Assembly: GCF_001661595.2 (NCBI RefSeq)
Contig: NZ_LYPF02000017.1
Coordinates: 62,001-126,000, forward strand
Direction of reading: 5' to 3'
Length of the DNA: 64,000 nucleotides
Origin: Crocinitomix algicola
GTDB taxonomy: Bacteria; Bacteroidota; Bacteroidia; Flavobacteriales_D; Crocinitomicaceae
The notes beneath the pieces were generated by a model, which saw only the letters and a program-made list of their open reading frames with translations, was not told the origin of the DNA and ran no database searches. Both the position numbers and the translations under genes were made by a program. Positions 1-64,000 of the stretch are shown here, one piece after another; within the stretch, counting starts at the first letter, position 1, and each line of letters opens with the position of its first letter.

Positions 1-264
1 AGTAGCGATTTGACGATAATGATAGAATAATAACCATGTTAGAATAAACGCCGGAAGCGAATTATTCAAAATGTGTCCGAAATCACGTGTGCTGTGTAAA
101 AATGGAGAAGTGAAAATTCCTATTAATCCAGACCATTCACCTGGCCTGACACCATACTTGTACCAATTGAGGTCAAACGTATAATCCATTATAAAAACGA
201 GCCACATTAACAGCACGATAGTAAACGAAATTGCAAATGATATACGTGTTACTTTTCGATTCAT
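1..264 (-). CDS. Rhomboid-family intramembrane serine protease, N-terminal part
   Basis: A leftward gene that runs off the left window edge, so only about 88 N-terminal residues are visible. Translation from the ATG at 264 gives a short basic start (MNRKVTR), a membrane segment at about residues 8-26, then WYKYGVRPGEWSGLIGIFTS and PFLHS, a DFGHILNNS motif and the start of the next membrane segment. The G-R-P-x-x-x-x-G-L-x-G-I and H-x-x-N pattern is typical of small Bacteroidota rhomboids; the catalytic Ser and second His would lie outside the window. An in-frame GTG at 336 was not used because it lies inside the glmS terminator hairpin. The family call is from motif recognition only. Confidence 0.75.
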   Translation of the reverse strand, partial: MNRKVTRISFAISFTIVLLMWLVFIMDYTFDLNWYKYGVRPGEWSGLIGIFTSPFLHSTRDFGHILNNSLPAFILTWLLFYHYRQIAT

Positions 265-308
265 TAAAATAGGAATATCAAATACACTGCCCAAACCTAT
301 CTTATGCC

Positions 309-339
309 AAAAAGGCGTGAACGAATTAACTTTCACGCC
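309..339 (-). terminator. Rho-independent terminator after glmS
   Basis: Read leftward, a perfect 7-bp stem (GGCGTGA at 339-333, TCACGCC at 320-314) with a 12-nt loop is followed by five T. It lies 60 bp past the glmS stop and ends the leftward glgA-like/DUF4270/glmS operon. Confidence 0.75.
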
Positions 340-398
340 AAATATGGTAAAATCAATTGGTTAAAACGTCAAAATTAACGTGTAGCCGTTTTTAATGT

Positions 399-2243
399 TT
401 ATTCTACAGTAACAGACTTAGCCAGATTACGAGGTTGATCAACATTACAACCTCTCATTACGGCAATATGGTAAGATATCAATTGAAGGGGAATTGTCGC
501 TAAAATTGGAACAATAAATTCATCCGATTTAGGGATTTCAATAATGTGGTCCGCAATGTCCTTAACCGCAGTATCTCCTTTGCTTACAATTCCTATAATT
601 TTACCTTTACGCGCTTTTACTTCTTGGATATTACTCACCACCTTCTCATAGTGCTCACCATGTGCAGCAACTACAAAAACTGGCATATTTTCATCGATCA
701 AGGCTATTGGCCCATGTTTCATCTCAGCTGCAGGGTATCCTTCTGCATGAATATAACTGATTTCCTTCAACTTTAAGGCACCTTCTAAAGCAATTGGATA
801 AGACGTTCCTCGACCTAAATAAAGTGCATTCTGCGCATCTTTATATATTTCAGCAACACCGCGTATATAATCATCACTTTTTAATAGTTCCTCAATTTTT
901 TCCGGTAAAGACTCCAATTCATCTAATAACAACTGGAATTTTTTGTCGGCAATAGTTCCTTTTCGTTTTCCTATTGCCAATGCCATTAAAGCTAAGACCA
1001 CTAATTGAGTGGTAAATGCTTTAGTTGAAGCAACACCAATCTCAGGGCCAGCGTGTGTGTAGGAACCAGCGTCAGTTACTCTAGAAATTGTCGATCCTAC
1101 CACATTAACAATACCTAACAAAGTCGCTCCTTGTTCCTTCGCCATTTTTAAAGCCGCAAGTGTATCTGCTGTCTCACCAGATTGTGAGATTGCAATCACC
1201 ACATCATTTTTATTGATAATCGGATTTCTATATCTAAACTCACTAGCATACTCAACTTCGACCGGAATACGCGCTAAATCTTCAAAATAATATTCTGCAA
1301 CCAATGCAGCGTGCCATGATGTACCACAAGCAATTATAATAATTCGATCCGCTTTGGCTATCTGCTCTTCATAATCTTTAATCCCGCCTAAAGAAACACG
1401 TCCAGATTTGGCATCTAAACGCCCTCTAAAACTATCGTGAATTGCACGTGGCTGCTCATAAATTTCTTTTAGCATAAAATGCTCATACCCCCCCTTTTCT
1501 AATTCCTCCAGCTGCATCTCTAACTCCTGTACATAAGGAGAAATTTCTTTATTACTTATGCTAATTATTCTTAATCCATTTTTTCGATCAATAATTGCAA
1601 TTTGCTCATCCTCCAAATAAACTACATTTTTTGTGTACTCAACAATTGGAGTCGCATCTGACGCTAAATAATATTCATCCTCGCCCATTCCAATTACCAA
1701 TGGACTACTTTTTTTAGCGGCAATTATTTTATCAGGATCTTCAGTAGAAACGACTACAATAGCATAAGCCCCATGCACCTCGTTTAACGCGATTCGAACA
1801 GCTTCGACTAACGAAACTCCGCTTTTCTCTTTGATATCCTCAATAAGGTGAACAAGGACTTCAGTATCCGTCTCACTCTTAAATTCGTGCCCTCTTTTTA
1901 TGAGTTCCTTCTTGAGAATATCATAATTCTCAATAATTCCATTATGCACTAGCGCTATAGAACCATCTCCAGAGCAATGGGGGTGAGCATTCACATCATT
2001 TGGCAAACCGTGAGTTGCCCAACGCGTATGACCAATGCCAACTGTCCCTTCAGTTGAATGTCCATCTACAAATTCAGTTAAGTCGATGACTTTACCTTGA
2101 CGTTTGTAAACATTTAAATTCGTTCCATTTTCCAATAATGCGATGCCCGCACTATCATATCCTCTATATTCTAATCGACTTAGGCCTTTAATTAAAATAG
2201 GGTATGCCTTTTTATCCCCTATGTATCCAACAATTCCACACAT
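399..2243 (-). CDS. glmS: Glutamine--fructose-6-phosphate aminotransferase (isomerizing)
   Basis: Makes glucosamine-6-phosphate from fructose-6-phosphate and glutamine, the first committed step to UDP-GlcNAc for peptidoglycan and LPS. At 614 residues it has the usual length. The N-terminal Ntn glutaminase domain starts MCGIVGYIG with Cys2 as nucleophile, and carries GHTRWATHG and HNGIIENY. Two SIS domains follow (about 295-425 and 465-600) with SQSGETADT, STKAFTTQ and EGALKLKEISYIHAEGY. The C terminus, NLAKSVTVE, is the conserved end of the isomerase domain. It is the last gene of a leftward operon, starting 6 bp after DUF4270, and is followed by a terminator. Confidence 0.97.
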   Translation of the reverse strand: MCGIVGYIGDKKAYPILIKGLSRLEYRGYDSAGIALLENGTNLNVYKRQGKVIDLTEFVDGHSTEGTVGIGHTRWATHGLPNDVNAHPHCSGDGSIALVHNGIIENYDILKKELIKRGHEFKSETDTEVLVHLIEDIKEKSGVSLVEAVRIALNEVHGAYAIVVVSTEDPDKIIAAKKSSPLVIGMGEDEYYLASDATPIVEYTKNVVYLEDEQIAIIDRKNGLRIISISNKEISPYVQELEMQLEELEKGGYEHFMLKEIYEQPRAIHDSFRGRLDAKSGRVSLGGIKDYEEQIAKADRIIIIACGTSWHAALVAEYYFEDLARIPVEVEYASEFRYRNPIINKNDVVIAISQSGETADTLAALKMAKEQGATLLGIVNVVGSTISRVTDAGSYTHAGPEIGVASTKAFTTQLVVLALMALAIGKRKGTIADKKFQLLLDELESLPEKIEELLKSDDYIRGVAEIYKDAQNALYLGRGTSYPIALEGALKLKEISYIHAEGYPAAEMKHGPIALIDENMPVFVVAAHGEHYEKVVSNIQEVKARKGKIIGIVSKGDTAVKDIADHIIEIPKSDEFIVPILATIPLQLISYHIAVMRGCNVDQPRNLAKSVTVE

Positions 2244-2249
2244 ATTGGT

Positions 2250-3626
2250 CTAATATTCTGTATAAGTAATTTCTAATCGCGGTTTATTTTTCAGAGTCGT
2301 TCTTTGGCCATTAAAAATAATGCGCTCTACCGTTGAAGCGAAAAAAGCGGGTGAGTACACTCGATAACCCACATTCTCAAAATCGCCATTTAACAATCCT
2401 TGAATTTCTTGTGTCATGATAAAACGGTATTCTTTCGCGTCTTCATCGTAAGTAACGGAATTGTCCGTTGTTGTCGATCCAAAACCATAATCTTCAGTAA
2501 AGGTAGATAATTTACTATCTACAATTCGTGCAATGAATAATCGTGCTGAAGGGTCAAATACATCCGAAGCATAATCTTGAATTGGTAGCACCAATACTGC
2601 TCGATTTATTATTCTTGGATTAGGATTTCCTAAACTATCTTTATAAAACTCCTCAATGTGCGGAAATTTTATCACTCCTCTAATTGCTCCCCCTTGCACA
2701 TAAAAAGTTTCTTCACCCATTGAAGGATTGTCCTCTGCTAATTCCACTTGCGTTCCTGTGCGGTCATATTCTATTTTATTATAGCGTGCTGTAGAACTAT
2801 TAATGTCAAAATCGAAGCTATCGTATTCATCCGAAACAGTATGATAGTAAAGGGTAACCTTTGATACGGCATCCTCGAGCGAGAAGTATAACACTGTTCC
2901 ATCACCACTTGATAATCCAAACTTTGGTGCGTCTGGAACATTGACTTTTATGTACAATCCTTTAAACGTATTTGTTGCAAAATTTTCGTTCAATAAACCT
3001 GCATTGGCATCAGCTATAAAATCCATACCTAACTCCGTTTTAAGCGGAATTCGCAGGTGCGGCACGATTGTATCTTCTCCAACAATTTGATTAGCGACAA
3101 AATCTGGCGAAAATACAGCGGGATCATCAAAAGTTAAATTTGAGCCTATTGTTGTCGGCTCCTCAAAAGTATAGTAAACCTGACTCGTTCTTTCAAGGAT
3201 ATCATCTATTTCATAAACCTCAATTGAGATATCTTGAAAATTTGCGTAATAATTTATCGAAGTATATCGTAAAGAAAGTATAACCGAGTCCATAATCACT
3301 TCACCGGCATCTGGAAAATCATTGGTGATATTATCAGGAACAATTTGTGTTACAATTCCACAATTTACTGCTCCAAATATTGGGTCATGATAAGCTCCTA
3401 ATAGACCCACAGAGGTCTCATCACTTTCCATACTATCAACAAATTCGGACTCTGTATAAACAGTAAATGTATCCGTTATTTGAAAATTCAAATTTTGATT
3501 ATCCAAATTACTACCTACCGCGGACTCATCCTTTTTACACGCAGTGAATAAAATTACTAAGCCAAAAAAAGTGGCGGAAAGTGTTAAAACTTTCCGCCTT
3601 AAAATTATTTCTTTTCTGTTTGTCAT
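2250..3626 (-). CDS. DUF4270 family lipoprotein
   Basis: A 458-residue secreted lipoprotein. The N terminus is basic, followed by a hydrophobic stretch and a lipobox ending FTAC, with Cys30 as the lipidation site. The rest is beta-rich with no recognised catalytic motif. It resembles the Bacteroidota DUF4270 proteins, often found between a glycogen-synthase-like gene and glmS exactly as here, which supports the call. Its function is unknown; a cell-envelope role at the outer membrane is an inference from the lipobox. It sits 90 bp downstream of the glgA-like gene and 6 bp before glmS. Confidence 0.8.
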   Translation of the reverse strand: MTNRKEIILRRKVLTLSATFFGLVILFTACKKDESAVGSNLDNQNLNFQITDTFTVYTESEFVDSMESDETSVGLLGAYHDPIFGAVNCGIVTQIVPDNITNDFPDAGEVIMDSVILSLRYTSINYYANFQDISIEVYEIDDILERTSQVYYTFEEPTTIGSNLTFDDPAVFSPDFVANQIVGEDTIVPHLRIPLKTELGMDFIADANAGLLNENFATNTFKGLYIKVNVPDAPKFGLSSGDGTVLYFSLEDAVSKVTLYYHTVSDEYDSFDFDINSSTARYNKIEYDRTGTQVELAEDNPSMGEETFYVQGGAIRGVIKFPHIEEFYKDSLGNPNPRIINRAVLVLPIQDYASDVFDPSARLFIARIVDSKLSTFTEDYGFGSTTTDNSVTYDEDAKEYRFIMTQEIQGLLNGDFENVGYRVYSPAFFASTVERIIFNGQRTTLKNKPRLEITYTEY

Positions 3627-3716
3627 CTGTGTACAATTCCTTTAAATTGTCTAATACGTTTGTTTGTCAACAGATGAAACGCAGTTATCAAATTTGATCC
3701 TACTTCGTTTCGCGCA

Positions 3717-4535
3717 TTAAACTACGATCTCTTCTACTATTTGGTCGTAAAATTCATTTACCGGTTTAACGCAAGATTCTTCCGAATAGTATTCCAAGAA
3801 TGGAGTGTCAGATTCTTTTATTGCTTTTACAACATCCGGATCAATTGATTCACTTCCCTGAATTACACCATCAGAAACCTGCATTGCTTTTTTCGTCAAT
3901 GTTACAAAATCAACTTCTTTTAATTCGCTGATATCTGCTTCATCAAAGCCGTCAAATTTAAGCTTTTCGTAAAAGTTTGAATCCCAATTTTTGTTAAATC
4001 CATTGTCGTATACCGAATAAACCACTTTTGCATCAGCAAAATGTGGGTCGTTTTGATACAATTTCTTTATATAGAGTGGAGTTAAAGCAGTCATCCAACC
4101 ATGACAGTGAATGATATCTGGTTTCCATCCTAATTTTTTTACAGTTTCCAATACTCCTCTTCCAAAGAACATTGCACGTTCGTCATTATCTTCAAAGTAC
4201 TCCCCGTTTGAATCTGTAACAGTTGCTTTTCGTGTAAAAAAGTCTTCGTTATCAATAAAATAAACTTGAATTTTAGCTTGTGGTACAGAAGCCACTTTTA
4301 TTATTAATGGATGATCAACATCGTTAATTATAAGGTTCATCCCAGACAAACGAATTACTTCGTGTAATTGATGCCTTCTTTCATTAATACAGCCGTAACG
4401 CGGCATAAATGCTCTAATCTCTTTTCCTCCCTCTTGAATTCCCTGTGGCAATTTTCTTGCTGCCGATGCAATATCTGATTGTGGTAAAAAAGGTGAAATT
4501 TCTTGCGAAATGTATAGTACTCTTTTCTTCTCCAT
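3717..4535 (-). CDS. Glycogen/starch synthase N-terminal-domain protein (GT5-like)
   Basis: A 272-residue protein matching only the N-terminal Rossmann domain of glycogen synthase. It opens KRVLYISQEISPF, as in the synthase N terminus, and has FMPRYGCINERRHQLHEV and PDIIHCHGWMTAL. The C-terminal glycosyltransferase domain (another 200 or so residues in full-length GlgA) is absent, and the ADP-glucose-binding K-x-G-G motif near the N terminus is replaced by a region reading SDIASAARKLP. Catalysis is therefore doubtful and a regulatory or binding role is possible. It is the first gene of the DUF4270-glmS operon and is divergent from panC. The stand-alone form recurs in Bacteroidota, so this is not a local truncation. 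Confidence 0.75.
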   Translation of the reverse strand: MEKKRVLYISQEISPFLPQSDIASAARKLPQGIQEGGKEIRAFMPRYGCINERRHQLHEVIRLSGMNLIINDVDHPLIIKVASVPQAKIQVYFIDNEDFFTRKATVTDSNGEYFEDNDERAMFFGRGVLETVKKLGWKPDIIHCHGWMTALTPLYIKKLYQNDPHFADAKVVYSVYDNGFNKNWDSNFYEKLKFDGFDEADISELKEVDFVTLTKKAMQVSDGVIQGSESIDPDVVKAIKESDTPFLEYYSEESCVKPVNEFYDQIVEEIVV

Positions 4536-4561
4536 AAAGTTAATAAGCTATAATTTGAGTA

Positions 4562-4592
4562 CAAAATTACTAAAAAAAAGGCAGAAATTCAA
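4562..4592 (-). promoter_or_regulatory. Promoter of the glgA-like/DUF4270/glmS operon
   Basis: Read leftward, TAATTTTG (4569-4562) fits the Bacteroidota -7 consensus TAnnTTTG. A TTG (4592-4590) lies 20 bp upstream as the -33 element. It is 27 bp from the first gene's start. Confidence 0.65.
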
Positions 4593-4602
4593 TTGTAAAG
4601 CA

Positions 4603-4610
4603 TAGATTTG
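4603..4610 (+). promoter_or_regulatory. panC -7 box
   Basis: TAGATTTG matches TAnnTTTG. Transcription would start near 4616, so the GTG at 4634 fits as panC start better than the in-frame TTG at 4616. Confidence 0.5.
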
Positions 4611-4633
4611 TAGGCTTGTTCAAGAATTTTGAT

Positions 4634-5488
4634 GTGATAATTGCAAAGAATCAAAGTGAATTAAGTGCTGCAATTGCGGCATTAAAAAATGAAAATCCAT
4701 CGGCAAAAGTTGGATTTGTTCCAACCATGGGTGCCCTGCATCCCGGTCATATGACCCTTATAGCAAACGCAAGGCAACAAACTGATATTGTTGTGTGTAG
4801 TATTTTCGTTAACCCCACCCAATTTAACAATCCCAAAGATCTTGAAACTTATCCTCGCACGATAGACGCCGACAAAGAGCTTCTATTAAGAAATGGCTGT
4901 AATATTTTACTTCTACCGGATTTTGATTCCGTTTACCCAAACGGTGTTTTAAATTATGAAATTGATTTAGGCGGAATTGATAAGCACATGGAGGGAGCGT
5001 TTAGACCCGGTCATTTTAAAGGCGTTTGCATGGTCGTGGAACGATTTTTTGAAATGGTTAAACCCGAAATTGCATTTTTCGGACTGAAAGACTTTCAGCA
5101 ATTGGCTGTCATCAAAAAGATGGTTCAAGTTAAAAGATTACCTGTAACTATTGTTGGTGTTCCCATTGCAAGAGCAGAAAGCGGATTAGCATTGAGCTCG
5201 AGAAACGCTTTGCTATCAGACACTGAAAAAGAAGAAGCCGCATTAATTCACAAAGCACTCTTGAGTGGAATGAATCGCTATAAAGAAACGGTTGATGCTA
5301 TGGCTATTCGATCTAAGATAGAATCAGAATTTCTAAACTCTAGTCTCACAGTAGAATATATCTCATTCGTTGACAATAACACCCTTCAAGAAGTGAACAA
5401 AGTAGACGCAAATACCACAGTTTGTATAGTTGTCTATTGTGGAAATGTAAGATTAATTGACAATATGCAGTTTTCTGAGGCGAAGTAA
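4634..5488 (+). CDS. panC: Pantothenate synthetase
   Basis: Joins pantoate and beta-alanine using ATP, the last step of pantothenate synthesis. It shows the nucleotide-binding signature PTMGALHPGH (HxGH type), SIFVNPTQF, the pantoate-site region FGLKDFQQL, and the KMSKS-like LSSRNALLS. The reading frame is open from a TTG at 4616 (290 residues). The GTG at 4634 was chosen (284 residues) because the VPTMG motif then falls at residue 29, as in E. coli PanC, and because the -7 box at 4603-4610 leaves no leader for the TTG. It is divergent from the glgA-like operon; panD is not adjacent. Confidence 0.93.
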   Translation: MIIAKNQSELSAAIAALKNENPSAKVGFVPTMGALHPGHMTLIANARQQTDIVVCSIFVNPTQFNNPKDLETYPRTIDADKELLLRNGCNILLLPDFDSVYPNGVLNYEIDLGGIDKHMEGAFRPGHFKGVCMVVERFFEMVKPEIAFFGLKDFQQLAVIKKMVQVKRLPVTIVGVPIARAESGLALSSRNALLSDTEKEEAALIHKALLSGMNRYKETVDAMAIRSKIESEFLNSSLTVEYISFVDNNTLQEVNKVDANTTVCIVVYCGNVRLIDNMQFSEAK

Positions 5489-5554
5489 AATAAGTCTTTT
5501 TGTTCCGAATTACGCTTTTATTCAAATTAATGCTGACGGTATAGTCAAATTAAC

Positions 5555-5562
5555 TATTTTTG
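5555..5562 (+). promoter_or_regulatory. metK -7 box
   Basis: TATTTTTG fits TAnnTTTG and lies 27 bp before the metK ATG. No clear -33 TTG is visible. Confidence 0.5.
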
Positions 5563-5589
5563 CCCTTCATTTAAATCGTATTTAATACT

Positions 5590-6843
5590 ATGTCATATCT
5601 ATTTACATCTGAATCCGTTTCAGAAGGTCATCCAGATAAAGTGGCAGATCAAATATCTGATGCACTTATCGACCATTTTATGGCATTTGATCCTCAATCA
5701 AAAGTAGCGTGTGAAACGCTAGTTACAACCGGCTTGGTGACATTAGCAGGTGAGGTAAAATCAAATGCTTACCTAGACGTACAACAAATTGCTCGTGATA
5801 CTATCGCGAAAATTGGTTATACAAAATCTGAATATCAATTTGACGCCAAATCGTGTGCTGTTATCTCTGCTATTCATGAACAATCCGATGATATCAATCG
5901 TGGTGTTGATCGTGAAGACCCGATGCAGCAAGGAGCTGGTGACCAAGGAATGATGTTTGGTTACGCGACTAAAGAAACTGCTAACTTCATGCCTTTGGCA
6001 TTAGACTTATCGCATAAAATTTTGCAAGTTCTTGCTGAATTAAGACGAGAAAACGATTCTATTACATATTTACGTCCAGATGCAAAAGCACAAGTAACGA
6101 TAGAATATTCTGACGATAATGTCCCTCAACGTATTGATTCAATAGTTGTTTCTACTCAACACGATGATTTTGATTCGAATGATGAGGTTATGCTTAAGAA
6201 GATTAAAGAAGATATCGTTTCTATTTTAATTCCTCGAGTAAAAGAGCAATTGGCGCCAAATCTTCAAGCATTATTTACCGAAGATATTACTTATCACATC
6301 AATCCTACTGGTAAATTCGTAATTGGTGGTCCGCATGGTGATGCTGGTCTAACTGGACGAAAAATCATTGTAGACACCTATGGTGGAAAAGGAGCACATG
6401 GAGGAGGAGCATTTTCAGGAAAAGATCCATCTAAAGTTGATCGTTCTGGTGCATATGCTACTAGACATATTGCTAAAAACCTTGTTGCTGCGGGTGTAGC
6501 AGATGAAATTCTTGTACAAGTATCATACGCCATTGGTGTAGTCGAACCTACTGGAATTTTCGTTGATACCTATGGAACAGCAAAAGTTGATAAAACGGAT
6601 GGTGAAATTGCAAAAATTGTACGGGAGATATTCGATATGCGTCCGTATGCAATAGAAACACGTTTAAAATTAAGAAATCCTATCTATTCAGACACTGCAG
6701 CCTACGGTCACATGGGCAGAACTTCTGAAAAGAAACAAGTAACGTTTAGCAATGCTGGACGTCAAGAAACTGTTGAAGTTGAAACTTTCACATGGGAAAA
6801 ATTAGATTACGTTGACAAAGTAAAAGCTGCTTTTAACATCTAA
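5590..6843 (+). CDS. metK: S-adenosylmethionine synthetase
   Basis: Makes S-adenosylmethionine from methionine and ATP, the cell's main methyl donor. At 417 residues it has the normal length. Motifs include SEGHPDKVADQISDA (ATP and Mg site), GAGDQGMMFGYA (methionine and adenosine loop), and GGGAFSGKDPSKVDRSGAY (phosphate loop). It carries its own promoter box and a terminator directly after the stop, so it is probably monocistronic. Confidence 0.97.
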   Translation: MSYLFTSESVSEGHPDKVADQISDALIDHFMAFDPQSKVACETLVTTGLVTLAGEVKSNAYLDVQQIARDTIAKIGYTKSEYQFDAKSCAVISAIHEQSDDINRGVDREDPMQQGAGDQGMMFGYATKETANFMPLALDLSHKILQVLAELRRENDSITYLRPDAKAQVTIEYSDDNVPQRIDSIVVSTQHDDFDSNDEVMLKKIKEDIVSILIPRVKEQLAPNLQALFTEDITYHINPTGKFVIGGPHGDAGLTGRKIIVDTYGGKGAHGGGAFSGKDPSKVDRSGAYATRHIAKNLVAAGVADEILVQVSYAIGVVEPTGIFVDTYGTAKVDKTDGEIAKIVREIFDMRPYAIETRLKLRNPIYSDTAAYGHMGRTSEKKQVTFSNAGRQETVEVETFTWEKLDYVDKVKAAFNI

Positions 6844-6863
6844 TCAATCAAAAACTATAAAAC

Positions 6864-6893
6864 ATCCGCGTCATTTTTTGGCGCGGATTTTTT
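6864..6893 (+). terminator. Rho-independent terminator after metK
   Basis: Perfect 7-bp stem ATCCGCG (6864-6870) and CGCGGAT (6882-6888) with an 11-nt loop, running into six T. The next gene's ATG follows at 6899. Confidence 0.8.
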
Positions 6894-6898
6894 GTGTC

Positions 6899-7324
6899 AT
6901 GAATTTTATTAACTGGGGGTTAATTGGACTATTTAGCGGAACCTTCTTATCTGCCACGCTTCTCCCATTCCCGTCAGAAGCGCTTGTCATTGCGTTTAAC
7001 AATCTCAACTATTCTTTTTGGACAGTTTTATTCACGGCGAGTCTAGGTAATTTTATCGGCGGCTTAACAAACTATTTCATCGGATACAAATCAAATGTTA
7101 CACTTTTAAAAAAACGTTTCCAACTTAACGAAAATCGAATAATAAGATGGGAAAGGCGCTTAGCTAAGTGGGGGATGTGGTTGGGGCTTTTATCCTGGAT
7201 CCCAATTATTGGCGATCCAATGGTGGCTGTTATGGGCTTTTACAAAGTAAAGCTCTTACCTTTTGCTCTTATGATGCTAATTGGCAAGTTTTTTAGATAC
7301 TATATAATCCTGTCCTTACTCTGA
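6899..7324 (+). CDS. Small membrane protein, YqaA/VTT (DedA-like) type
   Basis: A 141-residue inner-membrane protein. It has the YqaA-like features: a first segment with LLPFPSEALV, then GNFIGGLTNYFIGY, a basic cytoplasmic stretch (ERRLAKWGMWLGLLSWIP) and GDPMVAVMGFYK near the C terminus. The G-x-x-x-G and W-I-P-x-x-G-D-P pattern is shared with DedA/VTT proteins, some of which move lipids across membranes; the substrate here is unknown. The ATG at 6899 was chosen because the upstream in-frame TTG (6878) lies inside the metK terminator. The gene converges on rnc with a 12-bp gap. Confidence 0.75.
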   Translation: MNFINWGLIGLFSGTFLSATLLPFPSEALVIAFNNLNYSFWTVLFTASLGNFIGGLTNYFIGYKSNVTLLKKRFQLNENRIIRWERRLAKWGMWLGLLSWIPIIGDPMVAVMGFYKVKLLPFALMMLIGKFFRYYIILSLL

Positions 7325-7336
7325 TTGTAGACTTTA

Positions 7337-8071
7337 TCAATGGAGTCCTAAGAGTGTCATTGTTTCATTGGATGCATTCTGTTCAGCCTCCTTTTTCGCT
7401 GTACCTTTACCCATTCCCCATTCCTTATTATTGATGATGACACGTGCTGTGTAAATAAAATCATTCTCTTTTGTTGCTTCATCAATGATTTCAAAAGAAA
7501 TATTGAACTTATTCTTTTGACCCCAAATTAGCAACAGACTTTTAAAATCCATCTCTTGAGAAAGCACTTCCTTAAAATTGATGAATTTTTTGATGACATA
7601 TTTTTCAAAGACAGCCCTAGTTGTATCATAATCAGAATCTAAATACATCGCACCAATTAAGGCCTCCATGGCATTTCCTTCAAGTGTCGCAACTTTTATA
7701 GAGCGTCCTTTTCGGTAACGCATATATGATTCTAGCTCTAATTCACCACCAATATAAGCTAACATCTTCCGATTTACAATCTTCGCTTTAACTTTTGTTA
7801 GGTAACCTTCATCTTCATTTGGGAATCGGTCATACAGATAATGCGCAACGATGAGATCAATAACGGTATCACCCAGATATTCTAAACGCTCGTTGCTCTC
7901 ACATTCTTCCCGCGTATTACTAAAGGATTTATGCGTTAGTGCATCAATAAATAAATCTAAATCTATAGGACGATAATTAAACTTTTTTTCAAGGAAGTCC
8001 ACCAACCGCTGCTCGGAAGGGTCTCTTTTTTTAGCAAAAAGCTTCGGGACACGTGAAAGTTTAGTCCTCAT
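7337..8071 (-). CDS. rnc: Ribonuclease III
   Basis: A double-strand RNA endonuclease for rRNA and mRNA processing. At 244 residues it has an RNase III domain with the signature NERLEYLGDTVIDLI, the metal-binding EALIGAMYLD, and a C-terminal double-strand-RNA-binding domain (about 170-242) ending GKGTAKKEAEQNASNE. Its start overlaps the 3' end of fabF by 11 bp, so the two are probably translationally coupled. This acpP-fabF-rnc order is common in Bacteroidota. Confidence 0.95.
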   Translation of the reverse strand: MRTKLSRVPKLFAKKRDPSEQRLVDFLEKKFNYRPIDLDLFIDALTHKSFSNTREECESNERLEYLGDTVIDLIVAHYLYDRFPNEDEGYLTKVKAKIVNRKMLAYIGGELELESYMRYRKGRSIKVATLEGNAMEALIGAMYLDSDYDTTRAVFEKYVIKKFINFKEVLSQEMDFKSLLLIWGQKNKFNISFEIIDEATKENDFIYTARVIINNKEWGMGKGTAKKEAEQNASNETMTLLGLH

Positions 8072-9314
8072 AAGATTTGAAAATCACAGATGTATTGTGA
8101 CCTCCGAATCCAAACGTATTACTTAACGCGTACTTTACTTCTCGTTCCTGTGCTTTATTGAACGTAAAATTGAGTTTGTTATCGATTTCCGGATCATCCG
8201 TGAAATGATTAATTGTTGGAGGTACTATATTATTTTGAATTGCCTTAATACATGCAATTGCCTCAATAGCTCCAGCAGCACCAAGTAAATGACCTGTCAT
8301 TGATTTAGTTGAGGAGATATTCAAGTCATAGGCATGTTCACCAAATACATTTTTTATCGCCTTCGTTTCAGCGATATCCCCAAGCGGAGTTGAAGTACCG
8401 TGAACGTTAATATAATCAATATCTTCTGGTGAAAGATTTGCTTCTGCAAGCGCTTGTTTCATCACACTAATTGCGCCTAAACCTTCCGGATGCGGTGCAG
8501 TGATATGGTGTGCATCAGCAGATAGGCCGCTTCCCACAATTTCTGCGTAAATTTTAGCACCACGCGCTTTTGCATGTTCCAGTTCTTCAAGAATAAGTGC
8601 TCCTGAACCTTCGCCAAGAACAAAACCTTCTCGATCTACATCGAAAGGTCGTGAAGCCGTTTTAGGATCATCATTCCGAGTAGACAATGCTTTCAACGCA
8701 TTAAATCCGCCAACCCCAGGTTCATTAACACATGCTTCAGAACCTCCCGAAATAATGACATCTGCTTTGTTCAACCTTATCAAATTGAAGGCATCAATCA
8801 TCGCATTGTTGGATGAAGCACATGCTGACACAGTAACATAGTTTGGTCCTCTAAAACCGTATTTCATTGAAATATGGCCGGCAGCAATATCAACAATCAT
8901 TTTTGGAATAAAAAATGGGTTGAATCGAGGTGTACCATCACCAGAAGCAAAAGAACTTGCTTCTTCTTGGAAGGTTGTCAATCCACCTATTCCAGAGCCC
9001 CAGATAACACCAGCTCTATCGAGGTTAAGATTTTCCACATTTAAACCCGAGTCCACCATAGCTTCAGCGGTAGAAACTATGGCGTACTGAGAAAATGGGT
9101 CTAATCTTCTCGCTTCCCTACGATCTATATGATCTTCAACATTGAAGTTCTTCAGCTCGCAAGCAAACTGAGTTTTAAATTTTTCAGCATCAAACTTTGT
9201 GATTTTTGCAGCACCACTCACCCCAGAAACTAAACCTTGCCAATATTCATCTGTAGTGTTTCCTATTGGTGTTAACGCTCCTAGTCCAGTTATTACTACT
9301 CTTTTCAACTCCAT
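8061..9314 (-). CDS. fabF: 3-oxoacyl-[acyl-carrier-protein] synthase II
   Basis: Elongating condensing enzyme of fatty-acid synthesis. It is 417 residues long with the Cys-His-His triad visible: Cys in TVSACASSNN (about 164), His in NVHGTSTPLGD and His in KSMTGHLLGAAGA. The C terminus SNTFGFGGHNTSVIF is diagnostic. It lies 38 bp downstream of acpP and overlaps rnc, forming a leftward operon. Confidence 0.97.
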   Translation of the reverse strand: MELKRVVITGLGALTPIGNTTDEYWQGLVSGVSGAAKITKFDAEKFKTQFACELKNFNVEDHIDRREARRLDPFSQYAIVSTAEAMVDSGLNVENLNLDRAGVIWGSGIGGLTTFQEEASSFASGDGTPRFNPFFIPKMIVDIAAGHISMKYGFRGPNYVTVSACASSNNAMIDAFNLIRLNKADVIISGGSEACVNEPGVGGFNALKALSTRNDDPKTASRPFDVDREGFVLGEGSGALILEELEHAKARGAKIYAEIVGSGLSADAHHITAPHPEGLGAISVMKQALAEANLSPEDIDYINVHGTSTPLGDIAETKAIKNVFGEHAYDLNISSTKSMTGHLLGAAGAIEAIACIKAIQNNIVPPTINHFTDDPEIDNKLNFTFNKAQEREVKYALSNTFGFGGHNTSVIFKSYED

Positions 9315-9352
9315 TCCTTTGCTTTAAATTAAACTCTAATGATTTTTAGAAA

Positions 9353-9589
9353 TTATTTTGCGTTTCCTTCGATATAAGAAATCGCATCTCCAACAGTTTG
9401 GATCTTTTCAGCTTGATCGTCAGGAATTGCAATATTGAACTCTTTTTCAAATTCCATGATCAATTCTACAGTATCCAAAGAATCTGCACCTAGATCGTTT
9501 GTGAAGCTTGCTTCTGCATTTACTTCATCTTCTGCTACTCCTAATTTGTCTACGATAATAGACATTACTTTTGATTTTACATCAGACAT
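9353..9589 (-). CDS. acpP: Acyl carrier protein
   Basis: A 78-residue acidic carrier protein. The phosphopantetheine attachment Ser is in [10 protein letters not shown]. It carries acyl chains for FabF, encoded directly downstream. A weak -7-like TTTCTTTG lies about 30 bp upstream on the leftward strand. Confidence 0.97.
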
Positions 9590-9654
9590 ATTATCTGTTT
9601 TAAATGGTTTATTCAGTCTGCAAAGAAAATACTAAAAAGGCAGAAAATCAAAAT

Positions 9655-10329
9655 TTACATGTAATAAATTGATATTTCTTCCAAGTTTTTTCTCTCTAAG
9701 TCAGGCACAGTACAGGTTTCCTTAGCATAACCTACTGGCAAAAGTAGGTAAGGTTTCTCGTTTTTTGGTCGGTCAAGTGCCTCAGCTATAAAATTCATTG
9801 GACTTGGTGTATGCGTTAAAGTTACCAAGCCGGCTTGATGGATGGCCCCAATCAAAAATCCACTAGCTATACCGACCGATTCGTTTACATAATAGTTATT
9901 TATTTTCTTTTGATCATCATTAAAATCAAAAGATTTTTTCATCACGACAATTATCCAAGGCGCAATGTCAATGAATTCTTTAACTGCATTTGTACCCAAA
10001 GGCTCAAGATCTTTTAGCCAACGTTCACTCATTCTTCCACTGTAATTCTTTCGCTCTTCTTCCTCCGCTAACTTTCTTATTCGATGCTTTAGATCGGAAT
10101 TACGTATAACACAAAATGTCCATGGTTGTTTGTGCGCACCTGAAGGAGCAGTCCCCGCCGTTCTGATGATATATTGAATGACTTCTTCAGGCACATCTCT
10201 GTCGGAAAACGCTCTAACAGATCTTCGTTTATTCATGAATTCATAATGCATTTTCGAACGTTCAATCATCTCCTCTTCTTCAAAGAGCACTTGTTGATAA
10301 GGAATCATCTTTTGATTTTCTTCTTCCAT
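9655..10329 (-). CDS. Nitroreductase-family flavoprotein (iodotyrosine-deiodinase-like)
   Basis: An FMN-dependent oxidoreductase of 224 residues. It has the nitroreductase FMN-binding start RRSVRAFSDRDVPEEVI, then TAPSGAHKQPWTF as in the iodotyrosine-deiodinase subgroup, and a conserved lid region SVGIASGFLIGAIHQAGL. The longer N-terminal extension before the first motif also fits that subgroup. The physiological substrate cannot be told from sequence. It lies 65 bp upstream of acpP on the same strand and is divergent from purN. Confidence 0.85.
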   Translation of the reverse strand: MEEENQKMIPYQQVLFEEEEMIERSKMHYEFMNKRRSVRAFSDRDVPEEVIQYIIRTAGTAPSGAHKQPWTFCVIRNSDLKHRIRKLAEEEERKNYSGRMSERWLKDLEPLGTNAVKEFIDIAPWIIVVMKKSFDFNDDQKKINNYYVNESVGIASGFLIGAIHQAGLVTLTHTPSPMNFIAEALDRPKNEKPYLLLPVGYAKETCTVPDLERKNLEEISIYYM

Positions 10330-10390
10330 AATTAGCCTTATATTGAGGGACTAAAAATAACGAAAACTAAGCAGAACTTTATAATACTCT

Positions 10391-10398
10391 TACCTTTG
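10391..10398 (+). promoter_or_regulatory. purN -7 box
   Basis: TACCTTTG fits TAnnTTTG, 20 bp before the purN ATG. Confidence 0.5.
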
Positions 10399-10418
10399 GG
10401 TCGTATTTTAAATAAATT

Positions 10419-10985
10419 ATGAAACATCGAATAGCTATATTTGCTTCTGGTGGTGGTAGTAACGCTGAAGCCATCATGAATTATTTTCAAAATCATTCAA
10501 CAATAAGTGTTGCATTAATCGTTTCCAATAAATTTGAAGCTTACATTCATGAACGCGCTGCGAAACACAAGATTCCTTCGTACACACACACTGCTAAAGG
10601 AATTGAAAATGGAGAAATTGAAGCTGTTTTAAAAGCACATGAGATCAACTTCGTTGTTTTAGCTGGTTACCTTAAAAAAATAAGTCTGTCATTAGTGAAT
10701 AACTATCCCAATCGAATCGTTAACATACATCCAGCACTCCTTCCAAAATATGGAGGAAAAGGTATGTACGGAATGAATGTACACAAGGCCGTTGTTGCAA
10801 ATGGTGAACGGGAGTCTGGTATAACCATACATTACGTTAACGAAAATTACGATGAAGGTAATATAATTGAGCAACATAGTTGTGCAATAAGCCCCGATAT
10901 GACCGTTGAGAATGTTCAACAAGCTGTATTGAAGTTAGAGCATACTTTTTTTGCTCCTTGCATAGAAAGAATAATAAACAAATAA
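10419..10985 (+). CDS. purN: Phosphoribosylglycinamide formyltransferase
   Basis: Transfers a formyl group from 10-formyl-tetrahydrofolate to GAR in purine synthesis. At 188 residues it is of normal length. It shows the phosphate loop ASGGGSNAEAI, the catalytic NIHPALLP (Asn and His), the substrate motif GMYGMNVHKAV and SGITIHYVNENYDEGNII with the catalytic Asp. It has its own promoter, divergent from the nitroreductase gene. Confidence 0.96.
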   Translation: MKHRIAIFASGGGSNAEAIMNYFQNHSTISVALIVSNKFEAYIHERAAKHKIPSYTHTAKGIENGEIEAVLKAHEINFVVLAGYLKKISLSLVNNYPNRIVNIHPALLPKYGGKGMYGMNVHKAVVANGERESGITIHYVNENYDEGNIIEQHSCAISPDMTVENVQQAVLKLEHTFFAPCIERIINK

Positions 10986-11006
10986 AGGTCAAAGAATTAA
11001 AAAGAT

Positions 11007-11014
11007 TATCTTTG
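11007..11014 (+). promoter_or_regulatory. marC -7 box
   Basis: TATCTTTG fits TAnnTTTG, 26 bp before the ATG at 11040. Confidence 0.45.
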
Positions 11015-11039
11015 CCGACTTTTTTAAAACCGCCTTGTT

Positions 11040-11624
11040 ATGAATTACGACGATTTACTAGAAATAGGAAAAGCATTTATGGTTCTTTTCGCTGTGATTG
11101 ACATTTTAGGATCAATTCCAGTCATTATAAAAATAAAGAAGAAATCAGGTGATATTCACCCGCTAAAAGCTTCGCTTGTTGCGCTTGGAATTATGCTAGG
11201 CTTCTTGTTCATAGGAGAAAGTTTACTCGGTTTTTTTGGTGTTGACACAAAAGCGTTTGCTGTTGTCGGATCATTTATCATTTTTGCTTTGGGAGTAGAA
11301 ATGATTTTTGGTGTTCAACTTTTTAGAGATGAAGATGAAAGTTCAAAAAAAATAGTTTCAATAGTCCCTATTGCATTTCCAATAATTGCAGGTGCAGGAA
11401 CGATGACTACTATTGTATCACTTCAAGCAGAATACGAAGTTTATAATATTGCCATTGCCATCATCCTCAATATACTTTTAGTTTTCTTCGTACTAAAACT
11501 AACTAAACGAATAGAAAAGTTTTTAGGTAAAGGAGGCATCGCCATCCTGCAAAAAGTGTTTGGAATTATTCTTTTAGCAATTGCTATTAAATTATTTGCG
11601 GACAACGTTACGGATTTATTTTAG
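11040..11624 (+). CDS. MarC-family integral membrane protein
   Basis: A 194-residue protein with about six hydrophobic segments and the MarC-family hallmarks: an N-terminal FAVIDILGSIPV and a middle FPIIAGAGTMTTIV. The family was once linked to multiple antibiotic resistance, but its real function is unknown. It has its own promoter box and is followed after 36 bp by an unrelated secreted protein gene. Confidence 0.85.
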   Translation: MNYDDLLEIGKAFMVLFAVIDILGSIPVIIKIKKKSGDIHPLKASLVALGIMLGFLFIGESLLGFFGVDTKAFAVVGSFIIFALGVEMIFGVQLFRDEDESSKKIVSIVPIAFPIIAGAGTMTTIVSLQAEYEVYNIAIAIILNILLVFFVLKLTKRIEKFLGKGGIAILQKVFGIILLAIAIKLFADNVTDLF

Positions 11625-11660
11625 GCATAAATTTTGACTTTAATTATTAAAAAGTAATCA

Positions 11661-12503
11661 ATGAAATACCTCTTTCTATTATTATCAGTTTCTTTTAGTA
11701 TCGTTGGAACGAGTCAAGTTTATAATTTCGGAACGGATGAAGTAGCCTTTAAAAACTTTATGAAACATGGTTTAACCTACCGAAAATGCGGTGATGACTA
11801 CATGGATAGCTTGATGATATCCCATTTAGAGAAATACTGGACTTGTACTTCATTTACTGTTTTAGAAAAAATGGTTAAACCCGGTGAAGAAGAAACCTTA
11901 ATCTTTATTACGGAGAAAGAGTGGATGAAAAAACACATGATTGACCGAAAAAATCAACATGTATTAGTTGTATTACCCGCTGAAGGTTATCGAGTGCATC
12001 AACAAGTGACAATGGAAAGTACACTTGGCTATATGTACCTGAATGGTTTTTATGATTTGGTAAAAGAGGAAGATGAGCATCGTTTTTTATATATGGCAAT
12101 AAAAGCAATTAACGACGGCCTATCAAGTATAATGAGTCAAGCTATAAATGGAGAGCCAATTGAACTAAACGAAAAAGTAGCGGAAGATATTCGTGGTAAA
12201 GAAGGTCCAATTGTTGGAAATACACTGATTTTAAACAGAGAACAAACAAGGCATGTTATTCAAAAAGAAGAACTTGATAAACTAGGAATTAAATACCGAT
12301 TGTTTGCTGAAGAAGAATATTACGAGGCGATTGAAAAAAAAGACCCAAGTCACCTTATTTTGTATTTTGCTGTAAATCGTTTTACTGAGGTGGCTCTACT
12401 CAGATTGTCCGATGGTGAACTACTATACTCCAAACACTATCGTGACGCTGTTAAAAGCATAGACAAAAAGACTTTAAAATATATTGCAGAATACTTCAAA
12501 TAA
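11661..12503 (+). CDS. Secreted protein of unknown function
   Basis: 280 residues with a signal peptide (MKYLFLLLSVSFSIVGTSQ, cleavage probably near residue 19). The mature part is mixed alpha/beta with many charged residues and a clear middle segment around DGLSSIMSQ. No family motif was recognised and there is no lipobox or C-terminal sorting domain, so a periplasmic location is the most likely. It follows marC closely on the same strand. Confidence 0.7.
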   Translation: MKYLFLLLSVSFSIVGTSQVYNFGTDEVAFKNFMKHGLTYRKCGDDYMDSLMISHLEKYWTCTSFTVLEKMVKPGEEETLIFITEKEWMKKHMIDRKNQHVLVVLPAEGYRVHQQVTMESTLGYMYLNGFYDLVKEEDEHRFLYMAIKAINDGLSSIMSQAINGEPIELNEKVAEDIRGKEGPIVGNTLILNREQTRHVIQKEELDKLGIKYRLFAEEEYYEAIEKKDPSHLILYFAVNRFTEVALLRLSDGELLYSKHYRDAVKSIDKKTLKYIAEYFK

Positions 12504-12544
12504 AATAGTCTTCCTAACCAATTTACAACCCGATTAAATTCTCG

Positions 12545-12552
12545 TACCTTTG
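12545..12552 (+). promoter_or_regulatory. ygiQ -7 box immediately at the start codon
   Basis: TACCTTTG fits TAnnTTTG but ends only 2 bp before the first ATG (12555). A second in-frame ATG is at 12558, near the expected transcription start, so the mRNA may be leaderless. Confidence 0.4.
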
Positions 12553-12554
12553 TA

Positions 12555-14492
12555 ATGATGAATCAGAAAAGAAGACCTGTATCCGATTGGTTACCAATCA
12601 CAAAAAAAGAGCTTGAAGCGCATGGATGGGAAGAGTTAGATGTTGTTCTCGTTTCAGGTGATGCTTATGTAGATCATCCTTCATTTGGTCCGGCAGTTAT
12701 TGGTCGTATTATTGAAAGCGAAGGTTTTAAAGTAGGGATCATTCCCCAACCGAATTGGCAGGATGATTTGCGCGACTTCAAAAAATTTGGAGCTCCCAAA
12801 TATTTCTTTGGAGTAACTTCTGGTTGCATGGATTCAATGGTAAATCACTATACCGCAGGAAAAAGAAAAAGGTCAACCGATTCTTACACCCCAGGTGGTC
12901 AAGCAGGTTTTCGACCGGATTATGCGACCTCGGTATACACAAAAATTTTAAAGGAATTATATCCAGACACCCCAGTAATTTTGGGTGGTATTGAAGCTTC
13001 ACTTCGGCGAGTAACACATTACGATTATTGGTCGGATAAACTAATGCCCAGTATTCTAGAAACAAGTGGAGCTGATTTATTGGTTTACGGAATGGGTGAA
13101 CAACCTTTGCGTGACATCCTTAAACTTCTTAAAAAAGGAGTCCCGCTAGATTCTTTAAAAACAATTCCTCAAACAGCAATTCTTCAACCGAAAGAAGAAT
13201 CTCTACCAAAAAATAAAAATTGGGAAGATGTTGACCTTAACTCTCATGAGAATTGCCTGGATGATAAAATTTCGTACGCAAAGAACTTTAAAATTGTTGA
13301 AGTTGAATCCAACAAATTAATTGCAAGACGAATACTACAGGATATTGGGGAAAAACGGCTCATAATAAATCCGCCATATAAAACTATGACGGAAAATGAA
13401 ATTGACCAATCATTTGATTTACCATATACACGGTTACCACATCCGAAATATCACAAAAGAGGCGATATACCGGCATATGAGATGATTAAGTTCTCCATCA
13501 ATATGCACAGAGGTTGTTTTGGAGGATGTAGCTTCTGTACGATTTCTGCTCACCAAGGAAAATTTATTGCTTCTCGAAGTGAAAAATCAATTATGCGTGA
13601 GGTTGAACAAGTGGTAGAGGATCCCGATTTTAAAGGCTATTTATCTGATTTAGGAGGGCCTTCTGCAAATATGTATCGAATGAAAGGCATTGACGAAGCA
13701 ATTTGCGAAAAATGTGTCAGTCCTTCTTGTATTCACCCTGTAGTATGTTCTAACCTGGACACCAATCATAAGCCACTTACTAATTTGTACAAAAAAGTTG
13801 ATCAACACCCAAAGATTAAAAAAGCATTCGTAGGGTCAGGTATTCGATATGATTTATTAGTTAAAGATTATAATAAGAATTTAGACGAAGAATCGGCTGA
13901 AGAATATCTCGAACAAGTTGTTACGCGCCATGTTTCTGGTCGATTAAAAGTTGCCCCAGAGCACACTGCTGATGATACCTTGAGGATTATGAGAAAACCC
14001 TCATTTAAACATTTTCACAAATTCAAAGAGTCCTACGACCGTATCCAAAAGCGAAACGGATTGAACCAGCCCCTAATTCCTTATTTTATTTCATCTCATC
14101 CTGGATGCAAAGAAGAAGATATGGCAAATTTAGCGGCGGAAACAAAAGAAATGGGATTTCAATTGGAACAAGTTCAAGATTTTACACCGACTCCAATGAC
14201 TGTTGCCACCGTAATTTATTATGCTGGCGTGCATCCCTATACGTTAAAACCCACTTTTGCTCCTAAAACGAAACAAGAAAAAAAAGATCAACATCGCTTT
14301 TTCTTTTGGTACAAACCTGAAAATCGTCAATGGGTGAAAGACAAACTTCTTCATGCTGGAAAACCTGAGCTGTTAGAACGCCTTGTTGGTCCTAAAACCA
14401 ATAAATCTTCCAAAAAAGAAATGCCAAAATGGTTAAAAGAAAAAAGAACCAAACAAAGTCAATTTAAAAGTAAAAAACGGCGGAAACACTAA
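12555..14492 (+). CDS. ygiQ: YgiQ-family radical SAM protein
   Basis: A 645-residue radical SAM protein. The N-terminal third has the YgiQ-specific segments (YVDHPSFGPAVIGRIIE, GGIEASLRRVTHYDYWSDKL). The iron-sulfur motif is GCFGGCSFC (CxxxCxxC, about residues 322-329), followed by FIASRSEKSIMREVE and APEHTADDTLRIMRKP. The C terminus is rich in Lys and Arg. Its reaction is unknown across the family. Two adjacent ATGs (12555, 12558) are possible starts. It appears to be monocistronic. Confidence 0.92.
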   Translation: MMNQKRRPVSDWLPITKKELEAHGWEELDVVLVSGDAYVDHPSFGPAVIGRIIESEGFKVGIIPQPNWQDDLRDFKKFGAPKYFFGVTSGCMDSMVNHYTAGKRKRSTDSYTPGGQAGFRPDYATSVYTKILKELYPDTPVILGGIEASLRRVTHYDYWSDKLMPSILETSGADLLVYGMGEQPLRDILKLLKKGVPLDSLKTIPQTAILQPKEESLPKNKNWEDVDLNSHENCLDDKISYAKNFKIVEVESNKLIARRILQDIGEKRLIINPPYKTMTENEIDQSFDLPYTRLPHPKYHKRGDIPAYEMIKFSINMHRGCFGGCSFCTISAHQGKFIASRSEKSIMREVEQVVEDPDFKGYLSDLGGPSANMYRMKGIDEAICEKCVSPSCIHPVVCSNLDTNHKPLTNLYKKVDQHPKIKKAFVGSGIRYDLLVKDYNKNLDEESAEEYLEQVVTRHVSGRLKVAPEHTADDTLRIMRKPSFKHFHKFKESYDRIQKRNGLNQPLIPYFISSHPGCKEEDMANLAAETKEMGFQLEQVQDFTPTPMTVATVIYYAGVHPYTLKPTFAPKTKQEKKDQHRFFFWYKPENRQWVKDKLLHAGKPELLERLVGPKTNKSSKKEMPKWLKEKRTKQSQFKSKKRRKH

Positions 14493-14701
14493 ATATTTCA
14501 GATGCCATACCTTACTTCGTGATTGTTAATTTTGGGAACTCCAGCAAGAACTGGGTAAATATTGCGTTTTTTGTTAAATAATTCGATGTTTAAATTGTTT
14601 GTGTGTTATTTGTAACGAATTCAATCAATTACATAAAAACCCATAGGGGATAATCGAACTTCACCTGTATCTAGTTTGAATTAACACCAAAATACATTAA
14701 C

Positions 14702-16897
14702 ATGAGAAAAATTTTACTCCTAGCTGGTCTTATGCCTGCCCTGTTTTCATATGCTCAGGGTACGACTGAAAATAGATTAATTGGATCTACTCGGGATGCA
14801 GAAATTACCTTTTACACTGCCGATTTCGCCGATTTTGAAACCAACACCCTTGATTATCACGCCCATGCGATAGCTCTTAACCCAGCCGACAGCTTATTAT
14901 ACGGACTAATAAACGAAGACGAAGGTGGAACAAGAAATTTGTATAAAATAAATCCATTTACTGGTGAATTAGAATTAATTTTCGAATTTGAAGTTTCTTA
15001 TTTTAATAGCGCAGACATAGGATCGGATGGTAAAGTGTATATGATAACAGGAAATGGTGATGGTACACCTGGATTGATTTATTCCTTAGATGCAGTAAGT
15101 GGTGATTTCGAATTAGTTTATGATACGGAACTTGAAGGACCATTCGGTTTGGAATACAACACACTAAATAATTCACTTTACATTTTCCAAGCCAATGCGC
15201 TTGATGTATCCATGGTACACCGGTATGATTTAGCTACGGGTGATTTCACTGGCACAAGTTTGGCTGGTGGTGAAGATCTAGAAATTCATGGTGCTTATTT
15301 CATTGAAGAAGAAAACCAGTTTGTGATCTCAGAATATTACGGGGAAATTACTACAACTACCACCGAAGAATACGATAATTTAGAGCCATATTTCACCTCT
15401 ACCTATGCTCCTTTGGATCATTGCCATATTCAATTACTACGCGCTGAAGCATTATCAATTGACATGGAAGCTTGCCCAGGAGATGATAGCACAAGAATCG
15501 AGCTATTATATGATGTAAATGATGTAGAATGGTACTTAAACGGCGAAATCATAGATGGAGAAGAAGATGATTTTATCTATGCAAAAAACACAGGATATTA
15601 TCAAGCGCGCGTACAAATTGGTGAGAGTGATAACTATATGCTTTCAGAAAGTATCGTTGTTGAGTTTTACACTGCACCATCTGTTGAATTGTCACAAGAA
15701 ATGGATGATCATTTAATTTGCCCTGGTGAAACAATAATTATCGATGGTGCTGCTCCAGGTGGTGGAGAAGTACAATGGTATTTGAATGGCGATCCAATTG
15801 TAGATGCGACATCATCTTCATATGATGCAACATCTCCAGGTGTATATAATCAAATTAAAACTAATTTAAGTGGGTGTTCCGATTCTGCTGCTGTGTCTTT
15901 CGTAATTGAACCCGATGCTGGTCCAGAAGTTGAATTAAGTTTAGATGGTGATGAATATTTATGTCCTGATGAAATTATTACGCTTACTGGAATCGATGAC
16001 GGAGAAATCCAGTGGTATTTAAACGGAGAATTGATTGATGATGAAACGGATATTTCTATTGACATAACAGAAAGCGGTGTTTACAATCAGTTCGTAATTA
16101 ATGAGCTTGGTTGCGCTGATTCTGCAGCGGTAGGAATTACAATACTATCAGCTGATAACCCAACTGTTGAAATTACCACCCCAGCCGAAGATTTAATTTT
16201 ATGCCCTGATGAGACTATACTACTGGAAGGAACCACAGGCGAGTCATATCAATGGTTTTTAAACGGTGATGAACTCGCAGGTGAAACAGACAGCGATCAC
16301 GAGGCAACAATATTTGGTCATTATAATTTAGTTGTTACCAATGAATTTGGATGTTCTGATTCTACTGAAACAGGCGTGACTATTGAAGCAGGTGAAACTC
16401 CTTTTGTAGAAATTTCAAATGAGTTCGATGACCATTTGATCTGTTCAGGTGAAACTATCGTTCTTGAAGGTATTGCGGGTGCCGAGCTGCAATGGTATAA
16501 AGATGGTGATATAATTGCTGGCGAGACAGGGACAACCTATAATGCAACTGAAATTGGATCTTATAACTTAATGATCACTAACGAAGGTGGATGTTCTAAT
16601 TTTTCTGACGACGATTATGTCATTGAAGAAGACACCGACTGCGGATTAAGTATAATCGAGGATGAGGAGTTGACAATTAATGTTTACCCTAACCCCGTAA
16701 AAGATATACTTTCAATAGAAAACGTAAACAACCTAAAAGGTATTTCAATTTATGATATAACAGGACATGTTGTTTATGAAAACAGAGCAGTCAACACAAC
16801 AAATACAACAGTAAATTTTTCAGAACTAGCAGGTGGTATCTATTTGGTGCATTTGTTAACCGAGAAAGGAACTAAAATTGTAAAGGTTAAACATTAA
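14702..16897 (+). CDS. T9SS cargo protein with Ig-like repeats
   Basis: A 731-residue secreted acidic protein. It has a signal peptide ending SYAQ (residues 16-19), an N-terminal propeller-like region to about residue 240, then five Ig-like repeats of about 80 residues. Four of these share the C-P-x-E, QWYLNG and SGCSDSA pattern; the first is degenerate. The C terminus is a type A sorting domain beginning INVYPNPVKD and ending IVKVKH, which directs export through the type IX system and attachment to the cell surface. The paired Cys of each repeat may be disulfide-bonded. A surface adhesin or matrix role is inference. A 209-bp gap upstream holds no gene. Confidence 0.88.
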   Translation: MRKILLLAGLMPALFSYAQGTTENRLIGSTRDAEITFYTADFADFETNTLDYHAHAIALNPADSLLYGLINEDEGGTRNLYKINPFTGELELIFEFEVSYFNSADIGSDGKVYMITGNGDGTPGLIYSLDAVSGDFELVYDTELEGPFGLEYNTLNNSLYIFQANALDVSMVHRYDLATGDFTGTSLAGGEDLEIHGAYFIEEENQFVISEYYGEITTTTTEEYDNLEPYFTSTYAPLDHCHIQLLRAEALSIDMEACPGDDSTRIELLYDVNDVEWYLNGEIIDGEEDDFIYAKNTGYYQARVQIGESDNYMLSESIVVEFYTAPSVELSQEMDDHLICPGETIIIDGAAPGGGEVQWYLNGDPIVDATSSSYDATSPGVYNQIKTNLSGCSDSAAVSFVIEPDAGPEVELSLDGDEYLCPDEIITLTGIDDGEIQWYLNGELIDDETDISIDITESGVYNQFVINELGCADSAAVGITILSADNPTVEITTPAEDLILCPDETILLEGTTGESYQWFLNGDELAGETDSDHEATIFGHYNLVVTNEFGCSDSTETGVTIEAGETPFVEISNEFDDHLICSGETIVLEGIAGAELQWYKDGDIIAGETGTTYNATEIGSYNLMITNEGGCSNFSDDDYVIEEDTDCGLSIIEDEELTINVYPNPVKDILSIENVNNLKGISIYDITGHVVYENRAVNTTNTTVNFSELAGGIYLVHLLTEKGTKIVKVKH

Positions 16898-16916
16898 CAA
16901 ATCTTCATAACCAAAA

Positions 16917-16953
16917 AAAGGCCGTTGTCACGCTATGTGATGATGGCTTTTTT
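16917..16953. terminator. Bidirectional terminator between convergent genes
   Basis: An imperfect long stem (AAAGGCC side 16917-16931, GTGATGATGGCTTT side 16937-16950, including G-U pairs and one bulge) around the loop GCTAT. It is followed by T on the + strand and preceded by a run of A, so it can serve both the T9SS gene and the leftward barrel gene. Confidence 0.7.
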
Positions 16954-16954
16954 A

Positions 16955-17602
16955 TTACTTAAATCTTATGTAGTTTCGGTCAAGGTAAATTTGAATCCCA
17001 CCCGATAAATTTGGTAGAATAGTTTGTCGGTCCACAAGATGATATGCTGACCTGTATTGAATTCCAACGGCTAACTCAACACCAAAATGCCTAATAAACC
17101 TATATCGGTCGGAAGGAAAACGTAACGATCCACCAATATTTAAAAAATATTCAGCATACGGATGTGTTTCTTCCGAAAGTTTCATATTTCCAAACAATGA
17201 AGCACCTTCAATAAAAAAGAAATTTTCCGCTAATAACCCCGACTTCGTAAAAACGATTGTTGAATTTAATGCTTTAATTGTTGGATGAAATCTCAAAACT
17301 GGACCTACGGTAAAAACTCCAAATGTACTTTCTTTGCTCCCTATGTGATGAAGTTTCGCTCCAAGTAAAAAATGATCTGTAACAGCGAAATTATAACCAA
17401 AAAACAAATTACCGCTTGAATTAACTGCAGACTTTTCTAAAGGATTTCCTAATGAATCAACTGGAATTGGATAATCCTCAAAAATCGCGTCAGAATCATT
17501 TGGAGCATAATTGGTTAACGTAAAAAAATTATTCCCTTTGGTAAGTTGCGCAGTGGCAGAATACAGTCCAAATAATGAACTTAAAATCAATATAAATCGC
17601 AT
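16955..17602 (-). CDS. Putative outer-membrane beta-barrel protein
   Basis: 215 residues with a signal peptide (MRFILILSSLFGLYSATAQ). The mature part alternates hydrophobic and polar residues in short strands with glycine-rich turns such as NLFFGYNFAVTDHFLLGAKL, as expected of a small barrel like those annotated as outer-membrane beta-barrel proteins in Bacteroidota. No substrate is suggested. It ends at the shared terminator. Confidence 0.6.
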   Translation of the reverse strand: MRFILILSSLFGLYSATAQLTKGNNFFTLTNYAPNDSDAIFEDYPIPVDSLGNPLEKSAVNSSGNLFFGYNFAVTDHFLLGAKLHHIGSKESTFGVFTVGPVLRFHPTIKALNSTIVFTKSGLLAENFFFIEGASLFGNMKLSEETHPYAEYFLNIGGSLRFPSDRYRFIRHFGVELAVGIQYRSAYHLVDRQTILPNLSGGIQIYLDRNYIRFK

Positions 17603-17643
17603 AATGTTTAGGTTAATGACTTACTAAACCTATGCATTTTGAA

Positions 17644-18537
17644 TTAAGATTCCAAATCTATATTACAATCTTGTTCAAAAATCGATTCGTTTCTCCCAAT
17701 CTTAATCTTAGCACTTTTCCCAATCAAAACAGCACGATTGTCTTGTATATGACCTGCGGGGAAATTAAATCCCAAAGGAATATTTAATGGTTTAACATGA
17801 TCATAAATAATTTCCTCAACAGATTTTCCATATGGAATTTCAGAATCCTTTAGGTTTGTCATCCCTCCTATAACCACCCCTTTCAAACACTTTAATTTAT
17901 TCGCCTTTTTTAAACTGTAAAACATTCTGTCAACCGAATAAAGTGCTTCACCAACCTCTTCAAGAAACAAAATTTTATTGTCAAAATCCACATCAGAATT
18001 AGTTCCAATTAACGAATAAACAATTGCCAAATTACCGCCTACGACAACCCCTTCAGCATTACCTTGAATATTATATTTTTGGGGATCAAACGAATAAGAA
18101 TTAACACCTCCATTCAACGCATTAATCAACGAATCAAGTGAATCAGCCGTATTCTCTTTAAAATTTAGCGGAGCCGTAGCATGCAAGGATGGATTATTAA
18201 ATTGACCAAAAATATGATGATGAAATACGGTTATGTCACTGTATCCAACTATTAATTTTGGCTTTTTTACAAATTCAGTAAAATCTAATTCATCAATTAT
18301 TTGTACCGAACCATACCCTCCTCTAGCGCACAAAATGACATCAACCGAAGAATCGTCTAAGGCGTTTTGAAAGTCCTTAAATCGCTCATCTTTTGTTCCA
18401 GAAAAATAATGGTATTGGCCTCCTGCAAAATTTCCTACATCAACTTTAAACCCTTTTTCTTTTAGGTATGAAACAGCAAAATTAATAGCCTCTTCATCAA
18501 TTTGTTTAGCGGGAGATAGAATTCGAATGTGCTTCAT
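17644..18537 (-). CDS. Muramoyltetrapeptide (LD-) carboxypeptidase, peptidase S66
   Basis: Removes the terminal D-Ala from tetrapeptides during murein recycling. At 297 residues it matches the family's length. The nucleophile Ser is in VGYSDITVFH, the catalytic Glu in FLEEVGE and the catalytic His in AGHIQDNRAV. CARGGYGSVQI near residue 90 is also typical. No signal peptide is seen, so it acts in the cytoplasm. It lies 41 bp upstream of the barrel gene on the same strand and is divergent from metG. Confidence 0.93.
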   Translation of the reverse strand: MKHIRILSPAKQIDEEAINFAVSYLKEKGFKVDVGNFAGGQYHYFSGTKDERFKDFQNALDDSSVDVILCARGGYGSVQIIDELDFTEFVKKPKLIVGYSDITVFHHHIFGQFNNPSLHATAPLNFKENTADSLDSLINALNGGVNSYSFDPQKYNIQGNAEGVVVGGNLAIVYSLIGTNSDVDFDNKILFLEEVGEALYSVDRMFYSLKKANKLKCLKGVVIGGMTNLKDSEIPYGKSVEEIIYDHVKPLNIPLGFNFPAGHIQDNRAVLIGKSAKIKIGRNESIFEQDCNIDLES

Positions 18538-18652
18538 GGGTTAAAATTACACAAAGTAAAGAATGAAACCTGTCCATGTATGAAAAAAATAACCCGAACT
18601 CATAGATTTTCGATTCAAGTCTTTATCCATTAAAATATCTCATGATTCACCG

Positions 18653-18660
18653 TATATTTG
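18653..18660 (+). promoter_or_regulatory. metG -7 box and leader hairpin
   Basis: TATATTTG fits TAnnTTTG. The short leader then contains a 5-bp hairpin, CATCG (18671-18675) with CGATG (18682-18686), just before the ATG at 18701. Confidence 0.5.
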
Positions 18661-18700
18661 TATTTTAATTCATCGTTTTAACGATGGGAAGAAATACTTG

Positions 18701-20767
18701 ATGGAAGAAAATAAATATACTGTTACTGCCGCATTACCCTATGCAAACGGACCACTTCACCTAGGACATATCGCAGGAGTTTATCTCCCTGCAGACATTT
18801 TTGTGCGTTTTCTAAGAATGAAAAAAGAAGATGTTGTATTCGTTTGTGCAAGTGATGAACATGGAGCAGCAATAACGCTTCGTGCGAAAAAGGAAAAAAC
18901 TACACCGCAAGAAATTGTGGATAAATACCACGAAATCAATAAAAAGGCTTTTGAAGATTTTGGGATAGAATTTGACATTTATTCGAGAACCTCAAATGAG
19001 ATACATCACCAAACAGCGAGTGATTATTTTAAAGTATTGAATGAAAAAGGAAGTTTTATTAAAAAAACAACCGAGCAGTATTATGACGAGGAATTCAAGC
19101 AATTCTTAGCCGATCGATACATTACAGGAGAATGTCCGAATTGTCACAATGAAAATGCCTATGGAGACCAATGTGAAAAATGTGGTTCCGCATTAAGTCC
19201 TGAAGATTTAATAAATCCAATTTCTACTTTAAGCGGTAAAACTCCAATCCTAAAAGAAACTTCTCACTGGTTTTTGCCGATGGATCAGCATGAAGATTGG
19301 TTACGAACGTGGATTACAGAAGGAAAATTAGACGGTGTTCAACAACATGACCCTAAACTATGGAGAAACCAAGTAAATGGGCAATGTATGAGTTGGATTG
19401 ATGGCGGTTTGCATCCAAGAGCAATGACAAGAGATTTGGACTGGGGTGTAAAAGTACCTGTGGAGGGAGCCGATGGAAAAGTTTTATACGTATGGTTGGA
19501 TGCTCCAATTGGTTATATCTCTGCAACCAAAGAATGGGCTGCAACACAAAATAAAAAATGGGAAGACTATTGGACAGGAGATGCTAAATTGGTGCACTTT
19601 ATCGGGAAAGACAATATTGTGTTTCACGCTATAATTTTTCCGATTTTATTAAAAGAACACGGCGGATTAATTTTGCCTGACAATGTTCCTGCCTATGAAT
19701 TTTTAAACTTAGAAGGCGACAAATTTTCGACCTCAAGAAATTGGGCAGTATGGCTACATGAATACCTTCATGAAAATCCAGATAAAATTGATGAATTAAA
19801 GTATGTGCTAACCGCAATTGCTCCAGAAAGCAAGGATGCCGAATTTACATGGAAAGAATATCAAGCAAGGATAAACAATGAATTAGCCGATGTTTTAGGT
19901 AATTTTGTTAATCGTGCAATTGTTCTTACCCATAAATACTTTGAAGCAAAAGTCCCTTCGCGAAATGAACTTCTAGCTATAGACCTCGAAGTGATTAATC
20001 AACTAAAATCATTTCCTGAAAAAATAGAAGACCTTTTGCGCAGATACAAAATTAGGGAAGCACAAAGTGAAGCGCTGAATTTAGCAAGGTTAGGCAATAA
20101 ATATTTAGCTGAAACGGAACCGTGGAAATTAGCAAAAACAGACATGAATCGCGTAGAAACGATTCTAAATATTGCGCTTCAAATAACTGCAAACTTAACC
20201 CTAATTCTTGCACCATTTTTACCTCAAAAAGCAAAAAAAATCGCTAGTTTTCTTAATTACAATGAATCTGATTGGAATCAAGCTGGTAGTATAGATCTAT
20301 TGCCAGATAATCACGCCTTAGACAAAAATAAACCAAGTATCTTAATCAGTAAAATTGAAGATGAATTTGTTGCCAAACAAATTGAAAAATTAGAAGCTAG
20401 TAAAATGGAAAATCAAACAACTACTTTCCCTCCACAAAAAGAACTTACACAATTTGATGACTTTATGAAAATGGACATTCGTGTAGGTGAAATTTTAACC
20501 GCTGAGAAAGTTAAAAAAGCAGATAAACTTCTAAAACTTACTGTTGATACTGGCGTAGATAAAAGAACTGTTGTATCAGGAATTGCAGAACATTATTCGC
20601 CTGAAGATGTTATAGGTAAAAAAGTAAGTATTCTTATGAATTTAGCTCCTCGAAAAATTAGAGGTGTAGAGTCACAAGGAATGATTCTCATGGCAGAGAA
20701 TTCTGAAGGAAAATTAAGCTTTGTATCTCCAGAAGAGGGATTTGAAACTGGAGCAGAAATAAGGTAA
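18701..20767 (+). CDS. metG: Methionyl-tRNA synthetase
   Basis: Charges tRNA-Met. The class I signature HLGH is at residues 19-22 and the KMSKS-like KFSTS at about 341-345. The zinc knuckle of the MetG1 type is CPNC...CEKC at about residues 145-165. The C-terminal 105 residues form a Trbp111/EMAP-type tRNA-binding domain ([25 protein letters not shown]), which dimerises the enzyme. The ATG at 18701 was chosen over a TTG one codon earlier. It is followed 21 bp later by ispG, probably cotranscribed. Confidence 0.97.
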
Positions 20768-20788
20768 TAGTGTTTAAGACAAACTAGG

Positions 20789-22741
20789 ATGAATCAGGAC
20801 CAAAAATATTGCAATAGTCTCACAGAGTTTTCGCGACTAAAGTCACTTGAAGTTAAAGTAGGAGATATTGCTTTTGGTGGAGACAACCCAATTCGTCTTC
20901 AGTCGATGACAACCACTGACACCATGGAGACTGAGGCTTCTGTTGAACAAGCCATTCGCATGATTGATGCGGGTTGCGAACTCGTTCGATACACTGCTCC
21001 ATCCAAAAAGGAAGCTGAGAACCTAAAAAACATTAGACAAGCTCTAAATGAACGCGGTTATACCACGCCAATTGTTGCCGATATTCATTTTACACCGAAT
21101 GCGGCAGAAGTTGCAGCCTTACATATTGAAAAAATAAGGGTCAATCCCGGAAATTACGCCGATAAAAAGAAATTTGAAGAGATTGAATACACCGACGAAT
21201 CCTACCAAGAAGAATTAATTCGAATTCGTAAAAAATTCACTCCCTTAGTTTTACTCTGCAAAGACCTTAATCGTGCCATGCGCATTGGGACAAATCACGG
21301 GTCTCTTTCTGATCGAATTACGAGTCGATATGGAGATACACCTCATGGAATGGTTCAATCTGCGTTGGAATTTATTGAGATTTGTGAAGATAATGAATTT
21401 TACAATCTTGTAATTTCAATGAAATCAAGCAATACGGAGGTTATGGTTCAAGCTTACCGTATACTTGCACAAAAAATGATTCAAAAAGGGCGAGTTTATC
21501 CTTTGCATTTAGGAGTAACCGAAGCTGGAGAAGGAGAAGACGGTCGAATTAAATCTGCAGTAGGAATAGGGACATTATTAGCCGATGGATTAGGAGATAC
21601 GATCAGGGTATCATTAACCGAAGCACCTGAAAATGAAATTCCTGTTGCTCGTATTCTTGCAAAACGTTTTGAAAACTTACCGAAAGACCATCATTTAATA
21701 ACACCGATTACAGGCGCACTCCCTTACGATCCATTCACCCATACACGAAGAGAAAGTCATGAAGTAAGAAATATTGGCGGACATCAGGTCCCTGTAGTTG
21801 TTTCAGATTTAAGTCAAATTTCTGACATTAAACCCGCGCACTTTTTCGCAAGCGGTTATAATTATAATGTCCCAGATGATAAATGGCATTTAAAAGAACT
21901 TTGTGCAGATTATATCTATACCGGTAAATCAATTCCGAATTTTGAACTCCCTGGTTCACTTGGTATTATTTGTGACGCCCAAGTTTGGGAGAAGAAAAAT
22001 CAAGTTTATCCGTTATTTAAATGGCATGAATTTTTGGTGAGTTCACAACAATCTGAGGAATTAAATTTTGTGAAAATTGATGCTGATCAATTGGATGACC
22101 TCCACACAATTAAAGCAAATTCTCAATTTACAAATGTTGTTTTAGTCTTAGACACCGACCATCCTCATCGTGTCATGGCGAATCGACGTTTTATGATTGA
22201 ATTAATGAATTTGGGGATTACCAATCCTGTCATAATAAAATCAAAATATAACGATTTAGATAACGAAACTTTTCAATTATACAGTGCAGCAGATTTAGGG
22301 TCTTTATTACTCGATGGATTTGGTGACGGTATACAAATCGTCACTGAAAATACTGGCACACCACAATTGGTTACAGCAACCAGCTTTGGTATTCTGCAAG
22401 CTTCCCGAAAACGGATCTCAAAGACAGAATATATTTCATGTCCTTCTTGTGGAAGAACGCTATTTGATCTTCAAGAGACAACGGCCAAAATTCGCGCTAA
22501 AACAAATCATTTAAAAGGATTGAAAATCGGCATTATGGGTTGCATTGTTAACGGTCCAGGTGAAATGGCAGATGCCGATTATGGTTATGTTGGCGTGGGA
22601 AAAGGAAAAATAAACTTGTACAAAGAAAAAGAAGTTGTCAAACGAAATATTCCTGAAGGAGATGCCCTGGATGAATTAGTTAACTTGATTCGTGAATATG
22701 GTGATTGGGTTGAACCAAAATATTCTGAAGCAGAAGAATAG
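20789..22741 (+). CDS. ispG: 4-hydroxy-3-methylbut-2-en-1-yl diphosphate synthase, long form
   Basis: The iron-sulfur enzyme of the MEP isoprenoid pathway, turning MEcPP into HMBPP. At 650 residues it is much longer than the 370-residue E. coli type because of a large insertion between the TIM barrel (1 to about 280) and the iron-sulfur domain; this long form is usual in Bacteroidota, Chlamydia and plants. Cluster ligands are CPSC (about 550 and 553) and the Cys of GCIVNGPGE (about 584). It lies just after metG on the same strand. Confidence 0.95.
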   Translation: MNQDQKYCNSLTEFSRLKSLEVKVGDIAFGGDNPIRLQSMTTTDTMETEASVEQAIRMIDAGCELVRYTAPSKKEAENLKNIRQALNERGYTTPIVADIHFTPNAAEVAALHIEKIRVNPGNYADKKKFEEIEYTDESYQEELIRIRKKFTPLVLLCKDLNRAMRIGTNHGSLSDRITSRYGDTPHGMVQSALEFIEICEDNEFYNLVISMKSSNTEVMVQAYRILAQKMIQKGRVYPLHLGVTEAGEGEDGRIKSAVGIGTLLADGLGDTIRVSLTEAPENEIPVARILAKRFENLPKDHHLITPITGALPYDPFTHTRRESHEVRNIGGHQVPVVVSDLSQISDIKPAHFFASGYNYNVPDDKWHLKELCADYIYTGKSIPNFELPGSLGIICDAQVWEKKNQVYPLFKWHEFLVSSQQSEELNFVKIDADQLDDLHTIKANSQFTNVVLVLDTDHPHRVMANRRFMIELMNLGITNPVIIKSKYNDLDNETFQLYSAADLGSLLLDGFGDGIQIVTENTGTPQLVTATSFGILQASRKRISKTEYISCPSCGRTLFDLQETTAKIRAKTNHLKGLKIGIMGCIVNGPGEMADADYGYVGVGKGKINLYKEKEVVKRNIPEGDALDELVNLIREYGDWVEPKYSEAEE

Positions 22742-22814
22742 CCTTCATAGATTAAAAAAAACATGCTTTTTAAGTTCACTTCATTCTTTGTATATTTTCT
22801 AAAAATTATGCACA

Positions 22815-24020
22815 ATGAAGATATCTCTTACACTTTTAACACTTAGTTTTTCTTTCGTAATATTTTCGCAAGATTGGGAAGAAAAGGCAAGTCTACCTGC
22901 AGCAGCTATTGAACGTCATCATCCTATTACTTTTACAATTGGAGGTGTTGCATATCTTGTAACTGGCGCAAAACCCGGTGCAGGCGTACTTAAAGATTTT
23001 TATTCATACGACATGGACACGGATACCTGGTCAACATTACCAGATTTCCCCGGTCAAGCTAGAGGTTTTTCATACGGCGTAAGCACCAATGAAAAAGGGT
23101 ACCTTGGATTTGGATTATATGAAAACGAAGATACTTTTGAATATTTTTCTTTAAATGATTTCTGGTCTTATGAACCAATATCAGGAGAATGGACCGAACT
23201 TACACCTTGTCCATGCATTTCAAGATGGCACCCCGCAATGGTTCAAGTAAACAATAAAATATATGTGGGATTAGGTGGAAGCGAGTTTGGTGATTTAAAG
23301 GACTGGTGGGAATATGATATTGAAACAGACACTTGGACCGAAAAGGAGGAGTTTCCTGGGACAGAAAGACACCATCCCTATTACTTCGGAATCGGAGACG
23401 ACGTATATGTAGGATTTGGTCATCATAACTCATTCATTTTTAATGATTTTTATCGTTATAATCCCGCTACAGATTCATGGACCGAATTAGGCACTTTTCC
23501 AGAACAAGGTCGTGTTGCAGGAACCCAGTTTTCTTACGATGGTAAAGGGTATATTTTAAGTGGCCAAGGAGAAACACATACTAATTTACCCACTGGTGAA
23601 TTTTGGGAATATGATCCAAGTGACGACAGTTGGACTGAATTATTGGCTCATCCCGGAGCTGGCAGATGGGCACCCGGTTCATTTGTGATTGATGGATTTG
23701 CTTTTTTTACATGTGGAGAAGCGAATGCCGGCGAACAAAAAGATTTAATTTCCTTTGCATTAACACCATCTGCAAATATTGAAGAAATTACTTCAGAACT
23801 AGAAATTTACCCTAATCCGACGCATGGGAAAATTTACTTTAAGTCTGATGAAAAGTGGAACAATGCCACAGTGGAAATATTGGATGCCACTGGCAAATTA
23901 GTCGACCAAACAACTATTCTTAATCAAACCATCAATTTAGAAAAATTGCAAAAAGGAGTTTATTTACTTCGGATTAAAGGGAATAATACAGTTCGTGTTG
24001 AACGCGTTACCGTACATTAA
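22815..24020 (+). CDS. Kelch-repeat T9SS cargo protein
   Basis: A 401-residue secreted protein with a signal peptide (to about residue 18, FVIFSQ). Six or so kelch blades follow, recognised by repeats such as YDMDTDTWSTLPDFP, YDIETDTWTEKEEFP and YDPSDDSWTELLAHP with preceding glycine pairs. The C-terminal 80 residues are a type A sorting domain (LEIYPNPTHGKIYF, KGVYLLRIKG). It is expected at the cell surface or released; the binding partner is unknown. Confidence 0.88.
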   Translation: MKISLTLLTLSFSFVIFSQDWEEKASLPAAAIERHHPITFTIGGVAYLVTGAKPGAGVLKDFYSYDMDTDTWSTLPDFPGQARGFSYGVSTNEKGYLGFGLYENEDTFEYFSLNDFWSYEPISGEWTELTPCPCISRWHPAMVQVNNKIYVGLGGSEFGDLKDWWEYDIETDTWTEKEEFPGTERHHPYYFGIGDDVYVGFGHHNSFIFNDFYRYNPATDSWTELGTFPEQGRVAGTQFSYDGKGYILSGQGETHTNLPTGEFWEYDPSDDSWTELLAHPGAGRWAPGSFVIDGFAFFTCGEANAGEQKDLISFALTPSANIEEITSELEIYPNPTHGKIYFKSDEKWNNATVEILDATGKLVDQTTILNQTINLEKLQKGVYLLRIKGNNTVRVERVTVH

Positions 24021-24029
24021 ATAATACTA

Positions 24030-24425
24030 ATGAAAGGATTCTTTATAGTATTTTCATTCTTCATTGTCAGTCTATTTTCATCTTGTGATTCACCATCAAC
24101 AGTATTGCAAAAACCGATAGAAAAGAAAGCGCAAGACCCTGAAAAATTTGTCCTCACCGGTGAACTAATTCGAAAAGGGTTGATCAAAAAGAACGGGATG
24201 GAAACCGGATATACCGATCTTTACATTCGCGCATCTGTTCAAGATTATTACATCAAATTTTGCGAAAGTGAAGTGGATCGAGGTGTGCTTGAACCACTAA
24301 TAGGACAAGTTGTTTCAATTCATGTCGTCATTAAATCAGGGCTTTGGGATGATTGCGACGAATCGGAAACAGAAGAGCAAAGCAGAACTGGAAACTATGT
24401 TGTGGTGAAGGAGTTAATGAATTAA
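24030..24425 (+). CDS. Small lipoprotein of unknown function
   Basis: 131 residues with a lipobox, SLFSSC (Cys at about 19). The mature part is charged, with strands around YTDLYIRASVQDYYIKF and a Cys near the centre. No family was recognised. It lies 9 bp after the kelch gene, so it is probably cotranscribed. Its last 4 bp overlap the end of the convergent S4 gene. Confidence 0.65.
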   Translation: MKGFFIVFSFFIVSLFSSCDSPSTVLQKPIEKKAQDPEKFVLTGELIRKGLIKKNGMETGYTDLYIRASVQDYYIKFCESEVDRGVLEPLIGQVVSIHVVIKSGLWDDCDESETEEQSRTGNYVVVKELMN

Positions 24426-24817
24426 TCCTCATCATCTTGGTCATAATACCCTTGGCGAAGAAATTTTTCTAAATGCCTACGTTCTTTTGTTGTCGGTTTT
24501 CCCATTCCATTATGACGATATGATTTTTGTGATGCCTGAAATAATTTATATTTCTCTATCTCTTCTGTTGGTGTGATATCGCGGATATATTGTTCGACCA
24601 ACTTTGCTCCAACTCGCTTTTCCAATAATTCTAAAACCTTGTACGAAAAAACTGCTCCGCTTTTTTTAACGGACACAATATCGCCAACTTTCACTTCTTT
24701 CGATGCCTTCACGGGCTCATCATTCACTAAAATTTTATTCGTTTTACACTGATTCGCCGCTAAACTCCTCGTCTTAAACAAACGTACTGCCCAAACAAAT
24801 TTATCAATCCTCGCCAT
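24422..24817 (-). CDS. S4-domain RNA-binding protein (Hsp15-like)
   Basis: A 131-residue basic protein with an N-terminal S4 fold, RIDKFVWAVRLFKTRSLAANQ and VNDEPVKASKEVKVGD, as in Hsp15, which binds 50S subunits carrying nascent chains after heat shock. The C-terminal part is rich in Lys and Arg (RHNGMGKPTTKERRHLEKF). It overlaps the start of its downstream-strand neighbour (MmcQ-like) by 1 bp, forming a two-gene leftward unit. Confidence 0.87.
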   Translation of the reverse strand: MARIDKFVWAVRLFKTRSLAANQCKTNKILVNDEPVKASKEVKVGDIVSVKKSGAVFSYKVLELLEKRVGAKLVEQYIRDITPTEEIEKYKLFQASQKSYRHNGMGKPTTKERRHLEKFLRQGYYDQDDED

Positions 24818-25170
24818 TATAATTCAGCTAATTCCGCCTGTAATTTTTTAGTTAAACTTTTCACTACCAAAGTGTATGAGTCATCAATCCATTCGAATAC
24901 TAAACGGTCGCTCGCATCTGCATTTACCGTCACCGTATTCCAATGTTTTTTACTCATATGATAACCCGGTTCAACAGCATGGAATTGTTCTCTCAATTCA
25001 ACAGCCTTATCTGGTTCACATTTCAAATTCATACTTCCAAAACCTTCGATATTTGCCAATGCAAACATTTTACCCATCACCTTAAAAACAAGGGTGTTTT
25101 CATCAAAAGGAAAACTTTCAGTAACGCCTTTTTTCGCGATGCAGTAATTTCGAAATTCTTCAATATTCAT
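24817..25170 (-). CDS. MmcQ/YjbR-family protein
   Basis: 117 residues of the CyaY-like MmcQ/YjbR fold: EEFRNYCIAKKGVTESFPFD, a VFKVMGKMFALAN strand pair, then LKCEPDKAVELRE, PGYHMSKKHWNTV and a final helix. The family is sometimes annotated as DNA-binding, but its activity is unproven. The frame is open back to 25353, but the ATG at 25170 begins the conserved domain and the longer form would run over the divergent kfk-type promoter at 25257-25285. Confidence 0.85.
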   Translation of the reverse strand: MNIEEFRNYCIAKKGVTESFPFDENTLVFKVMGKMFALANIEGFGSMNLKCEPDKAVELREQFHAVEPGYHMSKKHWNTVTVNADASDRLVFEWIDDSYTLVVKSLTKKLQAELAEL

Positions 25171-25256
25171 CTTTCTACACTTTGACTCAAAGTTAATCAA
25201 TTTTAAGCGAAAGTTAAGCGTCCTATTATTGACAATCGACTTCCTAAAATAAATTT

Positions 25257-25285
25257 TTGCCCTAATCGTTAAAACCTTATATTTG
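25257..25285 (+). promoter_or_regulatory. Promoter of the PfkB kinase gene
   Basis: TTG (25257-25259) and TATATTTG (25278-25285) with 18 bp between, an almost ideal Bacteroidota promoter. The ATG follows at 25305. Confidence 0.7.
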
Positions 25286-25304
25286 CAGTCTAAAATTGAA
25301 ATTA

Positions 25305-26237
25305 ATGAGTTTATTGACAGTAGGAAGTGTGGCCTTTGATGCCATTGAAACACCGTTTGGAAAAACGGATAAAATTATTGGTGGTGCAGGTACTTACATT
25401 GCCTTATCTTCATCTTATTTTACAAAAGATCAAAAAATTGTTTCAGTTGTTGGAGAAGATTTTCCAAATGAAACCTTAGAAGATTTGCAAAAAAGAGGCA
25501 TTGATATTGAAGGAATTCAAGTCAAAAAAGGAGAGAAAACTTTCTTCTGGTCAGGTAAATATCATAACGATATGAACACGCGTGATACATTGGTTACAGA
25601 ATTGAATGTTTTAGGAGAGTTTGACCCTGTTATTCCGGCCGCTTATCAAGGCGTTGAATATTTAATGCTTGGAAATTTAACACCAGCTGTTCAAAAACAA
25701 GTTATTGAACGTTTAGATGATCGACCAAAATTAATTGCAATGGATACCATGAACTTTTGGATGGACGTTGCTTGGGATGATTTAATGGAAACGATTAAAA
25801 TGGTAGATGTTTTAATCATCAATGATGAGGAAGCTCGTCAATTGTCAAAAGAATATTCTTTAAAAAAGGCGGCCAGCGTTATTATGGGCATGGGGCCAAA
25901 ATATTTAATCATTAAAAAAGGGGAGCACGGCGCTCTTTTGTTTGGTGAGAATGAAAATGTATTTTTTGCACCAGCATTACCGTTAGAAGAAGTGTTTGAC
26001 CCAACTGGAGCAGGAGATACCTTTGCTGGAGGATTTATAGGATATTTAGCTAAAACTGATGATATTTCATTTGAAAACATGAAAAGAGCGGTTATCACAG
26101 GTTCTGCCATGGCTTCATTTTGCGTTGAAAAATTTGGTACTGAACGTATCGAAAATTTAAGTCAAGATGAAATCTACAATCGTATCATGGAATTTGTTGA
26201 TTTAGCTTCTTTCGAAATTAAAAAAGAACTTGTTTAA
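25305..26237 (+). CDS. PfkB-family carbohydrate/nucleoside kinase
   Basis: A 310-residue sugar or nucleoside kinase. It has the two family signatures: the N-terminal GGAGTYIALSSSYF region and the C-terminal DPTGAGDTFAGGFIGYL with the catalytic Asp. An insertion with many charged residues (ENENVFFAPALPLEEVF) precedes the second. The substrate cannot be fixed from sequence; adenosine- and ribokinase-type relatives are likely. The ATG at 25305 was chosen over a TTG 9 bp upstream on the basis of the promoter and the SLLTVGSVAFD start. Confidence 0.88.
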   Translation: MSLLTVGSVAFDAIETPFGKTDKIIGGAGTYIALSSSYFTKDQKIVSVVGEDFPNETLEDLQKRGIDIEGIQVKKGEKTFFWSGKYHNDMNTRDTLVTELNVLGEFDPVIPAAYQGVEYLMLGNLTPAVQKQVIERLDDRPKLIAMDTMNFWMDVAWDDLMETIKMVDVLIINDEEARQLSKEYSLKKAASVIMGMGPKYLIIKKGEHGALLFGENENVFFAPALPLEEVFDPTGAGDTFAGGFIGYLAKTDDISFENMKRAVITGSAMASFCVEKFGTERIENLSQDEIYNRIMEFVDLASFEIKKELV

Positions 26238-26305
26238 TCTTATCAATAACAACTACTGCACGTTTTGATTAAAGTCAAAACTTCTACCCTAACATCGTTT
26301 AAAAA

Positions 26306-28012
26306 ATGAAAGCTGAAATTGTAGCGAAAATTAAAGAATTGGCCGAACAAGAATTGGTCATGCCTTCTTTAAATGAATTCAATGATTTAGTTACTGAATT
26401 CTATAAAATTCAAGACGAAGAAGAGCGCCAATGGGAAATTAAAAAATTGGAACGAATTGAAGCTGGTGAAAAACCAGAAGCAATCGAAAAACCAATCTAT
26501 CCTTTGCTCGCTGAATTTAAAGTCTTTTCTAACCTTTTTAAAGAGAAAAAGAAAGTAGAAATTCAAGCAAAAAAAGATTCTGAAAAAGCCAACCTTCAAA
26601 AGAAAAAAGCACTTATCGCTGCATTTTCTGATTTAGTGCAAAACGAAGAAAATATTGGGCGTGCTATTGGACGTTTTAAAGATATCCAAGAAAGTTGGAA
26701 AGAAGTAGGACCTATTCCACGTGATAAGCGTCAAGCCATTCAACAAGAGTTTTCGCAATTGGTAGACACTTTTCAATACAACATTAATATCTATAAAGAA
26801 ATTAAGGATCACGATTTAACGCGTAACTTAAAACTTAAAGAGGATGTTATTGAAGCCTTGAAGGCCTTGCTTGAAATGGACAAAATTAAAACAATCGAAA
26901 AAGAATTGCATCGACTGCAAGATGAGTGGAACGCCATTGGTGGAACCCACCAAGACGATTGGGAAAAAATTAAAGAAAGTTATTGGGAAATTGTCAATAA
27001 AGTTTACGAAAAAATTCATGCGTTCTATGATCAAAGAAGAGCAGAGCAAGCTGAAAATATCGTAAAAAAGAAAGCCTTGATTGAGCAAGCAAAAGAAGTC
27101 ATTTCTGGAGAACTTAAATCGCATGCACAATTCAAAAAAACAACTGACGAATTATTAGCATTACAAGCAGAGTGGAAAACAATAGGATACGGACCAAAAG
27201 AGGAAAACGATCAGGTTTGGGAAGATTTTAGAGCTGTTTGTAACTCATTTTTTGACCAAAAGAAAGCGTTTTATGCTGAGCGTGACCAAAAGTTTGACGG
27301 CATTAAGAAACGTAAAGGAGCTTTGATTGAAGCAGCACATGAAATTAAAGATTCTACTGATTGGAAAACGGGAACACAAAAAATTATCGCGCTTCAAAAA
27401 CAATGGAAAGAAATTGGTTCTGCTGGTCCAAAATTTGAAAATAAATTGTGGAAGAAATTCCGTGAACCAATCGATTATTTCTTTGCGGCAAAAGAAGGTC
27501 ATTTTGCAGAAAAAGATGAAGCTAACAAAGAAAATTTAACTAAAAAAGAAGCTTTAATTGAAAATATTAAAGCGTATGAATTGAACGAAGACCCTAAAAA
27601 GTCTATCGAAGATTTGAGAGCTTTTTCGGCTGAGTTTGCTGAAATAGGTAATGTTCCTTTTAAAGATAAAGACAAAATCTACAAAGCCTATAAAGATGCA
27701 CTTGATGCAAAGTATGATGCCATAAAAATGGAGAAAAATGAAAAAGATAAAATTCTTTTCCAAGCTAAAATCGACTCCATAAAAGGAAATGCGAATAGTG
27801 ATAACCTCATCGAAAAAGAACAACGTGCTATTCGAACTAAAATAGATCATTTGAAAAAAGATTTACTACAGTTTGAAAATAACTTGTCGTTTTTTGCTAA
27901 TGCAGATGAATCAAACCCATTATTTAAAAACGTAATGGATAATATTGACAAAACAAAAGCCGAAATAGAAGCTCAAAAAGCAAAACTCAAAATGTTTAGA
28001 AAGGCCAAATAA
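26306..28012 (+). CDS. DUF349-repeat protein
   Basis: A 568-residue, highly charged and mostly helical protein with several DUF349 repeats, each of about 70 residues and marked by a W-K-E/W-K-x-I-G pattern (QESWKEVGPIPRD, QAEWKTIGYGPKE, QKQWKEIGSAGPK). The function is unknown in the family. Its final codon overlaps the ATG of the next membrane gene (taATGa), so translation is coupled. Confidence 0.88.
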   Translation: MKAEIVAKIKELAEQELVMPSLNEFNDLVTEFYKIQDEEERQWEIKKLERIEAGEKPEAIEKPIYPLLAEFKVFSNLFKEKKKVEIQAKKDSEKANLQKKKALIAAFSDLVQNEENIGRAIGRFKDIQESWKEVGPIPRDKRQAIQQEFSQLVDTFQYNINIYKEIKDHDLTRNLKLKEDVIEALKALLEMDKIKTIEKELHRLQDEWNAIGGTHQDDWEKIKESYWEIVNKVYEKIHAFYDQRRAEQAENIVKKKALIEQAKEVISGELKSHAQFKKTTDELLALQAEWKTIGYGPKEENDQVWEDFRAVCNSFFDQKKAFYAERDQKFDGIKKRKGALIEAAHEIKDSTDWKTGTQKIIALQKQWKEIGSAGPKFENKLWKKFREPIDYFFAAKEGHFAEKDEANKENLTKKEALIENIKAYELNEDPKKSIEDLRAFSAEFAEIGNVPFKDKDKIYKAYKDALDAKYDAIKMEKNEKDKILFQAKIDSIKGNANSDNLIEKEQRAIRTKIDHLKKDLLQFENNLSFFANADESNPLFKNVMDNIDKTKAEIEAQKAKLKMFRKAK

Positions 28013-28722
28013 TGAATAAAGTAGTAAACGTATTTTCAGGTATTATTCTCGTACTTTTCTGTGCGTTTGCTATGGGGATTGTATATGACCTTTCATTAAC
28101 GTCAAATTTAGCGCTAAAAAACCTTCCTTACCGCTATGAAATTGCTTATGCTGTAACCTTGGTTATAGCACTTTTAGGAAGTTTGCGAATAGTGAGAAGA
28201 TGGCAAGGGGCAAAAGACATGGTTCGTTTTACAAAATTTACCTTCGAACGACCAATTGGTGATGCTGCAAAGCGTTTATCAATCGTCTATTCGGTAGCAG
28301 AGTATACATTCACCCTTCTTTTACTCTATGTTTTCTATCAAATGTCTAGCCTAGATGCAAAACTTGTATTTCCAATAATGGTTGTACTCGCTTTATTGTT
28401 TGCAGAAGGATTGGTTTTTTTAATGCGTGTAGTGCGAGGTGGTAAGGCATTCAGAATTGGTATTAATAAATCTGTTATTGCTTATTTTGATCGTGAAATT
28501 CACCTCATTTATTTTACGGGATTAACGCGGGTAGAAATGCACCAAGACATGATAAATTTTCAGTACAAGAAAGATTTAAATATACTAATGCCATTAGACG
28601 TCATTCCGACAAATGAACGGGTTGCCTTTCGAGATGCCGTTATTGAAACATTGGAAACTGAATTGAAAGAGAAAAAAGGAAAAATTATCTATATTGACGA
28701 TGCCTTTAGAAATTTAAAATGA
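28012..28722 (+). CDS. Four-pass membrane protein of unknown function
   Basis: 236 residues with hydrophobic segments at about 8-28, 43-60, 92-112 and 117-138, then a soluble C-terminal part of about 90 residues (IAYFDREIHLIYFTGLTRVE and ETLKEKKGK-like helices). No family was recognised. It lies between DUF349 and a multi-pass putative glycosyltransferase with overlapping ends, which suggests one transcript. Confidence 0.7.
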   Translation: MNKVVNVFSGIILVLFCAFAMGIVYDLSLTSNLALKNLPYRYEIAYAVTLVIALLGSLRIVRRWQGAKDMVRFTKFTFERPIGDAAKRLSIVYSVAEYTFTLLLLYVFYQMSSLDAKLVFPIMVVLALLFAEGLVFLMRVVRGGKAFRIGINKSVIAYFDREIHLIYFTGLTRVEMHQDMINFQYKKDLNILMPLDVIPTNERVAFRDAVIETLETELKEKKGKIIYIDDAFRNLK

Positions 28723-30473
28723 TCCAACGATATCCTTTTATTAAAATTCCTCTTTTACTTACGTTTTCTTTATTCTTGTTTCATCTTGCCCAAAAGGATT
28801 TTGACAACCCCTATGAGCGTCCAATAGCCGGAGACGCCCAAGCATATTACGCTTATTTACCCGCCATTTTTATCTACAGTGATCTATCATACGACTTTTT
28901 AAAAGAAACGAATCAGAAGTATTACCCAACAGAAATTCAAAAAGACTTTTTAAAAGAGGCAGGCGAAGGAGTGGTCAACAAAACCTTTCCCGGGGTTGCG
29001 GTACTTTATTTGCCCTTTTTTCTAATCGCTCACGTACTTTCCTTACTGTTTGGTTTACCTGCGGATGGTTATTCCTTTTTATACCAACTCCTTTTTGATA
29101 TTGGTTTATGGACATATCTTTTTCTTGGACTTGTTATACTCAATAAAATACTGTCCTTTTTAAACTTCAATAATCGTGTCCGCAATTACACCCTTTTAGC
29201 GCTAGTGCTTGGAACGAACATCTTTTTTTATTCAGTTTATGACCAGTCTGTTACGCATATTTATAATTTTTTTATGGTAAACATGTGTGTGTATACCTTG
29301 TTTAAGTTTAAAGAAGATGGTCAGTTTAAATGGGTTGGTATTTTAATGTTTTTTTTAGCATTAATGGCAATTACAAGACCGACAAATGGTTTAGCATTAG
29401 GATTGCTCGTATTTTTCTTTCCGTCTTGGAAGTTTTTCCGCTCAATTTTTCAATCTGCATTCAAACCGCTTAACTTTCTCAAAATTGTACTCATCATCGT
29501 GCCTATTATGGCTTTGCCTTTCTTGTTATGGAAAGCTCAGGTGAATTCTTGGATTGTTTATTCATACGGTGAAGAAGTTTTTGTGTTTTCTCAACCTCAT
29601 CTGCCCGAGTTTCTATTCTCCTATTTTAAAGGTTGGTTTACCTATACGCCTCTTGCACTTGTTATGCTCATTTTAGGATTTTATTTTCTTTACCATAAAA
29701 ACAAGACGCAAGTATGGATTGGCATTATGTTTTATGCTATTTGTGTTTACATATTTAGCTGTTGGTGGTGCTGGTATTACGGAGCAGGAATGAGTCAACG
29801 CGTAATGATTGACCATTATATTTTATTAGCGTTCTTAATGGCCTTAACTTTTCAAAAAATTGCAGCGCATAACTGGCTTAAATATAGTGTTTCGATTATT
29901 ACCATTTTAACCATTGGCTTAAATATTGTTCAAGCCTATCAAATTAGACATGGTATCATCAGCGGAGGTTCTGCTACGAAGGAAAAATATTGGGATACTT
30001 TCTTGGATTTAGATAAAAAAGCAAGGGTATATCCTTTTGATCATTGGAAGCTTGAACAAACTATTTCAATTGATCTAAATCCTGAAAGTAAAAACACAGA
30101 CAAATCAACTCCACGGTTTATTGAGGATGCTTGGACCACTGAAGTGAACGAATTTCAACCGTATTCAAGCTCGGTTTTATTAAAAAACTTAAATTTAAGA
30201 AGAGGAGCAAGAATGAGACTTAGTTTTGAAGCTCGAGCAAGACATGATATTAAAGAAACGCGAATGGTGTTTGTCAACAACAAAGAATTGATTGTTTTTG
30301 GTTTAGATCAATACCTGAAGAAAGATGAATGGGTACGCGTTGAATGGCTTTATGAGCCTCTCGATTCGATTAACCATGTTCCAAGTGTATATTTTTGGAA
30401 TGGAAACTCGCATGAAAAGGTAGAATTTAAATCGTTTAAAATTGATTTATTTTTTGCTGAAAAGTTTCTCTAA
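28719..30473 (+). CDS. Multi-pass membrane protein, probable GT-C-type glycosyltransferase
   Basis: 584 residues with about 11 hydrophobic segments in the first 420 and a soluble beta-rich C-terminal domain. The first outer loop contains GDAQAYYAYLPA, resembling the acidic motif of lipid-linked GT-C sugar transferases (ArnT/PMT type), and ITRPTNGLALG is another family-like motif. The sugar acceptor is not known. Its start overlaps the upstream gene by 4 bp, and a GT2 and a GT9 gene follow, so a surface-glycan or LPS pathway is the likely context. Confidence 0.65.
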   Translation: MIQRYPFIKIPLLLTFSLFLFHLAQKDFDNPYERPIAGDAQAYYAYLPAIFIYSDLSYDFLKETNQKYYPTEIQKDFLKEAGEGVVNKTFPGVAVLYLPFFLIAHVLSLLFGLPADGYSFLYQLLFDIGLWTYLFLGLVILNKILSFLNFNNRVRNYTLLALVLGTNIFFYSVYDQSVTHIYNFFMVNMCVYTLFKFKEDGQFKWVGILMFFLALMAITRPTNGLALGLLVFFFPSWKFFRSIFQSAFKPLNFLKIVLIIVPIMALPFLLWKAQVNSWIVYSYGEEVFVFSQPHLPEFLFSYFKGWFTYTPLALVMLILGFYFLYHKNKTQVWIGIMFYAICVYIFSCWWCWYYGAGMSQRVMIDHYILLAFLMALTFQKIAAHNWLKYSVSIITILTIGLNIVQAYQIRHGIISGGSATKEKYWDTFLDLDKKARVYPFDHWKLEQTISIDLNPESKNTDKSTPRFIEDAWTTEVNEFQPYSSSVLLKNLNLRRGARMRLSFEARARHDIKETRMVFVNNKELIVFGLDQYLKKDEWVRVEWLYEPLDSINHVPSVYFWNGNSHEKVEFKSFKIDLFFAEKFL

Positions 30474-30485
30474 AATGATTGATTA

Positions 30486-31256
30486 ATGAATAAAGATACA
30501 GCGCAAAAATTATCAGTTGTTATCATTACCTATAATGAAGAAAAGAATATTGTACGTTGTTTAGAATCTGTCCAGGCAGTAGCGGATGAAATTATAATCG
30601 TTGACAGTTATTCTAAAGACAATACCGAATCCCTTGCTAGCGCATTTGATGTTCGCTTTATCCCGCATTCATTTGAAGGTCATATAGAACAAAAAAATTG
30701 GGCAAAAGATCAAGCCAAGCACCCCCTAATTCTCTCGTTAGACGCTGATGAAGCATTAGATGAAAAGCTCACAGAATCCATCCTTTCGATCAAAAATAAT
30801 CCTACTGCTGATGGTTATAAAATGAACAGATTGACCAATTATTGCGGAAAATGGATTCATCACACCGGTTGGTATCCCGATACCAAATTAAGACTTTGGA
30901 AAAAAGGCAAAGGAGAATGGACAGGGGAAAACCCGCATGATGAATTTAAACTCTTTGACCAGTCTACAACCATAAATCATTTAAAAGGAGATATATTACA
31001 TTATAGTTATCATCATCCCGAAGATCATGATAAACAAATCGCTTATTTTACAGATATTGCCGCCAATGCTTTTGTAAAAAAAGGCAAGAAACCTTTCATA
31101 TTTCAGGAATATCTGAGCGCGTTTTTAAAGTTCGTTAAATGCTATTTTATCAAATTTGGCTTTTTGGATGGTAAAGAAGGGTGGATAATTAGTAAAAAAT
31201 CAAGTTATGCAGCTTACCTGAAATACAAAAAAATCAAACAGCTCTTAAAGTCGTGA
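30486..31256 (+). CDS. Glycosyltransferase family 2 (WaaE/KdtX-like)
   Basis: 256 residues. The GT-A nucleotide-sugar domain begins SVVIITYNEEKNI and has DSYSKDNTE and the metal-binding LSLDADEAL, then the GT2 subgroup segment NPHDEF. The pattern NWAKDQAKHPLILSLDADE is typical of the LPS-core GT2 group that includes WaaE. It has no membrane segment. The stop overlaps the next gene's GTG by 4 bp. Confidence 0.88.
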   Translation: MNKDTAQKLSVVIITYNEEKNIVRCLESVQAVADEIIIVDSYSKDNTESLASAFDVRFIPHSFEGHIEQKNWAKDQAKHPLILSLDADEALDEKLTESILSIKNNPTADGYKMNRLTNYCGKWIHHTGWYPDTKLRLWKKGKGEWTGENPHDEFKLFDQSTTINHLKGDILHYSYHHPEDHDKQIAYFTDIAANAFVKKGKKPFIFQEYLSAFLKFVKCYFIKFGFLDGKEGWIISKKSSYAAYLKYKKIKQLLKS

Positions 31257-32248
31257 TAAAAGATCCAAAAAAAATTGTCATCAGCCGAACAGATAGTATT
31301 GGTGATGTTGTTTTAACCTTGCCATTGGCAGGAATTCTAAAAACAGCTTTTCCCAATACTAAAATTATCTTTTTAGGTAACACTTATACAAAACCAATCA
31401 TCCAATGTTCGTCTCATATTGATGAAGTTTGGGAGTGGGCGGAATTGGAGAAAAAAGATGAAAAACACCTTGTTGATTGGTTGAAATCTCAAGAAATAGA
31501 CGTTTTCTTGCATATTTTTCCACGTAAAAAACTAGCACAACTCGTTAAGAAAGCAGGAATAAAACATCGTGTGGGTACATCGCATCGCTTATACCACTTG
31601 TTAACTTGTAATCATCGCCCAAATTTTACCCGAAAAAAATCAGATCTTCACGAGGCACAGCTGAATACCAAACTTCTTATTCCTCTTGGAATTCAGAAGG
31701 AATACTCCTTAGATCAATTAGGGGAATTTGTAGGTTTTCACAAAATCCCTAGTTTACCTGAAAAATTCAAAAATCTAATTGATCCCACTAAAATCAATTT
31801 AGTATTGCACGCAAAATCACAAGGTAGTGCCATTGAATGGGGTGTTACCAAATTTATACAACTGGCATCAACCTTAGATGCTCATAAATTTAATCTCTTC
31901 TTTACTGGAACAGAGAAAGAAAGTGAATCATTTCGATCACAACTGCCATCCAAAGAAAATATTCATGACTTATCTGGTCAAATGACCTTGGATGAGCTGA
32001 TTGCTTTTATTGCTAATATCGACGGACTTGTTGCTGCCAGTACTGGTCCTTTGCACATAGCCGGTCTAGCCAACCGTTATGCCATCGGTCTATTTTCTTC
32101 TATCCGTCCTATTCATCCTGGTAGATGGAGACCATTAGGAGAAAATGTAATCGTCCTCGTAGATGAAAAAAATACTGACTTTTCCCAACCATTAGCAATA
32201 GATACACGTGATGTTGTTGAAGCCCTAAACTGTTTAGAAAAGAAATAA
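31253..32248 (+). CDS. Glycosyltransferase family 9 (heptosyltransferase-like)
   Basis: 331 residues. It opens VISRTDSIGDVVLTLPLAG, the GT9 nucleotide-binding start, and has the C-terminal half motif AASTGPLHIAGL with the SSIRPIHPGRW loop. The family mainly adds heptose to LPS core. The start codon is GTG, inside the GT2 stop overlap, so the two are probably translated together. Confidence 0.87.
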   Translation: MIKDPKKIVISRTDSIGDVVLTLPLAGILKTAFPNTKIIFLGNTYTKPIIQCSSHIDEVWEWAELEKKDEKHLVDWLKSQEIDVFLHIFPRKKLAQLVKKAGIKHRVGTSHRLYHLLTCNHRPNFTRKKSDLHEAQLNTKLLIPLGIQKEYSLDQLGEFVGFHKIPSLPEKFKNLIDPTKINLVLHAKSQGSAIEWGVTKFIQLASTLDAHKFNLFFTGTEKESESFRSQLPSKENIHDLSGQMTLDELIAFIANIDGLVAASTGPLHIAGLANRYAIGLFSSIRPIHPGRWRPLGENVIVLVDEKNTDFSQPLAIDTRDVVEALNCLEKK

Positions 32249-32560
32249 GCCCGGAACCTCTCCTGAACCGGACTTATTAAACTTTGAAATGAAAAAAACT
32301 ACTTACTCTGTTTCTAAATATAAGTACTATTCCCCTGTAAAACAAATTTTTCCCGTAAAATAGAAGCAATTTATCTCGAATCAATCCGAAAACCTCTGTA
32401 TTTCTGTAATTGTTAATCTAAACGTTTAAGGTCATTTTATTATTATTGCTTAACTCTTGCGTATTTTTTAAAACCACCTCAATAGGTGCACAAATCCAAT
32501 TGCCATTTTTTGGCAAGGAATTTGTTTTACCTAGAATATTAAACCAATAAAATTAAAGTG
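32249..32560 (+). other. Intergenic region with leader hairpin
   Basis: A 312-bp gap with no gene seen. A 6-bp stem, TTGCCA (32500-32505) with TGGCAA (32511-32516) and a T5 loop, lies about 45 bp before the DUF3108 start and may belong to its leader. A CCGG...CCGG pair at the start of the gap has mismatches and was not called as a terminator. Confidence 0.4.
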
Positions 32561-33373
32561 ATGAAGAAATTAAGTATGGTAGTTTTTGCAATTGCTACTA
32601 TCTTGGTGAGTCACGGAATGGAGAACTTGCCAGGAGATGAAATTGCAGCAGGAACCTTTAAAAAGGTAGAGAACAAAGCTTTTAAACCGGGCGAAAAACT
32701 AATTTATCGCCTTACCTATGGAATATTCGATGCGGGAGAAGCAACCTTAACAGTTGATGAAACAAAAAAAGAAGTGAACGGACGCAAGTTATGGCGTGTA
32801 AGAGGAATTGGAAAAACCATTTCTGCCTTTGAATGGTTTTACAAAGTAAACGATCGCTACGAGTCTTATATGGATGCAGAAGGTATGTTTCCATGGTTAT
32901 TTATTCGTCGTGTGAATGAAGGAGGGTATAAAATAGAGCAAGACTATACTTTTTTTCAGCACCAAAACACCGTTGATAACGGAGCAGGTAAAAAATTTAA
33001 CGTGCCCAATATGGTACAAGATATGATTTCTAGTTTCTATTACGCACGTACTTTAGATTTTAGCAAAGCCAAAAAAGGAGACAAATACCTTGTAAATATT
33101 TTTTTAGATGACGAATTATACCCAACTCAAATCAAATTCTTAGGGAAAGAGGTCATCAAAACAAGGACAGGGAAATATCGTTGTTTAAAGTTTGCTCCTG
33201 TTGTTCAAGAAGGTCGAGTTTTTAATAGTGAAGATGATCTTACAGTATGGATTACTGATGACGGAAACAAAATTCCAATTATGGCGAAAGCTAATATTAA
33301 AGTAGGATCAATGAAAATGCATTTGGTTGATTGGGATGGCCTATCTAATCCCATGGCTAAAGTAGAAAAATAA
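32561..33373 (+). CDS. DUF3108-domain protein
   Basis: 270 residues with a signal peptide (MKKLSMVVFAIATILVSHG). The DUF3108 body starts FKPGEKLIYRLTYGIFDAGEA and includes GIGKTISAFEWFYKVNDRYESY and a C-terminal WITDDGNKIPIMAKA. The family is periplasmic or outer-membrane-facing with unknown function. The ATG at 32561 was taken rather than the GTG one codon upstream. A strong terminator follows. Confidence 0.87.
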   Translation: MKKLSMVVFAIATILVSHGMENLPGDEIAAGTFKKVENKAFKPGEKLIYRLTYGIFDAGEATLTVDETKKEVNGRKLWRVRGIGKTISAFEWFYKVNDRYESYMDAEGMFPWLFIRRVNEGGYKIEQDYTFFQHQNTVDNGAGKKFNVPNMVQDMISSFYYARTLDFSKAKKGDKYLVNIFLDDELYPTQIKFLGKEVIKTRTGKYRCLKFAPVVQEGRVFNSEDDLTVWITDDGNKIPIMAKANIKVGSMKMHLVDWDGLSNPMAKVEK

Positions 33374-33438
33374 ATTGTTTTTAGATTTAATAATTGATAG
33401 GTGGATGAACCACACCACTAAAAAGCTGGTTTAATAGT

Positions 33439-33484
33439 AAGACTCATCAAAATCTGTTTTAATGGATTGGGGTGAGTCTTTTTT
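33439..33484 (+). terminator. Rho-independent terminator after DUF3108
   Basis: A 10-bp stem AAGACTCATC (33439-33448) with GGTGAGTCTT (33471-33480, one G-U pair), loop of 22 nt, then a T run to 33486. Confidence 0.75.
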
Positions 33485-33571
33485 ATAGTGCGATAAGAAC
33501 TTCTTTATCACAAAAAACAGACATCAATCTTTTATAGGTTTTCCTGTACTCTAATGGTAAGACTTAAACGA

Positions 33572-34558
33572 CTATTTCATCTTAGCCATTTCTCCCTTTA
33601 AATGTGAAATTACATCCACCTCAACGGGATCAATATTCTTAATTTCAGAAATAAAGTACGAAACCCAATCACCAAGATGTATAAGGAAAAAAGTATGCTC
33701 CAATTTAGTTGTTCCCCTAGCCTCAACTTCTAAAATAGTGTCCGTATAGTTTTGAATTACTTCTTTACAAATTTCCCAACGTCGATTCGTCCTAGGATGA
33801 TTCAAACTTGATTTCAAAAAAATAGGTGCAATATTTTTGTTGCCGCCTGCCCATCCCACAAGTTCGTTATGGGTCATTTCTGGTAATACATGGTGCCAAC
33901 AAAGTTCTTTCCCATTTTCATTGATTTGTTGTCTCCATCGCACAGCTACACCTTCAAAATCATTTCCTGCATAAATAATGGAGCGTTTTCCTTGAAACGC
34001 CTGTGCAATCCGCATGGCTTCTTCTTGTATTGCATGCTCTTGATCATCCAATAAGTCAATCACCTTATCCAAATCTGATTTGAGATTGTATTCAATCAAA
34101 CCATACTTAGACAAAAGATATAATTGCTGAACTAAAGAATAAGCTAACATCGCACGAGGTTGCTCTCCTCCTGGAACTTGACAATAATTCCAATTATTCG
34201 TTTTAGCCGAATCTAAAATCTCACCGCCGGATGTAATAACCGCAATTTCTGAACCTCTTTGATTACATTCTGCCACTGCACTTAACGTTTCTTCCGTGTT
34301 TCCAGAATATGAAGATGCAATCACCAATGTGTTTTCATTTACCCAAGCAGGAACTTCATAATCGTTAATACATAGAAAAGGAACTTTCAAATCGTTCTTC
34401 AAGAGCAAAGCGATTATCTTACCACCAATTCCCGAACCTCCTAGACCACACACCAAAATTGTATGAATCTCTTTTGAAGCTGGTTGAAAATGTGCTTTTT
34501 CGCCGATTTGTATGGCTTCTTTTATTTGCTTCGATAAATTGGCAATCAGTTCTTTCAT
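33572..34558 (-). CDS. Bifunctional phosphoglucose/phosphomannose isomerase-like protein
   Basis: 328 residues with tandem SIS domains. The first has GLGGSGIGGKI and SSYSGNTEETL, the second has SIIYAGNDFEGVAVRWRQQINENGK-like sequence and ends with MTHNELVGWAGG, the hallmark of this archaeal/Bacteroidota isomerase group (C-terminal domain PF10432 type). It would interconvert fructose-6-phosphate with glucose- or mannose-6-phosphate. The ATG at 34558 was chosen over an in-frame TTG at 34573. Confidence 0.85.
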   Translation of the reverse strand: MKELIANLSKQIKEAIQIGEKAHFQPASKEIHTILVCGLGGSGIGGKIIALLLKNDLKVPFLCINDYEVPAWVNENTLVIASSYSGNTEETLSAVAECNQRGSEIAVITSGGEILDSAKTNNWNYCQVPGGEQPRAMLAYSLVQQLYLLSKYGLIEYNLKSDLDKVIDLLDDQEHAIQEEAMRIAQAFQGKRSIIYAGNDFEGVAVRWRQQINENGKELCWHHVLPEMTHNELVGWAGGNKNIAPIFLKSSLNHPRTNRRWEICKEVIQNYTDTILEVEARGTTKLEHTFFLIHLGDWVSYFISEIKNIDPVEVDVISHLKGEMAKMK

Positions 34559-34752
34559 CTTTGTAAAATTCAATTAATTGAGTTGCGAAATGGGGTTAAA
34601 TTACATGCGTAATCTTCTATTTAACACCATGAATGTACAAAACAATTTTCAAACCCTCAAACATAGTACTTTTCAACGTGAAAAAAGGGCTAAACTTAAA
34701 GTAATTTCGTTAAATTTCGGTTTCAAATATCACATCCCACCGTATTAACAAT

Positions 34753-34760
34753 TATCTTTG
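34753..34760 (+). promoter_or_regulatory. lysS -7 box
   Basis: TATCTTTG fits TAnnTTTG, 21 bp before the ATG. Confidence 0.5.
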
Positions 34761-34781
34761 CAATCTTAAATTGCTGAAATT

Positions 34782-36500
34782 ATGAGTATGATCGAGCTAT
34801 CCGACCAAGAAATTCAACGAAGAGCTTCTGCTGAAAAATTGCGTGAATTGGGCATTGACCCTTTTCCAGCAGCTTTATATCCTGTTGATCATTTATCAAA
34901 GACCATTAAAGCCAATTATGAAGAAGGTAAAAAGGTGGTAATTGCAGGGCGTTTAATGCGAAAGAAAATTCAAGGAAAAGCCTCTTTTGGTGAATTGCAA
35001 GATAGCGCAGGTCGTATTCAAATCTACATCAATCGGGATGAAATTTGCCCCGGTGAAGACAAAACATTGTACAATGATGTTTTTAAAAAATTATTGGATC
35101 ATGGCGATTTTATCGGAGTTGAGGGCCGTGTTTTTAAAACACAAGTAGGTGAAATTTCTGTTAAAGTGGAAAAATTTACGGTACTCAGTAAATCATTAAA
35201 ACCATTGCCACAACCTAAAACGGATGAAGATGGTAAAGTGCACGATGCATTTACAAACCCTGAACTAAGGTACCGCCAACGCTATGTTGATTTAGTGGTG
35301 AACCCACAGGTAAAAGAAGTTTTTGTAAAACGAACAAAGTTGATGGCTGCTATGCGCCAATTCTTCAACGATAAAGGTTATTTTGAGGTTGAAACCCCAA
35401 TCCTACAACCAATACCTGGAGGTGCAGCCGCACGACCATTCGTAACTCATCACAATGCATTGGATATCCCTTTGTACATGCGTATTGCTAACGAATTGTA
35501 TTTAAAACGTTTAATTGTAGGAGGTTTTGATGGCGTATATGAGTTTTCAAAAAACTTCCGAAACGAAGGTATGGATCGCACACATAATCCTGAATTTACC
35601 GCAATGGAAATTTATGTTTCCTACAAGGATTATAATTGGATGATGGATTTCACCGAAAAATTATTGGAACATTGCGCAATTGCCGTTAACGGAACTTCGG
35701 AAGTTGTATTTGGTGAGCACAAAGTAGATTTCAAAGCGCCTTATAAACGTGTAACCATGCGCCAGTCAATCATTGATTTTACAGGTTTTGATATTAAAGA
35801 TAAATCCGAGGACGAATTGCGGCAATGGTGTTTATCGAACAATATTGAAGCGGACGAAACAATGGGACGAGGCAAACTTATTGACGAAATTTTTGGAGAA
35901 AAATGTGAAGGAAATTATATCCAACCTACCTTTATTACGGATTATCCTAAAGAAATGTCCCCATTGTGTAAAGCCCACCGCGACGACCCTAGTTTAACTG
36001 AACGATTTGAATTAATGGTGTGCGGAAAAGAAATTGCCAATGCATACTCCGAATTAAATGATCCTATTGACCAACGCGAACGATTCGAAGAACAGTTGCG
36101 ACTCGCTGCTAAAGGAGACGATGAAGCTGGAGAATTTATCGATCAGGATTTTTTAAGAGCTTTGGAGTATGGAATGCCACCAACATCTGGTCTCGGTATT
36201 GGAATTGATCGTTTAGTAATGTACTTAACCAATAACCAATCCATTCAAGAGGTTCTATTCTTCCCGCAAATGAAACCTGAGAAGTTTTCTGAGAAAAAAT
36301 CACTTGATTTAAACGAAAACGAAAAGGCTATTTTCGATATTATTTCAGAGCGTAAATCAATGAATTTGAATGATTTAAAAGAAGCTACTGGATTATCAAA
36401 TAAGCAATGGGATAAAGGAATTAAGGCACTCGGCAAGCTTGGAGTCACAAAAGTGACGAAAACAGACGATGATTTGATCGTTGATTACACGGGCGAGTGA
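34782..36500 (+). CDS. lysS: Lysyl-tRNA synthetase, class II
   Basis: Charges tRNA-Lys. 572 residues: an N-terminal OB-fold (about 50-140), then the class II core with motif 2 (FRNEGMDRTHNPEFTAMEIY) and motif 3 (GLGIGIDRLVMYL). After motif 3 there is a C-terminal extension of about 65 residues, helical and winged-helix-like (LNDLKEATGLSNKQWDKGI), also known in other Bacteroidota. It is followed by a strong terminator and then by the integrase that opens the accessory region. Confidence 0.96.
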   Translation: MSMIELSDQEIQRRASAEKLRELGIDPFPAALYPVDHLSKTIKANYEEGKKVVIAGRLMRKKIQGKASFGELQDSAGRIQIYINRDEICPGEDKTLYNDVFKKLLDHGDFIGVEGRVFKTQVGEISVKVEKFTVLSKSLKPLPQPKTDEDGKVHDAFTNPELRYRQRYVDLVVNPQVKEVFVKRTKLMAAMRQFFNDKGYFEVETPILQPIPGGAAARPFVTHHNALDIPLYMRIANELYLKRLIVGGFDGVYEFSKNFRNEGMDRTHNPEFTAMEIYVSYKDYNWMMDFTEKLLEHCAIAVNGTSEVVFGEHKVDFKAPYKRVTMRQSIIDFTGFDIKDKSEDELRQWCLSNNIEADETMGRGKLIDEIFGEKCEGNYIQPTFITDYPKEMSPLCKAHRDDPSLTERFELMVCGKEIANAYSELNDPIDQRERFEEQLRLAAKGDDEAGEFIDQDFLRALEYGMPPTSGLGIGIDRLVMYLTNNQSIQEVLFFPQMKPEKFSEKKSLDLNENEKAIFDIISERKSMNLNDLKEATGLSNKQWDKGIKALGKLGVTKVTKTDDDLIVDYTGE

Positions 36501-36540
36501 TAAGCCTAATAAAGACAACACTTTCAAAGTAAAATAATAG

Positions 36541-36573
36541 AAACACACAGTAAAAAATACTGTGTGTTTTTTT
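36541..36573 (+). terminator. Rho-independent terminator after lysS
   Basis: A perfect 12-bp stem (AAACACACAGTA at 36541-36552, TACTGTGTGTTT at 36558-36569) around five A and followed by more T. It is the natural edge of the core chromosome before the integrase. Confidence 0.85.
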
Positions 36574-36581
36574 GTTATAAG

Positions 36582-36600
36582 TTTGTTACATTTTTGTTAC
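36582..36600 (+). repeat. Tandem octamer upstream of the integrase
   Basis: TTTGTTAC occurs at 36582-36589 and again at 36593-36600, 11 bp apart, 11 bp before the integrase ATG. It could be an arm-type binding site or part of the promoter. Confidence 0.4.
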
Positions 36601-36611
36601 TTTCGTAAATA

Positions 36612-37751
36612 ATGCCGAATGTTCATCTAAGAGAAAGAAAATTAAAAGACGGAGTAGTTGGATTCTACTTGGACTACTATGTGAGTGGAACTCGCTACTA
36701 TGAAACATTGGATATTAAAATTCGACCTGAGTACGATAAGAAAACTCAAAAAGCACTTAGAAACAAAGCAGAATCAATTCTTTTAAGTAAACGATCTGCG
36801 ATTCTAGTCAATCAACACCCAGAAGTTTTTAAGAGAGATTTAGAACGTGGCAGAGGTAATTTCTTCATTTTGTTTGAAGAAATGAAAGAATTGCGTAAAC
36901 AGACGTCTCCAAACACTTATAGCGTATGGGATAATGTAGAGAAATTACTTGAAAAGTTTCATGGTTCAAAACAGTTAGAATATCGACATGTGAATCTAAA
37001 TTTCTGTCAACGATTTCTTGCGTTTTTAAGAAAGTACAAACACCCTACCAAAGGAACGTTCGCGAATAGCTCTATTCTTACCTATTACAGGAAGTTTCAA
37101 AGTGTAGTAAAAGAAGCTCATAAAATGGGCCTTATTAGAGAGGATTACTCTTCAATGGTTAAGCGTCCACCAAAGGATAAACGAGACGAGATAACACGAG
37201 ATACTTTAACTATTAATGAGATAAAAGCTATCAAAGAAACGCCATTCTTTAACCCAGATATAAAAAATGCTTTTCTATTTGCTTGTTTTACAGGTTTAAG
37301 AGTTTCGGATTTACGCAGGTTAACGTGGAAAGATATTTCACTCATAAATAGTGCTGAAGGTGATAAAGATACTATTTACATTATAGAATTACAACAAAAG
37401 AAAACAAGAAAGCCAGTAGTGATCCCATTCACTCAGGATACGTTTGATTTGATAGGTAAGAAACGAGGATTAGACGAAGACAATGTTTTCACTATTCCTG
37501 ATACAAGTGGATCAGCTAGTAGAACTGTACGTAGGTTGTTAGAACGTGTTGACTGTGACTCTCTAAAAAAGAAGAAAATCACTTTCCATTCGGCTCGACA
37601 TACTTTTGCTACACTATGTGTAAATTCTTTTGGGGATATGTATGCTACCCAACGATTGATGGGACATCGATCAAGCAAGTCAACGGAAGGTTATGCACAA
37701 AAAGAAGTTTCCTCATTAGTCAAAGCGATCAAACAATTACCCTCATTATAA
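36612..37751 (+). CDS. Tyrosine recombinase / phage-type integrase
   Basis: A 379-residue site-specific integrase. Residues 1-90 form an arm-binding region (LRERKLKDGVVGFYLDYYV), then a SAM-like core-binding domain (about 100-200) and the catalytic domain. Catalytic residues visible: Arg in FTGLRVSDLRRLTW, HxxR at 326-329 in HSARHTF, His in MGHRSSKST (352) and Tyr361 in EGYAQKE. Such genes mark integrative elements. It begins 39 bp after the lysS terminator stem and points into the accessory region; the att core could not be identified. Confidence 0.93.
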   Translation: MPNVHLRERKLKDGVVGFYLDYYVSGTRYYETLDIKIRPEYDKKTQKALRNKAESILLSKRSAILVNQHPEVFKRDLERGRGNFFILFEEMKELRKQTSPNTYSVWDNVEKLLEKFHGSKQLEYRHVNLNFCQRFLAFLRKYKHPTKGTFANSSILTYYRKFQSVVKEAHKMGLIREDYSSMVKRPPKDKRDEITRDTLTINEIKAIKETPFFNPDIKNAFLFACFTGLRVSDLRRLTWKDISLINSAEGDKDTIYIIELQQKKTRKPVVIPFTQDTFDLIGKKRGLDEDNVFTIPDTSGSASRTVRRLLERVDCDSLKKKKITFHSARHTFATLCVNSFGDMYATQRLMGHRSSKSTEGYAQKEVSSLVKAIKQLPSL

Positions 37752-37763
37752 AACATTAAAACT

Positions 37764-38585
37764 ATGACATTAGAACAAATTCAAGAACAAGCGGATGCAC
37801 TATTTCAGGAGTTGAATCAACTTAAGGCCGTAGAAGAAATTCAAGACCATTTCAATGAATCATTTCGCGCAACTTGTATTAATAAACTCAACAACTTTTT
37901 TCAAAAAGCATCGCGTATTAATACTGGGGTTCAATACCATATCGTTGGTGTAAACAAAGGAAATACATATAAAAAAAGTATTGTAGTTTTTGACAAAGCC
38001 CCTTCCCCTATTGATGTCGAATTAGTGTGTACACATGAACATATTCATATCCCAAATTGGTTTAAACAGGTTTGTGAAAAGTATCTTGGAATCCATTTTT
38101 CACAAACAAATAACGACACAGCCTATTATGAATATTATTGGGTAATAAAGGAGGTTCAAGAGCTTAAGAGTCTAATGAAAAACTACCAAAGCGACAATGA
38201 TGACATTTATCAAGTTCTAGAGCGTTATATTTTCTCATCTCAAAAAATGAATTTATTCGGAGAAGATATGAAAAGTCAATTCGCAGATATTGAATTAAAA
38301 GGACTTTTGATGATTTTGCTTGAAGATTTTGAATTGTACGGTTGGGACATTTCTAGCAATATTGGTACAGATAACAATGATCCTCGTTTTTTAAAAGTTT
38401 ACATTGAAAAGAAAATTTACATAAATGTTCTTGAGGTTTTGAATGAACTACTTGAAAAACAAAATCTTGCGAAAGTTTATGAAATAATTCGTAATTCGAT
38501 TCATAAAGCGAATCAAGAGTACCTAGGAGCAATCATTATAGGTGAAAAACCAAAAGTTCACTGGAATTTCACTGATGTTTACTAG
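37764..38585 (+). CDS. Protein of unknown function next to the integrase
   Basis: 273 residues, 12 bp after the integrase. It is soluble, with a helical N terminus, a beta-rich middle (GVQYHIVGVNKGNTYKKSIV) and helical C-terminal half. A short His-rich stretch, THEHIHIPNWF at about 93-103, could bind metal. No family was recognised. It could be an accessory gene of the integrative element or a stray cargo gene. Confidence 0.6.
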   Translation: MTLEQIQEQADALFQELNQLKAVEEIQDHFNESFRATCINKLNNFFQKASRINTGVQYHIVGVNKGNTYKKSIVVFDKAPSPIDVELVCTHEHIHIPNWFKQVCEKYLGIHFSQTNNDTAYYEYYWVIKEVQELKSLMKNYQSDNDDIYQVLERYIFSSQKMNLFGEDMKSQFADIELKGLLMILLEDFELYGWDISSNIGTDNNDPRFLKVYIEKKIYINVLEVLNELLEKQNLAKVYEIIRNSIHKANQEYLGAIIIGEKPKVHWNFTDVY

Positions 38586-38755
38586 TGTTGATTCAGTTTT
38601 TTATACCATTCAACTTGTATTAAATTTAAAACAAGTCGCTTTTCAAAATCTTCGTTTTTTCTTTTATAGAAGTGTGACTTAACACCTTGAATTTCCCTAC
38701 CTATAAGAATATATGATAGGCTTGTATAAAACTCATTAGAGTTTCCCAAAATCAC
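38582..38755 (-). CDS. Small ORF, possible gene or remnant
   Basis: A 57-codon frame starting with GTG at 38755 and ending just inside the convergent upstream gene. It reads as normal protein (LGNSNEFYTSLSYILIG, KSHFYKRKNEDFEKRLV, VEWYKKLNQH) with acceptable codon use. No homology recognised. It overlaps the 38613-38636 inverted repeat, so one of the two readings may be coincidence. Confidence 0.25.
   Translation of the reverse strand: MILGNSNEFYTSLSYILIGREIQGVKSHFYKRKNEDFEKRLVLNLIQVEWYKKLNQH
38613..38636. repeat. Spaced inverted repeat ACTTGT-N12-ACAAGT (left copy)
   Basis: ACTTGT (38613-38618) and ACAAGT (38631-38636) with a 12-bp spacer that itself holds a 10-bp palindrome TTAAATTTAA. 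The same architecture recurs at 44880-44903 on the other side of the TIR operon. Confidence 0.6.
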
Positions 38756-38804
38756 ATCGACACTTAATTGACTGACTCAAATGTAAATAGATTACGTAGT
38801 GAGC

Positions 38805-38828
38805 ATTTAAACTTGTACAAGTTTAAAT
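38805..38828. promoter_or_regulatory. 24-bp perfect palindrome upstream of the HTH gene
   Basis: A perfect palindrome centred at 38816/38817 with core AACTTGTACAAGTT, about 80 bp before the HTH gene of the TIR operon. It uses the ACTTGT half-site abutted. Probable operator. Confidence 0.6.
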
Positions 38829-38884
38829 AAAAACATCTGATATTATCCTATATTTTATCCTTATGCATTACTATATTTATCGAC

Positions 38885-38905
38885 ATGTTCATCAAAACTG
38901 AACAT
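38885..38905 (+). promoter_or_regulatory. Inverted repeat at the HTH start codon
   Basis: ATGTTCA (38885-38891) and TGAACAT (38899-38905), 7-bp spacer, ending 1 bp before the ATG at 38907. Likely autoregulatory operator of the small HTH protein or a leader hairpin that masks the ribosome site. Confidence 0.5.
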
Positions 38906-38906
38906 T

Positions 38907-39098
38907 ATGAACCGTATAAAAGAAGTTTTAGAGGAAAAAGGAATCAAGCAAGTTTGGCTTTCTAAAAAGCTTAATAAAAGCTTTAGCATGGTGAACGACT
39001 ATTGCAACAACAGGAGGCAACCAAGCCTTGAATTATTGTTCGATATCGCAAAGCTATTGGATGTGGAAGTAAAAGATTTGATAAAAGACAAAAAGTAA
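38907..39098 (+). CDS. Small XRE-type HTH regulator
   Basis: 63 residues, almost only the helix-turn-helix: KQVWLSKKLNKSFSMVNDYC with recognition helix and a C-terminal LLFDIAKLLDVEVKDLI. Such minimal regulators commonly repress defence or toxin-antitoxin operons. It is the first gene of the operon; its stop overlaps the MazG start (taATGg). Operator candidates lie at 38805-38828 and 38885-38905. Confidence 0.88.
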   Translation: MNRIKEVLEEKGIKQVWLSKKLNKSFSMVNDYCNNRRQPSLELLFDIAKLLDVEVKDLIKDKK

Positions 39099-39982
39099 TG
39101 GAATTTAAAGAATATCAGAAAAAAGCGAGTAAAACAATTCAGGATTATGCAAAAGCAAAAGAAGCAAGTGCACTGATTCCTTTCTTAGGATTAATTGGTG
39201 AAGCTGGATCTGTAATTTCTGAATTAAAGAAAAGTTTACGTGATGGTGAGTCCTATACTAATTACAACAATAAACTGAAAGAAGAGCTTGGTGATGTACT
39301 TTGGTATATAGCTACAATTGCCACACAATATGATATAAACCTTGAAGATGTTGCTTCGAGTAATTTGGATAAAATTATCGATCGCTTTGATAATTCCTCA
39401 ACTTCAAATTTCATTACATATGATGAGTCATATCCAAAAGATGAACAATTTCCTAGAGAGTTTGAAGTTGTTTTTGAAGTGATTAATGATAATGGAAGAG
39501 AAAAGGTTCATATCATAGAAAAAAAGACGGGCAACCAATTAGGTGATGAAATAACTGACAATTCCCATCAAGATGATGGGTATCGCTTTCATGACATTTT
39601 TCACTTTGGCTATGTTGCTTTTTTAGGTTGGTCACCTGTTGTTCGCAAATTGATGGGGTTAAAGCGAAAAAGTGATGATAATATTGACGAGGTAGAAGAC
39701 GGTGCTAGAGCAACAATTACTGAAGAACTTGTTAGCTTATACATCTATAACCACTCTTTAGATCATCAGTTGTTTAAATACAGTAGTAGTGTTGACACCG
39801 AGGTTCTAAAAACGATTCAAAAGCTAGTAAGTGGTATTGAAGTTAGTAGTTGCACTCAAAAGCAATGGGAAACGGCTATTATTAATTCTTATAAAGTCTA
39901 TGATGAATTAAGGCAAAATAATGGAGGTAGGGTTTTGGTAAGTATTAAAAATAGAAAATTAATCTACCTAGGAAAAAATTAA
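39098..39982 (+). CDS. MazG-like nucleotide pyrophosphohydrolase
   Basis: 294 residues. The first 100 carry an all-alpha NTP pyrophosphatase fold: LIGEAGSVISELKK and LKEELGDVLWYIATIA supply the metal-binding Glu and Asp residues. The C-terminal two thirds contains a conserved block FHDIFHFGYVAFLGWSPVVRKLM and a DxVEDGARA-like acidic segment, as in MazG proteins that accompany nucleotide-modification genes. It probably hydrolyses a (modified or signalling) nucleotide. It is translationally coupled to the HTH gene and lies 2 bp from the TIR gene. Confidence 0.8.
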   Translation: MEFKEYQKKASKTIQDYAKAKEASALIPFLGLIGEAGSVISELKKSLRDGESYTNYNNKLKEELGDVLWYIATIATQYDINLEDVASSNLDKIIDRFDNSSTSNFITYDESYPKDEQFPREFEVVFEVINDNGREKVHIIEKKTGNQLGDEITDNSHQDDGYRFHDIFHFGYVAFLGWSPVVRKLMGLKRKSDDNIDEVEDGARATITEELVSLYIYNHSLDHQLFKYSSSVDTEVLKTIQKLVSGIEVSSCTQKQWETAIINSYKVYDELRQNNGGRVLVSIKNRKLIYLGKN

Positions 39983-39984
39983 TT

Positions 39985-40542
39985 ATGGAAGGGAGAAATA
40001 GAGCAGACAAAATCGATAAGTTATTTAGACTAATTTCTGAAGAGAAAGAGGATGACGTACCTTGTGTTTTCATAAGCTATCAAAGAAATGATGAGGATTT
40101 CGCAAAATCTGTAGCAAAATATATTAATGACCATCAAATCGATGTATTCTTTGATTTAGAAGATATTCATTTAAAGAAAAGCAATTCTCCAGAGGATGTT
40201 ACTGATTCTATCAAAGCTGGTTTAAAGAAATCAAATTATATGATTGTAATAGTTTCTTCAACAACTGCTTCATCGCCATGGGTGCCTTTTGAAATTGGTT
40301 ACGCATATGATCAAATGGCTGAAAAAATGAAAATTTTGAGAAACCGAAACTTACCAATTAAAAGTTTACCAGATTATTTAAAAACTAAAGAAATTTTGAA
40401 TGGGTATTATTCTCTTAATACTTTTTTAAAAAATGTTCGTAATAGCTACAAGTTGTATGAGTCCAAGATTCAAAAAGGACAAAATATTAAAACCTTCAGT
40501 TCACTAACAAATCCTCTAAATAAATACCTAGAAAACTTATGA
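39985..40542 (+). CDS. TIR-domain protein
   Basis: 185 residues. A TIR fold occupies about residues 25-125: CVFISYQRNDEDFAKSVAKY, VFFDLEDIHL, MIVIVSSTTASSPWVPFEIGYAY. The Glu of PWVPFEIG lies where the catalytic Glu of TIR NADases sits. The C-terminal 55 residues are helical. TIR proteins in anti-phage systems make NAD-derived signals or deplete NAD. The stop overlaps the next gene's ATG (ATGA). Confidence 0.85.
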   Translation: MEGRNRADKIDKLFRLISEEKEDDVPCVFISYQRNDEDFAKSVAKYINDHQIDVFFDLEDIHLKKSNSPEDVTDSIKAGLKKSNYMIVIVSSTTASSPWVPFEIGYAYDQMAEKMKILRNRNLPIKSLPDYLKTKEILNGYYSLNTFLKNVRNSYKLYESKIQKGQNIKTFSSLTNPLNKYLENL

Positions 40543-41738
40543 GTTACAAAAGTCCTTTAGCAATTTTTATTATTTGGCACCCTAGTTTCGAAGATGGGCA
40601 GAAGATAGCTGACTACTTGTACTCTGTTTTTTGCCGTGATTCTGATAAACCGTTAAATCGGACAATTGGAATACCTGTTTATTTCAGAAAGGTTAATTTT
40701 AAAGATACAAAATCTCCAAGAACAATCAACTATAGTGAATCAACTTTTAATGCCATAGTTCCATTAATAGATGATGATTTTGTGAACGATAAGAATTACA
40801 AAACTTATATTGAAGAGGTTCTTTCTTACTCATTAATAAGTAAAGGAAAGACTAAAGTATATCCTGTTGCAATTTCAAAAAACGCCTATGGCTTTTCAAA
40901 GAACCTAGGTCAAATAAATTTTTTACGGGCTGATAAAATCACGGGGGAAAAGGAGTGTCAAACACAAGATGAAAACAGTGTGTTTCGCTATTTAAGGCTC
41001 AATATAACACATGAGTTATGTCGATTAATGCTCAACATGAAGAAGGCGGTTGATGAGCAAGAATCCTTTGAACATTTACCCCCTCCAATAAAGCTGTTTA
41101 TTAGTCACTCCAAACACGATGACTCTAAGTATGAGGCTATGAAGTTTAAGGATTTTATAAATTCTGAAACACAATTAAAAACTTTTTTTGACGCAAATGA
41201 TATTTCATTTGGTTCAAATTTCGGAGATGAGATTAAAAGGGCTGTTGAAAATTCAGCCCTTGTTGCCTTCCAATCTGATAGTTATGCTGAGCGAGAGTGG
41301 TGTAGAATTGAAGTATTGACAGCCAAAAAACATGGGTGTCCAGTTGTAATCGTAAACGCAATTAAAAATGGTGAGAAAAGAACCTTCCCATATATGGGAA
41401 ACTATCCCTCAATTCGATTAAAAGATAATTTCGAAGACATTATATGCTTGACTCTTGAACAAGTTCTCTACAATAAGTATACAGGGATGTTATTAGATGA
41501 AATTACCACTCTTTATGGTTTAAAGGCTGATTCTATACTTTCTACAACACCAGAACTTTATAGCTTTTTGCAATTGAAAGACCGCAAATTAGATGTTAGT
41601 AATAATTCAGAGTACAAATTAATTGTTTACCCTGACCCTCCTTTGGGAACAGAAGAAACAGAACTATTAATGAAAATGGATGAGTCTTATCATTTTGTAA
41701 CTCCAACGACTATCCCGTCCTTAATATTGAAACAATGA
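40539..41738 (+). CDS. Double TIR-domain protein
   Basis: 399 residues with two TIR-like units. The N-terminal one (about 1-130) is divergent (AIFIIWHPSFEDGQKIADYL, FNAIVPLIDDDFV). The second (about 184-320) is canonical: KLFISHSKHDDSKYEAMKF, KTFFDANDISFGSNFGDEI, SALVAFQSDSYAEREWCRIE with the candidate catalytic Glu in REWCRIEV. A short tail follows. The arrangement resembles proteins that combine a receptor-like with an effector-like TIR. Stop overlaps the SLOG gene by 4 bp. Confidence 0.8.
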   Translation: MSYKSPLAIFIIWHPSFEDGQKIADYLYSVFCRDSDKPLNRTIGIPVYFRKVNFKDTKSPRTINYSESTFNAIVPLIDDDFVNDKNYKTYIEEVLSYSLISKGKTKVYPVAISKNAYGFSKNLGQINFLRADKITGEKECQTQDENSVFRYLRLNITHELCRLMLNMKKAVDEQESFEHLPPPIKLFISHSKHDDSKYEAMKFKDFINSETQLKTFFDANDISFGSNFGDEIKRAVENSALVAFQSDSYAEREWCRIEVLTAKKHGCPVVIVNAIKNGEKRTFPYMGNYPSIRLKDNFEDIICLTLEQVLYNKYTGMLLDEITTLYGLKADSILSTTPELYSFLQLKDRKLDVSNNSEYKLIVYPDPPLGTEETELLMKMDESYHFVTPTTIPSLILKQ

Positions 41739-42691
41739 AAGAACAAATTAACATATCTAATCGATCGGATGACAGCGGCTCAAAGAATGACATTGTTCTA
41801 AAAAATCAAGATCGACTAGCAAGACGATTTCTACTTAAAGATAAACGCATAGGCATATCAATTTCAGAATGTGAGGACTTGGAAGAATTAGGATTTGACA
41901 TAAACCATCTTCGAGACGCAATGATTGAAACTGCAAAGTATGTATTATCGTTGGGTGGTTCTTTGGCTTATGGTGGAGATCTTAGGAATGGCGGATTTAC
42001 AGAATTATTCTTTGATCTATTAAATTACTACAACATACCTGAATCAAATGAAGAGAGATTTTATAGTTATTTAGCTTGGCCTTTGAGTCTCAATTTAACT
42101 AAAAAACAACGTGCGGAATTAGCCTCAAAAGTGACATTTATTCCTGTTGATCCCCCAGCTGATATTGAAATAAAAGATTTGAATGAATTTTTACCTCCAT
42201 CAAAGGGAAAGAACCAATATATCTGGACACGTTGCTTAACTGAGATGAGAGATAAAATGAATCTTTCGTGTGATGCAAGAATATTTATCGGAGGAAAAAC
42301 ATCTGGATTCAAAGGGAAATATCCAGGAGTTCTAGAAGAGTTTGTTCTCTCGTTGAAAAAGAAACAGCCAATTTTTTTGATAGGTGCATTTGGTGGAGTG
42401 ACAATGCAAATAATTGAATCATTAGAAAATCGAGAGACCTCCATATTTAACCAGGATTATATGGCTGATAATGAAGATTATCAAGAATTAATTACATTAT
42501 TCGAACAAAACTTTTCAGAGAATACTGTTAGTTATTCGAAGATCAAGGAAGAAATTAATAATCTTGGTTGGGATGGAATATCTAGTCTCAATGGTCTGAC
42601 AGTATCTCAGAATAAACGATTAGCGACTACTCCACATATAAGTGAAATCATTTACCTAATCCTTCTAGGACTAACTCAAAAGTTTAGTTAG
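41735..42691 (+). CDS. SLOG-superfamily Rossmann-like protein
   Basis: 318 residues. Signature elements of the SLOG fold: a first strand RIGISISECEDLEELGF, the glycine stretch LSLGGSLAYGGDLRNGGF, then DARIFIGGKTSGFKGKYPG and PIFLIGAFGGVTMQ. SLOG domains bind nucleotide-derived ligands; in Thoeris ThsA the SLOG reads the TIR product. Here it follows two TIR genes, so a receptor for a TIR-made signal is a fair inference. No effector domain is visible in the same chain. Confidence 0.65.
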   Translation: MKEQINISNRSDDSGSKNDIVLKNQDRLARRFLLKDKRIGISISECEDLEELGFDINHLRDAMIETAKYVLSLGGSLAYGGDLRNGGFTELFFDLLNYYNIPESNEERFYSYLAWPLSLNLTKKQRAELASKVTFIPVDPPADIEIKDLNEFLPPSKGKNQYIWTRCLTEMRDKMNLSCDARIFIGGKTSGFKGKYPGVLEEFVLSLKKKQPIFLIGAFGGVTMQIIESLENRETSIFNQDYMADNEDYQELITLFEQNFSENTVSYSKIKEEINNLGWDGISSLNGLTVSQNKRLATTPHISEIIYLILLGLTQKFS

Positions 42692-42698
42692 AACATTT

Positions 42699-43694
42699 AT
42701 GCTTTTAATGGAGAGAAGAAATATAAAAAAAGATAGTGATGTCCTCGGTATTGGACTAAAGCCAACAATTGTATTTGATACATATTGGAAGTTCGCATTT
42801 GAACGACAAAACATATTCTTTAATAGACTTCAAAACAAACCAACATTAACTAATGATGTCATTCTGAAAGAATACAAGTTTACCAATGCATATAGGGTAT
42901 TAGACCGAGTTAGTCAATATTTAATTTCTAATGTGATTTATTCATGTGACAATGACCCTAGAAATATTCTTTTCAGAATACTTGTGTACAAGGTTTTTAA
43001 TAAAATAGAAACATGGGATTATTTAGAAAGTGAATTATGTCAAATCAGTTATCAATCTTTCGATTTTGACAAGTACGACAAAATTCTAACTAAGTTGTTA
43101 GACAATAAGGTTTCCATTTATTCGGCAGCATATATCATGGCTTCGGCAAAGTCAAAGTACGGTCAAGGGAGAAAACACCAAAATCATTTATTGATGATAA
43201 AAGAAATGATTGAGGATGGGTTAGCTGAAAAATTGATGAGAAGTAAAAACATGAAAGAGGGGTATGAGCTTTTGCTACGCTATCCTTCAATTGGAACATT
43301 TCTCGCTTATCAACTTATAACAGATGTTAATTATAGCGAACTCACAAATTATAATGAAATGGAATTTGTGAAAGCAGGCCCAGGAGCAATCGAAGGTATT
43401 CAAAAGTGTTTCAGTGACATTGGAGATAAGAGTTACGAAGATGTAATTAAGTACGTTACCAATACGCAAGAATATCATTTTGAGAGGTTAGGCTTAAATT
43501 TCCGCTATTTAAACGAAAGAAAATTACAACTTATTGATTGCCAAAACATTTTTTGTGAAGTTGCAAAATATTCAAGAGTTGCACACCCTGAATTTTCCGG
43601 ATTAAATGGACGCAGAAGAATAAAGCAAAAGTATAAACCAAAAAGTAAGGAAATTCAGTATTGTTTCCCAAACAAATGGAATTTGGATATCTAA
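42699..43694 (+). CDS. Alpha-glutamyl/putrescinyl thymine pyrophosphorylase-clade protein
   Basis: 331 residues. It shows FAFERQNIFFNRLQN, YKFTNAYRVLDRVSQYLI, ILFRILVYKVFNKIETWDYL and a C-terminal VKAGPGAIEGIQKCF (about 224-238), the pattern I associate with the helical protein formerly called 5-hmdU DNA kinase and placed in the aGPT-pyrophosphorylase clade. Relatives act on hypermodified thymine in phage DNA. In a bacterial TIR operon it may sense or act on modified bases or nucleotides. The naming is from memory of the motif set. Confidence 0.6.
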   Translation: MLLMERRNIKKDSDVLGIGLKPTIVFDTYWKFAFERQNIFFNRLQNKPTLTNDVILKEYKFTNAYRVLDRVSQYLISNVIYSCDNDPRNILFRILVYKVFNKIETWDYLESELCQISYQSFDFDKYDKILTKLLDNKVSIYSAAYIMASAKSKYGQGRKHQNHLLMIKEMIEDGLAEKLMRSKNMKEGYELLLRYPSIGTFLAYQLITDVNYSELTNYNEMEFVKAGPGAIEGIQKCFSDIGDKSYEDVIKYVTNTQEYHFERLGLNFRYLNERKLQLIDCQNIFCEVAKYSRVAHPEFSGLNGRRRIKQKYKPKSKEIQYCFPNKWNLDI

Positions 43695-43704
43695 TAATTT
43701 ACAT

Positions 43705-44187
43705 ATGGCAGATACCAGTAATATATTTATAAGCCATTATGGCAAAGATGATCATCATGTCCAATCATTGAAAGAAAGATTAAAAGGTGGTGGATTTAAT
43801 GTTAGAAACTTTTCTATTGATAGTACAAAGCATAAAGATGGTCGTAAACCTTCAGATGCCGTTGTAAAAAGACTATTAAATATAAGGATAAAGCAATCAA
43901 GTACCGTTATCTGTTTAATTGGTCCAGAAACGCATAATAGAAAGTGGGTTAATTATGAGATTCGAAAAGCCTACGCTGAAGGGAAAAGAATAGTAGGGGT
44001 ATACACCCATGGGAATAAGGATAATGTCGAACTTCCAACAACTTTTAAAAGGTACGGATCAGCATTATTAGGTTGGAATTCGATTGATAAATTGGGAGAT
44101 ATAGTCAGTGGAAATAATTCCGATTTTGAAAATGAATCAGGAGGAGTAGCTTCTCCATTGTATAACATTAAAAGAATATCTTGCTGA
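43705..44187 (+). CDS. ThsB-like TIR protein
   Basis: 160 residues, one domain: NIFISHYGKDDHHVQSLKER, a middle helix, then QSSTVICLIGPETHNRKWVNYEIRKAYAEGKRIVGVY. The Glu of KWVNYEI matches the TIR-like catalytic position in ThsB-type (DUF1863) proteins. The C-terminal part is disordered-looking. Its stop overlaps the next start (tgATGa). Confidence 0.8.
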   Translation: MADTSNIFISHYGKDDHHVQSLKERLKGGGFNVRNFSIDSTKHKDGRKPSDAVVKRLLNIRIKQSSTVICLIGPETHNRKWVNYEIRKAYAEGKRIVGVYTHGNKDNVELPTTFKRYGSALLGWNSIDKLGDIVSGNNSDFENESGGVASPLYNIKRISC

Positions 44188-44828
44188 TGAAAATTTATAG
44201 TTACGTAGTCCATCATGATTTTGGTTTAGCTCCAAATCCTTTCGGTAAATACTGTACTTTAACCGTTTGTAAACCAAAGATTCGTAAAAGTAGCAATCTT
44301 GAAATTGGTGACTGGATAATTGGAACAGGTTCAAAGAATATAGAAGACACAACGGGTTTTAAGTGCTTAAATAGATTAATATATGCTATGAAAGTATCCG
44401 AAAAAATTCCAATGGAGGACTATTGGAATGCCCCAAGGTTTCAATATAAAAAACCTGTTGTCAACGGTAGTTTGGTAGCAATGTATGGTGATAATATTTA
44501 CTATAAGAACTCAGACAACGATTGGTGTCAAGTAAATTCAGCACATTCACTTGATCATGGACAAAGAAATGAAGGCCATTTGGATACAGATGTAGGTGGA
44601 AAATATGCCTTAGTTTCGGAAGAGTTCTTTTATTTTGGTGATTCAGCTCCGATAATTCCTGAGGAATTTTCTGATTTTATTAAACCGGGTGTTGGTGAAA
44701 AAAAGATAACTGATGAAAAGGAAACATTAAAGTTTGTCCAATGGCTTGAATCCAATTTTGACACAGGGATTAACGGTGATCCAATAAATTGGCGGGAATA
44801 TCAACAAACTGAAATTATTATTGAATAG
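44187..44828 (+). CDS. Nucleotide-modification-associated domain 2 (Nmad2)-like protein
   Basis: 213 residues. It opens KIYSYVVHHDFGLAPNPFG, then YCTLTVCKPKIRKSSN and IGDWIIGTGS, which match the Nmad2 domain described with DNA-base-modification gene clusters. The C-terminal half (HSLDHGQRNEGHLDTDVGG) has a conserved His/Asp cluster. The ATG at 44187 was chosen over an upstream TTG. It is the last gene of the operon. Confidence 0.75.
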   Translation: MKIYSYVVHHDFGLAPNPFGKYCTLTVCKPKIRKSSNLEIGDWIIGTGSKNIEDTTGFKCLNRLIYAMKVSEKIPMEDYWNAPRFQYKKPVVNGSLVAMYGDNIYYKNSDNDWCQVNSAHSLDHGQRNEGHLDTDVGGKYALVSEEFFYFGDSAPIIPEEFSDFIKPGVGEKKITDEKETLKFVQWLESNFDTGINGDPINWREYQQTEIIIE

Positions 44829-44879
44829 TTGATTTGAAATGTAAATCGCTTCTAATTTCGAAATCTAATTTTCTTTTCA

Positions 44880-44903
44880 ACTTGTTTCAGATCTGATACA
44901 AGT
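44880..44903. repeat. Spaced inverted repeat ACTTGT-N12-ACAAGT (right copy)
   Basis: ACTTGT (44880-44885) and ACAAGT (44898-44903) around a 10-bp palindrome TCAGATCTGA with one mismatch pair on each side, the same plan as the 38613-38636 copy. Both copies are preceded by TTCA. 52 bp after the operon's last stop; no T run, so not a standard terminator. Confidence 0.6.
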
Positions 44904-45014
44904 GTAACTAAATACACTATTTTACACTGGGTCAATTGATTAGAAAACTGATGTGGGAATTCATGTTTTATTTATGATTGAATCGGTATAAAAGTGAAAC
45001 AAATTAATCAAATT

Positions 45015-45044
45015 TTGTACAACTAAACTATGTTTATACTTTTG
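45015..45044 (+). promoter_or_regulatory. Promoter of the AraC-family gene
   Basis: TTG (45015-45017) and TACTTTTG (45037-45044) spaced by 19 bp. The ATG is only 8 bp after the -7 box, so the leader is very short. Confidence 0.6.
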
Positions 45045-45052
45045 TAGTAAAA

Positions 45053-45877
45053 ATGACGTACGAGGGCGAAACTGGAGAATTCTTTGAGTTACAGAAGCTT
45101 GACAGCTTTGGCTTTGAAGGGCTCATCACTCAAAGGGATGAAACTTTAAAGATTATTTGGTTCAAAGAAAAGAGTCAATTGCTAATTGACAAAATCGAGT
45201 ACAACTTTTCTGAAAATCAAATAATTTTTTTAACACAGTTTCATAATATAGAAGTGATTTCGCTCCAAAAAGCTGAGATTTTAAGCTTCAATAGACCATT
45301 TTATTGCGTTGTCGATCATGATAGTGAAGTGGGATGTAAGGGTGTGTTATTCTATGGTTCAGCTTCGGAAATTCCAATAATTAACTTGAGAAATGAAGAC
45401 TTAGAAATCATGCAGACTGTATGGAAGTTGAGCAACTTGGAGTTTGAAATGAGAGATAGTCTACAACTTGAAATGCTCCAGATGATGCTCAAGCGTATTT
45501 TAATATTGTCTACCCGAATTTTAAAAAGAGATAGTTGTTTGCAAAAAATCACGAATGAACAAAACAACATAATCAGAGAGTTTAACTATCTAGTGGAAAA
45601 ACACTTCCGTACAAAGCATAGTGTATCAGAATATGCTGAATTGCTTTACAAGTCTCCTAAAACCATTGCCAACACGTTTAAAAAATTGGGAGAAAAAAGC
45701 CCATTGCAGTTTATTCAGGAGAGGATTCTACTAGAAGCACGAAGAATGCTCTTTTACACAGATAAAGATGTGTCAGAAATCGGTTATGAACTAGGCTTTC
45801 AGGATGTGCAGAGTTTTAGTCGCTTTTTCAAAAAACAAGAAGGGAAATCTCCTACTGACTATAGAAGTAATTGCTAA
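45053..45877 (+). CDS. AraC-family transcriptional regulator
   Basis: 274 residues. The N-terminal 120 residues look cupin-like (FGFEGLITQRDETLKIIWF). A helical linker leads to the C-terminal double helix-turn-helix: SVSEYAELLYKSPKTIANTF and DKDVSEIGYELGFQDVQSFS ending FFKKQEGKSPTDYRSN. It is the probable activator of the redox genes downstream: three of their promoters share a tandem 21-bp-period element (45901, 50014, 52088). The signal is unknown; an oxidant or electrophile is plausible given the targets. Confidence 0.9.
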   Translation: MTYEGETGEFFELQKLDSFGFEGLITQRDETLKIIWFKEKSQLLIDKIEYNFSENQIIFLTQFHNIEVISLQKAEILSFNRPFYCVVDHDSEVGCKGVLFYGSASEIPIINLRNEDLEIMQTVWKLSNLEFEMRDSLQLEMLQMMLKRILILSTRILKRDSCLQKITNEQNNIIREFNYLVEKHFRTKHSVSEYAELLYKSPKTIANTFKKLGEKSPLQFIQERILLEARRMLFYTDKDVSEIGYELGFQDVQSFSRFFKKQEGKSPTDYRSNC

Positions 45878-45900
45878 ATCAATAACGAAATATCATTTGA

Positions 45901-45965
45901 GGAAAAATTGCCAAGTTGAAGGGAATTCTCCCCTAACCTCATTCTGTTAGTATGCTTGATATTTG
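45901..45965 (+). promoter_or_regulatory. Activator site 1 and -7 box, AhpD operon promoter
   Basis: 37-bp element 45901-45937: GGAAAAATTGCCAA, N6, GGGAA, N6, CCTAAC, i.e. GGAA-N6-CC twice with a 21-bp period. After exactly 20 bp comes GATATTTG (45958-45965), one mismatch from TAnnTTTG. The element sits over the expected -33 position. Confidence 0.65.
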
Positions 45966-46002
45966 CATTGTAATTAATTATTAACATAAAAAACAAGCAA
46001 TT

Positions 46003-46548
46003 ATGACAACTACAGAAAACACATTCAGCGTACCAACAAAAGCAGAAGTTTCAGAAAAAAATCAGGCAACTTTTGATCAGCTAGAAAAGCAAATCGGCTT
46101 TGTACCCAACCTTTATGCCTACTACGCAAAAAACAACACGGCATTAAACGACTATCTAGCACTTCAAGGAAGAAAATCAACCCTACGAGCCAAAGAAAAA
46201 GAAGTGGTTAATCTTGTAACAAGCCAAATTAATGGTTGTCGTTATTGTCAATCTGCTCATACCGCTATTGGGAAAATGAACGGATTTAATGATGAGCAAA
46301 TTCTTGAAATTAGAGGCGGAAAAGCAAGTTTCGATTCTAAGTTGGATGCTTTGGCAAAATTTACTGCTGCTGTAGTTAACAACAAGGCAAAAATCAGCAA
46401 TGAAGCTAAAGAAGCATTTTTCAATGCAGGTTATAGTGAAGTCAATATGATTGATGTAGTAATTTTAATTGGAGATAAAATTATGAGCAACTATATCCAC
46501 AACCTAACAGGCTTCGAAATTGACTTTCCAATTGCACCAGAATTATAA
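46003..46548 (+). CDS. Carboxymuconolactone-decarboxylase/AhpD-family protein
   Basis: 181 residues with the AhpD-like redox site CRYCQSAH (CxxC and His) at about 80-87, in a helical fold. Such proteins reduce peroxides or regenerate peroxiredoxin using the Cys pair. First gene after activator site 1. Confidence 0.88.
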   Translation: MTTTENTFSVPTKAEVSEKNQATFDQLEKQIGFVPNLYAYYAKNNTALNDYLALQGRKSTLRAKEKEVVNLVTSQINGCRYCQSAHTAIGKMNGFNDEQILEIRGGKASFDSKLDALAKFTAAVVNNKAKISNEAKEAFFNAGYSEVNMIDVVILIGDKIMSNYIHNLTGFEIDFPIAPEL

Positions 46549-46560
46549 TAATTACAAACA

Positions 46561-46597
46561 AAAAGTAAATCGGTAGAGTTTCTATCGGTTTACTTTT
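46561..46597 (+). terminator. Hairpin between the two AhpD-like genes
   Basis: A stem of about 14 bp, AAAAGTAAA paired with TTTACTTTT plus further pairs including G-U, ending in a short T stretch. Likely terminator or attenuator that lowers downstream expression. Confidence 0.5.
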
Positions 46598-46614
46598 ACT
46601 TAAACCATATAAAT

Positions 46615-47076
46615 ATGAGTGATATAAAATTCAAAAACACCCGATTCAATCCCGAGCAAACCCCATTTTTAGACTTAGCCAAACAAATGGCACAAGCATT
46701 TGGTTACACAGCTAATCTTGATACAGATCAAAAATTAGCACAGTTACTTCGTTTAAGAGTAGCTCAAAAAAATGAGTGTGCCTATTGTGTAATTCTGCAT
46801 GCTAAAACAGCAAGAGAAGTTGGAATTAATGAAGGAAAAGTAGACAATATTTCTTCTTATTGGAATAGTGAGTTATACACGGATAAAGAAAAATCAGCAT
46901 TACGATATACAGATGCTTTGTCGGTTGGTACACATCCTAATTTTCAAGAGGTACATGACGATTTAGCAAAACATTTTTCTGAAAAAGAAATAGCAGAAAT
47001 AGCAGCCATTGTTATTAATATGAATTTATGGACTAGACTAAAATTGGCTCAAGGCGAAACACCTTATATCGGTTAA
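46615..47076 (+). CDS. Carboxymuconolactone-decarboxylase-family protein
   Basis: 153 residues with CAYCVILH (CxxC and His) at about 57-64. Sister of the preceding gene but in a more compact form. Probably works in the same peroxide-reduction chain. 1 bp separates it from the DUF2721 gene. Confidence 0.87.
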   Translation: MSDIKFKNTRFNPEQTPFLDLAKQMAQAFGYTANLDTDQKLAQLLRLRVAQKNECAYCVILHAKTAREVGINEGKVDNISSYWNSELYTDKEKSALRYTDALSVGTHPNFQEVHDDLAKHFSEKEIAEIAAIVINMNLWTRLKLAQGETPYIG

Positions 47077-47077
47077 T

Positions 47078-47476
47078 ATGGATTGGTATATCCCCATTAC
47101 AATAGTTCCGGGTATTGGAATGTTTGTGCTTTCAACAACATCTCAAATGATGAGTTTGAGTACAGAAATAGGTCAGCTGATTAAAGAATGTAAAAGTGAT
47201 TTTCAACACCATATTGCTGACCTAAAAATTCTGCAACTTACTCGACTTACTCGTGCAGCCACACTTTTATACGTAGCTGCAGCACTATTTGTTCTGTCAG
47301 GAATTTGGGGAGCCATTAATCAAAACAGCGAATGGAGTGAGTGGATTCTGTTTGGGGGTGTTGCCTTAACCTTTATAGCTCTTGGTTTTTTAATTAGCTA
47401 CAGCTACCACACTATAATTATTAGAAGAAAACAGCATAATCATACGCATGAAACAATGCTAAACAATAAAAAATAA
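47078..47476 (+). CDS. DUF2721 membrane protein
   Basis: 132 residues, three hydrophobic segments (about 5-22, 66-84, 91-109), and the DUF2721 signature STTSQMMSLSTEIGQL with RLTRAATLLY. Function unknown. It sits inside the redox run, 4 bp before the reductase fusion. Confidence 0.8.
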   Translation: MDWYIPITIVPGIGMFVLSTTSQMMSLSTEIGQLIKECKSDFQHHIADLKILQLTRLTRAATLLYVAAALFVLSGIWGAINQNSEWSEWILFGGVALTFIALGFLISYSYHTIIIRRKQHNHTHETMLNNKK

Positions 47477-47480
47477 ACCT

Positions 47481-48890
47481 ATGGAAGAAATTAAATTGTA
47501 TGGAGCCGATTGGTGTCCAGATTGTAGAAGAGCTAAAGCATTCTTAAAAGAAAACAACGTTGAATATACTTTTATTGATGTAGATTTAGATGAATCCGCA
47601 ACCAAAAAAGTAGAGTCCATCAATAACGGAAAACGAATTATCCCAACTTTAATCATTAATGGAAAAACGTATACAAATCCAGATAATGCGACGCTAGGTT
47701 CGGTATTGGGTGTAAACGAAGAAGGACGTGTTCAGTTATATGGTGCTGATTGGTGTCCTGATTGTAGAAGAGCAAAAAGATACTTGCAAGACAACGGTGT
47801 AAACTATCAATTTATTGATGTAGACGAACACGATTGGGCTACAAAAAAGGTAGAAGAAATTAATAAGGGTAAGCGCATAATCCCTACAGTTTTAATTGAT
47901 AATCAACCCTACACCAACCCCGACAATGCAAAGCTTAAAGAATTACTAAAAATTGATGCGACTAAAGAAACCAAAATTTTTGACAGTATTATTATTGGAG
48001 GTGGAGCAGCTGGGCTAACTACTTCTATTTATGCCCAAAGAGATCGTTTTGATACGCTTATTTTGGAGAAAAAAACCATTGGAGGAAACGCTTTTTTAAC
48101 TGAGAAAATTGAAAATTATCCTGGCTTTACCTCAATTTCAGGGCCAGCTTTGATGGATAAAATGGAAGAACAAGCCAAAACTTATGGCGCTACCATTAAA
48201 ACAGGTCAAGAAGTAAGTAAAATTGAAAAAGAGGGCGAACTGTTTAAAATCACAACCAAAACAGACGCGTTTTTTGGAAAAACAGTGGTGCTTTCTACGG
48301 GTTCAACGTACAGAAGATTAGATATTCCTGGAGAAGAAGAATTAATTGGTGGAGGTGTACATTTTTGTGCTACTTGTGATGGTGCGTTTTACCGAGATCA
48401 AGAAATTATTGTTGTAGGTGGCGGTAATTCTGCATTAGAAGAAGGTATTTTCTTGTCAGGATTTACTAAAAAAGTAAAAATCATTAATAGGAACGATAGT
48501 TTTTCTGCATCCGAAACTTATGTAGAGAAACTGAAAACCATTGATAATATTGAACCTTATTATAATAAAGAATCTATTGAGTTCTTGGTTAACTCCGAAG
48601 GAAAATTTGATGGACTAAAGGTGAAAGACAAAAACTCAAATAAAGAAGAAGTAATCAAAGCAGATGGTGTGTTTATTTTCATTGGATTAATTCCAAATAA
48701 TCAACCATTTAAAGGACTTGTAGAACTAAATGAACGAGGTTTTATAAAGTCAAGTGGATTAGCAGAAACATCTGTGCCTGGAATATTTGCAGCAGGAGAT
48801 AATCGTGAAGGAGCAATTGCTCAAGTGGCGGCAGCAACAGGAGAAGGAGTTTTGGCAAGTTATGGCATCAGAGAATATTTAAAAAATTGA
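47481..48890 (+). CDS. Glutaredoxin-glutaredoxin-thioredoxin reductase fusion
   Basis: 469 residues with three modules. Two glutaredoxin/mycoredoxin-type domains (about 1-75 and 83-158) share DWCPDCRRAK and NGKRIIPTLI or NKGKRIIPTVLI. A complete thioredoxin reductase follows (163-469), with FAD motif GGGAAGLTTSIYA, active-site CATC in FCATCDGAFY, NADPH motif VGGGNSALEE and GIFAAGDNREGAI. An intramolecular relay from NADPH to two CPDC sites is the likely mechanism. A terminator follows. Confidence 0.92.
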   Translation: MEEIKLYGADWCPDCRRAKAFLKENNVEYTFIDVDLDESATKKVESINNGKRIIPTLIINGKTYTNPDNATLGSVLGVNEEGRVQLYGADWCPDCRRAKRYLQDNGVNYQFIDVDEHDWATKKVEEINKGKRIIPTVLIDNQPYTNPDNAKLKELLKIDATKETKIFDSIIIGGGAAGLTTSIYAQRDRFDTLILEKKTIGGNAFLTEKIENYPGFTSISGPALMDKMEEQAKTYGATIKTGQEVSKIEKEGELFKITTKTDAFFGKTVVLSTGSTYRRLDIPGEEELIGGGVHFCATCDGAFYRDQEIIVVGGGNSALEEGIFLSGFTKKVKIINRNDSFSASETYVEKLKTIDNIEPYYNKESIEFLVNSEGKFDGLKVKDKNSNKEEVIKADGVFIFIGLIPNNQPFKGLVELNERGFIKSSGLAETSVPGIFAAGDNREGAIAQVAAATGEGVLASYGIREYLKN

Positions 48891-48917
48891 TTTTTTAAAC
48901 TCTCACAATATATAAAA

Positions 48918-48941
48918 CAGCCCTATGGGGCTGCTTTTTTT
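48918..48941 (+). terminator. Rho-independent terminator after the reductase fusion
   Basis: CAGCCC (48918-48923), loop TATG, GGGCTG (48928-48933), then C and seven T. Confidence 0.8.
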
Positions 48942-49018
48942 GCTCTTTATTTTCTAAAAAATTACCCAATTAAACCACCAATTATAATTTCAAGACTTCA
49001 ATTTTTCAAATAAAATAT

Positions 49019-49714
49019 TTACAAATTTCCAAAAATTTTATTAGAAAAAACTACACTATCTTTTGTTTCATATTTTACTCTAAATACAGTTGGAGTTATC
49101 CCAAAATTTTGCCTTAATGTTGTTATTGCATATTGATTAGGAGGGAGGAAAATATCATTTTTTTTAGTCCCACAGTATAAGACAATTGGTTTCTCCAGTT
49201 CTATCCAATTGCCTAACGAGTCTTGAGCCTCAGTAACCATTGGCAAAAGTTCTCCATAACCAATTTTTAACGTGTCGAGGCTTAAGTTTTTTATAAAAAT
49301 AGGATATGATTTTTTCTTTATTCGATATTCTGGGGTCTTATAGTATTCTCCGATAGGCATTGGAAAGCCAATCGTTTTTGATGTATCAATGAAAATACTA
49401 ATATCGTTTTCATTAGGTATTCTATAGGGGCTGTACTCAAGTTGTTGTGGAATGTTTGAAATTTTGTAGGTAACCCTAATTGAATCTTTTAATGGTCCAA
49501 TGTAAATCGGAGTGAACTGGGCTACTATACGGTTTATTAGTGTATCTAAAAAAAGTTGATTATCAAACCTATCTATTAGTACTATTTCTGGAAGAGATAA
49601 AGAAGAGTCCGTAGTAAGATTTCCATTAGATAATTTCTGCTTTTGCGAAATATCTTGACAGCTAGTTACAAAAAAAAATATTAATACACCTAAAAAAACC
49701 TTTTTAATACCCAT
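49019..49714 (-). CDS. Lipoprotein of unknown function
   Basis: 231 residues with a lipobox, FFVTSC (Cys19). The mature protein is beta-rich with no family motif recognised. It is the only leftward gene in the redox island and need not belong to its regulon. Confidence 0.65.
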   Translation of the reverse strand: MGIKKVFLGVLIFFFVTSCQDISQKQKLSNGNLTTDSSLSLPEIVLIDRFDNQLFLDTLINRIVAQFTPIYIGPLKDSIRVTYKISNIPQQLEYSPYRIPNENDISIFIDTSKTIGFPMPIGEYYKTPEYRIKKKSYPIFIKNLSLDTLKIGYGELLPMVTEAQDSLGNWIELEKPIVLYCGTKKNDIFLPPNQYAITTLRQNFGITPTVFRVKYETKDSVVFSNKIFGNL

Positions 49715-49923
49715 AATGTTAAAATTATTCTACTCCCATTTTTTTTACTATATCCTGTAAGAAAAACTATACTTGGCCATGCGTTCAAATATATACAAAT
49801 TCAGATTATACTCAAAATTCGGAACATATTACCTGCAACCAGCTAATATACAGTTGTTTGGTTGTAAACATAAAGCTAAAGAGGGTGTTGTTATTACAAA
49901 TTGAAAAAGGAGTTTATTTGTCA

Positions 49924-49949
49924 TTTTTTTTGAGGTTTTAACTCAAAAA
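49924..49949. other. Hairpin in the 404-bp divergent gap
   Basis: TTGAG and CTCAA around GTTTTAA, extended by flanking T and A runs. It lies between the divergent lipoprotein and the TlpA-like operon and may insulate the two promoters. The remaining part of the gap, besides activator site 2, shows no gene. Confidence 0.4.
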
Positions 49950-50013
49950 AGATAAAGAAACGATATAATTAACTCAAAATTTGTGTTAGGTGAAATAAGT
50001 AGAACTCTAACTG

Positions 50014-50078
50014 GGAAAAATTGCCAATCGAGTGGGAAACTCGACCTAACAGCTACACACTAAACCAACTTAAATTTG
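50014..50078 (+). promoter_or_regulatory. Activator site 2 and -7 box, TlpA/OsmC operon promoter
   Basis: 37-bp element 50014-50050 with the same blocks GGAAAAATTGCCAA, GGGAA and CCTAAC, the two N6 blocks differing from site 1. Exactly 20 bp later is TAAATTTG (50071-50078), a perfect TAnnTTTG. Confidence 0.7.
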
Positions 50079-50118
50079 TAGCATACAATTAACGAAATAA
50101 AAAAAGATAGGAAACAAT

Positions 50119-50604
50119 ATGAAACAAGAACAAGCTTCAATAAAAGCACCAGAATTACGAATAACCCAATGGATAGATGAAAGTGGAAAGGAATTAAAGA
50201 ACCCTGTAAAGCTAGCAGACTACAGAGGTAAATTTAAGGTGATTTATGCTTTTCAACATTGGTGTCCGGGGTGTCACAAAGTAGGCCTGCCTTCTTTACA
50301 GAAAATGGTAAATGCTTTAGCGGGAAACGAAAACGTTAAGTTTTTAGCCATACAAACCGTTTTTGAAGGAGCGTCAAAAAACACTTTCGATAAAATTATT
50401 GAAACCCAAAAAGAATACGGTTTAAATATTCCATTTGGGCATGATGATGGCAGCCAGAACAATGAAAGCAGAAGCTCTACCATGACGGATTATCAAACAG
50501 GTGGTACACCATGGTTTATTTTTATTGATGAAAGTGACAATATAGTTTTCGCTGATTTTCATGTAAATACAGAAGCGGCAATTAATTTTTTAAAAACCAG
50601 ATAA
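50119..50604 (+). CDS. TlpA-like thioredoxin-fold protein
   Basis: 161 residues, with HWCPGCHKVGLPSLQK as the redox site (CPGC, about 53-56) and a GGTPWFIFID strand with the cis-Pro at about 130. No signal peptide, so it is cytoplasmic, unlike membrane-anchored TlpA. It is the first gene of an operon with the hydrolase-OsmC fusion (2-bp gap). Confidence 0.87.
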   Translation: MKQEQASIKAPELRITQWIDESGKELKNPVKLADYRGKFKVIYAFQHWCPGCHKVGLPSLQKMVNALAGNENVKFLAIQTVFEGASKNTFDKIIETQKEYGLNIPFGHDDGSQNNESRSSTMTDYQTGGTPWFIFIDESDNIVFADFHVNTEAAINFLKTR

Positions 50605-50606
50605 TT

Positions 50607-51806
50607 ATGAACACTGAAAAAATACAAATAGTAAATAGAAACGGAATTAAACTGAATACTTCAATTGATTTTCCCAATCATCAAAAACCAAAGCAATTTG
50701 CTCTTTTTGCACATTGTTTTACATGTACAAGTCAATTAAATGCTGTGCGAAATATTAGTCAAGCACTCAACAAAAAAGGCATTGCTGTTGTACGTTTTGA
50801 TTTTACTGGTTTAGGGAAAAGTGAAGGGGAATTTACCGAAAGCCATTTTGAAGCCAATGTTGAAGATTTATTGGATGTAAATCAATTTCTAATTGAGAAT
50901 TATCAAACTCCACAACTCATAATTGGTCATTCTTTAGGTGGGTCTGCGGCTATTGTTGCAGCGTCAAAGCTAGATAACATTAAAGCTGTAGTAACTATTG
51001 GTTCTCCCGCTGACATTCAGCATACAGCTCGCCATTTTGCAAGTCAAGCCGAGGATTTAAAAATAGGGGAACATACAGATGTTATTATTGCTGGACGTAA
51101 GTTTACCATTAGTGGTGAGTTTGTAGAAGGCTTTAAAAAACACAAATTATCGGAGACAATTAAATCTTTGAGAAAGCCAATTTTGGTAATGCATGCACCT
51201 TTTGATGAAATTGTAGGTATAAAAAATGCGCATGAAATTTATCACAATGCTTTACATCCAAAAAGCTTTGTGTCTTTAGATAGTGCGGATCATTTGCTTA
51301 CCAAAAAAGAAGATAGTTTGTATGCCGGTGAAATGATAGCTTCTTGGTCAACAAGGTATATTGATTTGAAAGCTTTTGAAACACCCAATCCAGATACTCA
51401 TCAATTGGTAGCACACCTCAATTTGGTGGAGGACAATTTTACGACAAGCATTAACACTAAAAACCATGGAATTATCGCTGATGAACCCAAAAAAGTTGGC
51501 GGTAATGATTTTGGAATGGCACCATTTGAGTTGGTTTCCGCTGGCTTGGCAGCTTGTACAGTTATGACCTTGAAATTGTATGCACAGCGTAAAGGCTGGG
51601 ATCTTAATGAAGTTTACACCTATGTCAACCACAGCAAAGAAGTGATAGATGGCGAAAAGAAAGATGTTTTCTCTAAAACACTTGATTTTGTTGGCGATTT
51701 AGATGAAAAACAAAAAGAACGATTAAGACAAATTGCAGGTAAATGCCCTGTGCATAAAACCCTTCAGCAGTCATCAGAAATAAAAACAGAAATAAAAAAT
51801 GGATAA
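50607..51806 (+). CDS. Alpha/beta hydrolase-OsmC fusion protein
   Basis: 399 residues. An alpha/beta hydrolase (1 to about 255) has FAHCFTCTSQ and the nucleophile elbow GHSLGGSA (Ser about 108). An OsmC-type peroxidase domain (about 265-399) has LAACTVMTLKLYA and CPVHKTL with the two peroxidatic Cys. The fusion recurs in bacteria as a bifunctional hydrolase/OsmC protein; a role against organic hydroperoxides is likely. Confidence 0.92.
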   Translation: MNTEKIQIVNRNGIKLNTSIDFPNHQKPKQFALFAHCFTCTSQLNAVRNISQALNKKGIAVVRFDFTGLGKSEGEFTESHFEANVEDLLDVNQFLIENYQTPQLIIGHSLGGSAAIVAASKLDNIKAVVTIGSPADIQHTARHFASQAEDLKIGEHTDVIIAGRKFTISGEFVEGFKKHKLSETIKSLRKPILVMHAPFDEIVGIKNAHEIYHNALHPKSFVSLDSADHLLTKKEDSLYAGEMIASWSTRYIDLKAFETPNPDTHQLVAHLNLVEDNFTTSINTKNHGIIADEPKKVGGNDFGMAPFELVSAGLAACTVMTLKLYAQRKGWDLNEVYTYVNHSKEVIDGEKKDVFSKTLDFVGDLDEKQKERLRQIAGKCPVHKTLQQSSEIKTEIKNG

Positions 51807-52080
51807 TAAGTTAACACATAACAAATTTGACAGACATTTTGAATTGTGTCTGAATAATAACGAAAAAGCCTATGTGAGCTATACAAAAAGTGGAAATCAT
51901 CTCAACCTTGTTCATTCAGAAGTGCCTAGTCATTTAAGAGGTCAAGGAATAGGCAGAGAATTAGTATTAAAAACCTTTGATGCTATTCGGAATGAGAAAT
52001 TGACCGCTACTGCTCACTGTTCGTATATCAGAGCGGTACGGCAACGAAATCCGCTATATGCAGATGTGATTAGCCTCTAA
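51799..52080 (+). CDS. Small GNAT-type acetyltransferase (NATD1/YidJ-like)
   Basis: 93 residues: HSEVPSHLRGQGIGRELVLK carries the acetyl-CoA pyrophosphate loop, and CSYIRAVRQRNPLYADVI is the subgroup's C-terminal end. It overlaps the fusion gene's stop by 8 bp. Third gene of the operon starting at 50119. Confidence 0.87.
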   Translation: MDNKLTHNKFDRHFELCLNNNEKAYVSYTKSGNHLNLVHSEVPSHLRGQGIGRELVLKTFDAIRNEKLTATAHCSYIRAVRQRNPLYADVISL

Positions 52081-52087
52081 CCAAAAA

Positions 52088-52152
52088 GGAATAAATGCCA
52101 CTTTAAGAGGAGTAATAGCCTACAAGAAAGCACTTATAAGCGGGTAATTTTG
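52088..52152 (+). promoter_or_regulatory. Activator site 3 and -7 box, msrA operon promoter
   Basis: 37-bp element 52088-52124, less perfect: GGAATAAATGCCAC, N6, AGGAG, N6, CCTACA, still GGA-N7-CC twice with the 21-bp period. Exactly 20 bp later is TAATTTTG (52145-52152). A strong AAGGAG ribosome site precedes the msrA ATG. Confidence 0.6.
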
Positions 52153-52190
52153 TAATGTAAAATTAGTAAGTATTAAAAAGGAGAAATATT

Positions 52191-52697
52191 ATGAAAAATG
52201 TAAAAAAAGCATACGTCGCAGGAGGTTGTTTCTGGGGTATGGAAGAATTATTCAGAGTAAGACCTGGAGTTATTGATACTGAAGTAGGTTATATCGGTGG
52301 TCAAAATGACAACCCTACTTATAGAAACCACCCCGGACATGCAGAGGGTATAGAAATCACTTATGACCCGAAAGTTACCAATTTTAAAGAAATATTAGAT
52401 TACTTCTTTAGAATGCACGATCCAACAACTGTTGACAGACAAGGTAATGATAGAGGTTCAAGTTATAGATCGGCTATTTTCTTCCAAAATGAAGATGAAA
52501 AAAATGATGCCTTTGAGGTAATTGATTTGGTAAATAAATCGAACAAATGGCCAAATAAAGTAGCAACTACTTTAGAACCCTACTCAACTTTTTGGGCCGC
52601 AGAGCCTGAGCATCAGGATTATTTGCAAAAACACCCGAATGGATACACTTGTCATTTTGAAAGATTTAGTGATAGTTTCTTAAGTGACGCTGCATAA
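52191..52697 (+). CDS. msrA: Peptide-methionine (S)-S-oxide reductase
   Basis: 168 residues, active site [17 protein letters not shown] and a C-terminal [16 protein letters not shown]-like end ([10 protein letters not shown]). Repairs methionine sulfoxide (S form). It follows activator site 3 and an unusually strong Shine-Dalgarno, and ends at a hairpin. Confidence 0.93.
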
Positions 52698-52705
52698 ATT
52701 TAACA

Positions 52706-52740
52706 AACTCTGAAAGCTAGCTTAACCAGCTTTCAGAGTT
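52706..52740 (+). terminator. Hairpin after msrA
   Basis: A perfect 13-bp stem (AACTCTGAAAGCT at 52706-52718, AGCTTTCAGAGTT at 52728-52740). The T run is weak (ATT), so it may be only partly terminating, allowing read-through to the TlpA-like gene. Confidence 0.65.
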
Positions 52741-52756
52741 ATTAAAACCAATAAAC

Positions 52757-53203
52757 ATGACAACAATTCAAAAATTACAACCCTGGAACTTAGAAACTAT
52801 AAACACCGATTTTGTTCCAAAGATTGAAGACTTTATAGGAAAACCATTATTGATACTCTTTTTCAACTTGAACTGTCCGGGATGCGTGGGAAGAGCAATT
52901 CCGTTTGCAAATAGAGTAGCTTTAGAGTACAAAGACAAAGTAAATGTTGTTGGTATACACAGCAATTTTGAAGGGCCAGAATTGTCGGATGAAGAGATTA
53001 CGGATAAAATGAAATCATTATATGCCCGATTTCCCTTTTATAGAGATGCTGGATTAGCGAGCACCTTTTACACATACCAAGCAGGAGGAACACCACATTG
53101 GATTCTCTTAGATTCAGACGGGGCTATTGTACAAAATATTTTTGGGTCTGACCCCAATAGGGCTTTGCTTAGATTAGATTTAACCTTAAAAGAATTATTA
53201 TGA
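52757..53203 (+). CDS. TlpA/AhpC-type thioredoxin-fold protein
   Basis: 148 residues, redox site FNLNCPGCVGRAIPFANRV (CPGC, about 39-42) and AGGTPHWILLD with the cis-Pro. Cytoplasmic. Its 3' end overlaps the DoxX gene by 4 bp. Confidence 0.85.
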   Translation: MTTIQKLQPWNLETINTDFVPKIEDFIGKPLLILFFNLNCPGCVGRAIPFANRVALEYKDKVNVVGIHSNFEGPELSDEEITDKMKSLYARFPFYRDAGLASTFYTYQAGGTPHWILLDSDGAIVQNIFGSDPNRALLRLDLTLKELL

Positions 53204-53601
53204 CACACAAAATATTACATTTAATTAGCTCGCTATTAATGTTTTTTTTCGGCATTATGAAAGTTATAGGAAGTGAAGCTAGCCGAAAAGGATTTGAACA
53301 GTTTAGTCCTAAAATTGGGATCGACCCTGAGTTTTTTATGTATTTTACTGGAACGCTTGAAGTTTTAGTAGCCGTTCTTCTTTTGGTATCAATTTTTGAG
53401 CTTAAGAAAAAAGTTGTTGTAGGCGTTTTTGCTCACCTGATGCTGTTTGGGACAATGTTTGGTGCCTTAATTACCGAAATATTTTTTAGAGACCAAGCTA
53501 AACTTGCACTCGTTATAATTGCAATTGTACTAGCTTGCATAGCATTGTATTATCTACGGTATAACATTTTAAAGTTTTCTAAAAATGAAAGAACTGGGTA
53601 A
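53200..53601 (+). CDS. DoxX-family membrane protein
   Basis: 133 residues, four hydrophobic segments and the DoxX-like FFGIMKVIGSEASRKGFEQF in loop 1. Family members serve in redox-linked membrane systems. Overlaps both neighbours' ends (4 and 17 bp), so co-translation is likely. Confidence 0.75.
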   Translation: MTHKILHLISSLLMFFFGIMKVIGSEASRKGFEQFSPKIGIDPEFFMYFTGTLEVLVAVLLLVSIFELKKKVVVGVFAHLMLFGTMFGALITEIFFRDQAKLALVIIAIVLACIALYYLRYNILKFSKNERTG

Positions 53602-54094
53602 AGTAGGGTTTGGTGGCGGGTGTCATTGGTGTACTGAAGCAGTTTTTTCAGTTCTTAAAGGAGTTGAGAAAGTAGAACAAGGTTGGATAAAATCAACGCC
53701 ACCTTATGATACGTTTTCAGAAGGAGTTATTGTTCACTATGATAACAAAATAATTTCACTCGAAGAGCTAATTGAAATTCATTTAAGTACACATTCTAGC
53801 ACCTCTAATCATAGTATGCGTGCTAAGTATCGATCGGCAATTTATGTTTTTAATGATACCGATAGAAAACTAAGTGAAATAATATTGAACTCTGCTTGCA
53901 TTAGTAACGAGAAGAATTACATCACTAAGGTATTTTCGCTCAAAGAGTTTAAAGTTAACCATGAACAATATTTGCAATACTATACAAAAAATAAAAATGC
54001 TCCATTTTGTAAAAATTACATAGAACCAAAATTAGGCTTAGTCAAATCGAAATTTCCATCGAACGTGTCAATTATATATGATGGGAAATTTTGA
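53585..54094 (+). CDS. Second MsrA-family protein, divergent
   Basis: 169 residues. The active-site motif reads GFGGGCHWCTEAVFSVL instead of GGCFWG, then EQGWIKSTPPYDTFSEGVIVHYD, which aligns with MsrA. A second Cys (CHWC) could resolve the sulfenic acid. Function as sulfoxide reductase is likely, but the substrate may differ. Overlaps DoxX by 17 bp. Confidence 0.8.
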   Translation: MKELGKVGFGGGCHWCTEAVFSVLKGVEKVEQGWIKSTPPYDTFSEGVIVHYDNKIISLEELIEIHLSTHSSTSNHSMRAKYRSAIYVFNDTDRKLSEIILNSACISNEKNYITKVFSLKEFKVNHEQYLQYYTKNKNAPFCKNYIEPKLGLVKSKFPSNVSIIYDGKF

Positions 54095-54165
54095 TAATTC
54101 GAAATGTGGTTTGGCAAACTGCAATACGAATTGATTACACGATATTTGTATTATTCTTAATAAAA

Positions 54166-54360
54166 ATGGAGCACATAGATAAAAATACTTACTTAAGCGA
54201 TCCAAAACGATATGAAATAGTTTCTGGAGAAGTAAATGGAGCGCCACTTTGTCCTTATGGAAACAAATATAGGTGGGTTGTCATTGATAATAAAACTAAA
54301 GAATTTGTACGGTTGTCTCATACAGCCTTTAAAATTGCTAAAAATAAAAGTTATGAATAA
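54166..54360 (+). CDS. Small protein of unknown function in the Msr operon
   Basis: 64 residues from the ATG at 54166 (the frame is open back to 54091). Reads EHIDKNTYLSDPKRYEIVSG and PYGNKYRWVVID; no motif recognised. A GATATTTG -7-like box (54141-54148), identical to that of activator site 1, precedes it by about 18 bp. Overlaps the next gene by 8 bp. Confidence 0.6.
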   Translation: MEHIDKNTYLSDPKRYEIVSGEVNGAPLCPYGNKYRWVVIDNKTKEFVRLSHTAFKIAKNKSYE

Positions 54361-54628
54361 AATTATTAATTGGATTAAAACTAAACTTACAAGTAAAACT
54401 GAAGAACAAATTACGCCAGAAGGTTATTGCCCAGCGTGTTGGGGGCGTCAGGAGTATGGTGGAGAGTTTTATGAAGCTGTGAAAAGAGAAGGTATTAATA
54501 CCAACAATATTGACAGCAGAAAAGGTTGGATACAAGGCTATGTATCTAAAAATTTGACTGGAATTCAACTAAAAAAGAGTGATGACGGATATGTTTGTCC
54601 TAATTGCAATTTGAGTTATAAAAAATAA
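54353..54628 (+). CDS. Small zinc-ribbon-type protein
   Basis: 91 residues with CPAC at about 26-29 and CPNC near the C terminus (about 83-86), spacing compatible with one zinc ribbon. Between them is a helical segment (GEFYEAVKREG). No named family recognised. Its position between MsrA2 and MsrB suggests a redox or sulfoxide-repair role. Confidence 0.7.
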   Translation: MNKIINWIKTKLTSKTEEQITPEGYCPACWGRQEYGGEFYEAVKREGINTNNIDSRKGWIQGYVSKNLTGIQLKKSDDGYVCPNCNLSYKK

Positions 54629-54638
54629 AAAGGAAATT

Positions 54639-55082
54639 ATGTTAAACTGGAACGATGTTATAAAGTATACTAATCATGGTAATCCTACTCCACCTCGAAG
54701 AGTTGAAAAATCTGAAGATGAGTGGAGAAAGGTTTTAACAGCAGAGGAATTTCGTATAACACGAAATAAAGGTACAGAACCCGCCCACAGTTCTGAAATG
54801 TGCAGCTTGTTTGAACCAGGAAAATATAATTGCAAATGCTGCAATACTGCGTTATTTGATTCTAAAGGAAAATTTGAAAGTGGTACAGGTTGGCCAAGTT
54901 TTTCTGAACCCATAAATATTAATCACATAGCTTATCATAAAGATAGCAGTTTTGGTATGATTCGAGTAGAAACTACATGTAACATTTGTGACGCACATCT
55001 TGGTCATGTTTTTCCTGATGGCCCAGCACCAAGTGGTTTACGCTACTGTATTAATGCCCTAGCAATAAAAAAGGAGAACTAA
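54639..55082 (+). CDS. msrB: Peptide-methionine (R)-S-oxide reductase
   Basis: 147 residues. Two CxxC zinc pairs (CKCC, CNIC), TGWPSFSEP and the catalytic Cys in GLRYCINALAI. Repairs the R form of methionine sulfoxide, complementing the MsrA genes. Last gene of the redox run. Confidence 0.94.
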   Translation: MLNWNDVIKYTNHGNPTPPRRVEKSEDEWRKVLTAEEFRITRNKGTEPAHSSEMCSLFEPGKYNCKCCNTALFDSKGKFESGTGWPSFSEPININHIAYHKDSSFGMIRVETTCNICDAHLGHVFPDGPAPSGLRYCINALAIKKEN

Positions 55083-55174
55083 GCACCTGGATAAAAATAT
55101 TCAACAGTAGTTTATTTCTGATTACAAAAGTGAAACAAGGGATCACGGTTTTTATTACTTTAACATAAACACAC

Positions 55175-55762
55175 ATGAGCGTTAAAGGAAGTAAAACTGC
55201 CTGTTCTGGGCTAGATTGGAATGTCATGTTGGGTCTTTTGGCCCAACTTAAAAAAGACAAGAAGTGGCAAGATTATCTCTTGATTTGTATTGGTTCATAC
55301 CTCGGATTAAGAGCATCCGACTTACTTAATTTAAAATGGGATGACATCTTGGGTAAATCAACCTTGGAGCTAAAGGAAGGTAAAACTGGAAAGTCAAGAT
55401 CAATTCGAATAAATCCGAATTGCTTAAATGCAGTTGAATTCGTCTGGAATCATCAACCTAAAAAACACTTTCATACAATAGATCACTTCATTTTTGTAAA
55501 TCGAAGAGGTAAGAAGATTTCCCTCCAATACATTAATAGAAGGCTCAAAACCATCTTTGAAGAATACAAAGTGAAAACGGACAATCCAAGTACACACACC
55601 TTAAGAAAGACATTCGGAAGACGGGTTTACGAAATGGACGATCAAAGCGAAAGAAGCTTGATCATGTTGTCAATGATCTTCTCGCATTCCAATATTGCAA
55701 TTACAAAGCGATATTTAGGAATAACACAAGAAGAGATTCAGGACGTTTATTTGAGCCTTTAA
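55175..55762 (+). CDS. Tyrosine recombinase, catalytic domain only
   Basis: 195 residues. Arg in YLGLRASDLLNLKW, HxxR in HTLRKTFGRR, His in FSHSNIAITKRY with the Tyr. The N-terminal core-binding domain of normal integrases is absent, yet the gene has its own start and a plausible leader, so it may be a genuine short recombinase rather than debris. It lies between the redox island and the modification-related unit and converges on it (4-bp overlap of stops). Confidence 0.85.
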   Translation: MSVKGSKTACSGLDWNVMLGLLAQLKKDKKWQDYLLICIGSYLGLRASDLLNLKWDDILGKSTLELKEGKTGKSRSIRINPNCLNAVEFVWNHQPKKHFHTIDHFIFVNRRGKKISLQYINRRLKTIFEEYKVKTDNPSTHTLRKTFGRRVYEMDDQSERSLIMLSMIFSHSNIAITKRYLGITQEEIQDVYLSL

Positions 55763-56313
55763 TGCCTCCCCAATATTGGTTGTAGTTCCCTTGCTAGATT
55801 TGATTCTATAACCTGCATTAGCAAAGCCATGTCTTGACTAAAGGGAATGTAATTTAATCTCACTTTTAACCCAATTTGTTTAGCCCAATGATATAACTGC
55901 AAACCTTGAGTATTGTGGTTGTGATAGTAACCTAGATGTACATAAAACCGTCCTCTCATATTACTTTTTACTTTCCCAACATATAGCACTTTTGAAGTGT
56001 TTGAATACGACTTCTTTATAGCGGGTGTAGCCTTCTTTTTAAGGTCTTTATATTGCTTGTGTGAATTATAAACATCAATTGTTGTATTCTCGGATATCAC
56101 TTCAAACCAATACAATACAGGAGTTTTATTTATTTCGCTCAATGTGGTGAAGAATGGTTCTAGTTGCCCAAAATCCTCAGCTCTTTTACCACATGAATCT
56201 GGAAGATTTTTACAATCAATTTCTAAAGAATCAACTTGTAAGTCGGCTTTTATTGTACTCTCAAGGGAATTAGAAAGAACTTGACAAAAACGTTTTATAG
56301 AATCGACACTCAT
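55759..56313 (-). CDS. Divergent GIY-YIG-like protein
   Basis: 184 residues. The second half resembles a GIY-YIG fold: VLYWFEVI in place of GIY, SKVLYVGKVKSNMRGRFYVH in place of YIG with a basic patch, and a late Glu in ESNLARELQPILG. If so, it would be a nuclease. First half (1-60) unrecognised. It is the last gene of the leftward unit. Confidence 0.5.
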   Translation of the reverse strand: MSVDSIKRFCQVLSNSLESTIKADLQVDSLEIDCKNLPDSCGKRAEDFGQLEPFFTTLSEINKTPVLYWFEVISENTTIDVYNSHKQYKDLKKKATPAIKKSYSNTSKVLYVGKVKSNMRGRFYVHLGYYHNHNTQGLQLYHWAKQIGLKVRLNYIPFSQDMALLMQVIESNLARELQPILGRH

Positions 56314-56354
56314 TTGAATTGTAATTTGACCACAAAATAATTAATCACATTGTT

Positions 56355-57386
56355 TTACAAAGTCTTCAATCTCACTATTTTCCTATTGGAAACAAGTTTA
56401 GGGTTATCTCTTAGCCTTTGATACACTCCAAACTGACAAAGTCCAACTTCTAAACCATAAACTTTGAGGTCGTTCTGATCATCTTTAAAGATTCTCTTTT
56501 CGTTAACTATTATATTATGCATTGATTCATCAACTTCAAATTCTCCGAAGAGTTCTTTTTGATGATGTCTTAACCAAACCACTCTATCGCCATAGTTAAA
56601 TTCTCGAGGAGAAATATTCGGAAACAATAATTGTAAAACCTTCTTTGCTCCTGGTCCAGGTACGCAAAATGGTTCATCATGATTTACATTTATTTTCGGA
56701 TTGATACTGTTGGAAATTGCACAATGATATCCATAATACTGCCCAACACCTTTGGTTGAAGAGACATTCTTATATAGCTCTTGCAAACTTTGAGCGTTGA
56801 TGATTTTATAAATTAATCCACTTTCAATAAAACTAGCTACCCATAGCATTATGTTTATGGGATACAAGTTTCGTTTTTTACCTTCTTTTATAGATACAAA
56901 TGTATTTGCAGCTTCAAGTAAACTTGTTCTTAATTCTGTTCTACCATAGATATGATTACCTTTCCTTCTTGCATCATTTAAATTCTCATTAATCCAATCT
57001 TTGTATTTCTGATCAACAAGCAACCTTTTAAAATCAATTAGAGCATTTTTCGGATTACCTTCTTTAGTGGCTATTTGATGAATACCCCTCGCACCATAAA
57101 AGTGTGAGATAATTGTATTACAAACAATGTTTTCAATATCAATATCTGACAAAACAATATTCTCAGCGATATATCTTGTTCGATCATCATAAGTGATAAA
57201 CAAAGGGAAGTACTCTGTTGACAAACTTAAAGCAACAACACCATGATCGTTATAGCTATTTTTTATCCCAAGCTTGAATAATGCTTGGTTGTTTATTTGA
57301 TGAAAAAAGAACTTAATTTCAGAAAGAGTTTCTTTGTCAATTATGTCAAATGGTAGTAAGTTGTCCTTTAAATTGGTGAATTTCAT
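56355..57386 (-). CDS. aGPT-pyrophosphorylase/ADDT-like protein
   Basis: 343 residues. A C-terminal half block GQYYGYHCAISNSINPKIN followed by FCVPGPGAKKVLQLLFP (about 240-256) aligns with GTFLAYQLITDVNY and VKAGPGAIEGIQKCF of the 42699 gene, placing both in the superfamily that includes the DNA-base amino-acid transferases and thymine pyrophosphorylases. The N-terminal part differs. Substrate unknown. It lies between the GIY-YIG-like and HTH genes. Confidence 0.5.
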   Translation of the reverse strand: MKFTNLKDNLLPFDIIDKETLSEIKFFFHQINNQALFKLGIKNSYNDHGVVALSLSTEYFPLFITYDDRTRYIAENIVLSDIDIENIVCNTIISHFYGARGIHQIATKEGNPKNALIDFKRLLVDQKYKDWINENLNDARRKGNHIYGRTELRTSLLEAANTFVSIKEGKKRNLYPINIMLWVASFIESGLIYKIINAQSLQELYKNVSSTKGVGQYYGYHCAISNSINPKINVNHDEPFCVPGPGAKKVLQLLFPNISPREFNYGDRVVWLRHHQKELFGEFEVDESMHNIIVNEKRIFKDDQNDLKVYGLEVGLCQFGVYQRLRDNPKLVSNRKIVRLKTL

Positions 57387-57506
57387 TATGCTTATCTTTT
57401 GATAAAGATATGCATTAAACTCACCCCTGATTCCATCTCAAGCAACTGAAATATAACGCTTTAACTCCTTCGGCACTCCTATCACTTTTATAGGAGAAAA
57501 TAAAAA

Positions 57507-57788
57507 TCAACTTTCTATTTCTGACTCAATAATTCGAATTGTCTCATCATACGGACGAAGCAGATCATCTACAGATCTTTCAAGAGCCAATGCTATTCGA
57601 TAAGCACTTGAAATGGAAGTATTCACACCTGCAGTTTCAATACGCTTGATTTGAGCCAAACCGATATCTGCCTCATTTGCTAAATCTAATTGCGTATATC
57701 CTTTGACTTTTCTATACTCGGCAACATTCCGAGCCATTCTTCGGATCAACTCTTCGTTATGGGCGTATTTTAAACCTTCATTACTCAC
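57507..57788 (-). CDS. XRE-family HTH regulator
   Basis: 93 residues. Helix-turn-helix VAEYRKVKGYTQLDLANEAD with recognition helix AQIKRIETAG and tail ALERSVDDLLRPYDE. It heads the leftward unit. Operator-like repeats lie 36-62 bp upstream. Confidence 0.9.
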   Translation of the reverse strand: MSNEGLKYAHNEELIRRMARNVAEYRKVKGYTQLDLANEADIGLAQIKRIETAGVNTSISSAYRIALALERSVDDLLRPYDETIRIIESEIES

Positions 57789-57823
57789 TCGGTAAAAATG
57801 TCCACCCAGATTTTCTTTTTAGC

Positions 57824-57849
57824 ATCAAATTTGATACTTTAGTATCAAA
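57824..57849. promoter_or_regulatory. Triple half-site operator upstream of the HTH gene
   Basis: A perfect palindrome ATCAAATTTGAT (57824-57835) overlaps a second one, TTTGATAC and GTATCAAA (57830-57849, 4-bp spacer), giving three ATCAAA half-sites in 26 bp. Between two divergent genes, so it could control both. Confidence 0.6.
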
Positions 57850-57905
57850 AAAGTAAATCGGCAAAGTTTGTCGTTTTCGTCATTTAACTTTAAAATCCAT
57901 ATAAC

Positions 57906-58281
57906 ATGAGAAAACTATTCATTGCTGGAAGTGCATTATTTTTTAATTCATTTCTATTTAGTCAAGTTACATTAAACAAAACAGTACTAACTTCAAATGT
58001 TGAACAGATACAAGCAGCCGGTTCAGGAGCTTATTTCTCAACATCTTCAGATTTTTATTCTTATGCATGTGGAGATGTCGCTGAAACTCACCTTGCTAGT
58101 TCTTCAGTAAACGAGATCTTCCAAGGAGATGCGTATAGTAATGACACTTTAAGTGTTAATGAAGCTAGCTCTATTCTTTATTATGGTATTAGCAACGTCT
58201 TAACAGACGGAACAAATTCTCATAACATGTATACACCCGTAAACGCAATTACAACTGATGGTGATTCCGTTTATACCATCG
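57906..58281 (+). pseudogene. 5' fragment of a secreted-protein gene, cut by the cassette array
   Basis: A signal peptide (MRKLFIAGSALFFNSFLFSQ) and about 105 residues of a secreted, beta-rich protein, then the reading frame enters the first cassette at 58282 and stops at 58316 with an unrelated tail (NHCAQNTPL). The remainder of the gene is not in the window. The cut falls at ACCATCG/TT, the position expected for integron-type insertion. Confidence 0.7.
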
Positions 58282-58715
58282 TTGTAAACCATTGCGCCCA
58301 AAACACCCCACTGTAAACGGAACTTATTCGGCGGAAGTTTAACTTGAACAAGATCGTTCACAAAACCTAAGCGGAACTTGACAAATAAATTACTGACATT
58401 TATGGCAACCAATTTTTGTGGTTTGGGTAGGAACCAAAACGTAGAATATGTCCCAAGAATTGGAATGTCGAATAAAAAATTTAAGTGTCTCACTATTCAA
58501 GCTTCGGTTTTGACTCGGGAAGTGTTTCGTGTGTAGTGCAATTAGAACGGAACAAAGCGCAACAAAAACGGTTCACAACAACAACTAAAAATCACTGCCT
58601 CGCTTATCCCACCCGCGGGAAGCGCCCGTTGAGTGCCCAGTAGTCGGGTAGCCAACGCACAAAGTTGCCTGCGCACGTCGCGACGCAAATAAAATTTGCT
58701 ATTTTTAGTCAAACG
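58282..58715 (+). mobile_element. Gene-less integron-like cassette, copy 1
   Basis: 434 bp, about 96% identical (17 substitutions and 1 indel by my reading) to 61523-61957. Homology begins and ends at the cassette boundaries. It has no convincing ORF. Its attC-like part runs 58570-58717: left box GGTTCACAAC is complementary (9/10) to the cassette start GTTGTAAACC; inner arms ACTAAAAAT and ATTTTTAGT; CCAACG, CGTTGG and GCAAAT/ATTTGC hairpins inside. Confidence 0.75.
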
Positions 58716-58740
58716 TTGGGTACAATACGAAAACAAATAG

Positions 58741-59877
58741 ATGAGCGAAAATACTTTTGGAAAATATTTAGATAATTATGCCTCAAAAACGATAATTACC
58801 TTATTCGGTTTAGTGGCTGCTTTTGTAACAATATACGCATTTTGGCAAGAGAAAACTGTTGACTTGAGATATGAAATCATAGCTAATACCAATGTACTTG
58901 ACTTTAATGCCGACATCAATAAACTTGAAGTACTCTACGATAGTACAAGTCTTAAGAAAACTGGAGAAAACTTAAGGATATATACAGTAAAAATAGTCAA
59001 CAATGGACAAGAAAATATAATTAAAGAATTTTACGATGAAAATGAGCCTGTTGGAATAAAAATAACTTCTGGTAAAATAATTGAAAAACCAGAAATCATC
59101 CAATCGAGTAACGACTATTTAAAAAGAAATGTAAAATTCACTGAAACAGAAAACGAAGGCTTCTTATTTTCAAATGTAATAATTGAATCAGGCGAATATT
59201 TTACTATCAAACTTCTTGTATTACACAAAAACAGTAATATTCCACAGATTAAATCTTATGGAAAAATAGCAGGACAACAAAAAATTGATGTTGTTAATGC
59301 TGTTGATGTTAAAGAGGAAATGACTTTTTTAAAAAAAGTATATTATGGCAGTTTTTGGACTCAACTACTTCGATTGGTTTCATATTTCATAATAGGTATA
59401 TTAATCATTGCGATTTTTGCATTAACATCTCAAAAAATTGACTCTTCAAGAGAAAAGAAACGTAAAAAGAAAAATTTAAGTGAGTTTAAAAATTTAAAAA
59501 CATATCAATATACTCGAATGGATGACGCCATTTTTGACAGGTATTTAGACAATGGTGGTTACGAACTTAAGAGAATGTCAAAACTGATTGAAAACGAGAA
59601 AGAGTTAAATGACACATACAGAGAACTTTCAGAACAAGTAAAAAGTAAAGAATACAGAAGATACAGAATTGGTGGAGAGGATTGGTCCGTAATCAACGAA
59701 ATGTTGAATGACGGAATTGTTTTCAAGGAAAATGAAAAATTAAGTATTAATCAAGCTATGAAGGATACTTTAGAGAAGTTTTTAAACTTTTTAACTGATA
59801 AAGGAGAGTTCAAGAGAAAGCATAAATACTATCCTTATGACATCGAAAGGAGAGTTGTAATTGAAAAAGACGAATAA
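58741..59877 (+). CDS. Cassette gene: membrane protein of unknown function
   Basis: 378 residues with hydrophobic segments at about 14-33 and 207-228, a mainly extracytoplasmic part between and a charged C-terminal half (RKKKNLSEFKNL, RRYRIGGEDWSVINEML). No family recognised. Starts 25 bp into its cassette (58716-60012). Confidence 0.65.
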   Translation: MSENTFGKYLDNYASKTIITLFGLVAAFVTIYAFWQEKTVDLRYEIIANTNVLDFNADINKLEVLYDSTSLKKTGENLRIYTVKIVNNGQENIIKEFYDENEPVGIKITSGKIIEKPEIIQSSNDYLKRNVKFTETENEGFLFSNVIIESGEYFTIKLLVLHKNSNIPQIKSYGKIAGQQKIDVVNAVDVKEEMTFLKKVYYGSFWTQLLRLVSYFIIGILIIAIFALTSQKIDSSREKKRKKKNLSEFKNLKTYQYTRMDDAIFDRYLDNGGYELKRMSKLIENEKELNDTYRELSEQVKSKEYRRYRIGGEDWSVINEMLNDGIVFKENEKLSINQAMKDTLEKFLNFLTDKGEFKRKHKYYPYDIERRVVIEKDE

Positions 59878-59884
59878 AAAGTAC

Positions 59885-60017
59885 TGTACCCAACAATGGC
59901 TATAAGTAATTGCTTGTTCTCGCCTACTTCTGAAAATCCTCGCGGATTTTCAGTTTGGTGTGTACTTGCAAAGTTAAGTGCTAAACCACGCAACTACTCA
60001 TAGCCGATACCGTTAGC
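59885..60017 (+). mobile_element. attC-like site of cassette 58716-60012
   Basis: Left box TGTACCCAAC (59885-59894) is the exact complement of the cassette's start GTTGGGTACA. Inner arms GGCTATAAGTAATTGC (59898-59913) and GCAACTACTCATAGCC (59990-60005) pair 14 of 16. The tip has the hairpin GAAAATCC/GGATTTTC. Right core CGATACCGTTAG. Confidence 0.75.
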
Positions 60018-60035
60018 TGTAATTTAAACCAACCA

Positions 60036-60854
60036 ATGAACAAAGAACCAAAACCGAAAACGTTATTACTATCTATCGGATTTATAATCCTGTTTGTGGT
60101 AATATTTGTAGTACTTTCCCAAATAAAACAATTTTTACCAGAAAATCTTGAACGATATTCTCACGGAATATTAGGCACAATCTCTGCTTTTGCAACGATT
60201 GGGTTGTTTTTAAAGTTCGAAAAGAAAAAGCTGAAAGATTACGGATTAGTTTGGGAAAAGAATACACCAAAAAAAATTATAATCGGAATTGCAATTGGAA
60301 TGATTCTCGCACTCATAATGATTTTCTCGCAAGTGCTTATAAGCGGTTTGGAAATAACGGTTTCCGAAAACCAAAACTTCCAAACCATTTTAATCTCAAT
60401 ACCGGCGATTTTGATTTTAGCCTTTATGGAAGAGCTTGCATTTAGGTCGTATCCGTTTATTAAATTGAATAAACAATTCGGATTAAGAACAACCCAATTT
60501 TTAATTGCAATCTTGTTTGCTCTTTACCACGTTGCAAATGGATGGTCAATCGGATTATCCTTTCTCGGACCTGGAATTTGGTCATTGGCTTATGGTCTGT
60601 CAGCTGTTGCATCGAAAGGAATTTCTGTGCCAACTGGCTTACACAGCGGAGTGAATATAATTCTCGCATTATTTATCGGGAAAAAAAATATTGAAAGTCT
60701 TTGGGTAATCGATTTTCCAACGGAAGTTTCGGAAAATGTAATCATAGCCAATCAAAATGTTGGAATAATAATTCACGTCAGTCTATTAGTGCTGTGTATA
60801 ATTACAACTGAAATATATTTACGGAAGAAAAAAACTACAGCTAACAATGTATAA
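60036..60854 (+). CDS. Cassette gene: CPBP-family intramembrane metalloprotease
   Basis: 272 residues with about eight hydrophobic segments. CPBP (Abi) motifs: EELAFRSYPF (EExxxR), FALYHVANGW (FxxxH) and HSGVNIIL. Members include CAAX proteases and bacteriocin self-immunity proteins. Starts 23 bp into its cassette (60013-60965). Confidence 0.87.
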   Translation: MNKEPKPKTLLLSIGFIILFVVIFVVLSQIKQFLPENLERYSHGILGTISAFATIGLFLKFEKKKLKDYGLVWEKNTPKKIIIGIAIGMILALIMIFSQVLISGLEITVSENQNFQTILISIPAILILAFMEELAFRSYPFIKLNKQFGLRTTQFLIAILFALYHVANGWSIGLSFLGPGIWSLAYGLSAVASKGISVPTGLHSGVNIILALFIGKKNIESLWVIDFPTEVSENVIIANQNVGIIIHVSLLVLCIITTEIYLRKKKTTANNV

Positions 60855-60969
60855 CCGCAATTACGGCGGATTCGACTACGTCCGAATCCACTCGGAATTG
60901 CTAAAGTCAGTGCCAAACCGAAAATTAACGCATATAAACCCGTAACTGACGGTTATACGAGACCGTTGT
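60836..60969 (+). mobile_element. attC-like site of cassette 60013-60965
   Basis: Left box TACAGCTAAC (60836-60845) is the exact complement of the cassette's start GTTAGCTGTA. Arms GTATAACCG and CGGTTATAC are perfect; CAATTACGG and CCGTAACTG pair 8 of 9, with one extra base (60949) between, as in extrahelical bases of attC. Right core CGAGACCGTTG. A GGATTCG/CGAATCC hairpin lies in the tip. Confidence 0.75.
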
Positions 60970-60983
60970 AAACTATTACGTGA

Positions 60984-61472
60984 ATGAAATTTAAACTCAG
61001 GAAAAAAGAAGCAAAAAAAAACTTGTTAGCTGGTTTAGTTAATCTACTTGTGCTTATATATTTTTCTCGTCAAATTTTAAAAAATAAAGCTGTCTCAGAG
61101 GAGTTTTCGTACATTATACAATCAGTAGTTGCTGTTCTTGTGATTATACTTTTGGTTAACACTTATATAAAAATGAAGAAATTGATAATTCTTGATTTGA
61201 CGGAGGAAAATTTAAAATATCAATATATCCGGAATAAAATTGAAAAAAATTCCATTAGGAAGATTGATTTAATACATGGCCATGTTAATTCTTTTGCTCT
61301 TGTTTTCATGAAAAATCAACCAGAATCGAAAATTTATCAATTGCGAAATAAGTATTTTAATTATAAATACGGAACCCCATATTTAATTAATTTGGATAAA
61401 ATAGAAGGAGAAGTAACGGAAACCTATCAAAAATTATTAGAATGGAAGAAAACAGTTTATAACAACAAATAA
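60984..61472 (+). CDS. Cassette gene: two-pass membrane protein of unknown function
   Basis: 162 residues, hydrophobic segments at about 14-32 and 44-62, then a soluble C-terminal half (LTEENLKYQYIRNKIEKNS). PH-like fold possible but not shown. Its stop lies inside the left box region of the attC-like site that follows. Confidence 0.6.
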   Translation: MKFKLRKKEAKKNLLAGLVNLLVLIYFSRQILKNKAVSEEFSYIIQSVVAVLVIILLVNTYIKMKKLIILDLTEENLKYQYIRNKIEKNSIRKIDLIHGHVNSFALVFMKNQPESKIYQLRNKYFNYKYGTPYLINLDKIEGEVTETYQKLLEWKKTVYNNK

Positions 61473-61526
61473 AATTTACCGCTAAAGCGGTTCGGCATAA
61501 AATGCCTAATTTTATTTAACCGTTGT
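61454..61526 (+). mobile_element. Short attC-like site of cassette 60966-61522
   Basis: Left box AGTTTATAAC (61454-61463) is complementary to the cassette's start GTTGTAAACT at 9 of 10. Arms AAATAAAATTTA and TAATTTTATTT. Two small hairpins (ACCGC/GCGGT, GGCAT/ATGCC) fill the tip. Right core ACCGTTGT. Confidence 0.65.
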
Positions 61527-61957
61527 AAACCATTGCGCCCAAAACACCCCACTGTAAACGGAACTTATTCGGCGGAAGATTAACGTGAACAAGATCGTTC
61601 ATAAAACCTAAGCGGAACTTCACAAATAAATTACTGACATTTATCGCAACTAATTTTTGTGGTTTGGGTAGGAACCAAAACGTAGAATATGTCTCGTGAA
61701 TTGGAATGTCGAATAAGAAATTTAAGTGTCTCACTATTCAAACTTCGGTTTTGACTCGGGGAAGTGTTTCGTGTGTAGAGCAATTAGAACGGAACAAAGC
61801 GCGACAAAAACGGTTCACAACAACAACTAAAAATCACTCCCTCGCTTATCCCACCCGCGGGAAGCGCCCGTTGCGTGCCCAGAAGTCGGGTAGCCAACGC
61901 ACAAAGTTGCCAGCGCACGTCGCGACGCAAATAAAATTTGCTATTTTTAGTCAAACG
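61523..61957 (+). mobile_element. Gene-less integron-like cassette, copy 2
   Basis: 435 bp, the near-identical partner of 58282-58715, same orientation, with attC-like part 61812-61959. Because the two copies flank other cassettes, recombination or repeated capture can move the genes between them. Confidence 0.75.
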
Positions 61958-61973
61958 TTGGCGGTAATTAAAT

Positions 61974-62456
61974 ATGCAATATTCTATCGATAATAATACA
62001 CTAAGCTTAACTGTAAAAAAGTCGCATTTTATCCTAAGATTTTTATTATACTTTATGTCTTGTGTAATCTTACTCGGCCCCATTATTGGTTTTATTATTT
62101 CGATTAAAAGCGGACAACCTTTTCACTTCAAATTTCTCATTGGAATGGCTATATCTTCAATTATAGGGTTTTATATCTTAAGATTCGCTTTATGGAATTC
62201 ATTTGGTAAAGAAATAATTGAATTAAGCCCTGAATCAATTTCCTATACTACTGACTACAAAATTTATCGTGACAAAAAAAATCATAAAAGAGAAGGAAAC
62301 CTTACTTTCTCATACAATCCAATAGGATACATCGAAGACCAAATGGGTTGTCTAACTATCAATACTGGGACGGGTACAATCCAATCTGTTGTGAAAATGC
62401 CCATTATTGATATTAACACTTTAATAAAAGAGTTAAATACAATCAACAATCTGTAA
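61974..62456 (+). CDS. Cassette gene: two-pass membrane protein of unknown function
   Basis: 160 residues; hydrophobic segments at about 20-42 and 52-71, then a beta-rich soluble part (ISYTTDYKIYRDKKNHKREG). Starts 16 bp into its cassette (start 61958, GTTGGCGGTA). The expected complement TACCGCCAAC is not found after the gene; TTACACCAAC at 62501-62510 is a weak candidate. Confidence 0.6.
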   Translation: MQYSIDNNTLSLTVKKSHFILRFLLYFMSCVILLGPIIGFIISIKSGQPFHFKFLIGMAISSIIGFYILRFALWNSFGKEIIELSPESISYTTDYKIYRDKKNHKREGNLTFSYNPIGYIEDQMGCLTINTGTGTIQSVVKMPIIDINTLIKELNTINNL

Positions 62457-62564
62457 TAATTAAAGGTTGGAAAAATCTTATTTGACAAAATAACTTATAT
62501 TTACACCAACTATCTGTTAATCCTTTTAAAAACAAGGACTTCTTATTTGATAGCTACTTGACAA

Positions 62565-64000
62565 ATGGAAGAAAAAGAATTAAAATCACTTATTAAAGAA
62601 CTAGTTACTTACTCTAACGAAACAGAATGGGTAGAATTCAAATTAAACTACCATTCTAATGAAGAAATAGGTGAAAGGATTTCCGCCTTAGCAAATGGAG
62701 CTTGCTTAAATAAAAAACAATACGGATTTTTAATTTTCGGAGTAGAAGATAAAACACACAACATCAAAGGAACAACCTTCAAAGTAAAATCAGCGAAGAA
62801 AGGAAAAGAGGAATTAGAAAATTGGCTAATACAACGCTTAGACCCAAGAATAGATTTTAAAACATATGAATTTTTCTATTCCGAAGACATTAGAATTAGT
62901 ATGTATGTTATTCCTGCCGCTGTAAATAGACCTGTTAAGTTTACTAATCAAGCATATATAAGAATCGGCAGTTATACCCGATTACTTAAAGATTTCCCTG
63001 ACAAAGAAGCTAAGATTTGGAACAGAAAAAACAATATAAAGTTTGAACTTCAATTAGCAAAAGAAAACTTGGATTCTGATTCTGTAGTTTCTTTATTAGA
63101 CACCCATACATATTTCGATTTACTTAAACTTCCTTATCCTTCAAATCGTCAGGGAGTTATAGACAAATTTATTTCTGAAAATTTAGTAGAGAAAAAGACC
63201 ACTAAATATTCAATAACCAATCTTGGAGCAATTCTATTTGCAAAAAACTTAGATGATTTTCCCGACTTAAAAAGAAAAGCAATTAGAGTAATTGTGTACA
63301 AACACAATAATAAAATAGAAACCATTAGGGAGCAAATCGGAGGGAAAGGTTATGTTTCTGGCTATCAGGGTTTAATTGATTGGGTAAATAGTCAGCTACC
63401 TGCCAATGAAGAAATTGGAAAAGCATTTAGAGATGATAAAAGAATGTACCCCGAAATTGCTGTTCGTGAATTACTAGCCAATGCAATCATACACCAAGAT
63501 TTCGAAGAAAAAGGATTTCCTATGGTTGAAATATTCTCTGATAGAATTGAAATCACCAACCCAGGAATTCCTCTAATCACCCCCGAAAGATTTATTGACG
63601 AATACCAATCCCGAAATGATACACTAGCTGATTTAATGAGAAGGCTTGGAATATGTGAAGAAAAAGGAAGTGGTATTGATAAAGTAATATTTTATAACGA
63701 AGTCTATCAACTTCCTGCTCCCGAAATTCTAATCCAAGAAAAACATACAAAAGTTATTATGTACTCATACAAGACTCTTAATCAAATGGACAAAAAAGAT
63801 AAGATTAGAGCTTGCTATCAACATTGCTGTTTAAGATATGTTTCAAACGATAAAATGACAAATCAATCATTAAGAGACCGTTTTCAAATTGAAAGTAAAA
63901 ATGCTGCTATTGCATCAAGAATAATAAAGGAAGCTTTGACTGCTAAAGTTATAAAAGAAGATGACCCTGAAAGTAATTCAAGAAAATACAAAAAATATAT
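62565..64000 (+). CDS. AlbA_2-domain/HATPase-like protein, 3' end missing
   Basis: About 478 residues visible before the window edge. The N-terminal AlbA_2 (Schlafen-type) DNA-binding domain reads ETEWVEFKLNYHSNEEIGER and GFLIFGVEDKTHNIKG. A linker is followed by an ATPase-like domain with YPEIAVRELLANAIIHQDF (EILANAxxH motif) and GSGIDKVIF. Such proteins are often in mobile or defence regions as transcription regulators or effectors. Confidence 0.85.
   Translation, partial: MEEKELKSLIKELVTYSNETEWVEFKLNYHSNEEIGERISALANGACLNKKQYGFLIFGVEDKTHNIKGTTFKVKSAKKGKEELENWLIQRLDPRIDFKTYEFFYSEDIRISMYVIPAAVNRPVKFTNQAYIRIGSYTRLLKDFPDKEAKIWNRKNNIKFELQLAKENLDSDSVVSLLDTHTYFDLLKLPYPSNRQGVIDKFISENLVEKKTTKYSITNLGAILFAKNLDDFPDLKRKAIRVIVYKHNNKIETIREQIGGKGYVSGYQGLIDWVNSQLPANEEIGKAFRDDKRMYPEIAVRELLANAIIHQDFEEKGFPMVEIFSDRIEITNPGIPLITPERFIDEYQSRNDTLADLMRRLGICEEKGSGIDKVIFYNEVYQLPAPEILIQEKHTKVIMYSYKTLNQMDKKDKIRACYQHCCLRYVSNDKMTNQSLRDRFQIESKNAAIASRIIKEALTAKVIKEDDPESNSRKYKKY

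Follow-up and report, generated by a model that had tools for sequence, protein, structure and literature searches.

The window, a stretch of 64,000 nt from the genome of Crocinitomix algicola, ends in an integron-like cassette array that occupies positions 58281-64000 and extends past the window end. Six cassettes begin inside the window. Two (X and X') are copies of one ORF-less cassette and, each including its own site, constitute the two ~430-nt repeats of the interval. The features are listed below, with pairing given between each cassette start and the R'' box of the same cassette.

55175-55762: tyrosine recombinase of 195 aa, catalytic domain only, 2.5 kb from the array
57906-58316, forward strand: host ORF of 136 aa, whose reading frame enters cassette X at 58281
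58281-58579, forward strand: cassette X, 299 nt, no ORF of at least 75 aa; start GTTGTAAACC at 58281 pairs with R'' GGTTCACAAC (58570-58579) at 9/10
58580-58714, forward strand: 135-nt palindromic site of X (subtype C), ending in ATTTTTAGTCAAAC directly before GTT
58715-59894, forward strand: cassette 1, ORF 58741-59877 (378 aa, without Pfam match); start GTTGGGTACA at 58715 pairs with R'' TGTACCCAAC (59885-59894) at 10/10
59895-60011, forward strand: 117-nt palindromic site of cassette 1 (subtype B); DNA fold of the circular form, z -5.12
60012-60845, forward strand: cassette 2, ORF 60036-60854 (272 aa, CAAX protease, Rce1-like, PF02517); start GTTAGCTGTA at 60012 pairs with R'' TACAGCTAAC (60836-60845) at 10/10
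60846-60964, forward strand: 119-nt palindromic site of cassette 2 (subtype B); fold z -5.30
60965-61463, forward strand: cassette 3, ORF 60984-61472 (162 aa, without Pfam match); start GTTGTAAACT at 60965 pairs with R'' AGTTTATAAC (61454-61463) at 9/10
61464-61521, forward strand: 58-nt palindromic site of cassette 3 (subtype A); fold z -5.27
61522-61821, forward strand: cassette X', the second ORF-less copy; R'' at 61812-61821, 9/10
61822-61956, forward strand: 135-nt palindromic site of X' (subtype C)
61957-64000, forward strand: cassette 4, truncated at the window boundary (its own end is equivalent to 64115), ORFs 61974-62456 (160 aa) and 62565-64016 (483 aa)

The stop of the cassette 2 ORF falls within the recombination site, and the 483-aa ORF of cassette 4 carries SLFN_AlbA_2 and RecG-type HATPase_c_4 domains. 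Cassette X corresponds to positions 3282-3580 of locus L049 (window coordinate = L049 + 54999), and the subtype B sites of cassettes 1 and 2 are members of the alignment behind site model R1. An Rfam scan of window positions 56000-64000 gave no match. The point at which the host ORF enters cassette X (58281) is a possible candidate for the insertion point, judging from the reading frame; a homologue of the interrupted ORF, marking the empty site, was found in none of 39 relatives. Four other contigs of the genome also hold paired cassettes.

The initial annotation had reported complementarity between cassette start and own palindrome in three cases (10/10, 10/10 and 9/10), and all three are in the sequence. 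It had also described palindrome ends shared by all (AACAATG..AATT and CGAKACCGTT): these are present in two of the three, while the third palindrome belongs to another subtype (AACAACAAATAAAATT..TTTAACCGTTG). The array continues to the right with cassette 4, whose start at 61957 matches an R'' box (TACCGCCAAC, 64106-64115) beyond the window at 10/10. A lack of complementarity in further cassettes had been named as grounds for abandoning the idea; instead, the same pairing recurs in this array, in other arrays of the genome and in other species. The observation is confirmed, and exceeds what was first described.

Cassette layout is uniform in orientation. Among 24 curated cassettes of the window genome (selected by pairing of at least 9/10) 22 are coding, and in 22/22 the gene lies in cassette orientation; the first ATG is 12-54 nt from GTT in 20/22 and, likewise in 20/22, the last stop falls at -18 to +21 nt relative to the end of R''. 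Some cassettes contain two genes. GTT stands at the start of 24/24, but the full classical core GTTRRRY is found in only 4/24. Products of cassette genes include ParD/ParE, HigB, an HI1420-type antitoxin, a type IV restriction enzyme, AriA, NUDIX and GNAT proteins. Between boxes the sites of the window measure 58-135 nt (about 78-155 nt including the two 10-nt boxes), and elsewhere from 38 nt to 123-181 nt; PMC3053210 gives 57-141 bp as the size range of attC. The four circular-form sites that were folded have z-scores of -5.1 to -6.5, with none of 200 shuffles as good, and each forms an R stem, an asymmetric loop and an L stem; in the folded forms the right spacer exceeds the left in length.

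Evidence that start and box belong together comes from the relative G097, where 32 cassettes (25 distinct start/box pairs) were delimited by conserved site cores without the boxes, rendering the test non-circular. Starts matched their own R'' box at 6.38 of 7 positions against 3.21 of 7 for other pairs, 0/20,000 permutations being as good; own pairs were perfect in 22/32 cassettes. A blind search for 10-mer pairs returned 13 in the 20-kb L049, where shuffles averaged 8.55, and two in L044, where they averaged 6.4. Pairs alone are therefore noisy: the signal lies in pairs together with hairpins at fixed positions. The pattern AACAATGN{4,14}AATT, tried as a site marker, proved unspecific (148 genome places versus 65 for the reversed control). 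L240 and L246 yielded no site with the conserved-core pattern used for G097.

The window genome encodes four tyrosine recombinases (PF00589): two proteins that group with Xer in the tree, one of 380 aa, and the catalytic-only protein of 195 aa. None exceeds NCBI's IntI cut-off (TIGR02249, 265 bits), in keeping with the initial view that the cassettes are attC-like and have no integron integrase close by, and the patch-less type of recombinase that adjoins arrays in relatives (below) was not found in this genome. Its arrays would therefore be integrase-less clusters, either abandoned or acted on by an enzyme in trans. No attI-like site adjoins the window array, which is best read as an integrase-less cassette cluster.

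In relatives a tyrosine recombinase gene precedes the array by 34-320 nt, and between the two stands a hairpin that ends in GTT and resembles attI. Recombinase, hairpin and cassette occur together in a genome of the same genus as the window (G181, locus L114), and 21 recognised sites follow the integrase in the complete genome G097. In the loci read, which are not a systematic sample of divergent arrangements, the integrase gene lies just upstream of the array and points towards it, except in L098. Under a strict test demanding both pair and hairpin, 9/20 loci of the order have a cassette start no more than 350 nt downstream of the recombinase stop codon (0.2 expected by shuffles); three of the 20 (L099, L101, L112) were chosen for nearby sites, and excluding them the count is 8/17. 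L051 and L121, with less than 700 nt downstream, were left out. A blind protein scan of named Bacteroidota gave 15/34 loci among the best 80 matches listed (0.0 expected), compared with 1/37 for other recombinases among the best 80 named loci listed; these 80 comprise the 34 and 37 used, eight short ones and L201 (without a pair), and the named set takes in L150, titled only 'bacterium'. The test failed in 11/20 order loci and in 19/34 named Bacteroidota loci (again among the best 80 listed); L123, L127, L128 and L133 fail by the hairpin alone, because each has a pair of at least 9/10. Counting pairs without the hairpin criterion, and without a control, gives 12/16 loci.

The platform site is kept up to GTT in close relatives, whereas the cassettes beyond differ. 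Identities over the 40 nt before GTT and the 150 nt after it are 0.93 and 0.48 for L118/L119, 1.00 and 0.53 for L050/L051, 0.82 and 0.48 for L127/L052, and 0.65 and 0.53 for L101/L112; L118 and L119 match over 5.1 kb, the match ending at the attI-like GTT.

Both the definition of integrons and the search for them rely on IntI and its additional domain. The array-linked recombinases lack the corresponding insertion of ~42 residues: the patch III region is 86 residues long in IntI1 and in the 18 IntI rows that were extracted correctly from 20 loci, but 44-45 in 21/21 rows of groups I-IV and 44 in L098 (locus L232 yielded no ORF). Six recombinases of this type score 204-231 bits with TIGR02249, below the cut-off. 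In the phmmer comparison with the recombinase of L099, IntI4 residues ~181-244 remain unaligned. This is the stretch that holds K209, Y210, W219, P232, H240 and H241, which, according to PMC3053210, contact extrahelical bases. In the recombinase tree the array-linked proteins fall outside the IntI clade, with poor backbone support; absent from the tree are L218 and L173, for which an incorrect ORF had been extracted, L230, whose frame is long and fused, and the 195-aa protein, a fragment. The nearest solved structures to the L099 recombinase by sequence are 4a8e (140.6 bits), IntI4 2a3v (134.0) and 5hxy (122.3), and Foldseek with a model of L124 gives 5hxy (2e-15), 4a8e (9e-15) and 2a3v (4e-14): by sequence and by fold, IntI4 is almost as near as XerA (4a8e, 5hxy). 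The NF040815 cut-off of 220 bits is exceeded by four of six proteins (L050 230.6, L052 221.9, L056 222.5, L061 245.5); L099 (217.6) and L098 (218.1) lie below it.

Recombinases of groups II and III carry an extra N-terminal region. For the group II domain VIA-align places XPB first (2fwr, Z 6.4, 1.8 A over 56); XPB rows, which come from two archaeal proteins, fill seven of the top eight places, with eIF1-type folds nearly tied (Z 5.2-5.8) and HARP 4o66 at Z 3.9 (2.1 A over 49), all values of Z being below 8. Pfam matched HARP in 1/19 members (0.002) and DUF5710 in 2/19 (best 1e-4), and Foldseek with the N-terminal domain returned nothing at E <= 0.001. The best hit of a PDB profile search (E 0.028) was taken as unrelated.

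Together these data make it highly probable that the arrays belong to an integron-like cassette system whose integrases are patch-less and XerA-like, and that the window array is an integrase-less cluster. To judge from its sequence features the system would be integron-like in its working while, by the IntI criterion, not a member of the integrons. The alternative, that these are attC cassettes of a patch-bearing IntI since lost, with the patch-less recombinases mere bystanders, is improbable. The anatomy of the sites does resemble classical attC, and true IntI is common elsewhere in the phylum (above cut-off in 105/395 genomes, and present in G438, of the same class as the window genome). 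However, IntI above cut-off is found in 0/399 genomes of the order (up to five best candidates scored per genome), yet subtype B sites alone, by model R1, occur in 164/399 (rough E-values; only order genomes run). Furthermore, the patch-less recombinases and a conserved attI-like hairpin directly precede arrays, and few cassette starts read GTTRRRY.

Another resident recombinase, either the 195-aa protein or XerC/XerD, might move the arrays of the window genome, the former being close to the array and one of only four; we regard this as very unlikely. Close relatives of the 195-aa protein (41-46% identity) exist in just 3/98 other genomes, with no cassette array in the three neighbourhoods (about 1.5 kb each side): beside L251 a 10/10 pair lies within coding, mobile-element-like sequence with no intervening hairpin, and a few 9/10 pairs lie on the other side. 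The site-bearing genus mates G181, G232 and G278 have only Xer-level matches to the 195-aa protein; Xer-type proteins are present in 14 control genomes as well. That ordinary dispersed repeats or terminators account for the palindromes, with pairing by accident, accords with the commonness of palindromes behind genes and the noise of the blind search, but is scarcely credible against the G097 permutations, the uniform orientation of cassette genes and the conserved attI followed by variable cassettes.

For the integron-like system run by patch-less integrases the sequences show the anatomy, the pairing, an attI-like site conserved ahead of variable cassettes and the missing IntI insertion; recombination itself, its folded single-strand substrate and its exchange point we infer. 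A cassette consists either of a single compact transcription unit or of a non-coding insert, with GTT at its start and the palindromic site at its end. Since the R'' box is the reverse complement of its own cassette start, a circle, once excised, would contain a single, complete folded site. Excision would proceed by exchange of strands at GTT between two cassette sites; insertion by exchange at GTT between a cassette site folded as a single strand and the attI-like hairpin. In relatives the same kind of cassette is stored behind a patch-less XerA-like recombinase beside that hairpin, and the small N-terminal domain of some recombinases may aid binding of folded DNA.

A broader proposal, for which we see the case as evenly balanced, is that of a second kind of integron in Bacteroidia. 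Patch-less XerA-like recombinases, which lack the IntI insertion, would read sites folded from single strands; groups II and III perhaps use an N-terminal domain with the HARP/XPB junction-binding fold instead. Because the platform site too is a hairpin, insertion could be the joining of two folded sites. Integrons of this kind would be widespread where the standard integrase search finds almost none: arrays beside a recombinase without the presumed integron-defining part suggest that current searches may miss some of the range of cassette capture. If so, the extra domain of IntI is dispensable for cassette capture, integron-like storage reaches an order devoid of detected IntI, part of the accessory genes (toxin-antitoxin, restriction, membrane proteins) is explained as cassettes, and a comparison enzyme becomes available for the reading of folded single-stranded DNA. 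No description of such a system was found among the papers listed from open-licence PubMed Central.

Classical integrons, including sedentary chromosomal ones, share with this system single-gene cassettes in one orientation, long arrays, integrase-less clusters, palindromic sites with R''/R' boxes complementary within one cassette, toxin-antitoxin and defence cassettes and, in relatives, a platform site beside the integrase gene. They differ in the IntI insertion and clade, in the direction of the integrase gene (here upstream and directed at the array in the loci read, L098 excepted), in the attI-like site being itself a hairpin here, in cassette starts that here are mostly not GTTRRRY, and in the right spacer, which here exceeds the left. 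The window array, with at least six sites in a genome without IntI, is like a CALIN (at least two attC sites, no integrase); CALINs, however, are defined by the covariance model of IntegronFinder, whereas the present sites are recognised by pairing and hairpin and have sister platforms with a non-IntI integrase. XerA is known for chromosome dimer resolution, as stated in PMC8138268; the recombinases described here, in contrast, adjoin cassette arrays and in groups II and III have the extra N-terminal region. A related catalytic domain, lacking the IntI insertion in the rows read correctly, occurs in presumably IS91-adjacent tyrosine recombinases of Proteobacteria. The reading frame downstream of these we take to be the IS91-type transposase. 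No cassettes lie behind them (15 loci), and four form a clade of their own (support 99.5/100).

From 58281 to 64000 the DNA, read directly, is a chain of units with GTT at each start; the start is followed by one gene, the R'' box, which repeats the start as its reverse complement, and a palindrome extending up to the next GTT. Six units start inside the window, and two more lie beyond it:

X: start at 58281, ORF-less cassette
Cassette 1: 378-aa protein without Pfam family
Cassette 2: CAAX protease (PF02517)
Cassette 3: 162-aa protein
X': start at 61522, second copy of X
Cassette 4: 160-aa protein and AlbA_2/RecG-type ATPase; closes at the equivalent of 64115, beyond the window
Cassette 5 (beyond the window): NUDIX-like protein and 1129-aa protein
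Cassette 6 (beyond the window): 306-aa protein and ABC-type ATPase

The complementarity of start and box that the initial annotation described for the first cassettes extends to further cassettes of the same array (10/10 in cassettes 4 and 5, 9/10 in cassette 6). A 136-aa ORF at 57906-58316 runs into the first cassette, possibly a gene that the array has interrupted.

Searching blindly for pairs of 10-mers gives a noisy result: the 20-kb stretch with the array has 13 pairs, against 8.55 in shuffles, and a second locus (L044) fell below its shuffle count. Nor are 24 curated cassettes from the genome evidence for pairing, because they were chosen by pairing of at least 9/10. The question of chance pairing is settled by two other comparisons. 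Four sites folded in circular form gave z values of -5.1 to -6.5, with 0 of 200 shuffles equally good. In G097, a complete genome of the same family, 32 cassettes were delimited from the conserved site interior alone and their boxes compared afterwards: of 7 free positions, own start/box pairs (25 of them distinct) match at 6.38 and are perfect in 22 of 32 cases, other pairs match at 3.21, and the observed sum was reached in none of 20,000 permutations.

The absence of a nearby integron integrase (IntI), also proposed at the outset, holds for the whole genome: none of its four tyrosine recombinases scores over the IntI cut-off. Two of them are in the window:

55175-55762: 195-aa tyrosine recombinase, catalytic-only, 2.5 kb left of the array
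37260-37706 (C9:99260-99706 on the contig): 380-aa tyrosine recombinase

Of 98 other genomes only 3 have close relatives of the first, and a 61-aa piece in G308 is 93% identical to it. Scoring as many as five candidates from each genome, we find IntI over the cut-off in 0 of 399 genomes of the order. By our own count of rows it is found in only one of 98 genomes of the class (G438); it occurs in 105 of 395 phylum genomes and is common in other classes.

Some of the best proteins under the cut-off were viewed in their genomic context in relatives. Downstream of these recombinases lies a hairpin ending in GTT, then a cassette. The kinds linked to arrays are sorted here into four groups:

Group I: 274-282 aa
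Group II: 376-393 aa
Group III: 467-552 aa
Group IV: 279-296 aa, with one of 375 aa

Among loci with enough sequence, 12 of 16 have a start with a partner of at least 9/10 at 40-210 nt behind the recombinase stop, a count of pairs alone, made without a control. A stricter test required pair and hairpin within 350 nt. It was positive at 9 of 20 order loci (8 of 17 after removal of three fetched for their sites), where shuffles predict 0.2, and at 15 of 34 loci that a blind scan turned up in named Bacteroidota (shuffles predict 0.0), among them Seonamhaeicola aphaedonensis, Algoriphagus ornithinivorans, Zunongwangia mangrovi and Aquiflexum. Other recombinases gave 1 of 37 (0.1 expected); the sole positive, L162, is from a MAG titled Spirochaetota and has a cassette start 97 nt behind the recombinase, with a 10/10 pair and a hairpin. 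The window's own genus provides a 378-aa recombinase with hairpin and cassette (L114, in G181), and the integrase of G097 has 21 recognised sites behind it (4 in L124, 17 in L242). The 277-aa recombinase of L098 points away from its array, an arrangement shared with classical integrons. The window's 380-aa recombinase is distant from these groups (25-28% to L098 and L099).

The GTT of the hairpin marks an attI-like site. Identity between close relatives, compared in four pairs, is 0.65-1.00 over the 40 nt before it and 0.48-0.53 over the next 150 nt; two loci, L118 and L119, are alignable over 5.1 kb (70.7%) as far as this GTT. In two species of one genus the integrase genes are broken (L112:8173-8921, L101:~8600-8872) and the attI-like site and cassettes kept, which we read as integrase loss in progress. 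At the group III loci L050, L052, L054 and L055 a motif, GCGTATATC, lies upstream of the recombinase genes; it is related, inverted, to the downstream motif GTGGATATATACGC (L052-L055), an arrangement that looks like a site on each side of the integrase gene.

Judged by sequence, the array-linked integrase is not an IntI. The counterpart of IntI1 residues ~171-256 comprises 86 residues in IntI1 and 18 correctly extracted IntI rows, against 44-45 in all 21 rows of groups I-IV, and phmmer leaves residues ~181-244 of IntI4 (2a3v) without alignment. According to PMC3053210, K209, Y210, W219, P232, H240 and H241 of that region are among the residues that contact extrahelical attC bases; in PMC9668308 the additional domain is one of the characteristics that define IntI. 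Six array-linked recombinases score 204-231 with TIGR02249, whose cut-off is 265, and in a tree of 78 sequences (276 columns, backbone weak) IntI form one clade (99.9/100) with groups I-IV outside. IntI4 is nevertheless nearly as close as XerA, both by sequence (134.0 and 140.6 bits) and by Foldseek. PMC8138268 describes the insertion as 'not fully conserved' in its integron-like subgroup, yet 'essential for integron function'; the array-linked loci put this to the test.

Group II carries ~75 extra N-terminal residues, well modelled (pLDDT 84.9). HARP/XPB-type domains bind branched DNA. In VIA-align, XPB domains come top (2fwr, Z 6.4, 1.8 A over 56) and make up seven of the best eight rows, from two proteins; eIF1-type folds are almost tied (Z 5.2-5.8) and the SMARCAL1 HARP domain is also listed (Z 3.9, 2.1 A over 49), all at Z below 8, which the tool warns can reflect a common arrangement. 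Foldseek alone returned no match to this domain at E <= 0.001, and Pfam finds HARP in 1 and DUF5710 in 2 of 19 members. Our guess is that the domain might help to read folded sites; the proteins of group I, and four of the five in group IV, lack the length to hold it.

We read the window's array as an integrase-less cassette cluster of an integron-like system that is complete in relatives. From its anatomy, insertion and excision would take place at GTT via a folded single strand. The system would work like an integron; judged by the IntI criteria it falls outside that class. None of the papers listed by our searches of open-licence PubMed Central describes such a system; PMC9024848 places complete integrons in Chlorobi and Ignavibacteriae and, within Bacteroidetes proper, in one organism, Salinibacter ruber M1. 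A covariance model from 12 sites of subtype B, one of several palindrome subtypes, gave at least one match (E-values rough) in 164 of 399 order genomes, 121 of 238 high-quality genomes and 52 of 70 genera, counts lowered by scoring no more than eight candidates in each genome.

Besides the window's contig, C20, C42, C4 and C31 carry paired cassettes. Twenty-two of the 24 curated cassettes are coding, all 22 in cassette orientation; in 20 the first ATG lies 12-54 nt behind GTT, and in 20 the last stop lies -18 to +21 nt from the R'' end. Families among 55 scanned array ORFs include ParD/ParE, HigB, HI1420-type antitoxin, AriA, NUDIX, GNAT, DUF3427, ResIII and helicase, and a type IV restriction enzyme is present (PADLOC, 6.9e-237).

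Many cassettes are directly preceded by a non-coding repeat, element P, which looks promoter-like to the eye; a 168-nt query places it at L048:55-222 and at 22 further positions in the genome (C31, C20, C4, C13), with three copies on C13. Its 3' hairpin, ATATAAAGGAATAAAAGCC..TTTTATTTGACC|GTT, is similar to the attI-like hairpin that accompanies group II integrases: the best local score is 22, against shuffled maxima of 17 (L126) and 18 (L124), and scores against L125 and L114 do not exceed shuffled maxima. Element P is possibly a mobile promoter-plus-attI cassette. Among relatives, L099:13793-15249 (G002) has two consecutive cassettes of the same length with the same boxes, and L120:7399-11835 contains a 1394-nt duplicate at 100% identity.
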